The translations under genes and the position numbers were made by a program. A DNA stretch of 40,200 nt, taken from the IMG/VR virus record IMGVR_UViG_3300023237_000027, positions 1 through 40,200 of that record; one strand, given 5' to 3'. The DNA comes from a virus. Below, piece by piece: positions 1 to 40,200 of the stretch. How positions within the stretch are numbered: position 1 is the first letter of the stretch; every line of letters starts with the position of its first letter. The notes under the pieces were generated by a model. That model saw only the letters and a program-made list of their open reading frames with translations, searched no databases and had not been told where the DNA came from.

Positions 1-3000
1 AGGCGCCTCGTCTCCCGCTACAAATGTTTTTTGTATATATGTACCGTTAAAACTTCTAATTAAAAACTCGTTAGGTGCTTTTAATTCACCGTAAACATTT
101 ACAGGAATAAATTTTGTTACTCCAGGTCGTGCATAGCGAGTATCGATTCGAGTATTACCTGGTTCTTTAATATATCCTGTTTCTAAGTCGTCCCAGAGTA
201 CTAGGTTACCTGAAGAGAAAGGTGCGGTACCGTATGCGGCAGCCCACCAACTTGGCTCTTCTGCAAGACCCAGGCACTCCCAGGGAGTCAAGTGAGGAGT
301 ATCAGTATCGTAATAGTGCCTATAAACACCACGCCAGAAACCTGGCAATAACACACCGTCTACCGCACTAGAACTTTGACTCCAGTTGTAAGTAAAAGGA
401 TCAGAGTTGTTAAAGAAGTCCTGGTTAGCAAAATCAATTACATTATTGCCTGCCCACCTAGAAAACTCCTGTCCCAAGATCCCTACGCATTCTGCTCTTG
501 AGTACTCAGTTGTTCTAAATTGTCCTGGGAACACATCATGTAAGTCTAGTCTAGACTTTTGGTATCTTACTTTTATGTTGTTGTATATTCTTTTTTCTAA
601 TTCTAGCAGTAGGTCGTCTCTTGAGTCACCAAAGCTAGGGGTGTAACTACCGTCATGTCCAATAACAAATGTAGTTGTTGTTCTGTATGTACTATCTGTC
701 AGTAATCTAGGCTGATAACTAGGATACATTCCCATCTTGGTGGGTGTTTCAGGAACAAAACTTCCGTTAGTGCTGGTGTACTCTCTAATTGTTATAACAT
801 CATTATGAGCAGGAGTATAGTCTGCGGTAAATTCAACAAACAATCCATCACTGCTTATGTTATAGTCCTTATATCTTAATAGTTGTGTGGTACCATTAAA
901 CACCAGCACAGACACCTGACTAGGAGTATCCATTTTATTAGTGTATGTTGTCCTTATGGACTTACTGTTGCCAGCCCGCCAGGTTTCTGTAAACTCTGTG
1001 TACGTGCTTCCAGCAGGAATCATATCTGAGTAGTACCAAGGGAATGTGTCTGTTTTTGCTTCGTTAATACTTGTTATTATGGCATCTACCGCTTTGTCAG
1101 TGGATAGTTGTTCTAAACCTGACAGCGTAAATGACGCCTCAATAAACTTATTTTTAAAGTTAGAGTATTCCCTAGCGGCAAGATCTAAACTGTCAAAGAA
1201 GTTTGTCTGTTTATCACCAGTAAACAACATTGCGTAAGGTAGCCCAGATGTGTGTTGTAGTATACTTCCCTGACTTTGTTTAGCGTTAATATCTCTGGAG
1301 TTATTTCTTCCAGGAAACACTCCGGAAACATTCAGCGTATTTTCAAAACTTGTTTGGAAGTGGTTACGCAGTTGTCCTAACGTAACATTGTTAAAATTAG
1401 CATTAACACTATTATAATCCAAGTTGGTCGGTATCTGATAATACGCATTAGCAAGTACGCTATTGTCAAGAGTTAATATTGTAACTGTTTTGTCAGTTAA
1501 ATCTACAGTGGTTGATATCTCAATATATTGTTGGTTGCTGATAGTTACTTTACTGTATTGACTTTCACCTAACAAAACACTACCAACATACACTTTAAGT
1601 GTCTGGCGTTGTACTGATGTAATTTCAGTCGCAGGGTACAAGAACTTGTTAGATGCTTTGTACTCATAACTGTATACCTGAAACTGTCTGGTATCGGATA
1701 ATGTCTTTTCCCAAGTGTTCTTAGAGGTAAAAGCTGTCAGACTACTGTTACTGTGGAGAAATCCGTTATTAACCGCATTAGTACTACTCGCAGTAGTTCT
1801 AAAATTATCTGATGCAAAGTTGTTATCGTATAAAATATCACCAACACTCTGGAAATTCCTGTAACTTAGTGGGAACCCCAAGTACTGATCTAAAGTACCT
1901 GTACCACGTCTGTAGGAGAAAATCTTTGTGCCTTTAAAGTCTGTTCCAGGATATGCTGTTGTATCTGAAAAACTATTACCAGCTGAATCGTATATATTAA
2001 AAAGAGGTTCAACATTTGTTGATGTTTTTTGTTGTCCTGAAATCCAGTTTGTTCCATTGAACCAAAACTGCTTACCTTGGTTCTGTGTTCCTAGTTTTAC
2101 CACCACAGTTTCATATGCTTGTACAGCAGTATCGACTGTAGGAGTTAAATGAATCTGTAACGACCCATCGTTTTGTGGATCGATAATTAAAACTTCATAA
2201 ACCTTATTACGAACGTCATCGTCACTATCAGCCGCAAATACTATGCGCTGTCCACCTGCAAGGTCAATACCATCTGACACATAACTTGCAGAACCTTCTA
2301 CCAGTGTAAATGCATCTAATGTTGAAGTGTCAATTATGTCTACAGGAGCCTTTGCAACCTTACCAAAGTTGTACATCTCTAAATTTGGATTAAACTCGAT
2401 AATAGGTCTCTTGCCACGTTTTGTCTGATCTATTGTAGGCGTAAAGTTATTGTATGTGGCAGTTGCATTAATAGCATCAATGTGGAACCATCTATTTCCA
2501 CGTGCCCAGGCATTGCCATCTAAACTATCTCGTTGTGATACAATATAATCCTGTGATGTGGGTGCGTTTGCCGTTGCTTCGTAACCGGTAGAATCGTATA
2601 GTTCTAAATCGAAGCCCACGCTCTCATCAACTGTATAGGTTTCTGGAGTAACAAGAGTTCCTACGTCTGTAAGTGTAATACCACTGCCTACACCTTCAAC
2701 GTAATATAATTTGTTTTGATATGCTACGGGTATTACCCCTGAATCAAACCTTACTTTAAGACCGTTAGTGAAGACGACGCCGCTTGCAGACGTATATACT
2801 GTTTTGCCTAATATGTCAGCATCAACATTAATATTGGCAATTGCTGTGGGTTCCACAAGTTTTATAGTACCGTAACGTTCTCCATCAACCCCGTCCTGAT
2901 AATATAGTGTGTCAAGTATTGCTGTTATTATAGGTACTTCCTCTAGGTAACCTGAATTCGCTTTATAAAATTCCTTGTTTCCGTATTCTAAGCCTTCTCT

Positions 3001-4107
3001 AACTAACACTTTATTGTTAGTTAGAATCTCTCTGAGAGGGACTAGCGTAACTATAGGGTCGCTTACATTTCCCATATATTTTACACGCCATATACCCCAC
3101 TTCTGAGCATCTGTTGGTTCGTAACCTGCATCGTACAGGTTAGCATCGTAGTTTTCACCATCTTTGTCAAATACTCCACCAAATAACCAACCATCTTGAC
3201 TGGAGAAAATTACAGTCTTGGCATCTAAACTTCGTTGACCGTCTATGCCACCATATGTTGCCAATACTGTGCTGAGTAACTGGTTGTGTACCTTATTAAA
3301 ATCTAAGTCAGTAGCAAGATCCACTTCCTGAAGCGTTGTCATGTTTAGGTAGAAATTCTGAGAGTCTTTAAGCGGCACATTAAATGTGATACTACCAAAG
3401 TCGTCTCCGTTATTTCCTACGCCTAATACCTCACGTGAGCTTATGTTACTCTGGGCTACTCTAACTCCTGTCGTGCCTATTTCAGACTGTATCCAGAAAG
3501 GAATACCAGTCTGAGACACATTAAAAGTGTAACTACCGCCTCTTGCAAGATATATTGTTGGGGTACCACCTATACCGATAGAGGTAGCTACATCACCTGA
3601 ATCAGCAAAAGAATATTCACTTAAATGTGGACTACGAGTTATCCTATAGGTTTCGCTAGTAGCAACACTCGTTGTACGGATGTCTACACTATCTGGACCA
3701 CTTGGTAACCAGTAATACTGAGAGAAGTTTACAAACTTGTCTAAGTCTATTTCTCCGGTAAATGTATATGCTTCTGCAGAAAATAATCTATCATGGTTGT
3801 TAGTTAGGCCACCGTGGAAGCCTATGCCCTGTAATAAATCAATGTACGTATTAACAAAGATTACTTCGCCCTGATCATTTTTTACAACTGTACTAGGTTC
3901 GAACTGATAATTTTCTCTGTCCGTTGTTGGTTCAGGTAGATAGTTATCCGTTGACCGAAACGTAGGAGTAAATTTTCGACCCACAAAACCATTGACTCTC
4001 GCAAGATCGGTTTCTGACGTTGCCTGTTCCAGTGTGGCATTTAAAAACTTTTGATTCTTGCTAGTTCTAAATACTGCTGGTAAAAGATCTAATGTTCTAA
4101 CTGCCAT
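1..4107 (-). CDS. Giant gp7-like baseplate wedge/structural protein (partial, C-terminus outside window)
   Basis: An uninterrupted reading frame of 1369 codons starts at ATG 4107 and is still open at base 1. The N-terminus (MAVRTLDLLPAVFRTSKNQK) resembles the start of gp7 / P2 gpI-type tail proteins, which lie directly after the gp6 / P2 gpJ-type wedge protein. That is its position here, three bases after the gp6 reading frame. The rest is rich in Thr, Ser, Asn, Asp and Tyr and looks like beta-rich structural domains. Near the part leaving the window there are Trp- and Tyr-rich stretches (for example FPWYYSDMIP). I see no enzymatic motif. It is probably the last gene of the baseplate operon visible here, translated from the same late message as gp6. 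That it is structural is well supported by context. The gp7 equivalence is an inference from position and the N-terminus. Confidence 0.6.
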   Translation of the reverse strand, partial: MAVRTLDLLPAVFRTSKNQKFLNATLEQATSETDLARVNGFVGRKFTPTFRSTDNYLPEPTTDRENYQFEPSTVVKNDQGEVIFVNTYIDLLQGIGFHGGLTNNHDRLFSAEAYTFTGEIDLDKFVNFSQYYWLPSGPDSVDIRTTSVATSETYRITRSPHLSEYSFADSGDVATSIGIGGTPTIYLARGGSYTFNVSQTGIPFWIQSEIGTTGVRVAQSNISSREVLGVGNNGDDFGSITFNVPLKDSQNFYLNMTTLQEVDLATDLDFNKVHNQLLSTVLATYGGIDGQRSLDAKTVIFSSQDGWLFGGVFDKDGENYDANLYDAGYEPTDAQKWGIWRVKYMGNVSDPIVTLVPLREILTNNKVLVREGLEYGNKEFYKANSGYLEEVPIITAILDTLYYQDGVDGERYGTIKLVEPTAIANINVDADILGKTVYTSASGVVFTNGLKVRFDSGVIPVAYQNKLYYVEGVGSGITLTDVGTLVTPETYTVDESVGFDLELYDSTGYEATANAPTSQDYIVSQRDSLDGNAWARGNRWFHIDAINATATYNNFTPTIDQTKRGKRPIIEFNPNLEMYNFGKVAKAPVDIIDTSTLDAFTLVEGSASYVSDGIDLAGGQRIVFAADSDDDVRNKVYEVLIIDPQNDGSLQIHLTPTVDTAVQAYETVVVKLGTQNQGKQFWFNGTNWISGQQKTSTNVEPLFNIYDSAGNSFSDTTAYPGTDFKGTKIFSYRRGTGTLDQYLGFPLSYRNFQSVGDILYDNNFASDNFRTTASSTNAVNNGFLHSNSSLTAFTSKNTWEKTLSDTRQFQVYSYEYKASNKFLYPATEITSVQRQTLKVYVGSVLLGESQYSKVTISNQQYIEISTTVDLTDKTVTILTLDNSVLANAYYQIPTNLDYNSVNANFNNVTLGQLRNHFQTSFENTLNVSGVFPGRNNSRDINAKQSQGSILQHTSGLPYAMLFTGDKQTNFFDSLDLAAREYSNFKNKFIEASFTLSGLEQLSTDKAVDAIITSINEAKTDTFPWYYSDMIPAGSTYTEFTETWRAGNSKSIRTTYTNKMDTPSQVSVLVFNGTTQLLRYKDYNISSDGLFVEFTADYTPAHNDVITIREYTSTNGSFVPETPTKMGMYPSYQPRLLTDSTYRTTTTFVIGHDGSYTPSFGDSRDDLLLELEKRIYNNIKVRYQKSRLDLHDVFPGQFRTTEYSRAECVGILGQEFSRWAGNNVIDFANQDFFNNSDPFTYNWSQSSSAVDGVLLPGFWRGVYRHYYDTDTPHLTPWECLGLAEEPSWWAAAYGTAPFSSGNLVLWDDLETGYIKEPGNTRIDTRYARPGVTKFIPVNVYGELKAPNEFLIRSFNGTYIQKTFVAGDEAP

Positions 4108-4110
4108 GTA

Positions 4111-7023
4111 TTAACCTAACTTTAAATTGGATGCTGTTAAACTTGGCACAATTGCTACCTGATCAACTGTTGCCACGCTTATAAAAATCTCATCTGCATT
4201 ACATGAGATCTGCTGTAAATTTCCGTAATTGCTGTTGTCCGGTACAATCACAATGCTTGCTACATTGGGTACTAGTTCTGCATGTAGATAAGCACTAAGC
4301 TCACTAAAGTAGAATGACTCTCCAAAGTCCCAGTTCTCCAACGCAAAATATTCATCTAAAGCTGTAACAACCTGTACTCTTATTTCACTGTCGCTGATAT
4401 TTACGTTAGGGTTTTTTACAACCTTAAATGTTGCTCTTAACCCGTTATCTGCCTTTATTCCAAACAGTGGTTTAAATTTAGCACTGTTATAGATAATTGT
4501 GTCTGATATACTTTTAAAGTTCTCTAAAGTTGCGTAATTTAGTCTCAGGCTTTCAGATGTAGGCCTTGTTGGCTGAACTATCCTTGCTGTGGTGTCTCTA
4601 GCCCACAGTCTAAAGTTATCGTTGTGGTCGTTTGTGAGTAAAAATAAATCAATAATATTACTTGGATTAGGATCAATACGCTTGTATCCTGGTGCATTGT
4701 GTCTGTACTGGAAGTAGAATCCTTGTCTACCTGTATAATACAGGTATCCTGACAGACTATTAACTACCTTGACATTATTAACTAGACTGGCCTGATAGAA
4801 TAACTTTGTAGTAGTTGTAAAGAATATTTGCCCGGTAGGGTAATCATTCTTGTTTGCCTCTAATTCATCTAAGGCAGTAAACTCAGTGCTTACAGTTCCT
4901 GTGGTTAAAGGAGTAACATCGTTAAAGCTGTACTGATCAGTTGATGGCTTAAAGAATACTAACTTATTGTTAGGATTTGTATCTGGTGACACCAGCGTTT
5001 CAAAAAAGTCTGGATCATCAGCAATACCATCATCATCTCTGTCAGTAAAACTTATCCGAACTCTCTTTGTGTTTATGTAACCATCAGCCTCAAGAACAGA
5101 TTTATATACTTGTAGGCTAGTATCTATAGTAAACGAGTCACTGGAGTCTGGTTGAGAGTTTGTCTTTAGTACCTTGATGTTATCTCGAATAATTCTACCT
5201 TGTCTAGGATCATATATTTTTACGTTGTCATCAACGTAAAAGTTTGTCTCGCCTTCTGACTCATAAAGGTATTCTAAGTTTCTATAAGTTGATGTGTACA
5301 CCTGATTAGTTGCCTTAAAATGCATTAACCAACTAGCATCTAAACTGGCGCTTGTTGTGTTCTTGGCATTTGTTAGACTAAAATCGTTTACTAGGTCTAA
5401 ATCGGCATCTGCAATAATATACCACGTGCGTGTGCCTTGTTCATACCCTAGTCCAAACTCATCGTAAACTTTTATCAGTGCTATCATTGCGGTTTGCACT
5501 GTAGCACTTGGAGTATTAGAATATGTTGGGATAATCTGTGACATTTCTGCGCCTGTAGGCACAATGTCATTTAATGTTACAGGACCATTGCCGTTCTCTA
5601 GGTTACCTAGGCCTCCGTTGGTGCCATCAGTAACTACGTCTGAGATCGATCCCCATATTGTTGTTCTATCTCCTGGCAGTGTCGGTGATCCTGTTTTTAA
5701 CAAGTTGCCCGCTGTAAAATATTTGCCACTTGGTGCATCAAACTTAACAAGACTGTTTTCAGTAAGATACTTTCTGTTGTCACCAACATAACTACCTATG
5801 TTCTGTGAGTCACCTGCGGCATTTACAAAATAACCTGTACTTGCGTTGGTAGCAACTGTGCTTTGTTGCCAACTGAGACTTGCCACAGTATATCTATTAA
5901 ATTTGTCGTAGTAAAAATGTAAAGTTTCTCGTTCAGCAAGAGCTGGATTAACCTGATTGTTAAATGTGTTCTGAATATCTGCTACTGTAACAAAGTCAAA
6001 TGCAAAAGTCTTATTTGCTTCTTTTCTATAGAGTAGCCCGTCTTCGCAGAATATATTTGTACTGCTGTATCTGCCAGAAGTGTCTGCAACATCTAAAAAC
6101 CTGCTTATGCCTGATGATGTTCTGTTAACTGCTTTAACTTTAACTAGGTCACTAAAACTGGTAAATGGGAATATGTTATAATCCTCTCCATTAACCATTC
6201 TGTTCTGTGTGTAATACTGTTGTGGTGCTTTAAGTCTAATGTCATCAGCAGTTTCTCTTGCGGTAGCATTTGTCACAGTATACTGTAAACTGGCAGTTAC
6301 CGACAACGTCTCAATTCTGTTTAATTTGCTTAGATATGCAATATTAAAACTGATGGCTTGCAGATCGTTAGGTGTGATCTGATATGTTAGTCCGTTTGAC
6401 ACACGATAGTATAATCTGAATTTTCCCTGAGGAATATTAGCAAATGCACCATCACCAAATACCAAGTTTGTTTGGTCATTCTGTCTTGTAGTAACCTGAT
6501 AGGCATTGCGACTTGCTGATGTGTCAGAGTTGTAAATTACGTTAGCACTAGCAACACTGGGCACTGCTGACCACAAATCTACCTCATTGTTGTTGTCGTC
6601 TAGACTATACAACCAAACATCAGTGTTGTTTATGTTGTTAATATTAATATTTGCAACTCTATTAGATAAACTTTCTTCAAAGTTTAAGTCAATGCTGTTT
6701 AATGAACCTTGTTTAAAGTAGAAGAAGTAACCTGTTGTGTTACTGGCATTGCCTAGGTTATCGTTCTTGTAGAGAACCTGGAATGTGCCGTCAGGTGCTA
6801 CATTTTCTTCGTATACATATTGCTGGTTAAGTGTGGTAGGACTCACCAACTCAAAATTTGTTTTAGTGCCGTCTATTGTCTTCTGAAACGGAAACACACT
6901 GAGAGATGCGTTATCTATCTGTAACGTGTACTCCTGTGTTTTAACTTTGTTCAGCGTCTGACTGTTACCAGCTTTGCCTACCTTTTGTCCAGTAATCATT
7001 GCGGAATTTAAAATACTGTTCAT
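4111..7023 (-). CDS. 6: Baseplate wedge protein gp6, C-terminal part (970 aa)
   Basis: This carries most of a gp6/gpJ-like baseplate wedge subunit, the protein that forms the inner ring of the baseplate and holds the wedges together. The family hallmark VNGEDYNIFPFTSF (about residue 280) corresponds to the gp6 segment that follows the 'RLKAPQ' stretch. The sequence also has FGDGAFANIPQGKFRLYYR, typical of gp6 beta domains. The ORF opens with MNSILNSAMITG, which reads as the direct continuation of the upstream ORF (7020-7487). In T4 these two parts are one polypeptide. The ATG overlaps the upstream TGA in an ATGA arrangement, and a weak GGGAAG lies just before it, so termination-reinitiation is possible. 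Equally, one missing base would explain the split. The C-terminal half is longer than T4 gp6 (660 aa in total). Confidence 0.8.
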   Translation of the reverse strand: MNSILNSAMITGQKVGKAGNSQTLNKVKTQEYTLQIDNASLSVFPFQKTIDGTKTNFELVSPTTLNQQYVYEENVAPDGTFQVLYKNDNLGNASNTTGYFFYFKQGSLNSIDLNFEESLSNRVANININNINNTDVWLYSLDDNNNEVDLWSAVPSVASANVIYNSDTSASRNAYQVTTRQNDQTNLVFGDGAFANIPQGKFRLYYRVSNGLTYQITPNDLQAISFNIAYLSKLNRIETLSVTASLQYTVTNATARETADDIRLKAPQQYYTQNRMVNGEDYNIFPFTSFSDLVKVKAVNRTSSGISRFLDVADTSGRYSSTNIFCEDGLLYRKEANKTFAFDFVTVADIQNTFNNQVNPALAERETLHFYYDKFNRYTVASLSWQQSTVATNASTGYFVNAAGDSQNIGSYVGDNRKYLTENSLVKFDAPSGKYFTAGNLLKTGSPTLPGDRTTIWGSISDVVTDGTNGGLGNLENGNGPVTLNDIVPTGAEMSQIIPTYSNTPSATVQTAMIALIKVYDEFGLGYEQGTRTWYIIADADLDLVNDFSLTNAKNTTSASLDASWLMHFKATNQVYTSTYRNLEYLYESEGETNFYVDDNVKIYDPRQGRIIRDNIKVLKTNSQPDSSDSFTIDTSLQVYKSVLEADGYINTKRVRISFTDRDDDGIADDPDFFETLVSPDTNPNNKLVFFKPSTDQYSFNDVTPLTTGTVSTEFTALDELEANKNDYPTGQIFFTTTTKLFYQASLVNNVKVVNSLSGYLYYTGRQGFYFQYRHNAPGYKRIDPNPSNIIDLFLLTNDHNDNFRLWARDTTARIVQPTRPTSESLRLNYATLENFKSISDTIIYNSAKFKPLFGIKADNGLRATFKVVKNPNVNISDSEIRVQVVTALDEYFALENWDFGESFYFSELSAYLHAELVPNVASIVIVPDNSNYGNLQQISCNADEIFISVATVDQVAIVPSLTASNLKLG

Positions 7024-7487
7024 TGTTCTTCCCAGTCTGGGTTAGAAGTATCGTTCCAGTTAATTACTGTGTTGCTGATATTTTTTCCAGTGCCATCTCT
7101 GAGAGTTTCTGTAGTACTTAGAGCCTGAAATTTCAGGAATCCGCTGCCTGGTATACTGCGCTTAGGGTTATAGCTAACTAGCCGTGCTAGTCGCAGAATA
7201 CTGTCTCTGCGCTCAGCAGTATCAATAAAGTTTTCACGGGAGTTTAAGTCTGCTCTAAATGCTAGACTTTGTCCCATGTATGCAATTAAATCTATTAGAG
7301 CGATGTACTCACTTGATTCAGTAAAATCATTGAAGTCTTCAGGATAGTAAAGTTGTAGATAGTCAATCATAGACTTTCGCAGAGTCGAGAAATCGTAACT
7401 CTGGAAGTCTGCCTCCCTGAAACTTTGATAGACTTTTTTCCAGTCTTCTGCGGCTAAAAGCCCTACTTGTCGTTCGTTTATCGCCAT
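7020..7487 (-). CDS. 6: Baseplate wedge protein gp6, N-terminal part (155 aa)
   Basis: The product matches the N-terminal region of marine T4-like gp6. It has a helical start, then YPEDFNDFTESSEYIALIDL, then the arginine-rich DLNSRENFIDTAERRDSILR and a GSGFLKFQ strand. It stops at ...NPDWEEQ, exactly where homologues continue into a helix supplied by the next ORF. The start ATG at 7487 is about 17 nt downstream of a late promoter box (AATAAATAC on the minus strand), so gp6 begins its own transcript in addition to read-through from gp25. The family is one continuous protein in T4, so this split is unusual: a sequencing indel, a natural split gene or recoding are all possible. Confidence 0.8.
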   Translation of the reverse strand: MAINERQVGLLAAEDWKKVYQSFREADFQSYDFSTLRKSMIDYLQLYYPEDFNDFTESSEYIALIDLIAYMGQSLAFRADLNSRENFIDTAERRDSILRLARLVSYNPKRSIPGSGFLKFQALSTTETLRDGTGKNISNTVINWNDTSNPDWEEQ

Positions 7488-7504
7488 ATTAAGTATACCT
7501 TTAA

Positions 7505-7513
7505 GTATTTATT
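7505..7513 (-). promoter_or_regulatory. T4-type late promoter box for gp6
   Basis: The minus strand reads GCAATAAATACTT, close to the T4 late consensus TATAAATA. It lies 17 nt before the gp6 start. Nearly the same nonamer (AATAAATAC) precedes the cap gene at 14044-14052, which supports a shared late-sigma (gp55) signal. Confidence 0.6.
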
Positions 7514-7533
7514 GCAATTAAAATGTGCTACTT

Positions 7534-7914
7534 TTATAAGTTGCCTACGCTAAGACCTTGAGATTCCTGATCAAATTGCAGTAGCAGAGACTCTGTAATG
7601 TCCTCTGCTAGGTAGGATAAATCTAACTCTACCTGCACTCCTTGCTCATACTCTACTACGTTTACACTGTTTACAGCTATTCTGGGGTCGTAACTTGCAA
7701 TAGCCCGTATATCATCTATAATTGCCTGTTTAGTTGTGTCAGTAAGTGGGTCAAATACAATACTCCAGAGATTACTACCAAAATTTGGATTATGCAACTT
7801 CTCACCTTTTCTTATATGAAAGTGGTTGATTAGATCCTGTTTTGCTAATTCAAAATCAGTGTAGCGAATCTTTCTAGTATTATTTACTGTGCTGAACCCT
7901 TTATATGTTATCAT
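7534..7914 (-). CDS. 25: Baseplate wedge subunit gp25
   Basis: This is a 126-residue protein of the gp25/GPW family, close to T4 gp25 (132 aa), which joins gp6 and gp53 in the wedge and helps start sheath assembly. Visible family features are the segment LAKQDLINHFHIRKGEKLHNPNFGSNLWSIVFDPLT, read here as 'DLINHF.IRKGEK..NP.FGS.LW..VFDP', followed by a helical IIDDIRAIASYDPRI and a C-terminal beta strand. The ATG overlaps the last codon of the preceding 266-aa ORF by four bases, so the two are probably translationally coupled. The gene is followed by a 46-nt gap holding the gp6 late promoter. Confidence 0.9.
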   Translation of the reverse strand: MITYKGFSTVNNTRKIRYTDFELAKQDLINHFHIRKGEKLHNPNFGSNLWSIVFDPLTDTTKQAIIDDIRAIASYDPRIAVNSVNVVEYEQGVQVELDLSYLAEDITESLLLQFDQESQGLSVGNL

Positions 7915-8711
7915 TTCTTAACTCCTAATACGCTTATACCGTAAGCACCATGTTGTGCTAACGAGTCTGCTAATTTGTTTGATGTGTTTCCTGGCTGTGC
8001 GACTGTACGCCACTGTTTAGCGGCCGCTGGTCCCAACTTAGTACTTACTGCCATCATTGCCCCTTGTAGTTCGGCAGTATCAGTAGGTTTTATGCCACCG
8101 TTGGACTGCATTTTGTTAAAAAATCCTGACAATGCATTCTTAAATCCTGTTTCCTGAGCTTTAGGGTTATTCAGAAAACCAGCCTTGTTTCCTGGCATGC
8201 TTCCTCCCTTCCAGCTCGACGGGTTGTTTACTATTTCAGAGGCGGATAACTGTCCTAATCTAAACTTATCACCTACTCCAGACTGAAGCATTCCAGCCTC
8301 TTGTAACATACTAGGATCCATTTTAAACTTTCCTAATAGTCCGTCGACGTCTGTGTTATATCTGCCTTCGGCAAAACCGGTGTTGAAGTTTGCAAGTTCT
8401 GTTGTTAGTCCGTCTAGTTGCCCCGCATTCAAGTTACCGAGCTCCTGTAAACCACCATCCTTATTAAGCTGGTCTATGGACTGTTGAAATTTACTGGCGA
8501 GATCATCTGGCAAGTCTATGCCATCAGCTAATACTTCATTAAGTTGGTCAAACCCTTCTTCGGGAACCTCTAATGTTGCAAGTTGTCCAGAAAGTTTGGC
8601 AGTAATGCTATCGAAACCCTTAAAGTTTTTTATTTTATCAAATCCCTTTGTTACCTTGCTATCTAGTTTGGGATCATTAAAAAGAACATCTGCCTCTTCT
8701 GTTAAAGCCAT
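7911..8711 (-). CDS. Unknown protein in the baseplate operon, between gp5 and gp25 (266 aa)
   Basis: I do not recognise this family. The protein is soluble-looking, with no signal peptide or membrane segment. It is rich in Gly, Leu, Asn, Lys and Asp, with short helical stretches (LNKDGGLQELGNLNAGQLDG; FKNALSGFFNKMQSNGGIKP). The C-terminal 60 residues (LGPAAAKQWRTVAQPG...HGAYGISVLGVKK) look more compact. It overlaps gp5 upstream by one base and gp25 downstream by four bases, so it is co-translated with baseplate proteins. A baseplate or hub accessory role is an inference from position only. Confidence 0.6.
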   Translation of the reverse strand: MALTEEADVLFNDPKLDSKVTKGFDKIKNFKGFDSITAKLSGQLATLEVPEEGFDQLNEVLADGIDLPDDLASKFQQSIDQLNKDGGLQELGNLNAGQLDGLTTELANFNTGFAEGRYNTDVDGLLGKFKMDPSMLQEAGMLQSGVGDKFRLGQLSASEIVNNPSSWKGGSMPGNKAGFLNNPKAQETGFKNALSGFFNKMQSNGGIKPTDTAELQGAMMAVSTKLGPAAAKQWRTVAQPGNTSNKLADSLAQHGAYGISVLGVKK

Positions 8712-10276
8712 TATAATAGATTCCTGTAAAATCTAGCAATTTGCTCTGGTGTCTTAGGGTTAATTCTGCGAGGGTATGGTTCGTGTGTAGGTACCCAATT
8801 TAATATAGACTCTATACTGGGCTCTTTTTCTTCCTGCCAGATAACACCATCGCTATTAACTACATCTGTGTACTTTTCTTTAGGCAACTTTTCTACAACA
8901 GGACTGCTTGGGGCTGGGCCACTATTAAGATTTATAGTGGATCCCTGGTAATTAAGAGTGGCGGCACAGTTCCAACCACTTGACGTCGTTGAATTTAATG
9001 CAATAGAACCATCAGTAAGCATAGTAAAGTCCTCGCCCTGATGCATTCGTGTGGTTTTTAGACTCTTCATATACATATCAGTAGTTTCTGTCTTAATTTT
9101 GTTCTTACCACGTATGTTTACTTCATTGCCTGCTTCTAGATTAATGTTGTTATCTGCACGTAAGTTAAGGTCTAGACCTGTTCTAATGTTTAGACTGTTA
9201 TTACTAAAGATTGTTATCTGTCCGACAGCGTCTATCTCTATCCAGGCTAGACCGTTAGCATGCTGTATATGTATAAACTCTTCTGTGTCATGCATGGTGA
9301 TCTGATGACCACGACTTGATCTGATTCGCACAAGGTTGTTTTGTCCTGCTACATCGCCATCATCCATAGTAAGGCTGTGACCGCCTCGCCTTGCTTTGTT
9401 GCCTTTGTTTACGTAATCTTTAACTTCGTCTGATTCGGCAGTTCCTGCTTTTAATTTTCTAACAAGGGTAGCGTCTTGGGCTATGTCTTTACGGGTTCTG
9501 CCAGGAGTGCTAAAACCAAATACCTGACTAGGGGTATCTCTCTGTGCGCTACTAGTAATAGGTCCACGGTCTTTATCGTTCTGTATTCCTTGTACAATAA
9601 ACTGTTTGTACAGGTCTTCGTGAATGCCCCTAGTTGAACCATAGAATGTTTCCATCACAGACTCTTCTCCGTTACCGGCACCATCTTGATTCTGTGTTTT
9701 AAATTGCACTTCACCTACAGGAAACTTGATTCCTTCTAGGTCACTGGGGTTTTCAGTAAACCACTGTGTTAGACTTTCCTGAAAAGCTGGTATCATCAGA
9801 TCGCTCTGGTACTCAGCACCAAAGTTAACTACACTACCGTTCTGGTCATTATAGCTTCTAGAACCTATACTAGGTACCATGTGGTTCTTAAGGGGTTCAG
9901 GAATGCAACCTATCCAGTATGCCTTGTTAATATCATGTTCAGCGAAGATAATCATAACCCTAACACCTATATCAGGCGGCACCATCCAGAAGCCGTAGCT
10001 CTGTTGTGTTTTGTCGTATCTCTTGCCTTCTTCCGATGCGTTCATGTTTGTAAAGCCCATAAAAGGACTTAGGTACTGGCAAATTACCCAGCCGGTGGGA
10101 TCCTCGGGATTAACACTGCCCAATGATGGTATGTAAACCTGAAGTCTGCCGTTTCTAGAATAATCTATGTTATTCTTTATAACTCCTATCCAGGGCCCAG
10201 CACTAATTAAATCTCCGGAATGTACCGACTGAAGATTTTTTATACTTGCAAATTTTTCTGTGTTATTAACCGCCAT
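8711..10276 (-). CDS. 5: Baseplate hub/needle protein gp5 (OB domain and beta-helix, no lysozyme domain)
   Basis: The N-terminal 150 residues match the gp5/VgrG OB-fold: SGDLISAGPWIGVIKNNIDYSRNGRLQVYIPSLG, then GWVICQYLSPFMG, then a G-FWMVPPDIGVRVMIIFAEHD strand set (described piecewise). The C-terminal half has the short strand repeats of a gp5/VgrG triple beta-helix (LNLRADNNINLEAGNEVNIRG, then KNKIKTET, DMYMKSLKTT), which forms the membrane-piercing needle. T4 gp5 (575 aa) carries a T4-lysozyme domain between the two. No such domain is present in these 521 residues, as is usual in marine T4-like phages. The gene overlaps both neighbours by one base (TAATG-type coupling) and follows the large hub protein, the same order as T4-type hub pairs. 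Confidence 0.82.
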   Translation of the reverse strand: MAVNNTEKFASIKNLQSVHSGDLISAGPWIGVIKNNIDYSRNGRLQVYIPSLGSVNPEDPTGWVICQYLSPFMGFTNMNASEEGKRYDKTQQSYGFWMVPPDIGVRVMIIFAEHDINKAYWIGCIPEPLKNHMVPSIGSRSYNDQNGSVVNFGAEYQSDLMIPAFQESLTQWFTENPSDLEGIKFPVGEVQFKTQNQDGAGNGEESVMETFYGSTRGIHEDLYKQFIVQGIQNDKDRGPITSSAQRDTPSQVFGFSTPGRTRKDIAQDATLVRKLKAGTAESDEVKDYVNKGNKARRGGHSLTMDDGDVAGQNNLVRIRSSRGHQITMHDTEEFIHIQHANGLAWIEIDAVGQITIFSNNSLNIRTGLDLNLRADNNINLEAGNEVNIRGKNKIKTETTDMYMKSLKTTRMHQGEDFTMLTDGSIALNSTTSSGWNCAATLNYQGSTINLNSGPAPSSPVVEKLPKEKYTDVVNSDGVIWQEEKEPSIESILNWVPTHEPYPRRINPKTPEQIARFYRNLL

Positions 10277-12747
10277 TATTGATTAAATCCTGTTTTAAAA
10301 CTGCCAGTCTGAATTGCACGGGTTTGTGCTTTGGTCAGAGCAGTCTGGTTTTGAGAGGCTGTTTGTGTGGCAGGGGCACGGGCGTTTGTGTTGGCCGCTA
10401 ACCCCGTAAACACACTGGATCCGTTAGATGTAACTATGTTTGACTGTATGCCTGGTATTCCTGCAGACAAATTGTCTGCGTCAGACTGCAACGCAGGCAT
10501 ATTGGCCGCTAACCCCGTAAACACACTAGTACCAGGACTAAAAGAGCTTAGGCTTCCAGCAATTGTGCTTCCTATACTGGTTACGTTACCGCCTGATTTC
10601 TTAGGTTCTGTGCCTAGTCCAGGCTGATTAAACAACCTAACGGTAGTTAGTACCTGTGTGAACTGACCACCACTAAAGTTGCTGTTGACTTCAATAATCT
10701 TGTACACTCCGCTATACGCACTGTCAAAATATGCTGGGTTATTAGATTTTACTAACATTCCAGTATTTTCGTCCCAGTCCTGTGGGCTCTTATAATTTAT
10801 AAGACAGGTAAGTTCGTCTTCAGAGTTTAAGATGTTTAAACTATTACCTGCAATAACATTTTCGTTGTATCCTACCAAAAAGTCAGGATCCCCTATAATA
10901 GTTAACTTAACTTCCACCATGTCTCCCATGGAGTTTGTATACTGATTGTTAATTAGTACTCTGTCGTCCTGTTGTTCGTAATCACTGGATTCCGTAGCCT
11001 GTCCACTTTCAATATCAGCATTTGTGTTCTCTGACTGCTGTGGCTGGATACCACTAGTTGTTTGTGAATCACCAGCATCTGTTTTCGATACTCTATTTCC
11101 AGTGTCACCAGAACGAGTAACCTCGCCAGATGCCAATACATATTTGGCAGGATTGCCCAATACTTGCTGATAATACAAAGCATCAAACTTTATATTAAAG
11201 TCTATTACAGAATCGTTTTTTCCTGTAAAGATATAGTCGTAACGCTTAACCGGTTTAGTTTCTCCCCAACCCGGATAGGATGCAACAGTTCTATTAGAGA
11301 CGTTATACTTTGATATCACAAAGGTGTTTTCCCTGGCATACTTCTGTAGACTAACGTTAAACTGTTTAATTGTTTTTTTATTTCTTGTCCTAAACCAACT
11401 TAATGGCTTTCCAACGTCTTCAGATAGTTTTTCTAATGCCGCCTGCTTGACTTTGGGATCAGTCATATTCCCTATCTTGTTAATATTTTCTGGACTTAAT
11501 TTCTGAGACTTTATGTAACTACTCTGTTGTATAATTATTGTGTTAATCATCTTAATAATATTTGTGCCAGCACTAAAATCAATTTTTATATCCCCTGACG
11601 GTATCTTTTTCTGTGCGTCAATAAATGCATGACTCGCTGTTACATCAAATGCGCCTTGCGGTGTGGGCACCATAGATGTTTTGTCAGCAGACTTAACATC
11701 GTTGTTAAACTTAATGGGGGCGTTTTTTATTTCGTCGTCTATCTCAAATTTTATTGTGTGGCAAAAATTGTCGCCAGCAACAATATCAGGATCTGCTTTC
11801 TTTTGTTTTTCCAGAGATACCTTGTAGTAGTTGTTATAGAATTCTGTTAAATCGTTAAAGAAATCTCCCACAGTCTTGCTTTTACTGCTGAAGTTTTCGT
11901 GTATGCTACACTCATTACTAAACAAGGCACTGTCGCTATATGCAACTGCTTGCACATCGTACTCACCACCTGACTTGCTTACTCTGTGTTGTATTTCTGT
12001 AAATTTAATAGGAGTAATAAAAGGCACACTACTTTCTTTAAAGGTATTGCTGTCTTCTATATTATCATATCCTTTAAACTGTATAGATAGAGAATAGGGC
12101 ACATCTAGATAGTTCTTTATGCCCATATCCTGACATAAAGCCAGTAACCTATTAAAAAACGTAAGACCGCCGGGCTCTGTAATAGTAAAATTAATTGATG
12201 TTGCATTTGAACCACCAGTGACTTTGTTAAGTCCAATTATACTATTCAGATCTAAATCGTCAATGTAGAAGTCAACATCAAAATATGCGGCTCGGCGTTC
12301 TTTTAGGATACCACCAGACGCTATCATTATGTTTTGATCTAAAGAGTCATAGTCGCCGTCATTAAATGCGTTCAACATGTCAGGAGTCATTACACCCAGT
12401 TTAATATTATATGTGTAATTTAAAAACTCGTTAAGTGGGTTTTTTCTTATTCCACTAGTGCCTTGTTGGGTAACTAGGTTTTTGTCACCGTGATCAAATA
12501 CGCCTGCAGGATCAAACTTGCTTACAAGGTTTACTGCACTGCCAAGGTCCGCAGGTATTATACCACCCGCTAGGTTAAATGGTGACGGTGCCCGAGGCTC
12601 TTTAGGTGGTTGCGCATCAGCCTGATTAGCTAGCCCAACGGGTCCTATATTGCCACCGTTACTGCCTGCTATACCTGCGCCTGACGTAGATGTGGTAACG
12701 TTTGGATTTAACCTACGCTGTTGAGCGGCACTTAATCCATCAGCCAT
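10276..12747 (-). CDS. Large baseplate hub protein, gp27-like by position (823 aa)
   Basis: The protein lies immediately before gp5, where a gp27-type hub ring protein is expected. It has an N-terminal Gly/Asn/Pro-rich tail of about 90 residues, then a beta-rich part with NYTYNIKLGVMTPDMLNAF, AAYFDVDFYIDDLDLNSIIG and INFTITEPGGLTFFNRLLAL. These read like the domain arrangement of gp27/gpD hub proteins. A charged middle follows, then YNVSNRTVASYPGWGETK and a Ser/Thr/Asn/Gln-rich C-terminus containing a duplicated SVFTGLAAN block. It is twice the length of T4 gp27 (391 aa), so extra domains are present. Hub identity is inferred from order and fold-like segments, with no single decisive motif. 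Confidence 0.55.
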   Translation of the reverse strand: MADGLSAAQQRRLNPNVTTSTSGAGIAGSNGGNIGPVGLANQADAQPPKEPRAPSPFNLAGGIIPADLGSAVNLVSKFDPAGVFDHGDKNLVTQQGTSGIRKNPLNEFLNYTYNIKLGVMTPDMLNAFNDGDYDSLDQNIMIASGGILKERRAAYFDVDFYIDDLDLNSIIGLNKVTGGSNATSINFTITEPGGLTFFNRLLALCQDMGIKNYLDVPYSLSIQFKGYDNIEDSNTFKESSVPFITPIKFTEIQHRVSKSGGEYDVQAVAYSDSALFSNECSIHENFSSKSKTVGDFFNDLTEFYNNYYKVSLEKQKKADPDIVAGDNFCHTIKFEIDDEIKNAPIKFNNDVKSADKTSMVPTPQGAFDVTASHAFIDAQKKIPSGDIKIDFSAGTNIIKMINTIIIQQSSYIKSQKLSPENINKIGNMTDPKVKQAALEKLSEDVGKPLSWFRTRNKKTIKQFNVSLQKYARENTFVISKYNVSNRTVASYPGWGETKPVKRYDYIFTGKNDSVIDFNIKFDALYYQQVLGNPAKYVLASGEVTRSGDTGNRVSKTDAGDSQTTSGIQPQQSENTNADIESGQATESSDYEQQDDRVLINNQYTNSMGDMVEVKLTIIGDPDFLVGYNENVIAGNSLNILNSEDELTCLINYKSPQDWDENTGMLVKSNNPAYFDSAYSGVYKIIEVNSNFSGGQFTQVLTTVRLFNQPGLGTEPKKSGGNVTSIGSTIAGSLSSFSPGTSVFTGLAANMPALQSDADNLSAGIPGIQSNIVTSNGSSVFTGLAANTNARAPATQTASQNQTALTKAQTRAIQTGSFKTGFNQ
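10391..10527 (-). repeat. 26-bp exact direct repeat in the hub gene
   Basis: Positions 10391-10416 and 10502-10527 carry the same 26 bases (beginning ttggccgctaaccccg), 111 bp apart. Both encode the peptide SVFTGLAAN in frame, in the low-complexity C-terminal tail of the hub protein. This is an internal duplication. Confidence 0.85.
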
Positions 12748-12750
12748 GTC

Positions 12751-13056
12751 TTAGAGTCCTAATGCACTGTTAACAGTGTCTTTGTTGGGAATATAGATTG
12801 TTGTGCCAGTGGCAAAATCAAAAATAGGATCACGTAGTGTATTAGGGTTACGTGCCATAAACACCCACCATAAATTAACATCCTGATACAAGTCAAACGC
12901 CATTAAATCTGGTCTGTACTTGTAGGTTTCTGTAATCATGTATTCTATATCACCACGGTTTGCTGGGATCTTCCTGTAGTTTAGTACGTCCAAATACTTG
13001 TTGTTGACAACATTGGTATTGAAGTAAGGACTTGATCTTTTATAGGTGACAGACAT
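12751..13056 (-). CDS. 53: Baseplate wedge subunit gp53
   Basis: This 101-residue protein carries the gp53 family signature: ITETYKYRPDLMAFDLYQD, NLWWVFMARNPN, then DPIFDFATGTTIYIP. The C-terminal part is the LysM-like fold with its '...GTTIYIP' strand. In T4, gp53 (196 aa) binds gp6 and gp25 and is needed to join wedges around the hub. This copy is a short form containing mainly the conserved part. It overlaps the upstream cap gene by one base and is followed three bases later by the large hub protein, so it belongs to the same late operon. Confidence 0.88.
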   Translation of the reverse strand: MSVTYKRSSPYFNTNVVNNKYLDVLNYRKIPANRGDIEYMITETYKYRPDLMAFDLYQDVNLWWVFMARNPNTLRDPIFDFATGTTIYIPNKDTVNSALGL

Positions 13057-14024
13057 TATAAGAATCCTCCATTGCCTTTAAGCAGTGAGCCCTTACTAAA
13101 ATCTTCCCAGGTAAACTTGTTAGCTATAGTGCTTCTACTGTATACCGGCTGTAGACTTACTTGTATCGACGACTTTGTTGGGATCCTGGCTCGCTTGCTA
13201 GAGGACTGTACCCGTCTGACTTGTCCGGGTGTTTGGAATTGTGCGCCAAGTTGATTAGTAATTGTGCTTGTGCTCGTGGCTAATCCTGTTTGTAATGCCT
13301 GCAATTGCGGCGGTAATATACTGCCTAACACAAGAGTATTAGTTGTTAACCCAGGCTGTACTGTGCATTCTATATAGTCTGTGTTGCTAGGCATTGTGTG
13401 AGTAAAGTTAGTTACTACACAAGAAACATGAGGCAGATAATAATCACCGTATCCATCTATATAAACGATTGGAGGCGGGTTGCCTGAATTAGGTCCACCG
13501 TAGAACATCTTGGTTGCTGATCTAAAAAACCATATCATGCCTAAAACATACCGTGCCTGATCTTCTGTCTGTGCAGTGAAATCTGCACTAATGCTGATAG
13601 CACCTACCTCACTGTTATTGTAAAAGTAGCTAGGGAAGTTGCTGTGTGTGGGTGTCAGTGACCCGTAACTTGCATTGTGTGTTACAGCAATATTAGGAGT
13701 AAAAGGAAAAACCACTCCGTTGGCTTCAGATAATGCACTCATTGGGCCTGTACTAAAATCAAAGGGACCTGCTAGAGGAGCAGTTACTTTGACTTTCCAG
13801 TCATTTTCTGCGGCTAGATTACCGCCCTGAATACTACCAAAGAATACTTCTGGCAAGCTGTCTGACCGCTTTCTTTTCCCCCCAGGCATAAGATTGTTAA
13901 TGTTTAGTCTTGATAGACTGGGGTTACTAATTAATTCTGTGGCCTTTTTGGCTATGTCCTGTGCTTGGCCAGTTATCCCGTTGGATTTATTGGTTAAGTT
14001 GGACAAAAAATTCTTAAATGGCAT
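13056..14024 (-). CDS. Baseplate/tail-tube cap protein (gp48 or gp54 type)
   Basis: This 322-residue protein is the first gene of the minus-strand baseplate operon. Its conserved-looking core is ADFTAQTEDQARYVLGMIWF, FRSATKMFYGG, then PPPIVYIDGYGDYYLPHVSC and VVTNFTHTMPSNTDYI. This resembles gp48/gp54 proteins of marine T4-like phages, tube-like proteins that cap the hub and start polymerisation of the tail tube. The length fits either T4 gp54 (320 aa) or gp48 (364 aa). The two are related to each other, and I cannot decide between them. The start ATG at 14024 lies 19 nt downstream of a late promoter box. Confidence 0.6.
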   Translation of the reverse strand: MPFKNFLSNLTNKSNGITGQAQDIAKKATELISNPSLSRLNINNLMPGGKRKRSDSLPEVFFGSIQGGNLAAENDWKVKVTAPLAGPFDFSTGPMSALSEANGVVFPFTPNIAVTHNASYGSLTPTHSNFPSYFYNNSEVGAISISADFTAQTEDQARYVLGMIWFFRSATKMFYGGPNSGNPPPIVYIDGYGDYYLPHVSCVVTNFTHTMPSNTDYIECTVQPGLTTNTLVLGSILPPQLQALQTGLATSTSTITNQLGAQFQTPGQVRRVQSSSKRARIPTKSSIQVSLQPVYSRSTIANKFTWEDFSKGSLLKGNGGFL

Positions 14025-14034
14025 GGGGTTTCCT

Positions 14035-14063
14035 TTGCATTATGTATTTATTGGTGTTATAAT
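14035..14063 (+). promoter_or_regulatory. Sigma70-like promoter for gp55
   Basis: TTGCAT (14035-14040) and a perfect TATAAT (14058-14063) are separated by 17 bp. The gp55 ATG is at 14093, preceded by AAGAAGG. The promoter overlaps the late box on the other strand, so this 68-bp gap is a divergent early/late switch point. Confidence 0.65.
14044..14052 (-). promoter_or_regulatory. T4-type late promoter box for the baseplate operon
   Basis: The minus strand reads CCAATAAATACATAATGC, containing the AATAAATAC box also found before gp6. It is 19 nt before the cap gene start and lies between the elements of the oppositely directed sigma70-like promoter for gp55. Confidence 0.6.
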
Positions 14064-14092
14064 ATGCTAATATAAAGAAGGTAAATAATAAC

Positions 14093-15001
14093 ATGCGCAA
14101 AAAGAATTATCTTAATAACAAAGACATATTAAAAGAAATACACAAATCAAAGAATACCTACTGTTATTTTAGCGATCCCAGTATTGCAGATTATGACATG
14201 ATCCTACTTAACGTAGATAAAATTCATAAAACAAACATTAAAGAAGCACTTAAACTACGTGCTGACCGTCTATCAAAACTTGCGGTTGAAGCGGCACAGG
14301 CAGCAGATCCCAAGACAAAGGTTAAATTAGACGAATTTAAAATAAAGGCCGGTAGTATTCCTGTTACTGATTTGATATTTAGAGTTATGACTTTTGAACA
14401 TATCCCGCTTAAGGAACCTAAAAAATCTTTGAGCAAGGGAGAGACTGTCGATGAAGACGAAGTAGAAGTAGTTGAAGAGTACGAACCAGATCCAGCTAAA
14501 AGAGCTAAAAAATTTCGTGCAAAGTATCTTAAATTAAACTTCCCACCGTTCTTTCATTACAAAATTAACGAAGAATGCGAGCCTTATTTGGTGGGTAAGA
14601 GTCATTGGAAGGGTGAGTTAGACACAGGTGAGTTTTGCAAAGAGCACGGCACCATGACCAACAAACTAGCACACATGTTTATGAAACTGTGCGAGCGTTA
14701 TGCTACTCGTAGTAACTGGCGTGGATACACATACAATGACGAGATGCGTAGCCAGGCATTGCTACAGTTAGCACAAATAGGGTTACAGTTTGACGAGTCT
14801 AAGTCACAAAATCCTTTTGCTTACTACACTGCCGCTATTACAAACAGTTTTACCAGAGTATTGCACATCGAAAAGAAAGTTCAGAGCATACGTGATGACA
14901 TACTAGAGATGAATAACTTTACGCCTAGTTCTACTAGACAGAACGCAGAGGTCTGGGAACGAGAAGAAGGACGTAATCATCCTGGTAAACTTAACTCTTG
15001 A
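14093..15001 (+). CDS. 55: Late-transcription sigma factor gp55
   Basis: gp55 is the phage sigma factor that directs host RNA polymerase to TATAAATA late promoters. The N-terminal NYLNNKDILKEI matches the T4 gp55 start (NYVNNKELLQAI). The core near residues 200-280 matches the T4 core: NWRGYTYNDEMRSQALLQLA, FDESKSQNPFAYYTAA, then NSFTRVLHIEKK. At 302 residues it is much longer than T4 gp55 (185 aa). The extra length is an insertion between the N-terminal motif and the core, including an acidic stretch DEDEVEVVEEYEPD. The C-terminus (EEGRNHPGKLNS) lacks a hydrophobic SLDFLYE-like clamp-binding motif as found in T4 gp55, so dependence on the gp45 sliding clamp may differ. It is transcribed from its own sigma70-like promoter and is followed by gp47. 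Confidence 0.9.
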   Translation: MRKKNYLNNKDILKEIHKSKNTYCYFSDPSIADYDMILLNVDKIHKTNIKEALKLRADRLSKLAVEAAQAADPKTKVKLDEFKIKAGSIPVTDLIFRVMTFEHIPLKEPKKSLSKGETVDEDEVEVVEEYEPDPAKRAKKFRAKYLKLNFPPFFHYKINEECEPYLVGKSHWKGELDTGEFCKEHGTMTNKLAHMFMKLCERYATRSNWRGYTYNDEMRSQALLQLAQIGLQFDESKSQNPFAYYTAAITNSFTRVLHIEKKVQSIRDDILEMNNFTPSSTRQNAEVWEREEGRNHPGKLNS

Positions 15002-15025
15002 CATTTGTCCTAGATGCTGTAAAAT
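14998..15025 (+). promoter_or_regulatory. Sigma70-like promoter for gp47
   Basis: A perfect TTGACA (14998-15003) overlaps the gp55 stop codon. TAAAAT (15020-15025) follows after 16 bp, only 6 bp before the gp47 ATG at 15032. The message would have almost no leader. Confidence 0.6.
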
Positions 15026-15031
15026 TATAGC

Positions 15032-16045
15032 ATGCCTGCATTTAAACGAGCCGCAGTATTTACGGATATACACTTTGGATTAAAGTCTAACAGTCAGTTG
15101 CACAATGATGACTGTTTAAACTTTGTTGACTGGGTTATTAAAACAGCAAAAGAAAAAGAATGTGATACCTGTATAATGATGGGAGACTGGCATAATAATC
15201 GTGCAAGTATAAACATTGTTACACTTAACTACAGTCTTAAAGCCCTAGAACGTTTAGGCAAGGCGTTTAACCGAGTGTTGTTTATCCCTGGCAATCACGA
15301 CTTGTACTACAGAGACAAACGTGAGGTGCAGTCAGCAGAGTGGGCTAAACATATCCCTAATATTCAAATAGTCAATGACTTTTATAATGAAGATGATATT
15401 GTAATTGTGCCTTGGTTAGTAGGTGACGAGCATAAAAAGATACCTAAGATGTCTGGCAAGTTTATGTTTGGACATTTTGAGTTGCCTAATTTTTATATGA
15501 ATGCTATGATACAGATGCCAGATCATGGTGAGATAAAAAATGAACACTTTGGTGGCATAGAGCATGTGTTTAGTGGACACTTCCACAAACGTCAAACACA
15601 AGGCAATATCACATACACAGGCAATGCCTTCCCTCACAACTATGCAGATGCAGGAGATGATGATCGTGGTTTAATGATACTGGACTGGTCAGGTGAGAAG
15701 GAATTTATCAGTTGGCCCGATCAACCTAGTTACCGTGTGTTTGACCTTAGTCAAATAATAGATCATGCAGACACATTACTAAGACCTAACATGCATGTTA
15801 GGGTTAACTTAGATATTGAGATCAGTTACGAAGAAGCAAATTTTATTAAAGACACCTTTGTAGGCACACACAAACTACGTGAGATTACGTTACTGCCTAA
15901 AAAGAACGAACACAGCAATCAAGCCACTACCGCTGTGCGGATAGAGTTTAAAAGTGTAGATCAAATCGTAACAAATCAGATCACAGCTATTGACAGCAAT
16001 CAGTTTGACAAGAAGTTATTGTTAGACATCTACCAAAATTTATAG
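15032..16045 (+). CDS. 47: Recombination endonuclease subunit gp47 (Mre11/SbcD-like)
   Basis: gp47 is the phosphoesterase subunit of the gp46/gp47 exonuclease, which resects DNA ends for recombination-dependent replication. All metal-binding motifs of the Mre11/SbcD family are visible: D12-x-H14 in FTDIHFG, G51-D52 in MMGDWHNN, GNHD at 87-90, the GHFE segment near 147 and SGHFHKR with H183 and H185. Length (337 aa) is nearly that of T4 gp47 (339 aa). No disruption is seen. It sits between gp55 and the fractured gp46. A separate promoter overlaps its 3' end, so gp46 can be made independently. Confidence 0.95.
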   Translation: MPAFKRAAVFTDIHFGLKSNSQLHNDDCLNFVDWVIKTAKEKECDTCIMMGDWHNNRASINIVTLNYSLKALERLGKAFNRVLFIPGNHDLYYRDKREVQSAEWAKHIPNIQIVNDFYNEDDIVIVPWLVGDEHKKIPKMSGKFMFGHFELPNFYMNAMIQMPDHGEIKNEHFGGIEHVFSGHFHKRQTQGNITYTGNAFPHNYADAGDDDRGLMILDWSGEKEFISWPDQPSYRVFDLSQIIDHADTLLRPNMHVRVNLDIEISYEEANFIKDTFVGTHKLREITLLPKKNEHSNQATTAVRIEFKSVDQIVTNQITAIDSNQFDKKLLLDIYQNL

Positions 16046-16051
16046 TATAAT
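16023..16051 (+). promoter_or_regulatory. Sigma70-like promoter for gp46
   Basis: TAGACA (16023-16028) and a perfect TATAAT (16046-16051) are 17 bp apart. The -10 element begins just after the gp47 stop codon, and the gp46 ATG follows at 16060, again leaving almost no leader. Confidence 0.6.
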
Positions 16052-16059
16052 ACAAACCT

Positions 16060-16326
16060 ATGTTCAAGATTACTGATATTAGTGTGAAAAATTTTATGAG
16101 CGTTGGAAACAGCACTCAGGGTATTCGGTTTGACAGAAATGACCTAACACTTGTACTGGGGCAGAATTTAGACCTAGGTGGTGATGACACAGGCGCACGT
16201 AATGGTACAGGCAAGTGTCTTTGTATAAATACATTAGTAAAAGTTCGAAATACAGAAACCGGCGAAGTAACAGAACTTACTATGGGAGAATTGTATAATG
16301 CCGCGGTGGGACAACAGCCTAAATGA
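16060..16326 (+). CDS. 46: gp46 N-terminal extein fused to a 36-residue N-intein
   Basis: Residues 1-52 are the start of a Rad50/SbcC-type ATPase (MFKITDISVKNFMSVGN, then LVLGQN), ending in the Walker A sequence GARNGTGK. The expected next residue, Thr, is missing. Instead Cys53 opens an intein block A, CLCINTLVKVRNTETGEVTE, followed by LTMGELYNAAVGQQPK and a stop. Cys53 would be the splicing nucleophile. The missing half of the intein and the rest of gp46 are encoded by the ORF starting at 17374, so this protein can be active only after trans-splicing. A 36-residue N-intein is much shorter than the roughly 90-100 residues of ordinary split inteins (DnaE, gp41-1). It resembles the 'atypically split' class. 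The last 29 bases overlap the homing endonuclease gene. Confidence 0.9.
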   Translation: MFKITDISVKNFMSVGNSTQGIRFDRNDLTLVLGQNLDLGGDDTGARNGTGKCLCINTLVKVRNTETGEVTELTMGELYNAAVGQQPK

Positions 16327-17745
16327 TAACTGCACACAAGTAATGGAAACTGTTATCAAAAATATAGAACCCAATACATACCAAACTTTACTTGCCTGCA
16401 TAATACAGGCTAATGTCAAGAACTCTAAAAAAGAAATAGAAAAATATGTACGAACCAGATTAGGACTCGTTACTTCTGACTCTAGACATACTAGAAATTA
16501 TTGGTTACTAAGAGGATGGAGTACAAACGAAGCTTATGTAAAAGCTAAAGAAAATAAACAGAAAAACTGCAAAAGCGTATACAGCCGGGAATTCTGGCTA
16601 GAAAAAATTAATCCTGCAACAAACAAGCACTATTCGGTAGACGAAGCAGACTTCGAACGGAACTCTCGTAGACCCATTAAAAAAGAATACTGGATCAAAA
16701 AAGGATACAGTAACAGCGATGCACGAGATTTTGCCGCTGGCGCCAAAGAAAGCAACAACAAGAAAGGTGCCAGTGCGTCGGCAACAAGTGAGGTTCGCAG
16801 GGTTACCTCTAAGCGATGTATTGAGTATTATACCAGCAGAGGTGCTACGTTAGAAGAAGCGGCGGCTATGTTATCTAATTCTCAAAAATACTTTTCAAAA
16901 GATATATGTATTAAAAAATATGGTGAAGAGTCTGGTCTTGAAATATGGCAAGACAGGCAAGATAGGTGGCAGGCAACGCTAAATGCAAAGACAGACAAGG
17001 AAAAAGCAAGAATAAATCGATCTAAAATGTCAAAAGGAATATCAGTCTCAAATGCTGAAAAAATAATTGTCGAACATCTATCATTATTAGGAATAACAGT
17101 AGACACGCAATTTACATTATTTCAAAAAAATAAAAAACAATTTGTGTATGATATAATGTATAATAATAAAATTGTTGAGTATAATGGCGATTTTTGGCAC
17201 TCCAATCCTTTGTACTACCATGATAATTTTTTAAACCCAAGAACTAAAATAATAGCCAAAGAGAAATGGAAATTGGACAAGGCAAAAATTCAATTTGCTA
17301 AAGCCCAAGGGTATGAAGTATTAGTAGTATGGGAAAGCGATTTTAAGCAAAATAAAGAGGAAGTAATTAAACAGTGCATACAATTTCTAAAAACGTAAAC
17401 AGAAAATTTATCAATAGTATTGATCTAACTAATCTCGAGATCGAAACCGATTCGGGATGGCAACCATTATCGACTATACACAAAACAATCCCGTATACTA
17501 CCTGGCACATCGAGACAGTTAGCGGACTTACACTTGACTGTGCAGATACCCATATTGTGTTCGATCATAACTATAACGAAATATTTGTTAAAGATATCGT
17601 GCCATGGGAATCTAAAATAATAACCAAGAACGGTGTTGACGTTGTTTGTAAAGTAGACGAAAAATCTTGCCAAGAGAACATGTTTGATGTTACAGTTAAT
17701 CATCCCGCACATAGATTCTACTCTAACGGTATACTGTCACATAAC
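16216..17745 (+). mobile_element. Fractured-gene cassette: split intein plus homing endonuclease inserted in gp46
   Basis: The insertion starts with the Cys codon at 16216 and ends with the His-Asn codons at 17740-17745. It sits exactly between Lys and Thr of the Walker A motif (GTGK | TT). It contains the N-intein (16216-16326 including the stop), a free-standing Vsr-like endonuclease (16298-17398) and the C-intein (17374-17745). The three reading frames overlap by 29 and 25 bases. Removing the insert restores a gp46 of 588 residues, against 560 in T4. The organisation matches the 'fractured gene' type of split inteins known from marine phage metagenomes, in which an EDxHD/Vsr-like nuclease gene separates the intein halves. 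Confidence 0.88.
16298..17398 (+). CDS. Free-standing Vsr-like (EDxHD-type) homing endonuclease (366 aa)
   Basis: The C-terminal 85 residues look like a very-short-patch-repair (Vsr-like) nuclease fold. QFVYDIMYNNKIVEYNGDFW is followed by HSNP, then KLDKAKIQFAKAQGYEVLVV with a terminal WESDF. Candidate catalytic residues are D285, E294, D298 and H301, fitting the EDxHD arrangement. Upstream are three copies of a short helical motif, YW/YY-x-x-[RK]-G-x-[ST]-x-x-[ED]-A (YWLLRGWSTNEA, YWIKKGYSNSDA, YYTSRGATLEEA), probably DNA-binding. A YGEESGLEIWQDRQDRWQ segment common in phage homing nucleases follows them. The start at 16298 has GGGAGA about 10 nt upstream. An ATG at 16343 is an alternative with a weaker site. 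Inferred role: cut intein-free gp46 genes and spread the cassette. It carries no intein blocks itself, so it is a separate protein. Confidence 0.82.
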   Translation: MPRWDNSLNDNCTQVMETVIKNIEPNTYQTLLACIIQANVKNSKKEIEKYVRTRLGLVTSDSRHTRNYWLLRGWSTNEAYVKAKENKQKNCKSVYSREFWLEKINPATNKHYSVDEADFERNSRRPIKKEYWIKKGYSNSDARDFAAGAKESNNKKGASASATSEVRRVTSKRCIEYYTSRGATLEEAAAMLSNSQKYFSKDICIKKYGEESGLEIWQDRQDRWQATLNAKTDKEKARINRSKMSKGISVSNAEKIIVEHLSLLGITVDTQFTLFQKNKKQFVYDIMYNNKIVEYNGDFWHSNPLYYHDNFLNPRTKIIAKEKWKLDKAKIQFAKAQGYEVLVVWESDFKQNKEEVIKQCIQFLKT

Positions 17746-19356
17746 ACCACCATTATTAACGCACTAAGTTATGCGTTATATGGTGAAGCACTGACAAAGA
17801 TTAGAAAAGAAAATCTAATCAATAAAACAAACGGTAAGGATATGGTGGTTACCATCGACTTTGAAAAAGATGGTAGCGCATATCGTATAGAGCGTGGTCG
17901 CAAACCTAACGTGTTAAGGTTCTACGTCAATAACACAGAACAAGATGACAACACTGCACAGGGCGACAGTCGTGAGACACAAAAGGAAATAGAGATCCTG
18001 CTGGGCATGAGTCATGATATGTTTAAGCACGTTGTTGCCTTAAACACTTACACTGAGCCTTTCCTAAGCATGCGAGCCAATGACCAGCGTCAGATGATTG
18101 AGCAGTTGCTGGGCATAACAATGCTTAGTGAAAAAGCAGACGCTCTCAAGGAACAAATTAAAGAAGTCAAAGACTCTGTTAAACTAGAGGACTTTAGAAT
18201 TAAAGCAGTTAAAGAAGCAAACGAGCATGTTGGCACACAGGTGTCTAAATTAGAACGTCGCTCAGTAATGTGGGAAACTAAAAAGCAGGAGGATAGTGTT
18301 AACCTCCAAACTGCCATAACTGCGCTTGAGAGTGTGAACATTGAAGCAGAGTTAGAAGCACATAGGTGTCTAGTAACTTACAAAGAGCATGCCCGTAATA
18401 TTCGAGACTTAGACACTGCTATTACTGCCAATCAGAAAACTGTTGTTGCTGGTAACAGCAAAGTAGAAAAGTACACAAAAGAGCTAGAGCAACTTCAAGA
18501 TCACAAGTGTTTTACCTGTGGTCAAGAGTTTCACGACAGTAAACAAGAGCAGTTAATTGTTAGTAAACAGGAAGACATAGCAGAGTTACAGGACGATATT
18601 GCAACTGCCGCACAGGGCTTGCAATCGCTAGAGCAAGCTCTATTAGATGTAGGCAAACTGGAGGACTGTCCTCCAACGTTTTACGACAGCATAGACGATG
18701 CGTACAATCACAAACAACAAGTCGACACGCTACAAACACAACTTAAGCAAAAGCAACAGGAGTCTAATCTTTATACAGGGCAAATTCAGGAGATGAAGAC
18801 TACTGCTGTACGAGAGATTAACTATAACATAATTAATGAATTCAATAGAAGACTGGAACACCAGGACTTCTTGTTAAAACTGTTAACCAACAAAGACAGT
18901 TTTATTAGAAAAACAATTATTGATCAGAACTTGGCATACTTAAATGCTAGACTAAGTTATTACTTAGATAAGATTGGACTACCGCACCAGGTAACCTTCT
19001 TAAGCGACTTAACCGTGGACATACAGGAACTGGGCAGAGACTTAGACTTTGATAACCTATCACGTGGAGAACGCAATAGACTTATATTAAGTTTAAGTTG
19101 GGCTTTCCGAGACGTATGGGAAAGTTTATATCAGCCTATTAACGTATTGTTTATTGACGAGGTTATTGACCACGGCATGGACGGTATGGGTGTTGAGAGT
19201 AGTCTAGCAATACTTAAAAAGATGGCTAGAGAAGGCAACAAAGCAGTGTGGTTAATATCACACAAAGACGAACTAGCTGGTCGAGTTAATAATGTATTGA
19301 ACGTTGTTAAGGAAAATGGATTTACCAGTTACAATAATGACGTTGACACCGTATAA
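17374..19356 (+). CDS. 46: C-intein (124 aa) fused to the gp46 C-terminal extein (536 aa)
   Basis: The start is GTG at 17374, with AGAGGAAG upstream. Residues 1-124 are the C-intein. Block B is visible as GLTLDCADTHIVF. The C-terminal blocks F and G are ENMFDVTVNHPAHRFYSNG followed by ILSHN, ending in the catalytic His123-Asn124. The first extein residue is Thr125, which completes Walker A. The extein then shows all Rad50/SbcC features: INALSYALYG, a Q-loop-like region near FLSMRANDQRQM, coiled coil, zinc hook CFTC (Cys379, Cys382), second coiled coil, signature LSRGE (562-566), Walker B VLFIDE (Asp595) and the H-loop LISHKDE. Together with the 16060 ORF it makes the gp46 ATPase that partners gp47 in DNA-end resection. 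Confidence 0.92.
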   Translation: MHTISKNVNRKFINSIDLTNLEIETDSGWQPLSTIHKTIPYTTWHIETVSGLTLDCADTHIVFDHNYNEIFVKDIVPWESKIITKNGVDVVCKVDEKSCQENMFDVTVNHPAHRFYSNGILSHNTTIINALSYALYGEALTKIRKENLINKTNGKDMVVTIDFEKDGSAYRIERGRKPNVLRFYVNNTEQDDNTAQGDSRETQKEIEILLGMSHDMFKHVVALNTYTEPFLSMRANDQRQMIEQLLGITMLSEKADALKEQIKEVKDSVKLEDFRIKAVKEANEHVGTQVSKLERRSVMWETKKQEDSVNLQTAITALESVNIEAELEAHRCLVTYKEHARNIRDLDTAITANQKTVVAGNSKVEKYTKELEQLQDHKCFTCGQEFHDSKQEQLIVSKQEDIAELQDDIATAAQGLQSLEQALLDVGKLEDCPPTFYDSIDDAYNHKQQVDTLQTQLKQKQQESNLYTGQIQEMKTTAVREINYNIINEFNRRLEHQDFLLKLLTNKDSFIRKTIIDQNLAYLNARLSYYLDKIGLPHQVTFLSDLTVDIQELGRDLDFDNLSRGERNRLILSLSWAFRDVWESLYQPINVLFIDEVIDHGMDGMGVESSLAILKKMAREGNKAVWLISHKDELAGRVNNVLNVVKENGFTSYNNDVDTV

Positions 19357-19357
19357 T
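19329..19357 (+). promoter_or_regulatory. Possible sigma70-like promoter for the GIY-YIG gene
   Basis: TTACAA (19329-19334) and TATAAT (19352-19357) are 17 bp apart. The -10 element overlaps the gp46 stop codon, as in the promoters of gp47 and gp46. The next start codon is 76 nt away. Confidence 0.4.
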
Positions 19358-19433
19358 ACAATTAGATCATTGGCATATTGATAAAAGAAATAACATATTT
19401 TTGTCACTCAGTCACGGAAGATAAATTAGTATA

Positions 19434-19889
19434 ATGGCATATGATTATCCTTGGATTTATAAAGAAAACGAGTTTCAATCAGAAGACATCGGCGAATATT
19501 ATGGCTTTGTATATCGAATCACAAACACAACTAACGGGCACGATTATATAGGTAGGAAGTTCTTCCACACCATTAAGAAACGACCTCCCTTAAAAGGCAA
19601 GAAAAACAAAAGAAGATCAACAGTGGAAACAGATTGGAAAACTTATTGGGGATCCAGTCAAAATCTACAGGCAGACATAGACAAACTAGGCAAAGAGAAG
19701 TTCACACGGGAAATAATCAGGCTCTGTAAAACTCGAGGCGAAACCAACTACTGCGAAACGTATTATCAATTTATAGAAGGTGTACTGTTAAAGGAAAACA
19801 ACTATAACGGTATTATCAACATTAGACTTGGTGGTAACTCAGTAAAAGGTCTTTTAATTGAGGACTTAAACATAAAAACTAAACTTTAA
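19434..19889 (+). CDS. GIY-YIG-type endonuclease-like protein (151 aa)
   Basis: Residues 22-42 show a GIY-YIG-like pair: YYGFVYRITN and, after a short turn, DYIGRKFF. They are followed by a Lys-rich loop (RPPLKGKKNKRRS) and DWKTYWGSSQNL. Later comes KFTREIIRLCKTRGETNYCE, where Arg and Glu would be in place for the GIY-YIG active site. Such small free-standing nucleases are common in marine T4-like phages. The role could be homing or DNA processing, and I cannot tell which. The gene follows the gp46 cassette and ends just before a long structured non-coding stretch. A GGAAG about 15 nt upstream of the ATG is only a weak ribosome binding site. Confidence 0.7.
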   Translation: MAYDYPWIYKENEFQSEDIGEYYGFVYRITNTTNGHDYIGRKFFHTIKKRPPLKGKKNKRRSTVETDWKTYWGSSQNLQADIDKLGKEKFTREIIRLCKTRGETNYCETYYQFIEGVLLKENNYNGIINIRLGGNSVKGLLIEDLNIKTKL

Positions 19890-20297
19890 CATTAGCCACT
19901 AATGCAGAGTGTTTTCTCTGTGTCCTATGAGGTGATTGCGGTGACGCATGGAACTCCCAAGAATAGACTTGGGAACGGGACGGCAAACAGGCATTTAAGT
20001 ATAAAAACTAAATGATCTAGGCTCTGTGAAACAGATACAACCTAGGAGTAACTGTAAGTTGGCTAATTACGACTTGCAGACTACCGTTGCATGAAGCTAG
20101 AGTAAGGGGTACCGGGCAACCGCCTCTGTTCTGAAAAGAAATCTCTTTTAATTAGTATGGACTAAACTCAGATGATGTCTATTATTTCTCCTAGCAATAG
20201 GAGAAGTATGGCTCACATCTAGATGATACCAGTAAAAGCAATTATTAATCTTAAAGTTTAAAAAAAGATTGTTTGAACGTTAGTGAAAACAATAGAC
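19890..20297 (+). ncRNA. Candidate structured non-coding RNA of about 400 nt (no known family recognised)
   Basis: There is no plausible coding sequence here, between two convergent genes, but stem-loops are dense. They include CAGAG/CTCTG near 19906, CCCAAG/CTTGGG near 19968, and a two-tier stem with outer CTAGG/CCTAG and inner TCTGT/ACAGA (20018-20045). Further on are CTGTAAGT/ACTTGCAG (about 20053-20080), AAAAGA/TCTTTT (about 20136-20151), TTCTCCTA-GCAA-TAGGAGAA (about 20188-20207, GNRA loop) and ATTGTT/AACAAT near the end. A motif AGTATGG...AGATGAT occurs twice (about 20155 and 20206). I see no group I or group II intron core, tmRNA or RNase P signature. The strand is assumed plus because the GNRA-capped hairpins read best that way. 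Confidence 0.45.
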
Positions 20298-20984
20298 TTA
20301 CGTAGTAAGTCTCCTAAGTACTCGATGGTTATGTGTATAACTTGAGTCTTCTGGAATTGAATCAAAGACAACTGCACCAGCCCATAACTTAGCGTTCTTG
20401 TGTATGGTAATTTGTCTTTCATGACCTTCTGTTATAGTAACACTGAGTCCGATTCTGACATTATCCTCGACGACAATGTCTCCTCCTAGGGTTGATCTAG
20501 CACCCACAATAACATTCCTGCCTATTTTACATCCATGTCCTATATACGTATACCAATCAATTACAGAGTAATCTCCCACAACACAATTATGACTTATGCC
20601 TGAGAACGGCATAGCGACGACACCATGACCTATTTTGGTGTTGTCTAACTGTTTGCAGTCTGGATGCATGAGGTTAGTACACTTGATACCTAGGTCGTCT
20701 AGCATCTTGATGCGTGTCTTACGTAAGTTATCTCCTGAGTGTTCTGGATTTTTAAGATTGTCATTACCGTCCCACCATGACGTAAGGAAGAAATCATGAT
20801 CTTCGACAAATGCTTTATCCTCTAACATAGAGTCTGCACCTATTATAGGAACGCCACAGACATCGTTGGTGTTACCGTAAAAATACTGATCCAGGAGTCC
20901 TACTACTTGACGCCCGGTGTCCTTACATACTAACAAGATGTCGTGTAAATTGCTTCTATGCCCTACAAATACTATTGGTTTCAT
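20298..20984 (-). CDS. NeuD/PglD-like acyltransferase (left-handed beta-helix)
   Basis: Residues 1-55 look like the PglD-type N-terminal sugar-nucleotide-binding domain (VFVGHRSNLHDILLVCKDTG, then VVGLLDQYFYG and GVPIIGAD). Residues 115-215 are hexapeptide repeats of a left-handed beta-helix, for example IGHGVVAMPFSGI, CVVGDYSVI, CKIGRNVIVGARSTLGGDIV and VEDNVRIG. This fold transfers acetyl (or other acyl) groups to amino-sugars. The gene starts one base after the stop of the 72-aa ORF and lacks a clear ribosome binding site, so it is probably translated by coupling in the gp26 operon. The substrate is unknown. Modification of host surface sugar or of virion glycan is an inference. Confidence 0.72.
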   Translation of the reverse strand: MKPIVFVGHRSNLHDILLVCKDTGRQVVGLLDQYFYGNTNDVCGVPIIGADSMLEDKAFVEDHDFFLTSWWDGNDNLKNPEHSGDNLRKTRIKMLDDLGIKCTNLMHPDCKQLDNTKIGHGVVAMPFSGISHNCVVGDYSVIDWYTYIGHGCKIGRNVIVGARSTLGGDIVVEDNVRIGLSVTITEGHERQITIHKNAKLWAGAVVFDSIPEDSSYTHNHRVLRRLTT

Positions 20985-20985
20985 A

Positions 20986-21204
20986 TTAAAAGAAAGGCAG
21001 CTTTGATTTTTTTGTGGTTTCGAGATTGTCTTTAATTATGTCGTTGATAATTGCACGCTCATGTGTGCCCAGGTAAAAGGCTTCATCATAGGTTAGCCCG
21101 CCCCTCATATACCAGCACATTTTAAGTAGATCTTTTTTTACGGCTTTTGATTCTTTATCTAAACTATTTAGATATTCTACTACTTCTTGATCAGTTAACG
21201 TCAA
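20986..21204 (-). CDS. Small protein after gp26, possible tail-assembly partner (72 aa)
   Basis: This is a mainly helical, charged 72-residue protein (VVEYLNSLDKESKAVKKDLL, then MCWYMRGGLTYDEAFYLG). It starts five bases after gp26 and is followed one base later by the acyltransferase, so it is in the same operon. By size and place, next to a hub/chaperone protein and close to the tape-measure gene, it recalls the small tail-assembly chaperone partners of other myoviruses (P2 gpE' type) or a reduced gp51. That comparison is positional only. Confidence 0.6.
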   Translation of the reverse strand: MTLTDQEVVEYLNSLDKESKAVKKDLLKMCWYMRGGLTYDEAFYLGTHERAIINDIIKDNLETTKKSKLPFF

Positions 21205-21209
21205 AAGCC

Positions 21210-22034
21210 TTATTCGAAAAAAGCCGAGTAGTCAAACACAATCGGCACCTTGTATTCGTGACTGCAACTATCACAGGTTAATTGATTGTCTGGCAGTTTG
21301 CCTACGTCATTGATCTCTGTGATATATTTTTGTACAGCGTCCCAGGATTTTTTAGGGGTATTGTCTAGGAACTCATTGATGAAACGCAAATCTGTAACTT
21401 CGCCTTCTGATGTAACAATACTACTCACATGAGTTGCTACACTAGCAAGATTGATATTTGTAACGTCCTTGAAGATTTCCTTAAACTGTCGTAACTTGGC
21501 TTCCTGGTCTAAGTCACTACTGTTAACTGTGTCTAAGAGACGTTTCTCCTGATACATACGCTGTCCAGCATCGTTATTTTGTCTATAAGTCTGTGGTTTT
21601 AGATAAACTTCCATGCCGTCTAGGTATAACGGTGTTGCATAGTTGGGAGCCTTAACTCCATCTAACACCGTGGGTAGGTGTAGCTCGTACGGACTCTCTT
21701 CTTTACATTCAGGACACGTTGCAGAGAACTCCATGTTTTCACTGTAACTTGCAATTCTTATAGATATAAGAATAAAGTCGGTATCCATAGCAGGCATCTG
21801 CCAAGGGTCTTTAATTCCTGGACAGCAACTTTTAATAACGTCCACAACACTTTGTCCATTCATTAGTGCGTCTGGTGTTTTAAGTGTTAGTTCGTCCCTA
21901 GCTGTCATAGGGTAAACTGCCAGTTGACCGTTGTCGTCGAGTTCTATGGTGCCTGCGGGCCAGTACTTACCACCGCTGGGCAAATCAATATACAGCGACG
22001 GCTGTCTAAAGAACTTTGATAATGGATTTGACAT
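21210..22034 (-). CDS. 26: Baseplate hub subunit gp26
   Basis: The N-terminus (FFRQPSLYIDLPSGGKYW) and YPMTARDELTLKTPDALMNG are the typical opening of marine T4-like gp26. These proteins act in hub assembly, probably as tail-assembly chaperones for the tape measure. Two zinc-knuckle half-sites are present, CPEC (residues 107-110) and CDSC (about 254-257), which probably bind one metal together. T4 gp26 is 208 aa; this form is 274. It is transcribed divergently from the tape-measure gene, a sensible pairing if gp26 is its chaperone. It leads the minus-strand group gp26, 72-aa ORF, acyltransferase. Confidence 0.82.
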   Translation of the reverse strand: MSNPLSKFFRQPSLYIDLPSGGKYWPAGTIELDDNGQLAVYPMTARDELTLKTPDALMNGQSVVDVIKSCCPGIKDPWQMPAMDTDFILISIRIASYSENMEFSATCPECKEESPYELHLPTVLDGVKAPNYATPLYLDGMEVYLKPQTYRQNNDAGQRMYQEKRLLDTVNSSDLDQEAKLRQFKEIFKDVTNINLASVATHVSSIVTSEGEVTDLRFINEFLDNTPKKSWDAVQKYITEINDVGKLPDNQLTCDSCSHEYKVPIVFDYSAFFE

Positions 22035-22048
22035 GCATTTTTTCCTCG

Positions 22049-22068
22049 ATAAATATAACTATATTTAA
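22049..22068. promoter_or_regulatory. Divergent late promoter pair (gp26 / tape measure)
   Basis: On the plus strand GATAAATA (22048-22055) precedes the tape-measure ATG by about 25 nt. On the minus strand TTAAATATA (22060-22068) precedes the gp26 ATG by about 25 nt. Both resemble the TATAAATA late box, and the 45-bp gap is nearly symmetric. Confidence 0.5.
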
Positions 22069-22079
22069 CCAGGTAATTT

Positions 22080-24134
22080 ATGACTCCAGAAGAACTTAAC
22101 CGACTACGGACAGCTATTGATGAAATGGCAAGAAGTGGTAATGCCGCAGGATTAACTGCACAACAGTTGGGCCAAGCGTTACAACGGTTGGGTCTAACAG
22201 CTGAATCAGCCGAAGAGACTGTCTCTGATTTAGGCAGGTCGTTCGGAGGACTAACAGGAAGAGTTAGTCCTTTAGCCGCAGGCATCAATGCACTTGCACA
22301 ATCAGTAATGGGCTACATTGGTGTTCAGATGCGTCTAACACAAAGTATGCTAAGTTTTCAAAATCAGATTTACGATACAGAAGATGTGTTCGCTAACATG
22401 AACACTGGCATAACAAAACAATTTGCGTATGTTGAAGATGCTGTTAAATCAACTCTAGGGCCATTTGCCGCACTTGCGAAAGATATACCTATAATAGGCA
22501 GTTTATTGACTGCCACAGGAAAAGCAGTTGCCGCAGGAATGGACGTAGTTAAAGCGAATAACGATCTCAACATGAAAGTTATAGGTCAGAGCTTTAAAGC
22601 AATGCAGAACCTAACTGGTAGTTTTGGAGCGTTAACACTGGATGTGGAAAAATTTAGTCAGGAGGCCGGTAAGGCTGGCCTAACCAGTGACCAATTTAGC
22701 AGAATGCTAACCACAAATGCAAAAAGTCTTAGTACTGTGTTTGGCGGTGCCTCAAGAGCGGCATCTGCATTGCAGACAGAGTTTAGTGTTCTTAACAGGG
22801 AAGGAAATACAACTAGGGCGACTTTTGTTGCAATGGGTCTAAGCCAAGATGACATGGCGGAAGCAATGACAGAATACGCAAACAACCAGCGTTTACTGGG
22901 TCGTAGGCAAGGCTATGAAACAGGTGAACTATCCACACAAACATTAAAGTACCAAAAGAACCTGGCGGCTATCTCAGCTATAACAGGTGAAAACGCCAAA
23001 CAACAACAAGCAGAACGTTCAGCAAGACTTAATCAAGCACAGTTTGCCGCTAAAATTGAAAAGTTAACTATTGAAGGCAAACTTGCTGAAGCAGCCGCAT
23101 TACAAGAAGCAGTTACTGCCGCCGCAGAATACGGACCTGCATTTGAAAAAGTTGCTATAGAGCAAGCAGTGTACGGCAGGGTAATAACAGCAGAAGCCAG
23201 TAAGACCATGATGATGAACCGAGCGTTAGGGGAGGCTAGCCAAAACGCAATTGACGGTACCAAAGGTTTTACAGGCAGTGTTGAAGAGGCACAAAGACAA
23301 TCTCGTGCGGCTTTTGACGAGAAAAAAGACGAAATTAAAGCAGGCAGAGATGCCTCGGGTAGCCTAGCAATGCTGGCAGGTCTGACAGACAACGCATTTA
23401 TACAAGACCTAGGCGCAACCTTTGTGGCAACAAGGGACACAGTTGCCAAAACAGGCACGTTGGTTGACGAATTTAACACAGCATTACGGAACCTTGTTCT
23501 GACAGAACAAGGTGGTACAGCTCTGATAGCCGCTGAAGACGCAAGACAACAAGCAATGCGTGTGAAGTCAGAAAACAATTCCATAACGATGATTGATAAC
23601 ACCCTTAAGATAGCTACAGCGTTCTCAGATCTGGCGGAAGCATTGGAAGAATCACGTACAAAGATGGTGCAGAAACTGACTGGATTTACTAATGACTTTG
23701 TGGACGTACTAGGATCCGGCTTTACTCCAGAGAAGATAGATAAATTGCACAAACAATATTTGTTAGCAACCGACGTCTCCAAGTCTGATGGGGGCAAAGT
23801 GTCTAACACAGCCGATCACGGTGTCGACGACACCGCCTATTTCCTTAGTACAGGCGGCATTGCTAAAGGCCCAGATACCGGTTACAGAGCCACATTGCAC
23901 GGAACTGAAGCAGTTGTTCCACTGCCCGACGGTAAATCTATACCAGTAACATTAGACACAAGTGGTTTTGATCAGAGCGTAACTGCACTGTTAAAAAGTA
24001 TGGAATTAAAGACGCCCACTAATGACAACCTAGCATCATTAATGGAACAGTCTGTGGCTTTAAACAGTGAAATATTAGACACCCTTAAGCAGGGCAATAG
24101 AACTGGTCAACGAATGGTTAAAGCATTGAGTTAA
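22080..24134 (+). CDS. Tail tape-measure protein (gp29 counterpart)
   Basis: This 684-residue, mostly helical, Ala/Gln/Glu-rich protein has hydrophobic stretches near residues 60-85 (VSPLAAGINALAQSVMGYIG) and 125-155 (FAALAKDIPIIGSLL, then TGKAVAAGMDVV). Both are typical of tape measures. The C-terminal part (about 590-615) has the motif common at tape-measure ends, GGIAKGPDTGYRATLHGTEA followed by VVPLPDG. In T4 the tape measure is gp29 (590 aa), which sets tail length and is bound by the hub. The gene is divergent from gp26 and directly precedes the portal gene, an unusual neighbour. The frame is intact. Confidence 0.8.
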   Translation: MTPEELNRLRTAIDEMARSGNAAGLTAQQLGQALQRLGLTAESAEETVSDLGRSFGGLTGRVSPLAAGINALAQSVMGYIGVQMRLTQSMLSFQNQIYDTEDVFANMNTGITKQFAYVEDAVKSTLGPFAALAKDIPIIGSLLTATGKAVAAGMDVVKANNDLNMKVIGQSFKAMQNLTGSFGALTLDVEKFSQEAGKAGLTSDQFSRMLTTNAKSLSTVFGGASRAASALQTEFSVLNREGNTTRATFVAMGLSQDDMAEAMTEYANNQRLLGRRQGYETGELSTQTLKYQKNLAAISAITGENAKQQQAERSARLNQAQFAAKIEKLTIEGKLAEAAALQEAVTAAAEYGPAFEKVAIEQAVYGRVITAEASKTMMMNRALGEASQNAIDGTKGFTGSVEEAQRQSRAAFDEKKDEIKAGRDASGSLAMLAGLTDNAFIQDLGATFVATRDTVAKTGTLVDEFNTALRNLVLTEQGGTALIAAEDARQQAMRVKSENNSITMIDNTLKIATAFSDLAEALEESRTKMVQKLTGFTNDFVDVLGSGFTPEKIDKLHKQYLLATDVSKSDGGKVSNTADHGVDDTAYFLSTGGIAKGPDTGYRATLHGTEAVVPLPDGKSIPVTLDTSGFDQSVTALLKSMELKTPTNDNLASLMEQSVALNSEILDTLKQGNRTGQRMVKALS

Positions 24135-24154
24135 TTCTCTCTACACGAACTTAC

Positions 24155-24162
24155 TATAAATA
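24155..24162 (+). promoter_or_regulatory. T4-type late promoter for the portal gene
   Basis: Perfect TATAAATA, 24 nt before the gp20 ATG at 24187. Confidence 0.75.
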
Positions 24163-24186
24163 TATAATATAAAAAAAGATTATCTT

Positions 24187-25872
24187 ATGGCTTGGAAAAA
24201 ATATTTTAAAATAAGCAATGACGTAGATACTGGGTACATTTCAGAATCTGCTAAACCGACCCCTGGATTCCGTAACTATCAGAGCCAACTACCTGAAGTT
24301 TATATCGGACACCCTAATCGTGTTGAGCGTTATTCTCAGTACGAGCAAATGGACATGGACTCTGAAGTCAATGCGGCTCTAGACACTATCGCAGAGTTCT
24401 GTACTCAGAAGAATATTGAAAACAACACTGCTTTTGACCTTGTATTCAAAGAAACGCCTAGTGATAGCGAAATTAAAATTATTAAAGAACAACTGCAAAA
24501 CTGGTGTAGTCTAAACAAACTAGACCAACGTATGTTTAAGATGTTTAGGAACGTGTTAAAGTACGGTGACCAGGTATTTGTTAGAGATCCAGAAACATTT
24601 GAAATGTACTGGGTTGAGATGTCAAAGATTGTTAAGGTCATTGTTAACGAAAGCGACGGCAAAAGACCAGAGCAGTATGTTGTTAAAGACCTAAACCCTA
24701 ACTTTCAGAACTTAACAGTTTCAGCAGTTACCACCAGCGATGTATATACCAACCGCCCACAAGTAGGTGGTCCTAATGGTGCTTACATACAACCCAATGC
24801 ACCTTATGGTAGCGGTGGCTCACGTTTTACTAATGCACAAAACGAGTCTGTTGTTAATGCTGAACACGTTGTACACACTAGTCTGACAGAGGGGTTAGAT
24901 GTTAATTGGCCCTTTGGAAATAGCATTTTAGAGAACGTTTTTAAAGTCTTTAAGCAGAAAGAACTACTTGAAGACGCTATTATTATATACAGGGTACAAA
25001 GAGCCCCAGAGCGTAGAGTATTTTATGTTGATGTGGGTAACATGCCAGCACATATGGCTATGGCATTTGTTGAGCGTGTTAAAAACGAGATACATCAACG
25101 TAGAATACCAACACAAACTGGTGGCGGCACTAACATGATGGATGCCACATATAATCCACTCAGTATTAACGAAGACTATTTCTTCCCACAGACCGGAGAA
25201 GGTCGTGGGTCTAAAGTAGAAACACTACCAGGTGGGCAGAACCTAGGCGAGATCGACGACTTGCGTTTCTTTACAAACAAGTTGTTTAGAGGCCTACGTA
25301 TTCCTAGCAGTTATTTGCCAACTGGTCCAGAAGATGGTTCACAATCTGTAAGCGATGGGCGTGTAGGTACTGCACTTATTCAGGAATGGAGGTTTAATCA
25401 GTATTGTAAACGTCTACAGCGCATGGTTGTCGAAAAACTTGACACAGAGTTTAAGATGTTTATGCGTTGGCGTGGCATCAACATAGACAACAGTTTATTT
25501 GATTTACACTTTAACGAACCACAAAACTTCAGTAGAAACAGACAAGCAGAGCTAGATAACACCCGTATTAATGCGTTCTCTAATTTAGAAGCAGTGCCCT
25601 ACTTAAGTAAACGCTTTATGTTACAGCGGTTCTTGGGTCTTAGTGAAGAAGAAATGCGTGATAACGAAGAGCTCTGGAAAGAAGAAAATGGTACAGATGC
25701 TGTACCAGGTATGGACGCAGGATTACGTAGTGTTGGCGTTACGCCAGCAGGTATTGACGCTGACTTAGAAGTAGCGACTCCTCCAGAGGTACCAGAAGAG
25801 AATCCAGAAGCTAACGTAGACGTACCAGCAGGCCCAGAAGCATCTGCAAGTCCGGTTCCGGTCAGACAATAA
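24187..25872 (+). CDS. 20: Portal vertex protein gp20
   Basis: gp20 forms the dodecameric ring through which DNA enters the head and on which the prohead core assembles. Recognisable family segments are SEVNAALDTIAEFCTQKN, then FRNVLKYGDQVFV. The central LLEDAIIIYRVQRAPERRVF is followed by YVDVGNMPAHMA, then LPGGQNLGEIDDLRFFTNKL and RGLRIPSSYLPTGPEDGS. These are the classic marine T4-like gp20 blocks. Length (561 aa) compares with 524 in T4. The C-terminal 50 residues are Pro/Glu/Ala/Val-rich and probably disordered. The gene starts the head cassette gp20, small ORF, gp68-like, gp21, gp22, gp23. Confidence 0.95.
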   Translation: MAWKKYFKISNDVDTGYISESAKPTPGFRNYQSQLPEVYIGHPNRVERYSQYEQMDMDSEVNAALDTIAEFCTQKNIENNTAFDLVFKETPSDSEIKIIKEQLQNWCSLNKLDQRMFKMFRNVLKYGDQVFVRDPETFEMYWVEMSKIVKVIVNESDGKRPEQYVVKDLNPNFQNLTVSAVTTSDVYTNRPQVGGPNGAYIQPNAPYGSGGSRFTNAQNESVVNAEHVVHTSLTEGLDVNWPFGNSILENVFKVFKQKELLEDAIIIYRVQRAPERRVFYVDVGNMPAHMAMAFVERVKNEIHQRRIPTQTGGGTNMMDATYNPLSINEDYFFPQTGEGRGSKVETLPGGQNLGEIDDLRFFTNKLFRGLRIPSSYLPTGPEDGSQSVSDGRVGTALIQEWRFNQYCKRLQRMVVEKLDTEFKMFMRWRGINIDNSLFDLHFNEPQNFSRNRQAELDNTRINAFSNLEAVPYLSKRFMLQRFLGLSEEEMRDNEELWKEENGTDAVPGMDAGLRSVGVTPAGIDADLEVATPPEVPEENPEANVDVPAGPEASASPVPVRQ

Positions 25873-25886
25873 TAAATAATACTATT

Positions 25887-26105
25887 ATGTTACTAAACGA
25901 ATTCTTAAAGAAAGATGAAGGCGAAAGTTACCCTAGTAATAACGATGATAACAGCGTTTATAAACTAAGTGACTTACGTAAGACCAGGCTCACATTGGCA
26001 CAATTAAATAAGCTCAGGAATATAAGGGACGTTAAAAAAATTGAAAAATCTAAAAAAATAGAAGACGTTAGGCAACAATATAAGCCCGCACCACAGTCAA
26101 TGTAA
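25887..26105 (+). CDS. Small basic protein between portal and core genes (72 aa)
   Basis: This short, Lys/Arg-rich helical protein (KLSDLRKTRLTLAQLNKLRN, then a KIEKSKKIEDVRQQYK tail) follows the portal gene by 14 nt. A similar small basic ORF occupies this place in marine T4-like phages. In T4 the place is taken by gp67, an acidic core peptide, so this is not a gp67 homologue by composition. A role in prohead core assembly is inferred from position only. An AATAAATA at 25871-25878 is too close to the start to be a convincing promoter. Confidence 0.65.
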   Translation: MLLNEFLKKDEGESYPSNNDDNSVYKLSDLRKTRLTLAQLNKLRNIRDVKKIEKSKKIEDVRQQYKPAPQSM

Positions 26106-26188
26106 TAGCAAAAAGTTATTTGTTTTAGTGTTTTCACACTAAAACTACCCAAAAAACCTCCTTTTTGCAGTGTAAATCTGCACCTCCG
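26106..26188 (+). other. Intergenic hairpin with perfect 9-bp stem
   Basis: GTTTTAGTG (26122-26130) and CACTAAAAC (26137-26145) form a perfect stem with a TTTTCA loop. A second small stem (TGCAG/CTGCA) follows near 26166-26182. No U-tract follows on the plus strand, so it is not a standard terminator. It could protect or process the message upstream of the next late promoter. Confidence 0.45.
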
Positions 26189-26196
26189 TTAAATAC
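26189..26196 (+). promoter_or_regulatory. Late promoter-like box before the core protein gene
   Basis: TTAAATAC lies 31 nt before the ATG at 26228. An AGGAG site precedes that ATG. The box matches TATAAATA at 6 of 8 positions. Confidence 0.45.
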
Positions 26197-26227
26197 TACT
26201 ATAATACTACTATAGGAGTAACTTCGC

Positions 26228-26878
26228 ATGAGTACAAAGTATGAACAGTTGATTGAATATATCATCAACGAAGAAGAGGATAAGGCAAAAGCACTCTTCC
26301 ATGATATCGTAGTTCAAACTAGTCGTGACATCTATGAGAATCTAATTGACGAAGACGATTTTTCTGAAGAAGAAACAGTGGATGACATGTCAGATGCTAT
26401 CGAAGCTGATGAAGAAGGTATCAGTGAAGAAGACGACGAGATGGACATGGACGACGAAGAAGAGTCAGAAGAGTCAGAAGAGTCAGAGCCAGAAATTGAA
26501 GATCGAGTTATGGATCTTGAAGACGCATTAGACCAACTCAAAGCTGAATTTGATGCCATGTTGGACGATGACGGCGACAAAGAGCCTGAAATGGACATGG
26601 AACTGGATATGGGTAACATGGGCGACCAAGAAGAGTCAGTAGAAGAACATGAAGTTGTTAGAGAATATGTTGATAAAGTTGCTCAGCCTGCTAATAATTC
26701 AGAAGCTGTCACATCACCAGTTGCTCGTAAGAACGACATGGGCGGTAAAGCAGTTGATCCTACCGGTGAAGAAAACGGTGGTTCTACTCCTAAGGTCGCA
26801 CCAGGTAAGTCTTACAAGAATACCGCTGGTGGCAAAGCACCTTTAGAAAGAGCACCTGCCGCTAAGACAGGTGAGTAA
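26228..26878 (+). CDS. Acidic prohead core protein (gp68-like)
   Basis: This 216-residue protein has a helical N-terminus (YEQLIEYIINEEEDKAKALF) and a very acidic middle (residues about 45-140). The middle includes runs such as EEDDEMDMDDEEESEESEES and DLEDALDQLKAEFDAML. A Gly/Lys/Ala-rich tail follows. The N-terminal block and the place between gp20 and gp21 fit the gp68-type internal core protein of T4-like phages, which helps to shape the prohead and is degraded or trimmed by gp21. It is longer than T4 gp68 (141 aa) because of the acidic region. The next gene, gp21, starts 23 nt downstream. Confidence 0.72.
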   Translation: MSTKYEQLIEYIINEEEDKAKALFHDIVVQTSRDIYENLIDEDDFSEEETVDDMSDAIEADEEGISEEDDEMDMDDEEESEESEESEPEIEDRVMDLEDALDQLKAEFDAMLDDDGDKEPEMDMELDMGNMGDQEESVEEHEVVREYVDKVAQPANNSEAVTSPVARKNDMGGKAVDPTGEENGGSTPKVAPGKSYKNTAGGKAPLERAPAAKTGE

Positions 26879-26901
26879 TTAGAGTTAACTAAGGATAAAC
26901 A

Positions 26902-27525
26902 ATGACATTACTTAAAGAACATTTAACATTTGATGCGGCCCGTATGGTAACAGAAGGCTCTGACGATGGTAAAGATATGTTTATGAAAGGTATTTTCATT
27001 CAGGGTGGTGTTAAGAATGAAAATAAACGAATTTATCCTGTTTCAGAAATCTCTAATGCAGTCAGTACTGTCAATGAACAAATTAAGGGTGGTTACTCCG
27101 TTTTAGGCGAAGTTGACCATCCAGATGATTTGAAAATTAACTTAGATCGTGTTAGCCACATGATTACTGAAATGTGGATGGACGGACCTAATGGTTTTGG
27201 TAAATTAAAATTATTACCAACCCCAATGGGACAATTAGTAAAAACTATGTTAGAATCGGGCGTCAAACTTGGTGTAAGTTCTAGAGGCAGTGGTCAGGTC
27301 TCAGAATCATCAGGAGACGTTAGCGGTTTTGAAATTGTAACAGTAGATGTAGTTGCACAACCAAGTGCTCCTAACGCATATCCAACAACTGTGTATGAAG
27401 GGTTGATGAATATGAGGGGCGGACACAAGGTTCTCGAAATGGCAGCTGATGCCGGTGCAAATCAAAAAGTACAGAAGTACTTAAAAGAGCAAGTAACACG
27501 CTTAATTAAGAACTTAAAAATTTAG
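26902..27525 (+). CDS. 21: Prohead core protease gp21
   Basis: gp21 is the serine protease that cleaves core and capsid proteins during head maturation. Family motifs are visible: FIQGGVKNENKRIYP near the start, LGEVDHPDD with the catalytic-type His73, and GVKLGVSSRGSG (about 120-131), which holds the serine nucleophile. VVAQPSAPNA follows as in other gp21 proteins. The length of 207 aa matches T4 gp21 (212 aa). The frame is intact, with gp22 starting nine bases after the stop and an AGGAG site in the gap. Confidence 0.95.
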   Translation: MTLLKEHLTFDAARMVTEGSDDGKDMFMKGIFIQGGVKNENKRIYPVSEISNAVSTVNEQIKGGYSVLGEVDHPDDLKINLDRVSHMITEMWMDGPNGFGKLKLLPTPMGQLVKTMLESGVKLGVSSRGSGQVSESSGDVSGFEIVTVDVVAQPSAPNAYPTTVYEGLMNMRGGHKVLEMAADAGANQKVQKYLKEQVTRLIKNLKI

Positions 27526-27534
27526 GAGATCCGT

Positions 27535-28632
27535 ATGTTAGAAGCAATCAAACCATTGCTAGATAGCGGAATTATTAACGAAGAAACAGAGATAGCAATT
27601 AATGAGGCGTGGGAAGCAAAACTTTCTGAAGCTAAAGAAATTGTTCGTTCTGAACTCCGTGAAGAGTTTTCGCAACGCTATGAACATGACAAATCCGTCA
27701 TGGTTGAGGCTTTAGACAAAATGGTCAACGAGTCTTTATCTAAAGAACTTCAGGAATTCGCTGAAGACAAGAAGAGATTAGCAGAAGATAGAGTTAAGTA
27801 CAACACAAAGATGTCTGAAACAGCAGATAAGTTTAAAGGCTTCTTAGTTGGTAAACTAACCGATGAACTCAAAGAGTTACGTGAAGACCGCAAGACAATG
27901 GCTGGTACAATGGCCAAAGTTGAGCAGTTCGTTATTCGTCAACTTGCTGAGGAACTTAAAGAATTCGAACAGGACAAGAAAGCCATTGTGGAAACAAAGG
28001 TCAGACTTGTTACTCGAGCGAAGGAAAAGTTAGATGAACTTAAGACTAAATTCGTTGCTAGATCTTCCGCATTAGTTAAAGAAACAGTTGCTACAAATCT
28101 AGAGTCTGAGTTAACTCAACTCAAAGAAGACATCCAAACAGCTCGTGAGAATATGTTTGGGCGTAGATTGTTTGAAGCATTTGCAGGCGAATTTGCTGGT
28201 ACTCACTTAAATGAGAATCAGGAGATTAAAAAACTTATGAGCATTATTGCTCAGAAGGATGTGAAACTTGCAGAAGCTACACAATCACAAGAGGAAGCTA
28301 AGAAATTAGTTGAATCTACAAAGAGCGAAATTAAAGTCATTAAGGAATCTAGTGAGAGAAAAGAAACACTCAATGGATTACTTAGTACATTAAACAAAGA
28401 GAAAGCCACGGTAATGCGTGACTTGCTCGAATCAGTGCAGACCGATAAACTTGGATCTGCATTTGACAAGTATTTGCCAGCAGTACTTAATAATTCCAAG
28501 ATCGAACACGCCGCAAAGCACGTTCTTTCAGAGAACAAAAAAGTAGTAACTGGTGATAAAATCACTGCAAAAGACGTTGTTAAGGAAGATGGCACTAATA
28601 TCATCCAACTAAAGCGTTTAGCAGGGCTATAA
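27535..28632 (+). CDS. 22: Prohead core scaffold protein gp22
   Basis: This is a highly charged, almost entirely helical and coiled-coil protein of 365 residues. Its N-terminus (IKPLLDSGIINEETEIAINE) and region FGRRLFEAFAGEFAGTHLNE are typical of gp22 scaffolds. Between them are repeated helices (LTDELKELREDRKTM, LAEELKEFEQDKKAI). gp22 fills the prohead and is removed by gp21 during maturation. Its place between gp21 and gp23 is the standard T4 order. It is longer than T4 gp22 (269 aa), mostly through the extra coiled coil. Confidence 0.92.
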   Translation: MLEAIKPLLDSGIINEETEIAINEAWEAKLSEAKEIVRSELREEFSQRYEHDKSVMVEALDKMVNESLSKELQEFAEDKKRLAEDRVKYNTKMSETADKFKGFLVGKLTDELKELREDRKTMAGTMAKVEQFVIRQLAEELKEFEQDKKAIVETKVRLVTRAKEKLDELKTKFVARSSALVKETVATNLESELTQLKEDIQTARENMFGRRLFEAFAGEFAGTHLNENQEIKKLMSIIAQKDVKLAEATQSQEEAKKLVESTKSEIKVIKESSERKETLNGLLSTLNKEKATVMRDLLESVQTDKLGSAFDKYLPAVLNNSKIEHAAKHVLSENKKVVTGDKITAKDVVKEDGTNIIQLKRLAGL

Positions 28633-28663
28633 ATTAATAAATTATTATTAGGAGAAAACTGAA

Positions 28664-29848
28664 ATGTCAGATAATTTACTAGAAGGCCGTTGGGGTGAGA
28701 CCAAAGAAGCTCTGTTAGAAGGTTTACAAGGTTCCCGCCGTACAACAATGTCTTCCATATTGGAAAACACAAGAAAGCACTTAGCAGAATCCGCCACTGG
28801 CGGTGCAACAACTAGTGGTAACGTTGCAACTCTTAACCGAGTTATTCTTCCCGTAATTAGACGAGTTATGCCAACTGTTATTGCCAACGAAATTGTTGGA
28901 GTACAGCCAATGACTGGTCCAGTTGCACAGATTCACACATTACGTGTGCGTTACGCTGAAACAGCAACATCTACAGCAAGTGCACCGTTTAATACAAACA
29001 CAACATCAGGTGACGAAGCACTTTCACCATTCAAAATTGCCACAGCATACTCTGGTTCAACATCAACTGGTCGTGCAGACAGCACAGCATCATTTGAAGG
29101 TTCACCAGGACGTAAGATCAACGTTCAGATCTTAAAGCAAGTTGTTGAAGCTAAAACACGTAAGCTATCAGCTCGTTGGACATTTGAAGCCGCACAAGAC
29201 GCACAGTCAATGCACGGTTTAGATGTTGAAGCAGAGATTATGGCTGCATTAGCTCAAGAGATCACTGTTGAAATTGACCAGGAAGTACTTGGTTCTTTAC
29301 GTAGCCTTGCGGCAACTGAAGAAACATACAACCAGGCAGCAGTATCTGGTACAGCTACTTACGTTGGTGACGAGCATGCCGCATTGGCAGTTCTTATCAA
29401 CAGAACAGCAAACAAGATTGCACAAAGAACAAGACGTGGTGCAGGTAACTGGGCAGTTGTTTCCCCAGCCGCACTAACAGTTTTACAGAGTGCAACAACA
29501 TCAGCTTTCGCACGGACAACTGAAGGCACATTTGAAGCACCTACAAACACTAAGTTTGTTGGTACACTAAATGGCGCAATGAAAGTTTATGTTGATAGCT
29601 ATGCAAGTGACTCAACCGCAGTTCTAGTTGGTTATAAGGGTTCAAGCGAGGCAGATGCCGCGGCTTTCTATTGCCCATATATTCCATTAATGAGCAGTGG
29701 AGTTGTTCTTGATCCAGCAACGTTTGAGCCAGTAGTTGGCTTTATGACTCGCTACGGATACGTAGAGCTCACAAATTCCGCTTCATCGCTCGGTAACGCC
29801 GGCGATTATCTGGGTGAAATTGCCATAAGCAATTTGTCCTTCTCATAA
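28664..29848 (+). CDS. 23: Major capsid protein gp23
   Basis: The protein has the gp23 pattern: an N-terminal arm, then LNRVILPVIRRVMPTVIANE, IVGVQPMTGPVAQIHTLRVR, a central KLSARWTFEAAQDAQSMHGL, and the C-terminal PLMSSGVVLDPATFEPVVGF with MTRYGY. LAE-S at residues 40-43 fits the gp21 cleavage consensus ([LI]-x-E), so the mature protein probably starts at Ser43. At 394 aa it is clearly shorter than T4 gp23 (521 aa), so the extra insertion domain of T4 is probably absent. A strong AGGAG site precedes the ATG. A terminator follows 50 nt after the stop, giving an isolated high-output 3' end. Confidence 0.94.
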   Translation: MSDNLLEGRWGETKEALLEGLQGSRRTTMSSILENTRKHLAESATGGATTSGNVATLNRVILPVIRRVMPTVIANEIVGVQPMTGPVAQIHTLRVRYAETATSTASAPFNTNTTSGDEALSPFKIATAYSGSTSTGRADSTASFEGSPGRKINVQILKQVVEAKTRKLSARWTFEAAQDAQSMHGLDVEAEIMAALAQEITVEIDQEVLGSLRSLAATEETYNQAAVSGTATYVGDEHAALAVLINRTANKIAQRTRRGAGNWAVVSPAALTVLQSATTSAFARTTEGTFEAPTNTKFVGTLNGAMKVYVDSYASDSTAVLVGYKGSSEADAAAFYCPYIPLMSSGVVLDPATFEPVVGFMTRYGYVELTNSASSLGNAGDYLGEIAISNLSFS

Positions 29849-29900
29849 TTGTAGAAGTCAAAACGCAACAAAAAATTCCTGTTCGGAATGGGATACAAGG

Positions 29901-29924
29901 AAGGGGTCGCAAGGCCCCTTTTTT
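29901..29924 (+). terminator. Rho-independent terminator after gp23
   Basis: AAGGGGTC (29901-29908) pairs with GGCCCCTT (29913-29920), with a GCAA tetraloop and a following T-run to 29924. It is well placed to end the gp23 message. A GTG start codon begins at the next base. Confidence 0.85.
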
Positions 29925-30076
29925 GTGGCTAAAAGAAGCAGTCAGCAGAAACCATCGCTAAAAAAGCAGAATTATTGCGTGGACAGCCCAGAGAGAAACG
30001 TTATTGTCAACATTGTGACAGGCAGATCTCACTTGGTTGGTACAATAGACACAGTGACAACTGTAAGTCAAAATAA
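29925..30076 (+). CDS. Possible frameshifted mini-gene with a zinc knuckle (about 50 aa if shifted)
   Basis: Frame 1 from GTG 29925 encodes MAKRSSQQKPSLKK. The heptamer A AAA AAG at 29960-29966, a classic -1 slippery sequence, lies in the right phase. After a -1 shift the reading continues AELLRGQPREKRYCQHCDRQ and then ISLGWYNRHSDNCKSK to TAA at 30074-30076. The shifted part has a CX2CX11HX3C zinc knuckle like those in phage HNH/homing proteins. Without the shift, frame 1 gives an unrelated-looking tail. The GTG has no ordinary ribosome binding site. An AAGGA lies just upstream of the terminator stem, which could bring it close to the start. It may equally be a decayed remnant of a homing endonuclease. 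Confidence 0.35.
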
Positions 30077-30100
30077 CTTGACTTAACTCCCGACTTACTG

Positions 30101-30108
30101 TATAAATA
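30101..30108 (+). promoter_or_regulatory. T4-type late promoter at the 5' edge of the riboswitches
   Basis: Perfect TATAAATA. T4-type late transcripts start about 6-7 nt after the box, which here falls at the first base of the first aptamer (about 30114). The RNA would therefore begin with the sensor. Confidence 0.72.
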
Positions 30109-30113
30109 TATAT

Positions 30114-30166
30114 ACGTTCAGGCAATAGCCCGGAAGTAGACTTTACTATTAGTCGAAGGAACGCAT
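30114..30166 (+). promoter_or_regulatory. Glutamine riboswitch aptamer 1 (glnA / Downstream-peptide class)
   Basis: P1 is CGTTC (30115-30119) with GAACG (30159-30163). P2 is GGC-AATA-GCC. The conserved CGGAAGTAG follows at 30131-30139. P3 is GACT/AGTC, and the conserved CGAAGGAACGCA closes the fold. These are the hallmark sequences of the L-glutamine-binding glnA and Downstream-peptide RNA families. This copy is slightly more divergent than the second one. Confidence 0.82.
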
Positions 30167-30170
30167 TATC

Positions 30171-30224
30171 ATCGTTCATCTCGAAAGAGACGGAAGTAGG
30201 TAATGGTTACCGAAGGAACGCACC
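30171..30224 (+). promoter_or_regulatory. Glutamine riboswitch aptamer 2 (glnA / Downstream-peptide class)
   Basis: P1 is CGTTC (30173-30177) with GAACG (30216-30220). P2 is TCTC-GAAA-GAGA with a GNRA loop. The conserved ACGGAAGTAGG follows at 30190-30200. P3 is GGTAA-TGG-TTACC, followed by GAAGGAACGCACC. All expected helices and conserved loops are present. It begins only about 5 nt after aptamer 1, so the two form a tandem. The CACC at its 3' end (30221-30224) can pair with GGTG just after the downstream ribosome binding site (30241-30244), a possible switching helix. Confidence 0.88.
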
Positions 30225-30249
30225 TAACTGTAAGAAGGAGGGTGTTGAC

Positions 30250-30351
30250 ATGACATTGTGGACTCGATATTGTAGAGCTCATGCACAACAAGACTATCAT
30301 AAGGCTTGTATGCTTAAATTGTTTCTGTTACGTGCATTTGTACACTACTAA
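30250..30351 (+). CDS. Riboswitch-controlled mini-protein (33 aa, 'downstream peptide')
   Basis: ATG 30250 opens a 33-codon ORF that begins MTLWTRYCRAHAQQDYHKAC and ends LRAFVHY-stop. A very strong AAGGAGG (30235-30241) sits 8 nt upstream, the best ribosome binding site in the neighbourhood. The peptide is basic (Arg, Lys and His throughout), with two Cys, several aromatic residues and a hydrophobic middle (MLKLFLL). Downstream-peptide RNAs in cyanobacteria and marine sequences are named for exactly this kind of short ORF. In cyanobacteria some glutamine riboswitches control small basic glutamine-synthetase inactivating factors. Whether this peptide acts on a host enzyme is speculation. A terminator follows 17 nt after the stop, giving a self-contained late transcript of about 270 nt. 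Confidence 0.68.
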   Translation: MTLWTRYCRAHAQQDYHKACMLKLFLLRAFVHY

Positions 30352-30368
30352 TAAGTAAGCATCAATTT

Positions 30369-30395
30369 AAGGGATCGAAATTTGATCCCTTTCTT
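30369..30395 (+). terminator. Rho-independent terminator after the mini-protein
   Basis: AAGGGATC (30369-30376) pairs with GATCCCTT (30384-30391) around a 7-nt loop, followed by TCTT. It closes the riboswitch transcript before the next late promoter. Confidence 0.75.
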
Positions 30396-30409
30396 ATGGC
30401 TTCATAATC

Positions 30410-30417
30410 TATAAATA
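30410..30417 (+). promoter_or_regulatory. T4-type late promoter for the 144-aa structural gene
   Basis: Perfect TATAAATA (context TATAAATACTACTG). The start codon is 115 nt away. Confidence 0.7.
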
Positions 30418-30418
30418 C

Positions 30419-30532
30419 TACTGTTCAGTAGTTAGGTAAACAGGAAAATTTTTCCTGTCCAAACTGACTTATGCTGTTCCCACAGCGTAGCGACTAGAAC
30501 TCGCATTGGACTTCTTAACAAGGAGAAAACAA
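30419..30532 (+). other. Structured 5' leader of about 110 nt
   Basis: After the late promoter the leader holds an ACTACTG-TT-CAGTAGT inverted repeat and an ACAGGAAA/TTTCCTGT hairpin (30440-30458). A CTGT...ACAG stem follows near 30474-30485. An AAGGAG site precedes the ATG at 30533. I do not recognise a riboswitch family. Confidence 0.4.
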
Positions 30533-30967
30533 ATGGGAAGACCTATTAAAACTGCCGAATCAGTTGGCGGCAATCTTAAAGTAGCATCAGCATCAACAGC
30601 ATTACCAATTGGTTCAAATGCTCTAAGTGGCAATCAAATAGTTATGAAAGCATACATTACAGGCGGTAGTGTTCAAGACACAACACTAGTTCTACAAAAA
30701 GGAACAAAGAAATTCCGTTGTACAAATAGTGATGGAACCGAGTCTCTGCAATTAACATCAGTAGTGCATGGTTCATTAGCACAAGGACAATGTCAGATTA
30801 CTGGTACAGATAGTGCCGGTGGTACTTACTTTGCAAGTAAAATTACAGGACGTCATTTTCATGTAGGCAATCTTGGAACAGGATCACAATTTGCAGTTGG
30901 TGATAAGGCTTTATTAGTCGCATCAGGACCAGAAGCAAATGTAAGTGTTTCAGTACCGAACAGTTAA
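30533..30967 (+). CDS. Small virion-type protein after gp23 (144 aa)
   Basis: The start was set at ATG 30533 because AAGGAG lies 8 nt upstream. The longer frame from TTG 30506 has no such site. The product begins MGRPIKTAESVGGNLKVAS, an opening common among small structural proteins of marine T4-like phages. It continues as a beta-rich, Gly/Ser/Thr-rich sequence (LVLQKGTKKFRCTNSDGTES, then FASKITGRHFHVGNLGTGSQ). No enzymatic motif is visible. It is probably a virion surface or decoration protein, judged from its own late promoter and its place after gp23. Function is not established. Confidence 0.68.
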   Translation: MGRPIKTAESVGGNLKVASASTALPIGSNALSGNQIVMKAYITGGSVQDTTLVLQKGTKKFRCTNSDGTESLQLTSVVHGSLAQGQCQITGTDSAGGTYFASKITGRHFHVGNLGTGSQFAVGDKALLVASGPEANVSVSVPNS

Positions 30968-30982
30968 TATTTTTTTAACAGT

Positions 30983-31019
30983 AAAGGCTACAGTGATAAT
31001 TACAGTGTAGCCTTTTTTT
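30983..31019 (+). terminator. Rho-independent terminator overlapping the next gene's start
   Basis: AAAGGCTACA (30983-30992) pairs with TGTAGCCTTT, followed by a T-run to 31019. The ATG of the next gene is the very next codon (31020). Confidence 0.82.
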
Positions 31020-31604
31020 ATGACACCAATAGCATTTATTATCGGAAACGGACGTAGCAGACTAGATGTAGACCTTAATACACTACGAGGTCGAGGCATG
31101 ACCTACGGCTGTAATGCACTATACCGGGACTTTGTTCCTGACGTACTGATAGCAACTGATAACGGTATTGCTAAAGAAATACAAGAATCAGGATATGCTA
31201 ACACAAATAGATTCTATACCAGAAGACCACAAGAAGGATCAGGAGCGAAACCTATAGAATACAATTATGGATGGTCAAGTGGACAAGTTGCACTAAGTTA
31301 TGCCGCCCACGCAAAGCACAGTTATTTGTATATGATTGGATTTGATTTAGCAGGGCTTGACAGCAATACCAAGTTTAATAATGTATATGCAGGCACTGAC
31401 CACTATAAAAGATCGGAAGAGCGAGCAACATTTTACGGTAACTGGTTAAAACAGATACATCAAACAGCTACAGAGTTTAAAAATACAAGGTTTGTTAGGG
31501 TAATTTCAGAGTCTGGATATGAGCCACCAGAGCTTGGTCCTTTAAAAAACCTGCAACACATGTCTACAACTGACTTTAAAACTGTACTAAATACATTGAA
31601 ATAG
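31020..31604 (+). CDS. DUF115/MptE-like glycan-associated protein (194 aa)
   Basis: The N-terminal part reads AFIIGNGRSRLDVDLNTLRG, then MTYGCNALYRDFVPDVLIAT with a following DNGIAKEI. This is the nucleotide-sugar-binding-like pattern of DUF115 / 6-hydroxymethylpterin pyrophosphokinase MptE-like proteins, often linked to sialic acid or other surface glycans. Residues 85-130 (GWSSGQVALSYAAHAKHSYL, then YMIGFDL) complete the fold. The protein may act on host or virion sugars, perhaps in one pathway with the NeuD-like acyltransferase at 20298. The ATG directly follows a terminator T-run and has no ordinary ribosome binding site. The start is kept because family members begin with this strand. 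Confidence 0.68.
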   Translation: MTPIAFIIGNGRSRLDVDLNTLRGRGMTYGCNALYRDFVPDVLIATDNGIAKEIQESGYANTNRFYTRRPQEGSGAKPIEYNYGWSSGQVALSYAAHAKHSYLYMIGFDLAGLDSNTKFNNVYAGTDHYKRSEERATFYGNWLKQIHQTATEFKNTRFVRVISESGYEPPELGPLKNLQHMSTTDFKTVLNTLK

Positions 31605-31615
31605 GTAGAAAAAGA

Positions 31616-32269
31616 ATGTCCACAACCAAACGAGTTTCCGGTGATTACCATATAAGTTCAGTAGATGTAAGTACTGATAATGTTATTATTACGACACACA
31701 CAGTTACGGTTAACGGTAACCTAACAGTTACGGGAACAACTACATCTGTTGAAACAACTAACACAGAAGTATCAGATAACACAATTACGCTTAATAGTGG
31801 CGAGGCTGGTGCGGGCGTTACTGCTGGAACAAGTGGTATTGAAGTTGAACGAGGATCTTTAACAAACGCTAAATTTGTTTTTGATGAAACATCGGACACC
31901 TGGCAAGTTGATAACGGAACAGGATCATTAGCCACTGTTCTTACGGTAGGCGGTGCAGGTATTGCCAGCGTTGTTGAAGACACAACGCCCCAACTAGGCG
32001 GTAATTTAGACATTAACGGTTTTAATATTACTAGTTCAAGATCCAACGAGGATGTCGTTATTGATCCTAATGGCACTGGTAAACTGGAAGTAGCAAGTGA
32101 ACTAAAATTATTGGAAGTAGGGAGCGATCCCTCAGCAGTAGCAACACATACTTTTGTTTATGCAAAGAATCCGGGTGCAGGGCAAACAGGATTATATGTA
32201 GCAAACGCTACAAGAACAGACGAAGTAGCCTCAAATAAGAGAGCTAGATTATACGGATTAATTTTTTAA
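31616..32269 (+). CDS. Fibre-type structural protein (217 aa)
   Basis: This beta-strand protein is rich in Thr, Val, Gly, Asn and Ser. It contains NLTVTGTTTSVETTNTEVSD, then VEDTTPQLGGNLDINGFNIT and VVIDPNGTGKLEVAS, phrases also found in the large fibre gene at 37880. This shared vocabulary marks tail-fibre or adhesin shafts in marine phages. It starts 11 nt after the DUF115-like gene and is followed by another small gene after 12 nt, so it lies in the fibre operon. Exact position in the virion is unknown. Confidence 0.68.
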   Translation: MSTTKRVSGDYHISSVDVSTDNVIITTHTVTVNGNLTVTGTTTSVETTNTEVSDNTITLNSGEAGAGVTAGTSGIEVERGSLTNAKFVFDETSDTWQVDNGTGSLATVLTVGGAGIASVVEDTTPQLGGNLDINGFNITSSRSNEDVVIDPNGTGKLEVASELKLLEVGSDPSAVATHTFVYAKNPGAGQTGLYVANATRTDEVASNKRARLYGLIF

Positions 32270-32281
32270 TAGGAACATAGA

Positions 32282-32590
32282 ATGGCAATAGAAAATACAG
32301 CAGTAGGTGCTACCAATACAGACATTTACACCTCAACCGGAGAGACTTGTGCTATAACCATGTATTTTTGTAACTATAGCGGTGCAGGTAGGACTATATC
32401 TTTATACGTAGTACCTAGCGGAGACAGTGCCGATAATACTACTATTATTATTAAAGATGTTGCAATTACTGCATCCGACACATATATATTATCTGGTGAC
32501 AGGATAATTCTTGATAATGGCGACAAAGTTATTGCCATTGCTGACGCAGGCTCGGCTATAACTGCAACAGTAAGTTATGTGAGCGTATAA
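32282..32590 (+). CDS. Small beta-rich fibre-cluster protein (102 aa)
   Basis: I do not recognise a named family. The sequence is beta-rich, with a Tyr/Thr/Asp-rich pattern (CAITMYFCNYSGAGRTISLY, then VVPSGDSADNTTIIIKDVAI) ending in TATVSYVSV. It reads like a single fibre or decoration domain. The stop overlaps the next ATG by one base (TAATG), so it is co-translated with the following fibre protein. Confidence 0.6.
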   Translation: MAIENTAVGATNTDIYTSTGETCAITMYFCNYSGAGRTISLYVVPSGDSADNTTIIIKDVAITASDTYILSGDRIILDNGDKVIAIADAGSAITATVSYVSV

Positions 32591-33009
32591 TGGCTAAACC
32601 AGGAAAATACGTAAAGAATCCTGAAGTTGCTGGTGCTGGTGCTGGTGCGATTAGGATACCGGTAGGAACATCAGCTGATCGACCTACAGCGCCAATAAAC
32701 GGACAGTTACGCTACAATACAACAGCTAACGTGATGGAGATGTATGTTAACAGTGCATGGGCGACACTTGGTGTAGTTGGCTTAGTGACTATCACAAAAG
32801 ACACATTTACCGGTGACGGTTCCACCACAGCATACACGATGTCAATTAGTGTTGCAAACGAGCAAGATATTATTGTGCATGTTGGTAATGTTCACCAAAA
32901 CCCAGATGTTGCTTACACAATAAGTGGGACCACACTTACATTTACGAGTCCTCCACCAGATACGCATACAATTATAGTACAGCACGGTTACAATAGTACT
33001 AGTGCGTAA
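32590..33009 (+). CDS. Fibre-cluster protein with repeated tail-fibre domain (139 aa)
   Basis: It contains IRIPVGTSADRPTAPINGQL, then RYNTTANVMEMYVNSAWATL, the 'P..G..RYN..t...E.Y....W..L' module widespread in phage fibres. A DTFTGDGSTTAYTMSI module follows. Both modules recur in the gene at 36409 (SGSTGDIRVNTSTGYLEYYD; DTFAGDSSTVVFTLS). It overlaps the previous gene by one base and precedes the large PKD protein by 10 nt. Confidence 0.68.
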   Translation: MAKPGKYVKNPEVAGAGAGAIRIPVGTSADRPTAPINGQLRYNTTANVMEMYVNSAWATLGVVGLVTITKDTFTGDGSTTAYTMSISVANEQDIIVHVGNVHQNPDVAYTISGTTLTFTSPPPDTHTIIVQHGYNSTSA

Positions 33010-33019
33010 AGGATAAAAC

Positions 33020-36000
33020 ATGGCAATTGGCAGAATATCAGGAGCCATGCTAAAATCTAACCTAGAACGTTTAGGTGTGGATATTGCAGTAGACACTGAT
33101 TTATTATACCTAGATGTTACTAACAATCGCATTGGTATTAATGAAGCAAGTCCTACCAAAAGCCTACAAGTCGATAACGTTACTATAGAAGGCAGTCAGA
33201 TACGAAGCACAAGCGGTGCTTTAGACTTGGGATCTAATAGTAATATTTCAGTAACAGGCGGATCCAATGGACAAGTTTTAACAACTGATGGTAGCGGCAA
33301 CTTAACCTGGACATCTATTAGTTCAGACGGTCTGACTATAAATTTGGGCATTCCAGAAGATAGCTCATGGTCTGATGGAGCAATTAACACTTGGTCAGAA
33401 TCTACATTGTTGTCTAATGCACATGATGACACCAACGAGTGTATGCTTAATATTATTAACAACACAGCCGTTGCTAACATGGACTTTACTGCTGATGTAA
33501 CATCAGGTGGTGCTGGTACATCAGTTACGCTAACTATTATTACTGCCGGGAATCCTAATAGGTATGACATTACCTGGGGCGATGGCGATACCGACTCAAA
33601 CCAAACTGATTCAACGCCAACGCACACTTATGCTACTAATTCAGGATCACCATTCGATATTACTGTTAGAGCATATAATAATGGTGGTAGTGGTACTTGT
33701 AGCGAAACAAGTAAGACACGTACATCATACATTATTATATACACAGCAGATCCTGTTGTAACTTTTGCGGCCTATACAGCAAGCTCAGGTGGGAGTGCTA
33801 TTACACAATGGGACGATGGCGACACAGTTTACTTTGAAAATACAACCACAAACACAAGTGGTGCAACAGTTCAGTATACTTGGGACTGGGGCGACGGTAG
33901 TAGTGACGATGTAGTATCGAGCGATGCATCTGCAGGTGGAGTAGGCGGCGCCAGAATAGCACATACATTTACTGCCAGCACAGAACAAGAACAAACAAGA
34001 ACAGTAACACTTACATTGGATAGTCACAGCACGGCATTGCCTGCATCTGTACCAACAAGTGACAATACTGCTCATAAAATTTATGACACACATACCCCAA
34101 CAGTGTCGTTAAGTGCATCTACGGGCGTTAACGAAGAAGGAACAAGTGGATTACCAATTACGTTTACTAATAATACAGAAAGCTCAATTGGTAGTTTTGC
34201 AACATATGGTATCCAATACCAGTATCAATGGGGTGACGGCACATCCGATAATACAGTAAACGTTGGATCAGGAAGTAGCGGAGATACTGGTGGCACAATT
34301 AGCCACACATTTGCGTTAAGCTCAGGTGACCAAGCAGATGGAACAGCGCAGGACTTTACTGGTAACCTAAGAGTTATTAGCAACCATACTAGTTCACCGT
34401 TTATTAGTTCAACATTTACGGTACACGTAGAGCCAGATGTTAGAGCAAACATTGCGGCAACAGCAGTAACAATTAGTGATAGAAATGGTGACAACCAGTA
34501 TGACTTGTATGACTTTACAGATTTAAGTGGCAACAATCGTGCGCTAGTACGTGCAACTAATACATCACAAAATGGTGATGATTATGAATACGATTGGGCA
34601 GACGGTGGCACAAACGATACCGTCACAGAAGATGGATCAGCGTCAGGTAGTATAGGAGCAACATTAGATCATAACTATGCAGGCGAATCAACAGACAACT
34701 ATAATTTAAGTTTTACTGCAAATGGCCAACCAGACATTACGTTACAAACAGATACTGATAGTAGTATAACATTTACATTAAACGCTGTGCCTTCAACACC
34801 GGCTAATTTAAGCACAAAGTCAATCACACTGTCTGACAGTGTACAAGGAACAAGTCCAAAACTATGTGCTTCCTTTACAGACAACAGTGATTCAAATCCT
34901 CTAAGTGCAGGTGCAAGTCTGCAAACTACCACAGCAAGAAGGTACACCTCAGGTACTATTGATACAAGTGTTGTAGACAATGCTTATAACGGAGCATCAG
35001 GAACACTAAGTGCTAGTATTAACGGTGTTACTACAGGCAGCAAAGCATTTAGCACATCAACAGGAGAAAATGGAACGTTTACAAGTCTTGTTGTTAGTGG
35101 ACAACTTGATGCACACGATAGCATCAGCTCAAGTACGTATCCAACAGGATTCTATCAAACATTTGACGCTAAAATTACACAAGCACTTAGCAGTTATACT
35201 GTGGGTGTTAATGATCAGAGACTTGAACACAGTGCAACAGGTAATACAAATTATGTAAGTGTTGTATATGATGATATTACAAGTGTACCAAGTATAGTGT
35301 CCGCAGGTACGCTAATTGAAGGCACAGGTGGAACTAAACGATATATTTCGGGTATTCCATATTACAATTCAGGATCGCCAACAGTTGTTTTGAGCAGTGT
35401 ACAAATAAGCAACCTGACAGGACAAGCATATTCGGATGTGTCTAATCCTGTTGAAGTAGATTCTGCATCAAATCAAGAAGGCACATCAAGTGCAGGAACA
35501 ACCGATACTGATTACAGCTATAGCAATATAGATGGCGCAAGTACTATGTTGTCGGTCGGTATACCAGTTACAGACACAGGGGTTGGCGGAGCATACACAA
35601 TAGGTAACTTAACTATTCCTATTACAGCCAGTTCAGTAAGAACAATAGACAGAGTTCAGGTACGTGCGAGGAACTGTAATGGTGTAGGTAGTTACAGTGC
35701 AAACACAACCAACGTACAAGTACACAAGTCAGCACAAAGTGGTATCAGTGAGATTGCTGTTGCAGTGTCTGACGATTTAGGAGCAGGATTTGACGATGAT
35801 GGTGTTAGGGTATTCGATTTTAGTGCCGCTACAACAGACAACCCAAGTTACACTGGCTCAACCAATTTCTACACAAACAGTCCTTACACAGAAGCAAGCG
35901 ACCTTGGTGTTGAAGGCACAAAAGAAGCAACTATTAGATTAGGTGTTTTGAAGTATGATGTTACAGATTATAGTTCAGGATATCTTCCAGTAGGCCCAGA

Positions 36001-36409
36001 CAGAAGCAGTGACACCGGAACACAATACTTTACATTTGCATTTAGACGTACCACAATGGCAAACTTTGACATTAACATAACAAGTGCAAGCATTGCAGGG
36101 TTATGGATAGCGGCACCGGGTACTGGTATTGATTCAGCGTCAGGGATTAACGGCTGGCTAGACGCAAGTACAACGTATGGCGGCTCAGGTGTACCGGGCT
36201 CTAACACAGGCAGTGGTGGTAATGGATCTAATGGATGTGCGTTTACATCTGGCGATAGAATTGCTGCCAGCACGTCACTTAGTGGTGGTTATACAATGAC
36301 ACTTGGTAGTGAGAACGGCACGAACGCAACAGGCAATGTTGTGTTGGTAAGAATAGCATTAACAAGTGGTCAAAGTGTCACAGCACTCAGCGTAGGAGTG
36401 GCAAGCTAA
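33020..36409 (+). CDS. Large adhesin/fibre protein with PKD-like domains (1129 aa)
   Basis: The N-terminal 100 residues are a fibre-attachment type region (MAIGRISGAMLKSNLERLGV, then TSGALDLGSNSNISVTGGSN). Four PKD/Ig-like domains follow, marked by Trp-Gly-Asp-Gly motifs near residues 186 (ITWGDGDTD), 288 (WDWGDGSSD), 403 (YQWGDGTSD) and 524 (DWADGGTND), each followed by the usual HTF/HTY strand. The C-terminal half is Ser/Thr/Gly-rich with further beta domains. PKD domains in virion proteins often bind cell-surface sugars, so a role in host attachment is likely but inferred. The last base overlaps the next ATG. Confidence 0.75.
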   Translation: MAIGRISGAMLKSNLERLGVDIAVDTDLLYLDVTNNRIGINEASPTKSLQVDNVTIEGSQIRSTSGALDLGSNSNISVTGGSNGQVLTTDGSGNLTWTSISSDGLTINLGIPEDSSWSDGAINTWSESTLLSNAHDDTNECMLNIINNTAVANMDFTADVTSGGAGTSVTLTIITAGNPNRYDITWGDGDTDSNQTDSTPTHTYATNSGSPFDITVRAYNNGGSGTCSETSKTRTSYIIIYTADPVVTFAAYTASSGGSAITQWDDGDTVYFENTTTNTSGATVQYTWDWGDGSSDDVVSSDASAGGVGGARIAHTFTASTEQEQTRTVTLTLDSHSTALPASVPTSDNTAHKIYDTHTPTVSLSASTGVNEEGTSGLPITFTNNTESSIGSFATYGIQYQYQWGDGTSDNTVNVGSGSSGDTGGTISHTFALSSGDQADGTAQDFTGNLRVISNHTSSPFISSTFTVHVEPDVRANIAATAVTISDRNGDNQYDLYDFTDLSGNNRALVRATNTSQNGDDYEYDWADGGTNDTVTEDGSASGSIGATLDHNYAGESTDNYNLSFTANGQPDITLQTDTDSSITFTLNAVPSTPANLSTKSITLSDSVQGTSPKLCASFTDNSDSNPLSAGASLQTTTARRYTSGTIDTSVVDNAYNGASGTLSASINGVTTGSKAFSTSTGENGTFTSLVVSGQLDAHDSISSSTYPTGFYQTFDAKITQALSSYTVGVNDQRLEHSATGNTNYVSVVYDDITSVPSIVSAGTLIEGTGGTKRYISGIPYYNSGSPTVVLSSVQISNLTGQAYSDVSNPVEVDSASNQEGTSSAGTTDTDYSYSNIDGASTMLSVGIPVTDTGVGGAYTIGNLTIPITASSVRTIDRVQVRARNCNGVGSYSANTTNVQVHKSAQSGISEIAVAVSDDLGAGFDDDGVRVFDFSAATTDNPSYTGSTNFYTNSPYTEASDLGVEGTKEATIRLGVLKYDVTDYSSGYLPVGPDRSSDTGTQYFTFAFRRTTMANFDINITSASIAGLWIAAPGTGIDSASGINGWLDASTTYGGSGVPGSNTGSGGNGSNGCAFTSGDRIAASTSLSGGYTMTLGSENGTNATGNVVLVRIALTSGQSVTALSVGVAS

Positions 36410-37692
36410 TGGCTATATCAGATACACAAAAAGTTGATTACTTGTGGAAGAAACTAGGTTACTCAGCAACTAAATCAGACACAAACGCTAACAAAAAAGC
36501 ACCAAACGAAGCGATAGCCAGCCCGCTGTTAATGCGGTTTGATACAATGTGGTCGCAAAGTGGAAATATTCCCGCCACATTGCCAGGTAGTAGCTCAAGC
36601 GTAGTTACAGTATACCCAACAAGCGCACCGAGTGAGTGTACTCTTGATGGCACATCTACTGCCAATAGAACTTGGAAAACAGGATTAATTAATTGGATTA
36701 GCCCGGAGTTTGGGTCAACGTATCAAGCAAAAATTTATATTCATACTGCTAGTGATGCCGCAGGAGCATCAGGCGGCGACCAAGTATTTGCAACTGGTTC
36801 AGGCAATGATGACGAATGGTTCTTCGATTATCAGTCTGGCGTACTGCACTTTATTGGTGATAACTTACCCAACGGCATTAGTTTTTCAGGCAAGAGTGTT
36901 TACATAAGTGGCGGAAGATATATAGGAAACATAGGCACTGGGCTGAACGCAACTGACTTTGGTGACTTCACCACAAGTGGGTCACCACAAACAACTTTAA
37001 CTAGTGCTGTAACAAACTCCGATATAGGTTTAGATCCTAACGGAACTGGTCAAGTTATAATCAATGGCACTAATGCATTAACTGTGCCCTCAGGGACTAC
37101 TGCACAGCGACCAAGTGGTAGTACAGGTGATATACGTGTTAATACTTCTACTGGTTATTTAGAATACTACGATGGCAGTGATTGGCAAGACTTGGCCCCT
37201 GCCACAGGTAGTCATACGTTAGATACTTTTGCTGGTGACAGCAGTACAGTAGTTTTTACACTGAGTGCATCAACAACAACTAACGATGTGCTTATAACAC
37301 ACAATGGTGTTGTGCAAGTAGCAACGACAGCATTTTCAATATCAGGAACCACACTAACATACACAGAAGCACCCCGGTCAGGCGACGTTATTGAAGTACG
37401 ATATCTTAGTACTGCTTATAGTCCAGGTAGTGTTATTAAAGATGCAGACAATGACACAAAAATACAGACTGAAGAAACAGCAGACGGGGATACAATACGT
37501 TTTGATGCCGCTGGCACAGAAGTCGCAACAATGACCGATACTGTTACTGCATTTGCAACAGCAGTAAGAGTCGCTAACATGACCACTACTGCTAGGAACG
37601 CACTGAGTCCTGCAAACGGATGGGTAATTTACAATACGTCTGATAACAAATTTCAGGGGTATGCAAACGGTGTTTGGGTAAATTTTCACTAA
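36409..37692 (+). CDS. Tail-fibre-type protein (427 aa)
   Basis: The N-terminus (QKVDYLWKKLGYSATKSDTN) is typical of a family of structural proteins in marine T4-like phages. A beta domain with YQSGVLHFIGDNLPNGISF follows near residue 145. The C-terminal half carries the same fibre modules as the 139-aa protein (GTTAQRPSGSTGDIRVNTST, then YLEYYDGSDWQDL and LDTFAGDSSTVVFTLSAS). It is translated by one-base overlap from the PKD protein. Probably a fibre or a fibre connector. Confidence 0.7.
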   Translation: MAISDTQKVDYLWKKLGYSATKSDTNANKKAPNEAIASPLLMRFDTMWSQSGNIPATLPGSSSSVVTVYPTSAPSECTLDGTSTANRTWKTGLINWISPEFGSTYQAKIYIHTASDAAGASGGDQVFATGSGNDDEWFFDYQSGVLHFIGDNLPNGISFSGKSVYISGGRYIGNIGTGLNATDFGDFTTSGSPQTTLTSAVTNSDIGLDPNGTGQVIINGTNALTVPSGTTAQRPSGSTGDIRVNTSTGYLEYYDGSDWQDLAPATGSHTLDTFAGDSSTVVFTLSASTTTNDVLITHNGVVQVATTAFSISGTTLTYTEAPRSGDVIEVRYLSTAYSPGSVIKDADNDTKIQTEETADGDTIRFDAAGTEVATMTDTVTAFATAVRVANMTTTARNALSPANGWVIYNTSDNKFQGYANGVWVNFH

Positions 37693-37696
37693 TTAA

Positions 37697-37866
37697 CTAA
37701 ATACTGATGTGAAGAGTGCAATGCTCTTACTTAACCTAAAATAATTATTCTCCCATAATAATACGCTATTTGCTAAATTGGCAACGTCGAACCATTTTGG
37801 ACTTTTTTGGTAAATAATATTACTATCTATACTCAGATGAGGTAGATTGAATTTTTAGCTAAAAAT
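37697..37866 (+). promoter_or_regulatory. Late promoter-like box and structured leader of the last fibre gene
   Basis: CTAAATAC (37697-37704) resembles the late box. It is followed by an AAGAG/CTCTT hairpin (about 37712-37730), a second TAAATAAT near 37811 and a perfect 16-bp palindrome ATTTTTAGCTAAAAAT at 37851-37866. The palindrome directly precedes the AGGGAG ribosome binding site, so when folded it could affect initiation. Confidence 0.45.
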
Positions 37867-37879
37867 TAGGGAGAAACAA

Positions 37880-40200
37880 ATGGCTGTTACAAGAATTAAA
37901 GCGAATCAGATTTCTGATTCAGCAGTCGAATCTGCAAAACTTGCAGATTTAGCAATTACCGCAGGAAAATTAGAAAACAACTTAACATATGGTTCGAATC
38001 TAACAGTTACTGGCAACTTAATAGTTAACGGGACCACAACAACAGTTGATTCAACTAACACAACAGTGGCAGATCCAATTCTATTGCTTTCAAAAGGAGC
38101 AACTGGATCAGGCACAGTTGATGCAGGTATCGTTGTTGAAAGGGGAGACGACAACAACGTTGCCATATTATGGGACGAGTCAGCAGACCAGTTTGTCGTA
38201 GCTGTCACAGCAAGTGAAGCAGGTTTAACGGCAGGTAACGTTACACTAACAAGTTACGCAAACTTACAGGCAGGGACACTTACTGCAAGCGCACTTGACG
38301 TAACCGGTACGCTCGATATTGATAACATTCAGATCGACGGTAACACAATGAGTAGTACAGATACAAACGGTGCAATTAACCTAACACCAAACGGCAGTGG
38401 TGAAGTTGTTATTGCAACTGCTACAGTCAGTGACTTGACAGATAACAGAGTTGTTATTGCAGGCACAAGTGGTGCACTTGAAGATGACACAAACTTCACG
38501 TATGATGGCACTAACTTAACAGTCAATAGTGCAGTTGTTACTGATTTGACTGACAATAGAGTTGTTATTGCTGGTACTTCAGGAGCACTTGAAGATAGCG
38601 CAACCTTCACGTATGATGGCACTAACTTAACAGTCAATAGTGCAATTGTTAGTGATTTGACTGACAATAGAGTTGTTATTGCAGGCACAAGTGGTGCATT
38701 GGAAGATGATGCAAACTTTACTTGGGATGGTACAGACTTAAATCTTACTGGTGGCTTGAATGTTACTGGTGATTTAGCAGTTGACAATATTGCAGTTAAT
38801 GGCAATGCTATTACATCAACTGACACAAATGGCAATATTACAATTACACCAGATGGTACAGGTGATTTAGTACTTGACGGATTAAAATTCCCACAAGCAG
38901 ATGGTACAGCAGGATATGTTCTTACAACAGACGGTAGTGCTCAACTAAGTTGGACTGATTCAGCCTCAGTTGTTGTAGATGATACAACACCTCAACTAGG
39001 TGGTTCGTTAGATGTTAATGGACAAGCAATTGTGTCCGTATCAAACGGTGATATTGAACTTACTCCACATGGATCAGGTGAAGTTGTTATTGCAACTGCT
39101 ACAGTCAGTGACTTGACCGATAACCGTGTTGTTATTGCAGGCACAAGTGGTGCACTTGAAGATAGCGCAAACTTCACGTATGATGGCACTAACTTAACAG
39201 TCAATAGTGCAGTTGTTAGTGATTTAACTGACAATAGAGTTGTTATTGCAGGCACTTCAGGAGCACTTGAAGATGACGCAAACTTTACATTCAATGGTAC
39301 TATATTAGCACTAACAGCCGCAATGGATATTACTGGCGACCTAGATGTTGATAACATTAACATTAATGGTAACGCAATCACCAGTACTGACACAAACGGC
39401 ATAATATCAGTTGCTCCAAATGGTACAGGTACAATCGACCTTGGCGGCACATCTACAATTGTTAACGTTAACGGAACAACAGGTTCATCAGGCTCAGGAC
39501 TTGGTGCTTTAGTAGTTGACGGCGGCATGGGTGTTGCTGAAAACTTACATGTTGGCGGAAACGCTGTTATTACTGGTAACTTAACTGTTGAAGGTACTAC
39601 TACAACAGTTGACTCCGTGACAACACAAGTTGTTGATCCAATCTTCCAGATTGGTGGTGCGGCAGGTGGTGCGGCCCTATCAGCAGACGACAACAAAGAT
39701 AGAGGTATGTCTGCCAAGTATCACACAGGCAGTGAAGAAAGGACTGCTTTCTGGGGATTTGACGATTCCACAGGTAACTGGACATTTGTTCCAGTTGCTA
39801 CAATCACAAGTGAAGTTGTGGCAGGAACCAAAGGAACACTTGATGTTGGTAGTATTTTAAATGCTAACCTAACAAACAATCGTGTTGTTATTGCAGGCGC
39901 AAGTGGTGTGTTGGAAGATGACACAAACTTCACGTATGATGGCACTAACTTAACAGTCAATAGTGCAATTGTTAGTGATTTGACTGACAATAGAGTTGTT
40001 ATTGCAGGCACAAGTGGTGCATTGGAAGATGACGCAAACTTTACATTCAATGGTACTATATTAGCATTAACCGCCGCTATGGATATTACTGGTGATCTAG
40101 ATGTTGATAATGTCAATATTAACGGCAATGCTATTACATCAACTGACACAAATGGCAATATTACAATTACACCAGATGGTACAGGTGATTTAGTACTTGA
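37880..40200 (+). CDS. Repeat-rich long tail-fibre protein (partial, C-terminus outside window)
   Basis: ATG 37880 has AGGGAG 9 nt upstream and opens a frame of 773 complete codons that is still open at the window end. The N-terminus is MAVTRIKANQISDSAVESAK. The shaft is built from a 37-residue repeat (consensus VSDLTDNRVVIAGTSGALED followed by DxNFTYDGTNLTVNSAV) and from longer blocks with NGNAITSTDTNG and TPDGTGDLVLDG. Another block has the NGTTTTVDSTNTTV pattern also found at 31616. There are no enzymatic motifs. It is probably the main host-recognition fibre, with the receptor-binding tip beyond the window. Confidence 0.75.
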   Translation, partial: MAVTRIKANQISDSAVESAKLADLAITAGKLENNLTYGSNLTVTGNLIVNGTTTTVDSTNTTVADPILLLSKGATGSGTVDAGIVVERGDDNNVAILWDESADQFVVAVTASEAGLTAGNVTLTSYANLQAGTLTASALDVTGTLDIDNIQIDGNTMSSTDTNGAINLTPNGSGEVVIATATVSDLTDNRVVIAGTSGALEDDTNFTYDGTNLTVNSAVVTDLTDNRVVIAGTSGALEDSATFTYDGTNLTVNSAIVSDLTDNRVVIAGTSGALEDDANFTWDGTDLNLTGGLNVTGDLAVDNIAVNGNAITSTDTNGNITITPDGTGDLVLDGLKFPQADGTAGYVLTTDGSAQLSWTDSASVVVDDTTPQLGGSLDVNGQAIVSVSNGDIELTPHGSGEVVIATATVSDLTDNRVVIAGTSGALEDSANFTYDGTNLTVNSAVVSDLTDNRVVIAGTSGALEDDANFTFNGTILALTAAMDITGDLDVDNININGNAITSTDTNGIISVAPNGTGTIDLGGTSTIVNVNGTTGSSGSGLGALVVDGGMGVAENLHVGGNAVITGNLTVEGTTTTVDSVTTQVVDPIFQIGGAAGGAALSADDNKDRGMSAKYHTGSEERTAFWGFDDSTGNWTFVPVATITSEVVAGTKGTLDVGSILNANLTNNRVVIAGASGVLEDDTNFTYDGTNLTVNSAIVSDLTDNRVVIAGTSGALEDDANFTFNGTILALTAAMDITGDLDVDNVNINGNAITSTDTNGNITITPDGTGDLVL
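38426..40081 (+). repeat. 111-bp in-frame coding repeats in the fibre gene
   Basis: Near-identical units start at 38426, 38537, 38648 (partly diverged), 39104, 39215 (partly diverged), 39860 and 39971 (partly diverged). The spacing within each array is exactly 111 bp (37 codons). They come as a triplet and two pairs, separated by other fibre blocks. Confidence 0.88.
40123..40200 (+). repeat. 78-bp exact copy of 38801-38878
   Basis: The last 78 bases of the window are identical to 38801-38878 (beginning ggcaatgctattacatcaac). The copies are 1322 bp apart and in the same frame. The repeat may continue beyond the window. Confidence 0.9.

Follow-up and report, generated by a model that had tools for sequence, protein, structure and literature searches.

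In the phage DNA analyzed here, a late promoter, a tandem glutamine riboswitch and a gene for a small protein form one unit, which is well supported, and T4-like phages, probably infecting heterotrophic bacteria, carry related cassettes as a large, ordered class. The window, by which we mean the whole stretch analyzed, is a 40.2-kb IMG/VR virus record, in which aptamers were called with the Rfam covariance models at a gathering cut-off of 35 bits; the cassette, the capsid gene and the next late leader with its gene are on its plus strand. Two glutamine aptamers were found at positions 30113–30167 (RF01739, 48.4 bits, E = 9.5e-8) and 30171–30224 (RF01739, 61.1 bits, E = 3.1e-11), each complete over positions 1–53 of the 53-position model. 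P1 is formed by CGTTC (30115–30119) and GAACG (30159–30163) in aptamer 1 and by CGTTC (30173–30177) and GAACG (30216–30220) in aptamer 2, with the 9-nt linker CATTATCAT (30164–30172) between them. The Rfam search gave no match to RF01704 (Downstream-peptide, type 2) at the gathering threshold in the window, so that both aptamers are of the type 1 (glnA) form, and they would be expected to bind glutamine. An earlier note on this DNA had described back-to-back 'glnA/Downstream-peptide' aptamers and proposed a search with both covariance models: the pair of aptamers and the glnA label were borne out by the two RF01739 matches, and the Downstream-peptide label was not. Fold prediction for the window paired CAUUAUC of the linker with GGUAAUG of P3; checking the listed leaders by eye, we rejected this inter-aptamer pairing as a general switch.

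The T4-type late promoter box TATAAATA is matched exactly at 30101–30108, with 6 nt separating its end from P1 of the first aptamer; given T4 spacing, the RNA is expected to start at around 30114, roughly where that aptamer begins. Following aptamer 2 are CACCT, an A-rich loop, AGGAGGGTG, which leads to the ATG at 30250, the ORF and a hairpin. The Shine–Dalgarno (SD) sequence AGGAGG occupies 30236–30241, and the 33-codon ORF (30250–30351, stop codon 30349–30351), whose product is MTLWTRYCRAHAQQDYHKACMLKLFLLRAFVHY, belongs to a W-x-x-Y-C family with homologues in phages and Burkholderiales. The predicted transcript, of about 280 nt, runs to a terminator-like hairpin, AAGGGATC-loop-GATCCCTT (30369–30391), which has a weak U tract and is not called by a strict terminator scan; relatives' cassettes carry strong terminators with strong U tracts at this position. 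The earlier note had proposed a stand-alone late transcript of about 270 nt that is opened by tandem glutamine aptamers and carries one small protein, and our analysis agrees with it on the perfect promoter placing the RNA start at aptamer 1, on the ribosome binding site and on the 33-codon ORF; its terminator stands as a hairpin backed by the relatives, with the weak U tract and the negative strict scan counting against it. A 26-nt match was also seen in Roseobacter N4-like phages.

The arrangement recurs among phages. A two-aptamer tandem pattern matched 114 stretches in IMG/VR, with L005 and L018 left out as pattern matches inside coding repeats, and 110 tandem cassettes (the window included, a few of them truncated) could be parsed as a late box followed by aptamer 1, the linker, aptamer 2, the SD hairpin and a small ORF. 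Exactly two aptamers per record were found in 10 related virus records (63–289 kb), and a nearly identical cassette is present on a 289-kb contig. A pattern of one aptamer with a short leader matched at least 119 stretches, and among the matches listed in the newly fetched loci there were at least 99 single-aptamer forms and 2 tandem ones. Since single-aptamer cassettes are this numerous, the tandem form is one arrangement within a larger phage class; its two aptamers may sharpen the response to glutamine, as the earlier note proposed. Every one of the 71 distinct tandem cassettes from phages has TAAATA in the 45 nt that precede aptamer 1 (13% expected from Markov controls), and 60 of them have NATAAATA (4.7% expected); the distances of the late box to aptamer 1 cluster at 6–7 nt or 21–25 nt. 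TTGACA was found in none of these 71 cassettes; among the bacterial small-ORF cassettes described below, 10/25 have TTGACA and 2/25 TAAATA. Cassettes of the 21–25 nt class (L009, L015, L017, L021, L025, L116 and others) have a small stem-loop ahead of aptamer 1, for example GTAAC-GCAA-GTTAC, and this element, often GCAA-looped and placed at the predicted RNA 5′ end, may protect the transcript. Across the window, TATAAATA occurs four times on the plus strand and never on the minus strand, with about 3.3 expected, which is not significant by itself.

Directly 5′ of the window cassette stand T4-like portal, protease and major capsid genes, the last of these (28664–29848; PHROG 138, 4.1e-103) being its immediate neighbour. 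A TATAAAT box at 28628 precedes the capsid gene, and a TATAAATA box at 24155 precedes the portal gene. The best-listed relatives of the window capsid come from T4-like phages that infect Sinorhizobium, Vibrio and Pseudomonas (64–68%); with these as the nearest capsids and Burkholderiales as the source of the peptide's bacterial homologues, a cyanophage origin was rejected. The capsid gene is the immediate same-strand upstream neighbour in 48 contigs including the window (gap 67–453 nt), which span capsid identities of 31–100% and peptide families I, II, III and V, and in 16 other contigs this neighbour is a long fibre-like structural ORF. Downstream of the cassette, a second TATAAATA late box (30410–30417) would serve the next transcript, and between it and a 144-aa gene without a family (ORF 30533–30967) lies a freshwater-2 RNA (30448–30535; RF02980, 64.7 bits) in the leader of that late gene. 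Of 15 related phage loci, 12 have this orphan RNA family in the late leader after the cassette (L006, L010, L026, L033, L038, L052, L075, L090, L100, L109, L110 and, twice, L113), and it looks like a phage late-leader element. A protein of about 195 aa (GNGxSR...GCNALYR), encoded at 31020–31604 in the window and just 5′ of the cassette in L048, L068 and L084, also recurs in different phages.

The small proteins under phage cassettes are all basic and 32–65 aa long, and they belong to unrelated families. The window peptide (pI 9.6), predicted to form a single helix over residues 3–32 (pLDDT 90.7), is a member of family III (W-x-x-Y-C), for which a mean pN/pS of 0.46 indicates purifying selection. 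Family I is characterized by MTKYQ...NPFYP, family II is DUF4278 with YRGV repeats (Pfam E 7e-8 and 3e-9), families IV and V begin MNRFDHL and MNYRDFE, respectively, and further families exist. Profile comparison of family I with family III and with family II detected no homology, and homology was rejected for these pairs. The window peptide matched no family in Pfam or PHROG, DUF4278 included, and thus falls outside the IF17/DUF4278 group that other phage cassettes of the class carry. Searches of the PDB with a bacterial family III homologue, and for structural relatives with an approximate IF7 query, gave no match. Family I C-termini read NPFYP, NPYYP or NPWY (L057, L072, L116 and similar), and some members contain YRGVRY, as DUF4278 does, which may reflect cargo recombination.

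Small-ORF cassettes are also present in bacteria. Among the matches listed in a scan of genome contigs were cassettes in SAR86 (including family I), SAR92/Porticoccaceae (DUF4278) and Burkholderiales (family III), together with SAR11-type tandem aptamers in front of genes that we take, from reading their protein starts, to be amt-like and glnA-like. The Burkholderiales family III leaders are nearly identical to that of the window, with linker CATTATCAT, which is the same in most phage and bacterial copies of this family, and flank CACCTAACTTTAAAAAGGAGGGTG, and they precede a homologous peptide, MNLWTQYCRRQARDDYYKAQMVRAMLLRALKAYDS. The family III cassette occurs in 8/17 genomes of one marine Burkholderiales family, and an order-wide sample of 300 Burkholderiales genomes yielded six positives, all from that family. 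Sigma70-like promoters replace the late promoters in these homologues. The family III cassette tree separates a mainly bacterial from a mainly phage group (support 100/99) and requires at least two changes between phage and bacterium; a chromosomal copy in one Burkholderiales genome (G021) carries TATAAATA and is nested in the phage clade (97/90). Exchange of the cassette between phages and bacteria is shown at the level of sequence, and the position of the G021 copy ties the phage group to this Burkholderiales family, short of proving infection; the family is the likely host group of the phage. The phage-type cassette of G021 (contig 16, 7688–8090; L254/L266) has a late box, and its SD sequence and ORF are duplicated in tandem. 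Its contig carries genes that are presumably glnB-, nadE-, ftsK-, lolA-, rarA- and serS-like, named by reading the proteins, with PII assigned by match.

In the window, CACCT (30221–30225), which begins at the first base past P1 of aptamer 2, can pair with GGGTG (30240–30244), whose arm overlaps the SD sequence. Equivalent pairs in relatives include CAUCU/AGAUG, CAAUC/GAUUG, CACC/GGUG and CACUC/GAGUG. In 45 distinct leaders, 99.1% of cells were paired, compared with 87.7% after shuffling, and the covariation score was 0.480 compared with 0.229 (0/500 shuffles); versions of the alignment that were slid gave 27–68% paired. This covarying hairpin is the likely expression platform, being the best candidate for translational control. 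Because thermodynamic folding yields the hairpin whether or not the aptamers are folded (SD accessibility in phages 0.31 and 0.30 with and without the aptamers forced), it does not predict ON or OFF, and we dropped the attempt to derive the direction from thermodynamics. We infer an ON switch, in line with the small-protein cargos published for the type-1 glutamine riboswitch, which are ON (PMC6316151). The opposite direction, in which P1 of the second aptamer, with glutamine bound, would stack on the SD hairpin, block translation and confine the protein to times when glutamine is scarce, is in our judgement rather unlikely. It draws on the hairpin abutting P1 in all 45 short leaders aligned, where coaxial stacking could stabilize it, and on the SAR11-type tandem copies, which precede amt-like and glnA-like genes that one would expect to be shut off when glutamine is plentiful. 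However, in SAR11-type loci (L117, L119, L122, L125 and others) CATGC of the linker can pair with GCATG in the flank after aptamer 2, a downstream platform that is, as far as its pairing goes, different from that of the small-ORF cassettes; the ON precedent and the indifference of the folding also argue against an OFF switch.

GlnE (PF03710) is missing in all eight cassette-bearing genomes of the Burkholderiales family, in which glutamine synthetase and PII are present, and it was found in seven of nine cassette-free relatives (chance 36/19448 = 0.0019, ignoring phylogeny). All four Porticoccaceae with RF01739 also lack it, compared with 34/112 overall (chance 0.0075, ignoring phylogeny), and the two associations combine to 1.7e-4, a figure that ignores phylogeny and comes from genomes of which many are incomplete assemblies, streamlined genomes being prone to lose many genes. 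Three further cassette genomes (SAR86 and SAR92, the SAR92 one already counted among the four Porticoccaceae) are without GlnE. Two relatives, G020 and G026, have neither GlnE nor cassette, and are either incomplete assemblies or regulate glutamine synthetase in a third way. GlnE is not known to be the regulator in cyanobacteria, Synechocystis with gifB/IF17 included, and the cassette bearers here lack it. In cyanobacteria, glutamine binding to the type-1 riboswitch switches on translation of IF17, a glutamine-synthetase inactivator of which DUF4278 is the N-terminal part (PMC6316151).

From the loss of GlnE, this cyanobacterial precedent and the DUF4278 members of the class, we arrive at a reading for which the chances appear evenly balanced: the cassette would be a host-derived, glutamine-gated nitrogen brake, translational and under late control, whose small protein acts on glutamine synthetase or a close partner. 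Two type-1 aptamers would form a translational glutamine riboswitch over a small, basic, helical protein; in GlnE-less bacteria, riboswitch and protein would probably substitute for GlnE as a brake on glutamine synthetase, much as IF17 does. Having been exchanged with bacteria, among which leader and protein are shared with the likely host group, the cassette would be expressed in the phage from a late promoter, on an mRNA whose 5′ end lies at aptamer 1 and whose synthesis coincides with that of capsid protein, at a time when protein breakdown or phage metabolism could raise glutamine. High glutamine would then favour translation, the protein would bind glutamine synthetase or a close partner, and nitrogen assimilation would fall. 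Both the target and the benefit to the phage are putative.

It is rather unlikely, in our assessment, that the riboswitch serves a different target, such as PII, an ammonium transporter, a transcription factor or the translation machinery, so that the product is a glutamine-gated host-takeover protein. Peptide families under a shared leader have no detectable homology, which does not imply a single common target, and in the bacterial loci examined no nitrogen gene (glnA, glnB or amt) is adjacent to the cassette, the glnB-like gene of G021 being about 4.5 kb away. Nevertheless, GlnE is missing in two separate lineages, which together with the IF17/DUF4278 precedent points to glutamine synthetase, and the 60 distinct peptides of the tandem phage cassettes all have a basic pI (9.2–11.1), arginine being named among the residues in which IF-like proteins are rich (PMC6316151). 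That the cassette is an unused passenger of a host segment is very improbable: isolated phages in INPHARED gave no match to families I and III, implying that T4-like phages at large do not need it, but the late box sits at preferred distances in 71/71 cassettes, aptamers and SD hairpin are retained, the ORF is under purifying selection and phages that have diverged greatly share the location next to the capsid gene. Equally improbable is that the short, terminated and highly structured RNA is itself the product, as a sponge or small RNA, with an incidental ORF, given that the ORF is conserved as a protein with its frame and SD sequence (pN/pS as above) and that many different ORFs stand under one leader.

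A broader form of the nitrogen-brake reading, which we hold tentatively and consider somewhat less than even in likelihood, is that GlnE-less marine proteobacteria brake glutamine synthetase with riboswitch-run peptides, several of them unrelated, in an IF17-like manner, and that T4-like phages repeatedly took, swapped and returned such circuits, expressing them from a late promoter downstream of the capsid gene to throttle host nitrogen assimilation during virion assembly. If the proteins do inhibit glutamine synthetase, this would account for the braking of nitrogen assimilation in marine bacteria without GlnE and would provide a concrete route by which phages may control it. A 2018 review considered glutamine riboswitches restricted to cyanobacteria, and type 2 to marine picocyanobacteria (PMC6316151); the class described here is large, with a recurrent position, a locked late box, many cargos and bacterial counterparts.

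Compared with Synechocystis gifB/IF17 (RF01739), the window cassette shares the sequence and structure of the aptamer and the control of a small basic protein, and differs in its tandem aptamers, short SD hairpin and late phage promoter, the gifB promoter being NtcA-controlled; its peptide is not homologous to IF17 by Pfam, and the bacterial hosts here are probably heterotrophic. The glnA RNAs that occur in tandem in marine bacteria and metagenomes (SAR11-type; Weinberg 2010, PMC2864571) likewise have two complete aptamers, but those examined here control large nitrogen genes with another platform, whereas the window has a 33-aa protein and an SD hairpin. The Downstream-peptide motif (RF01704) also places a glutamine aptamer before a small ORF, although the window has no match to it. 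Riboswitches are described as rare in phages (PMC9004378). Phage-encoded glutamine aptamers are present in Melnitz, Mosig, AG-345-P14 and cyanophages, that of Melnitz being located at a two-piece tmRNA gene, unlike the capsid-adjacent cassette of the window; a tandem, capsid-adjacent, late small-protein cassette is not described in the available text of these reports (PMC9004378, PMC9602691). Finally, the cassette resembles phage auxiliary metabolic and regulatory genes in placing host-derived metabolic control under a phage promoter, and differs from them in that the unit would be a complete sensor and effector in which the host promoter has been replaced by a late box.
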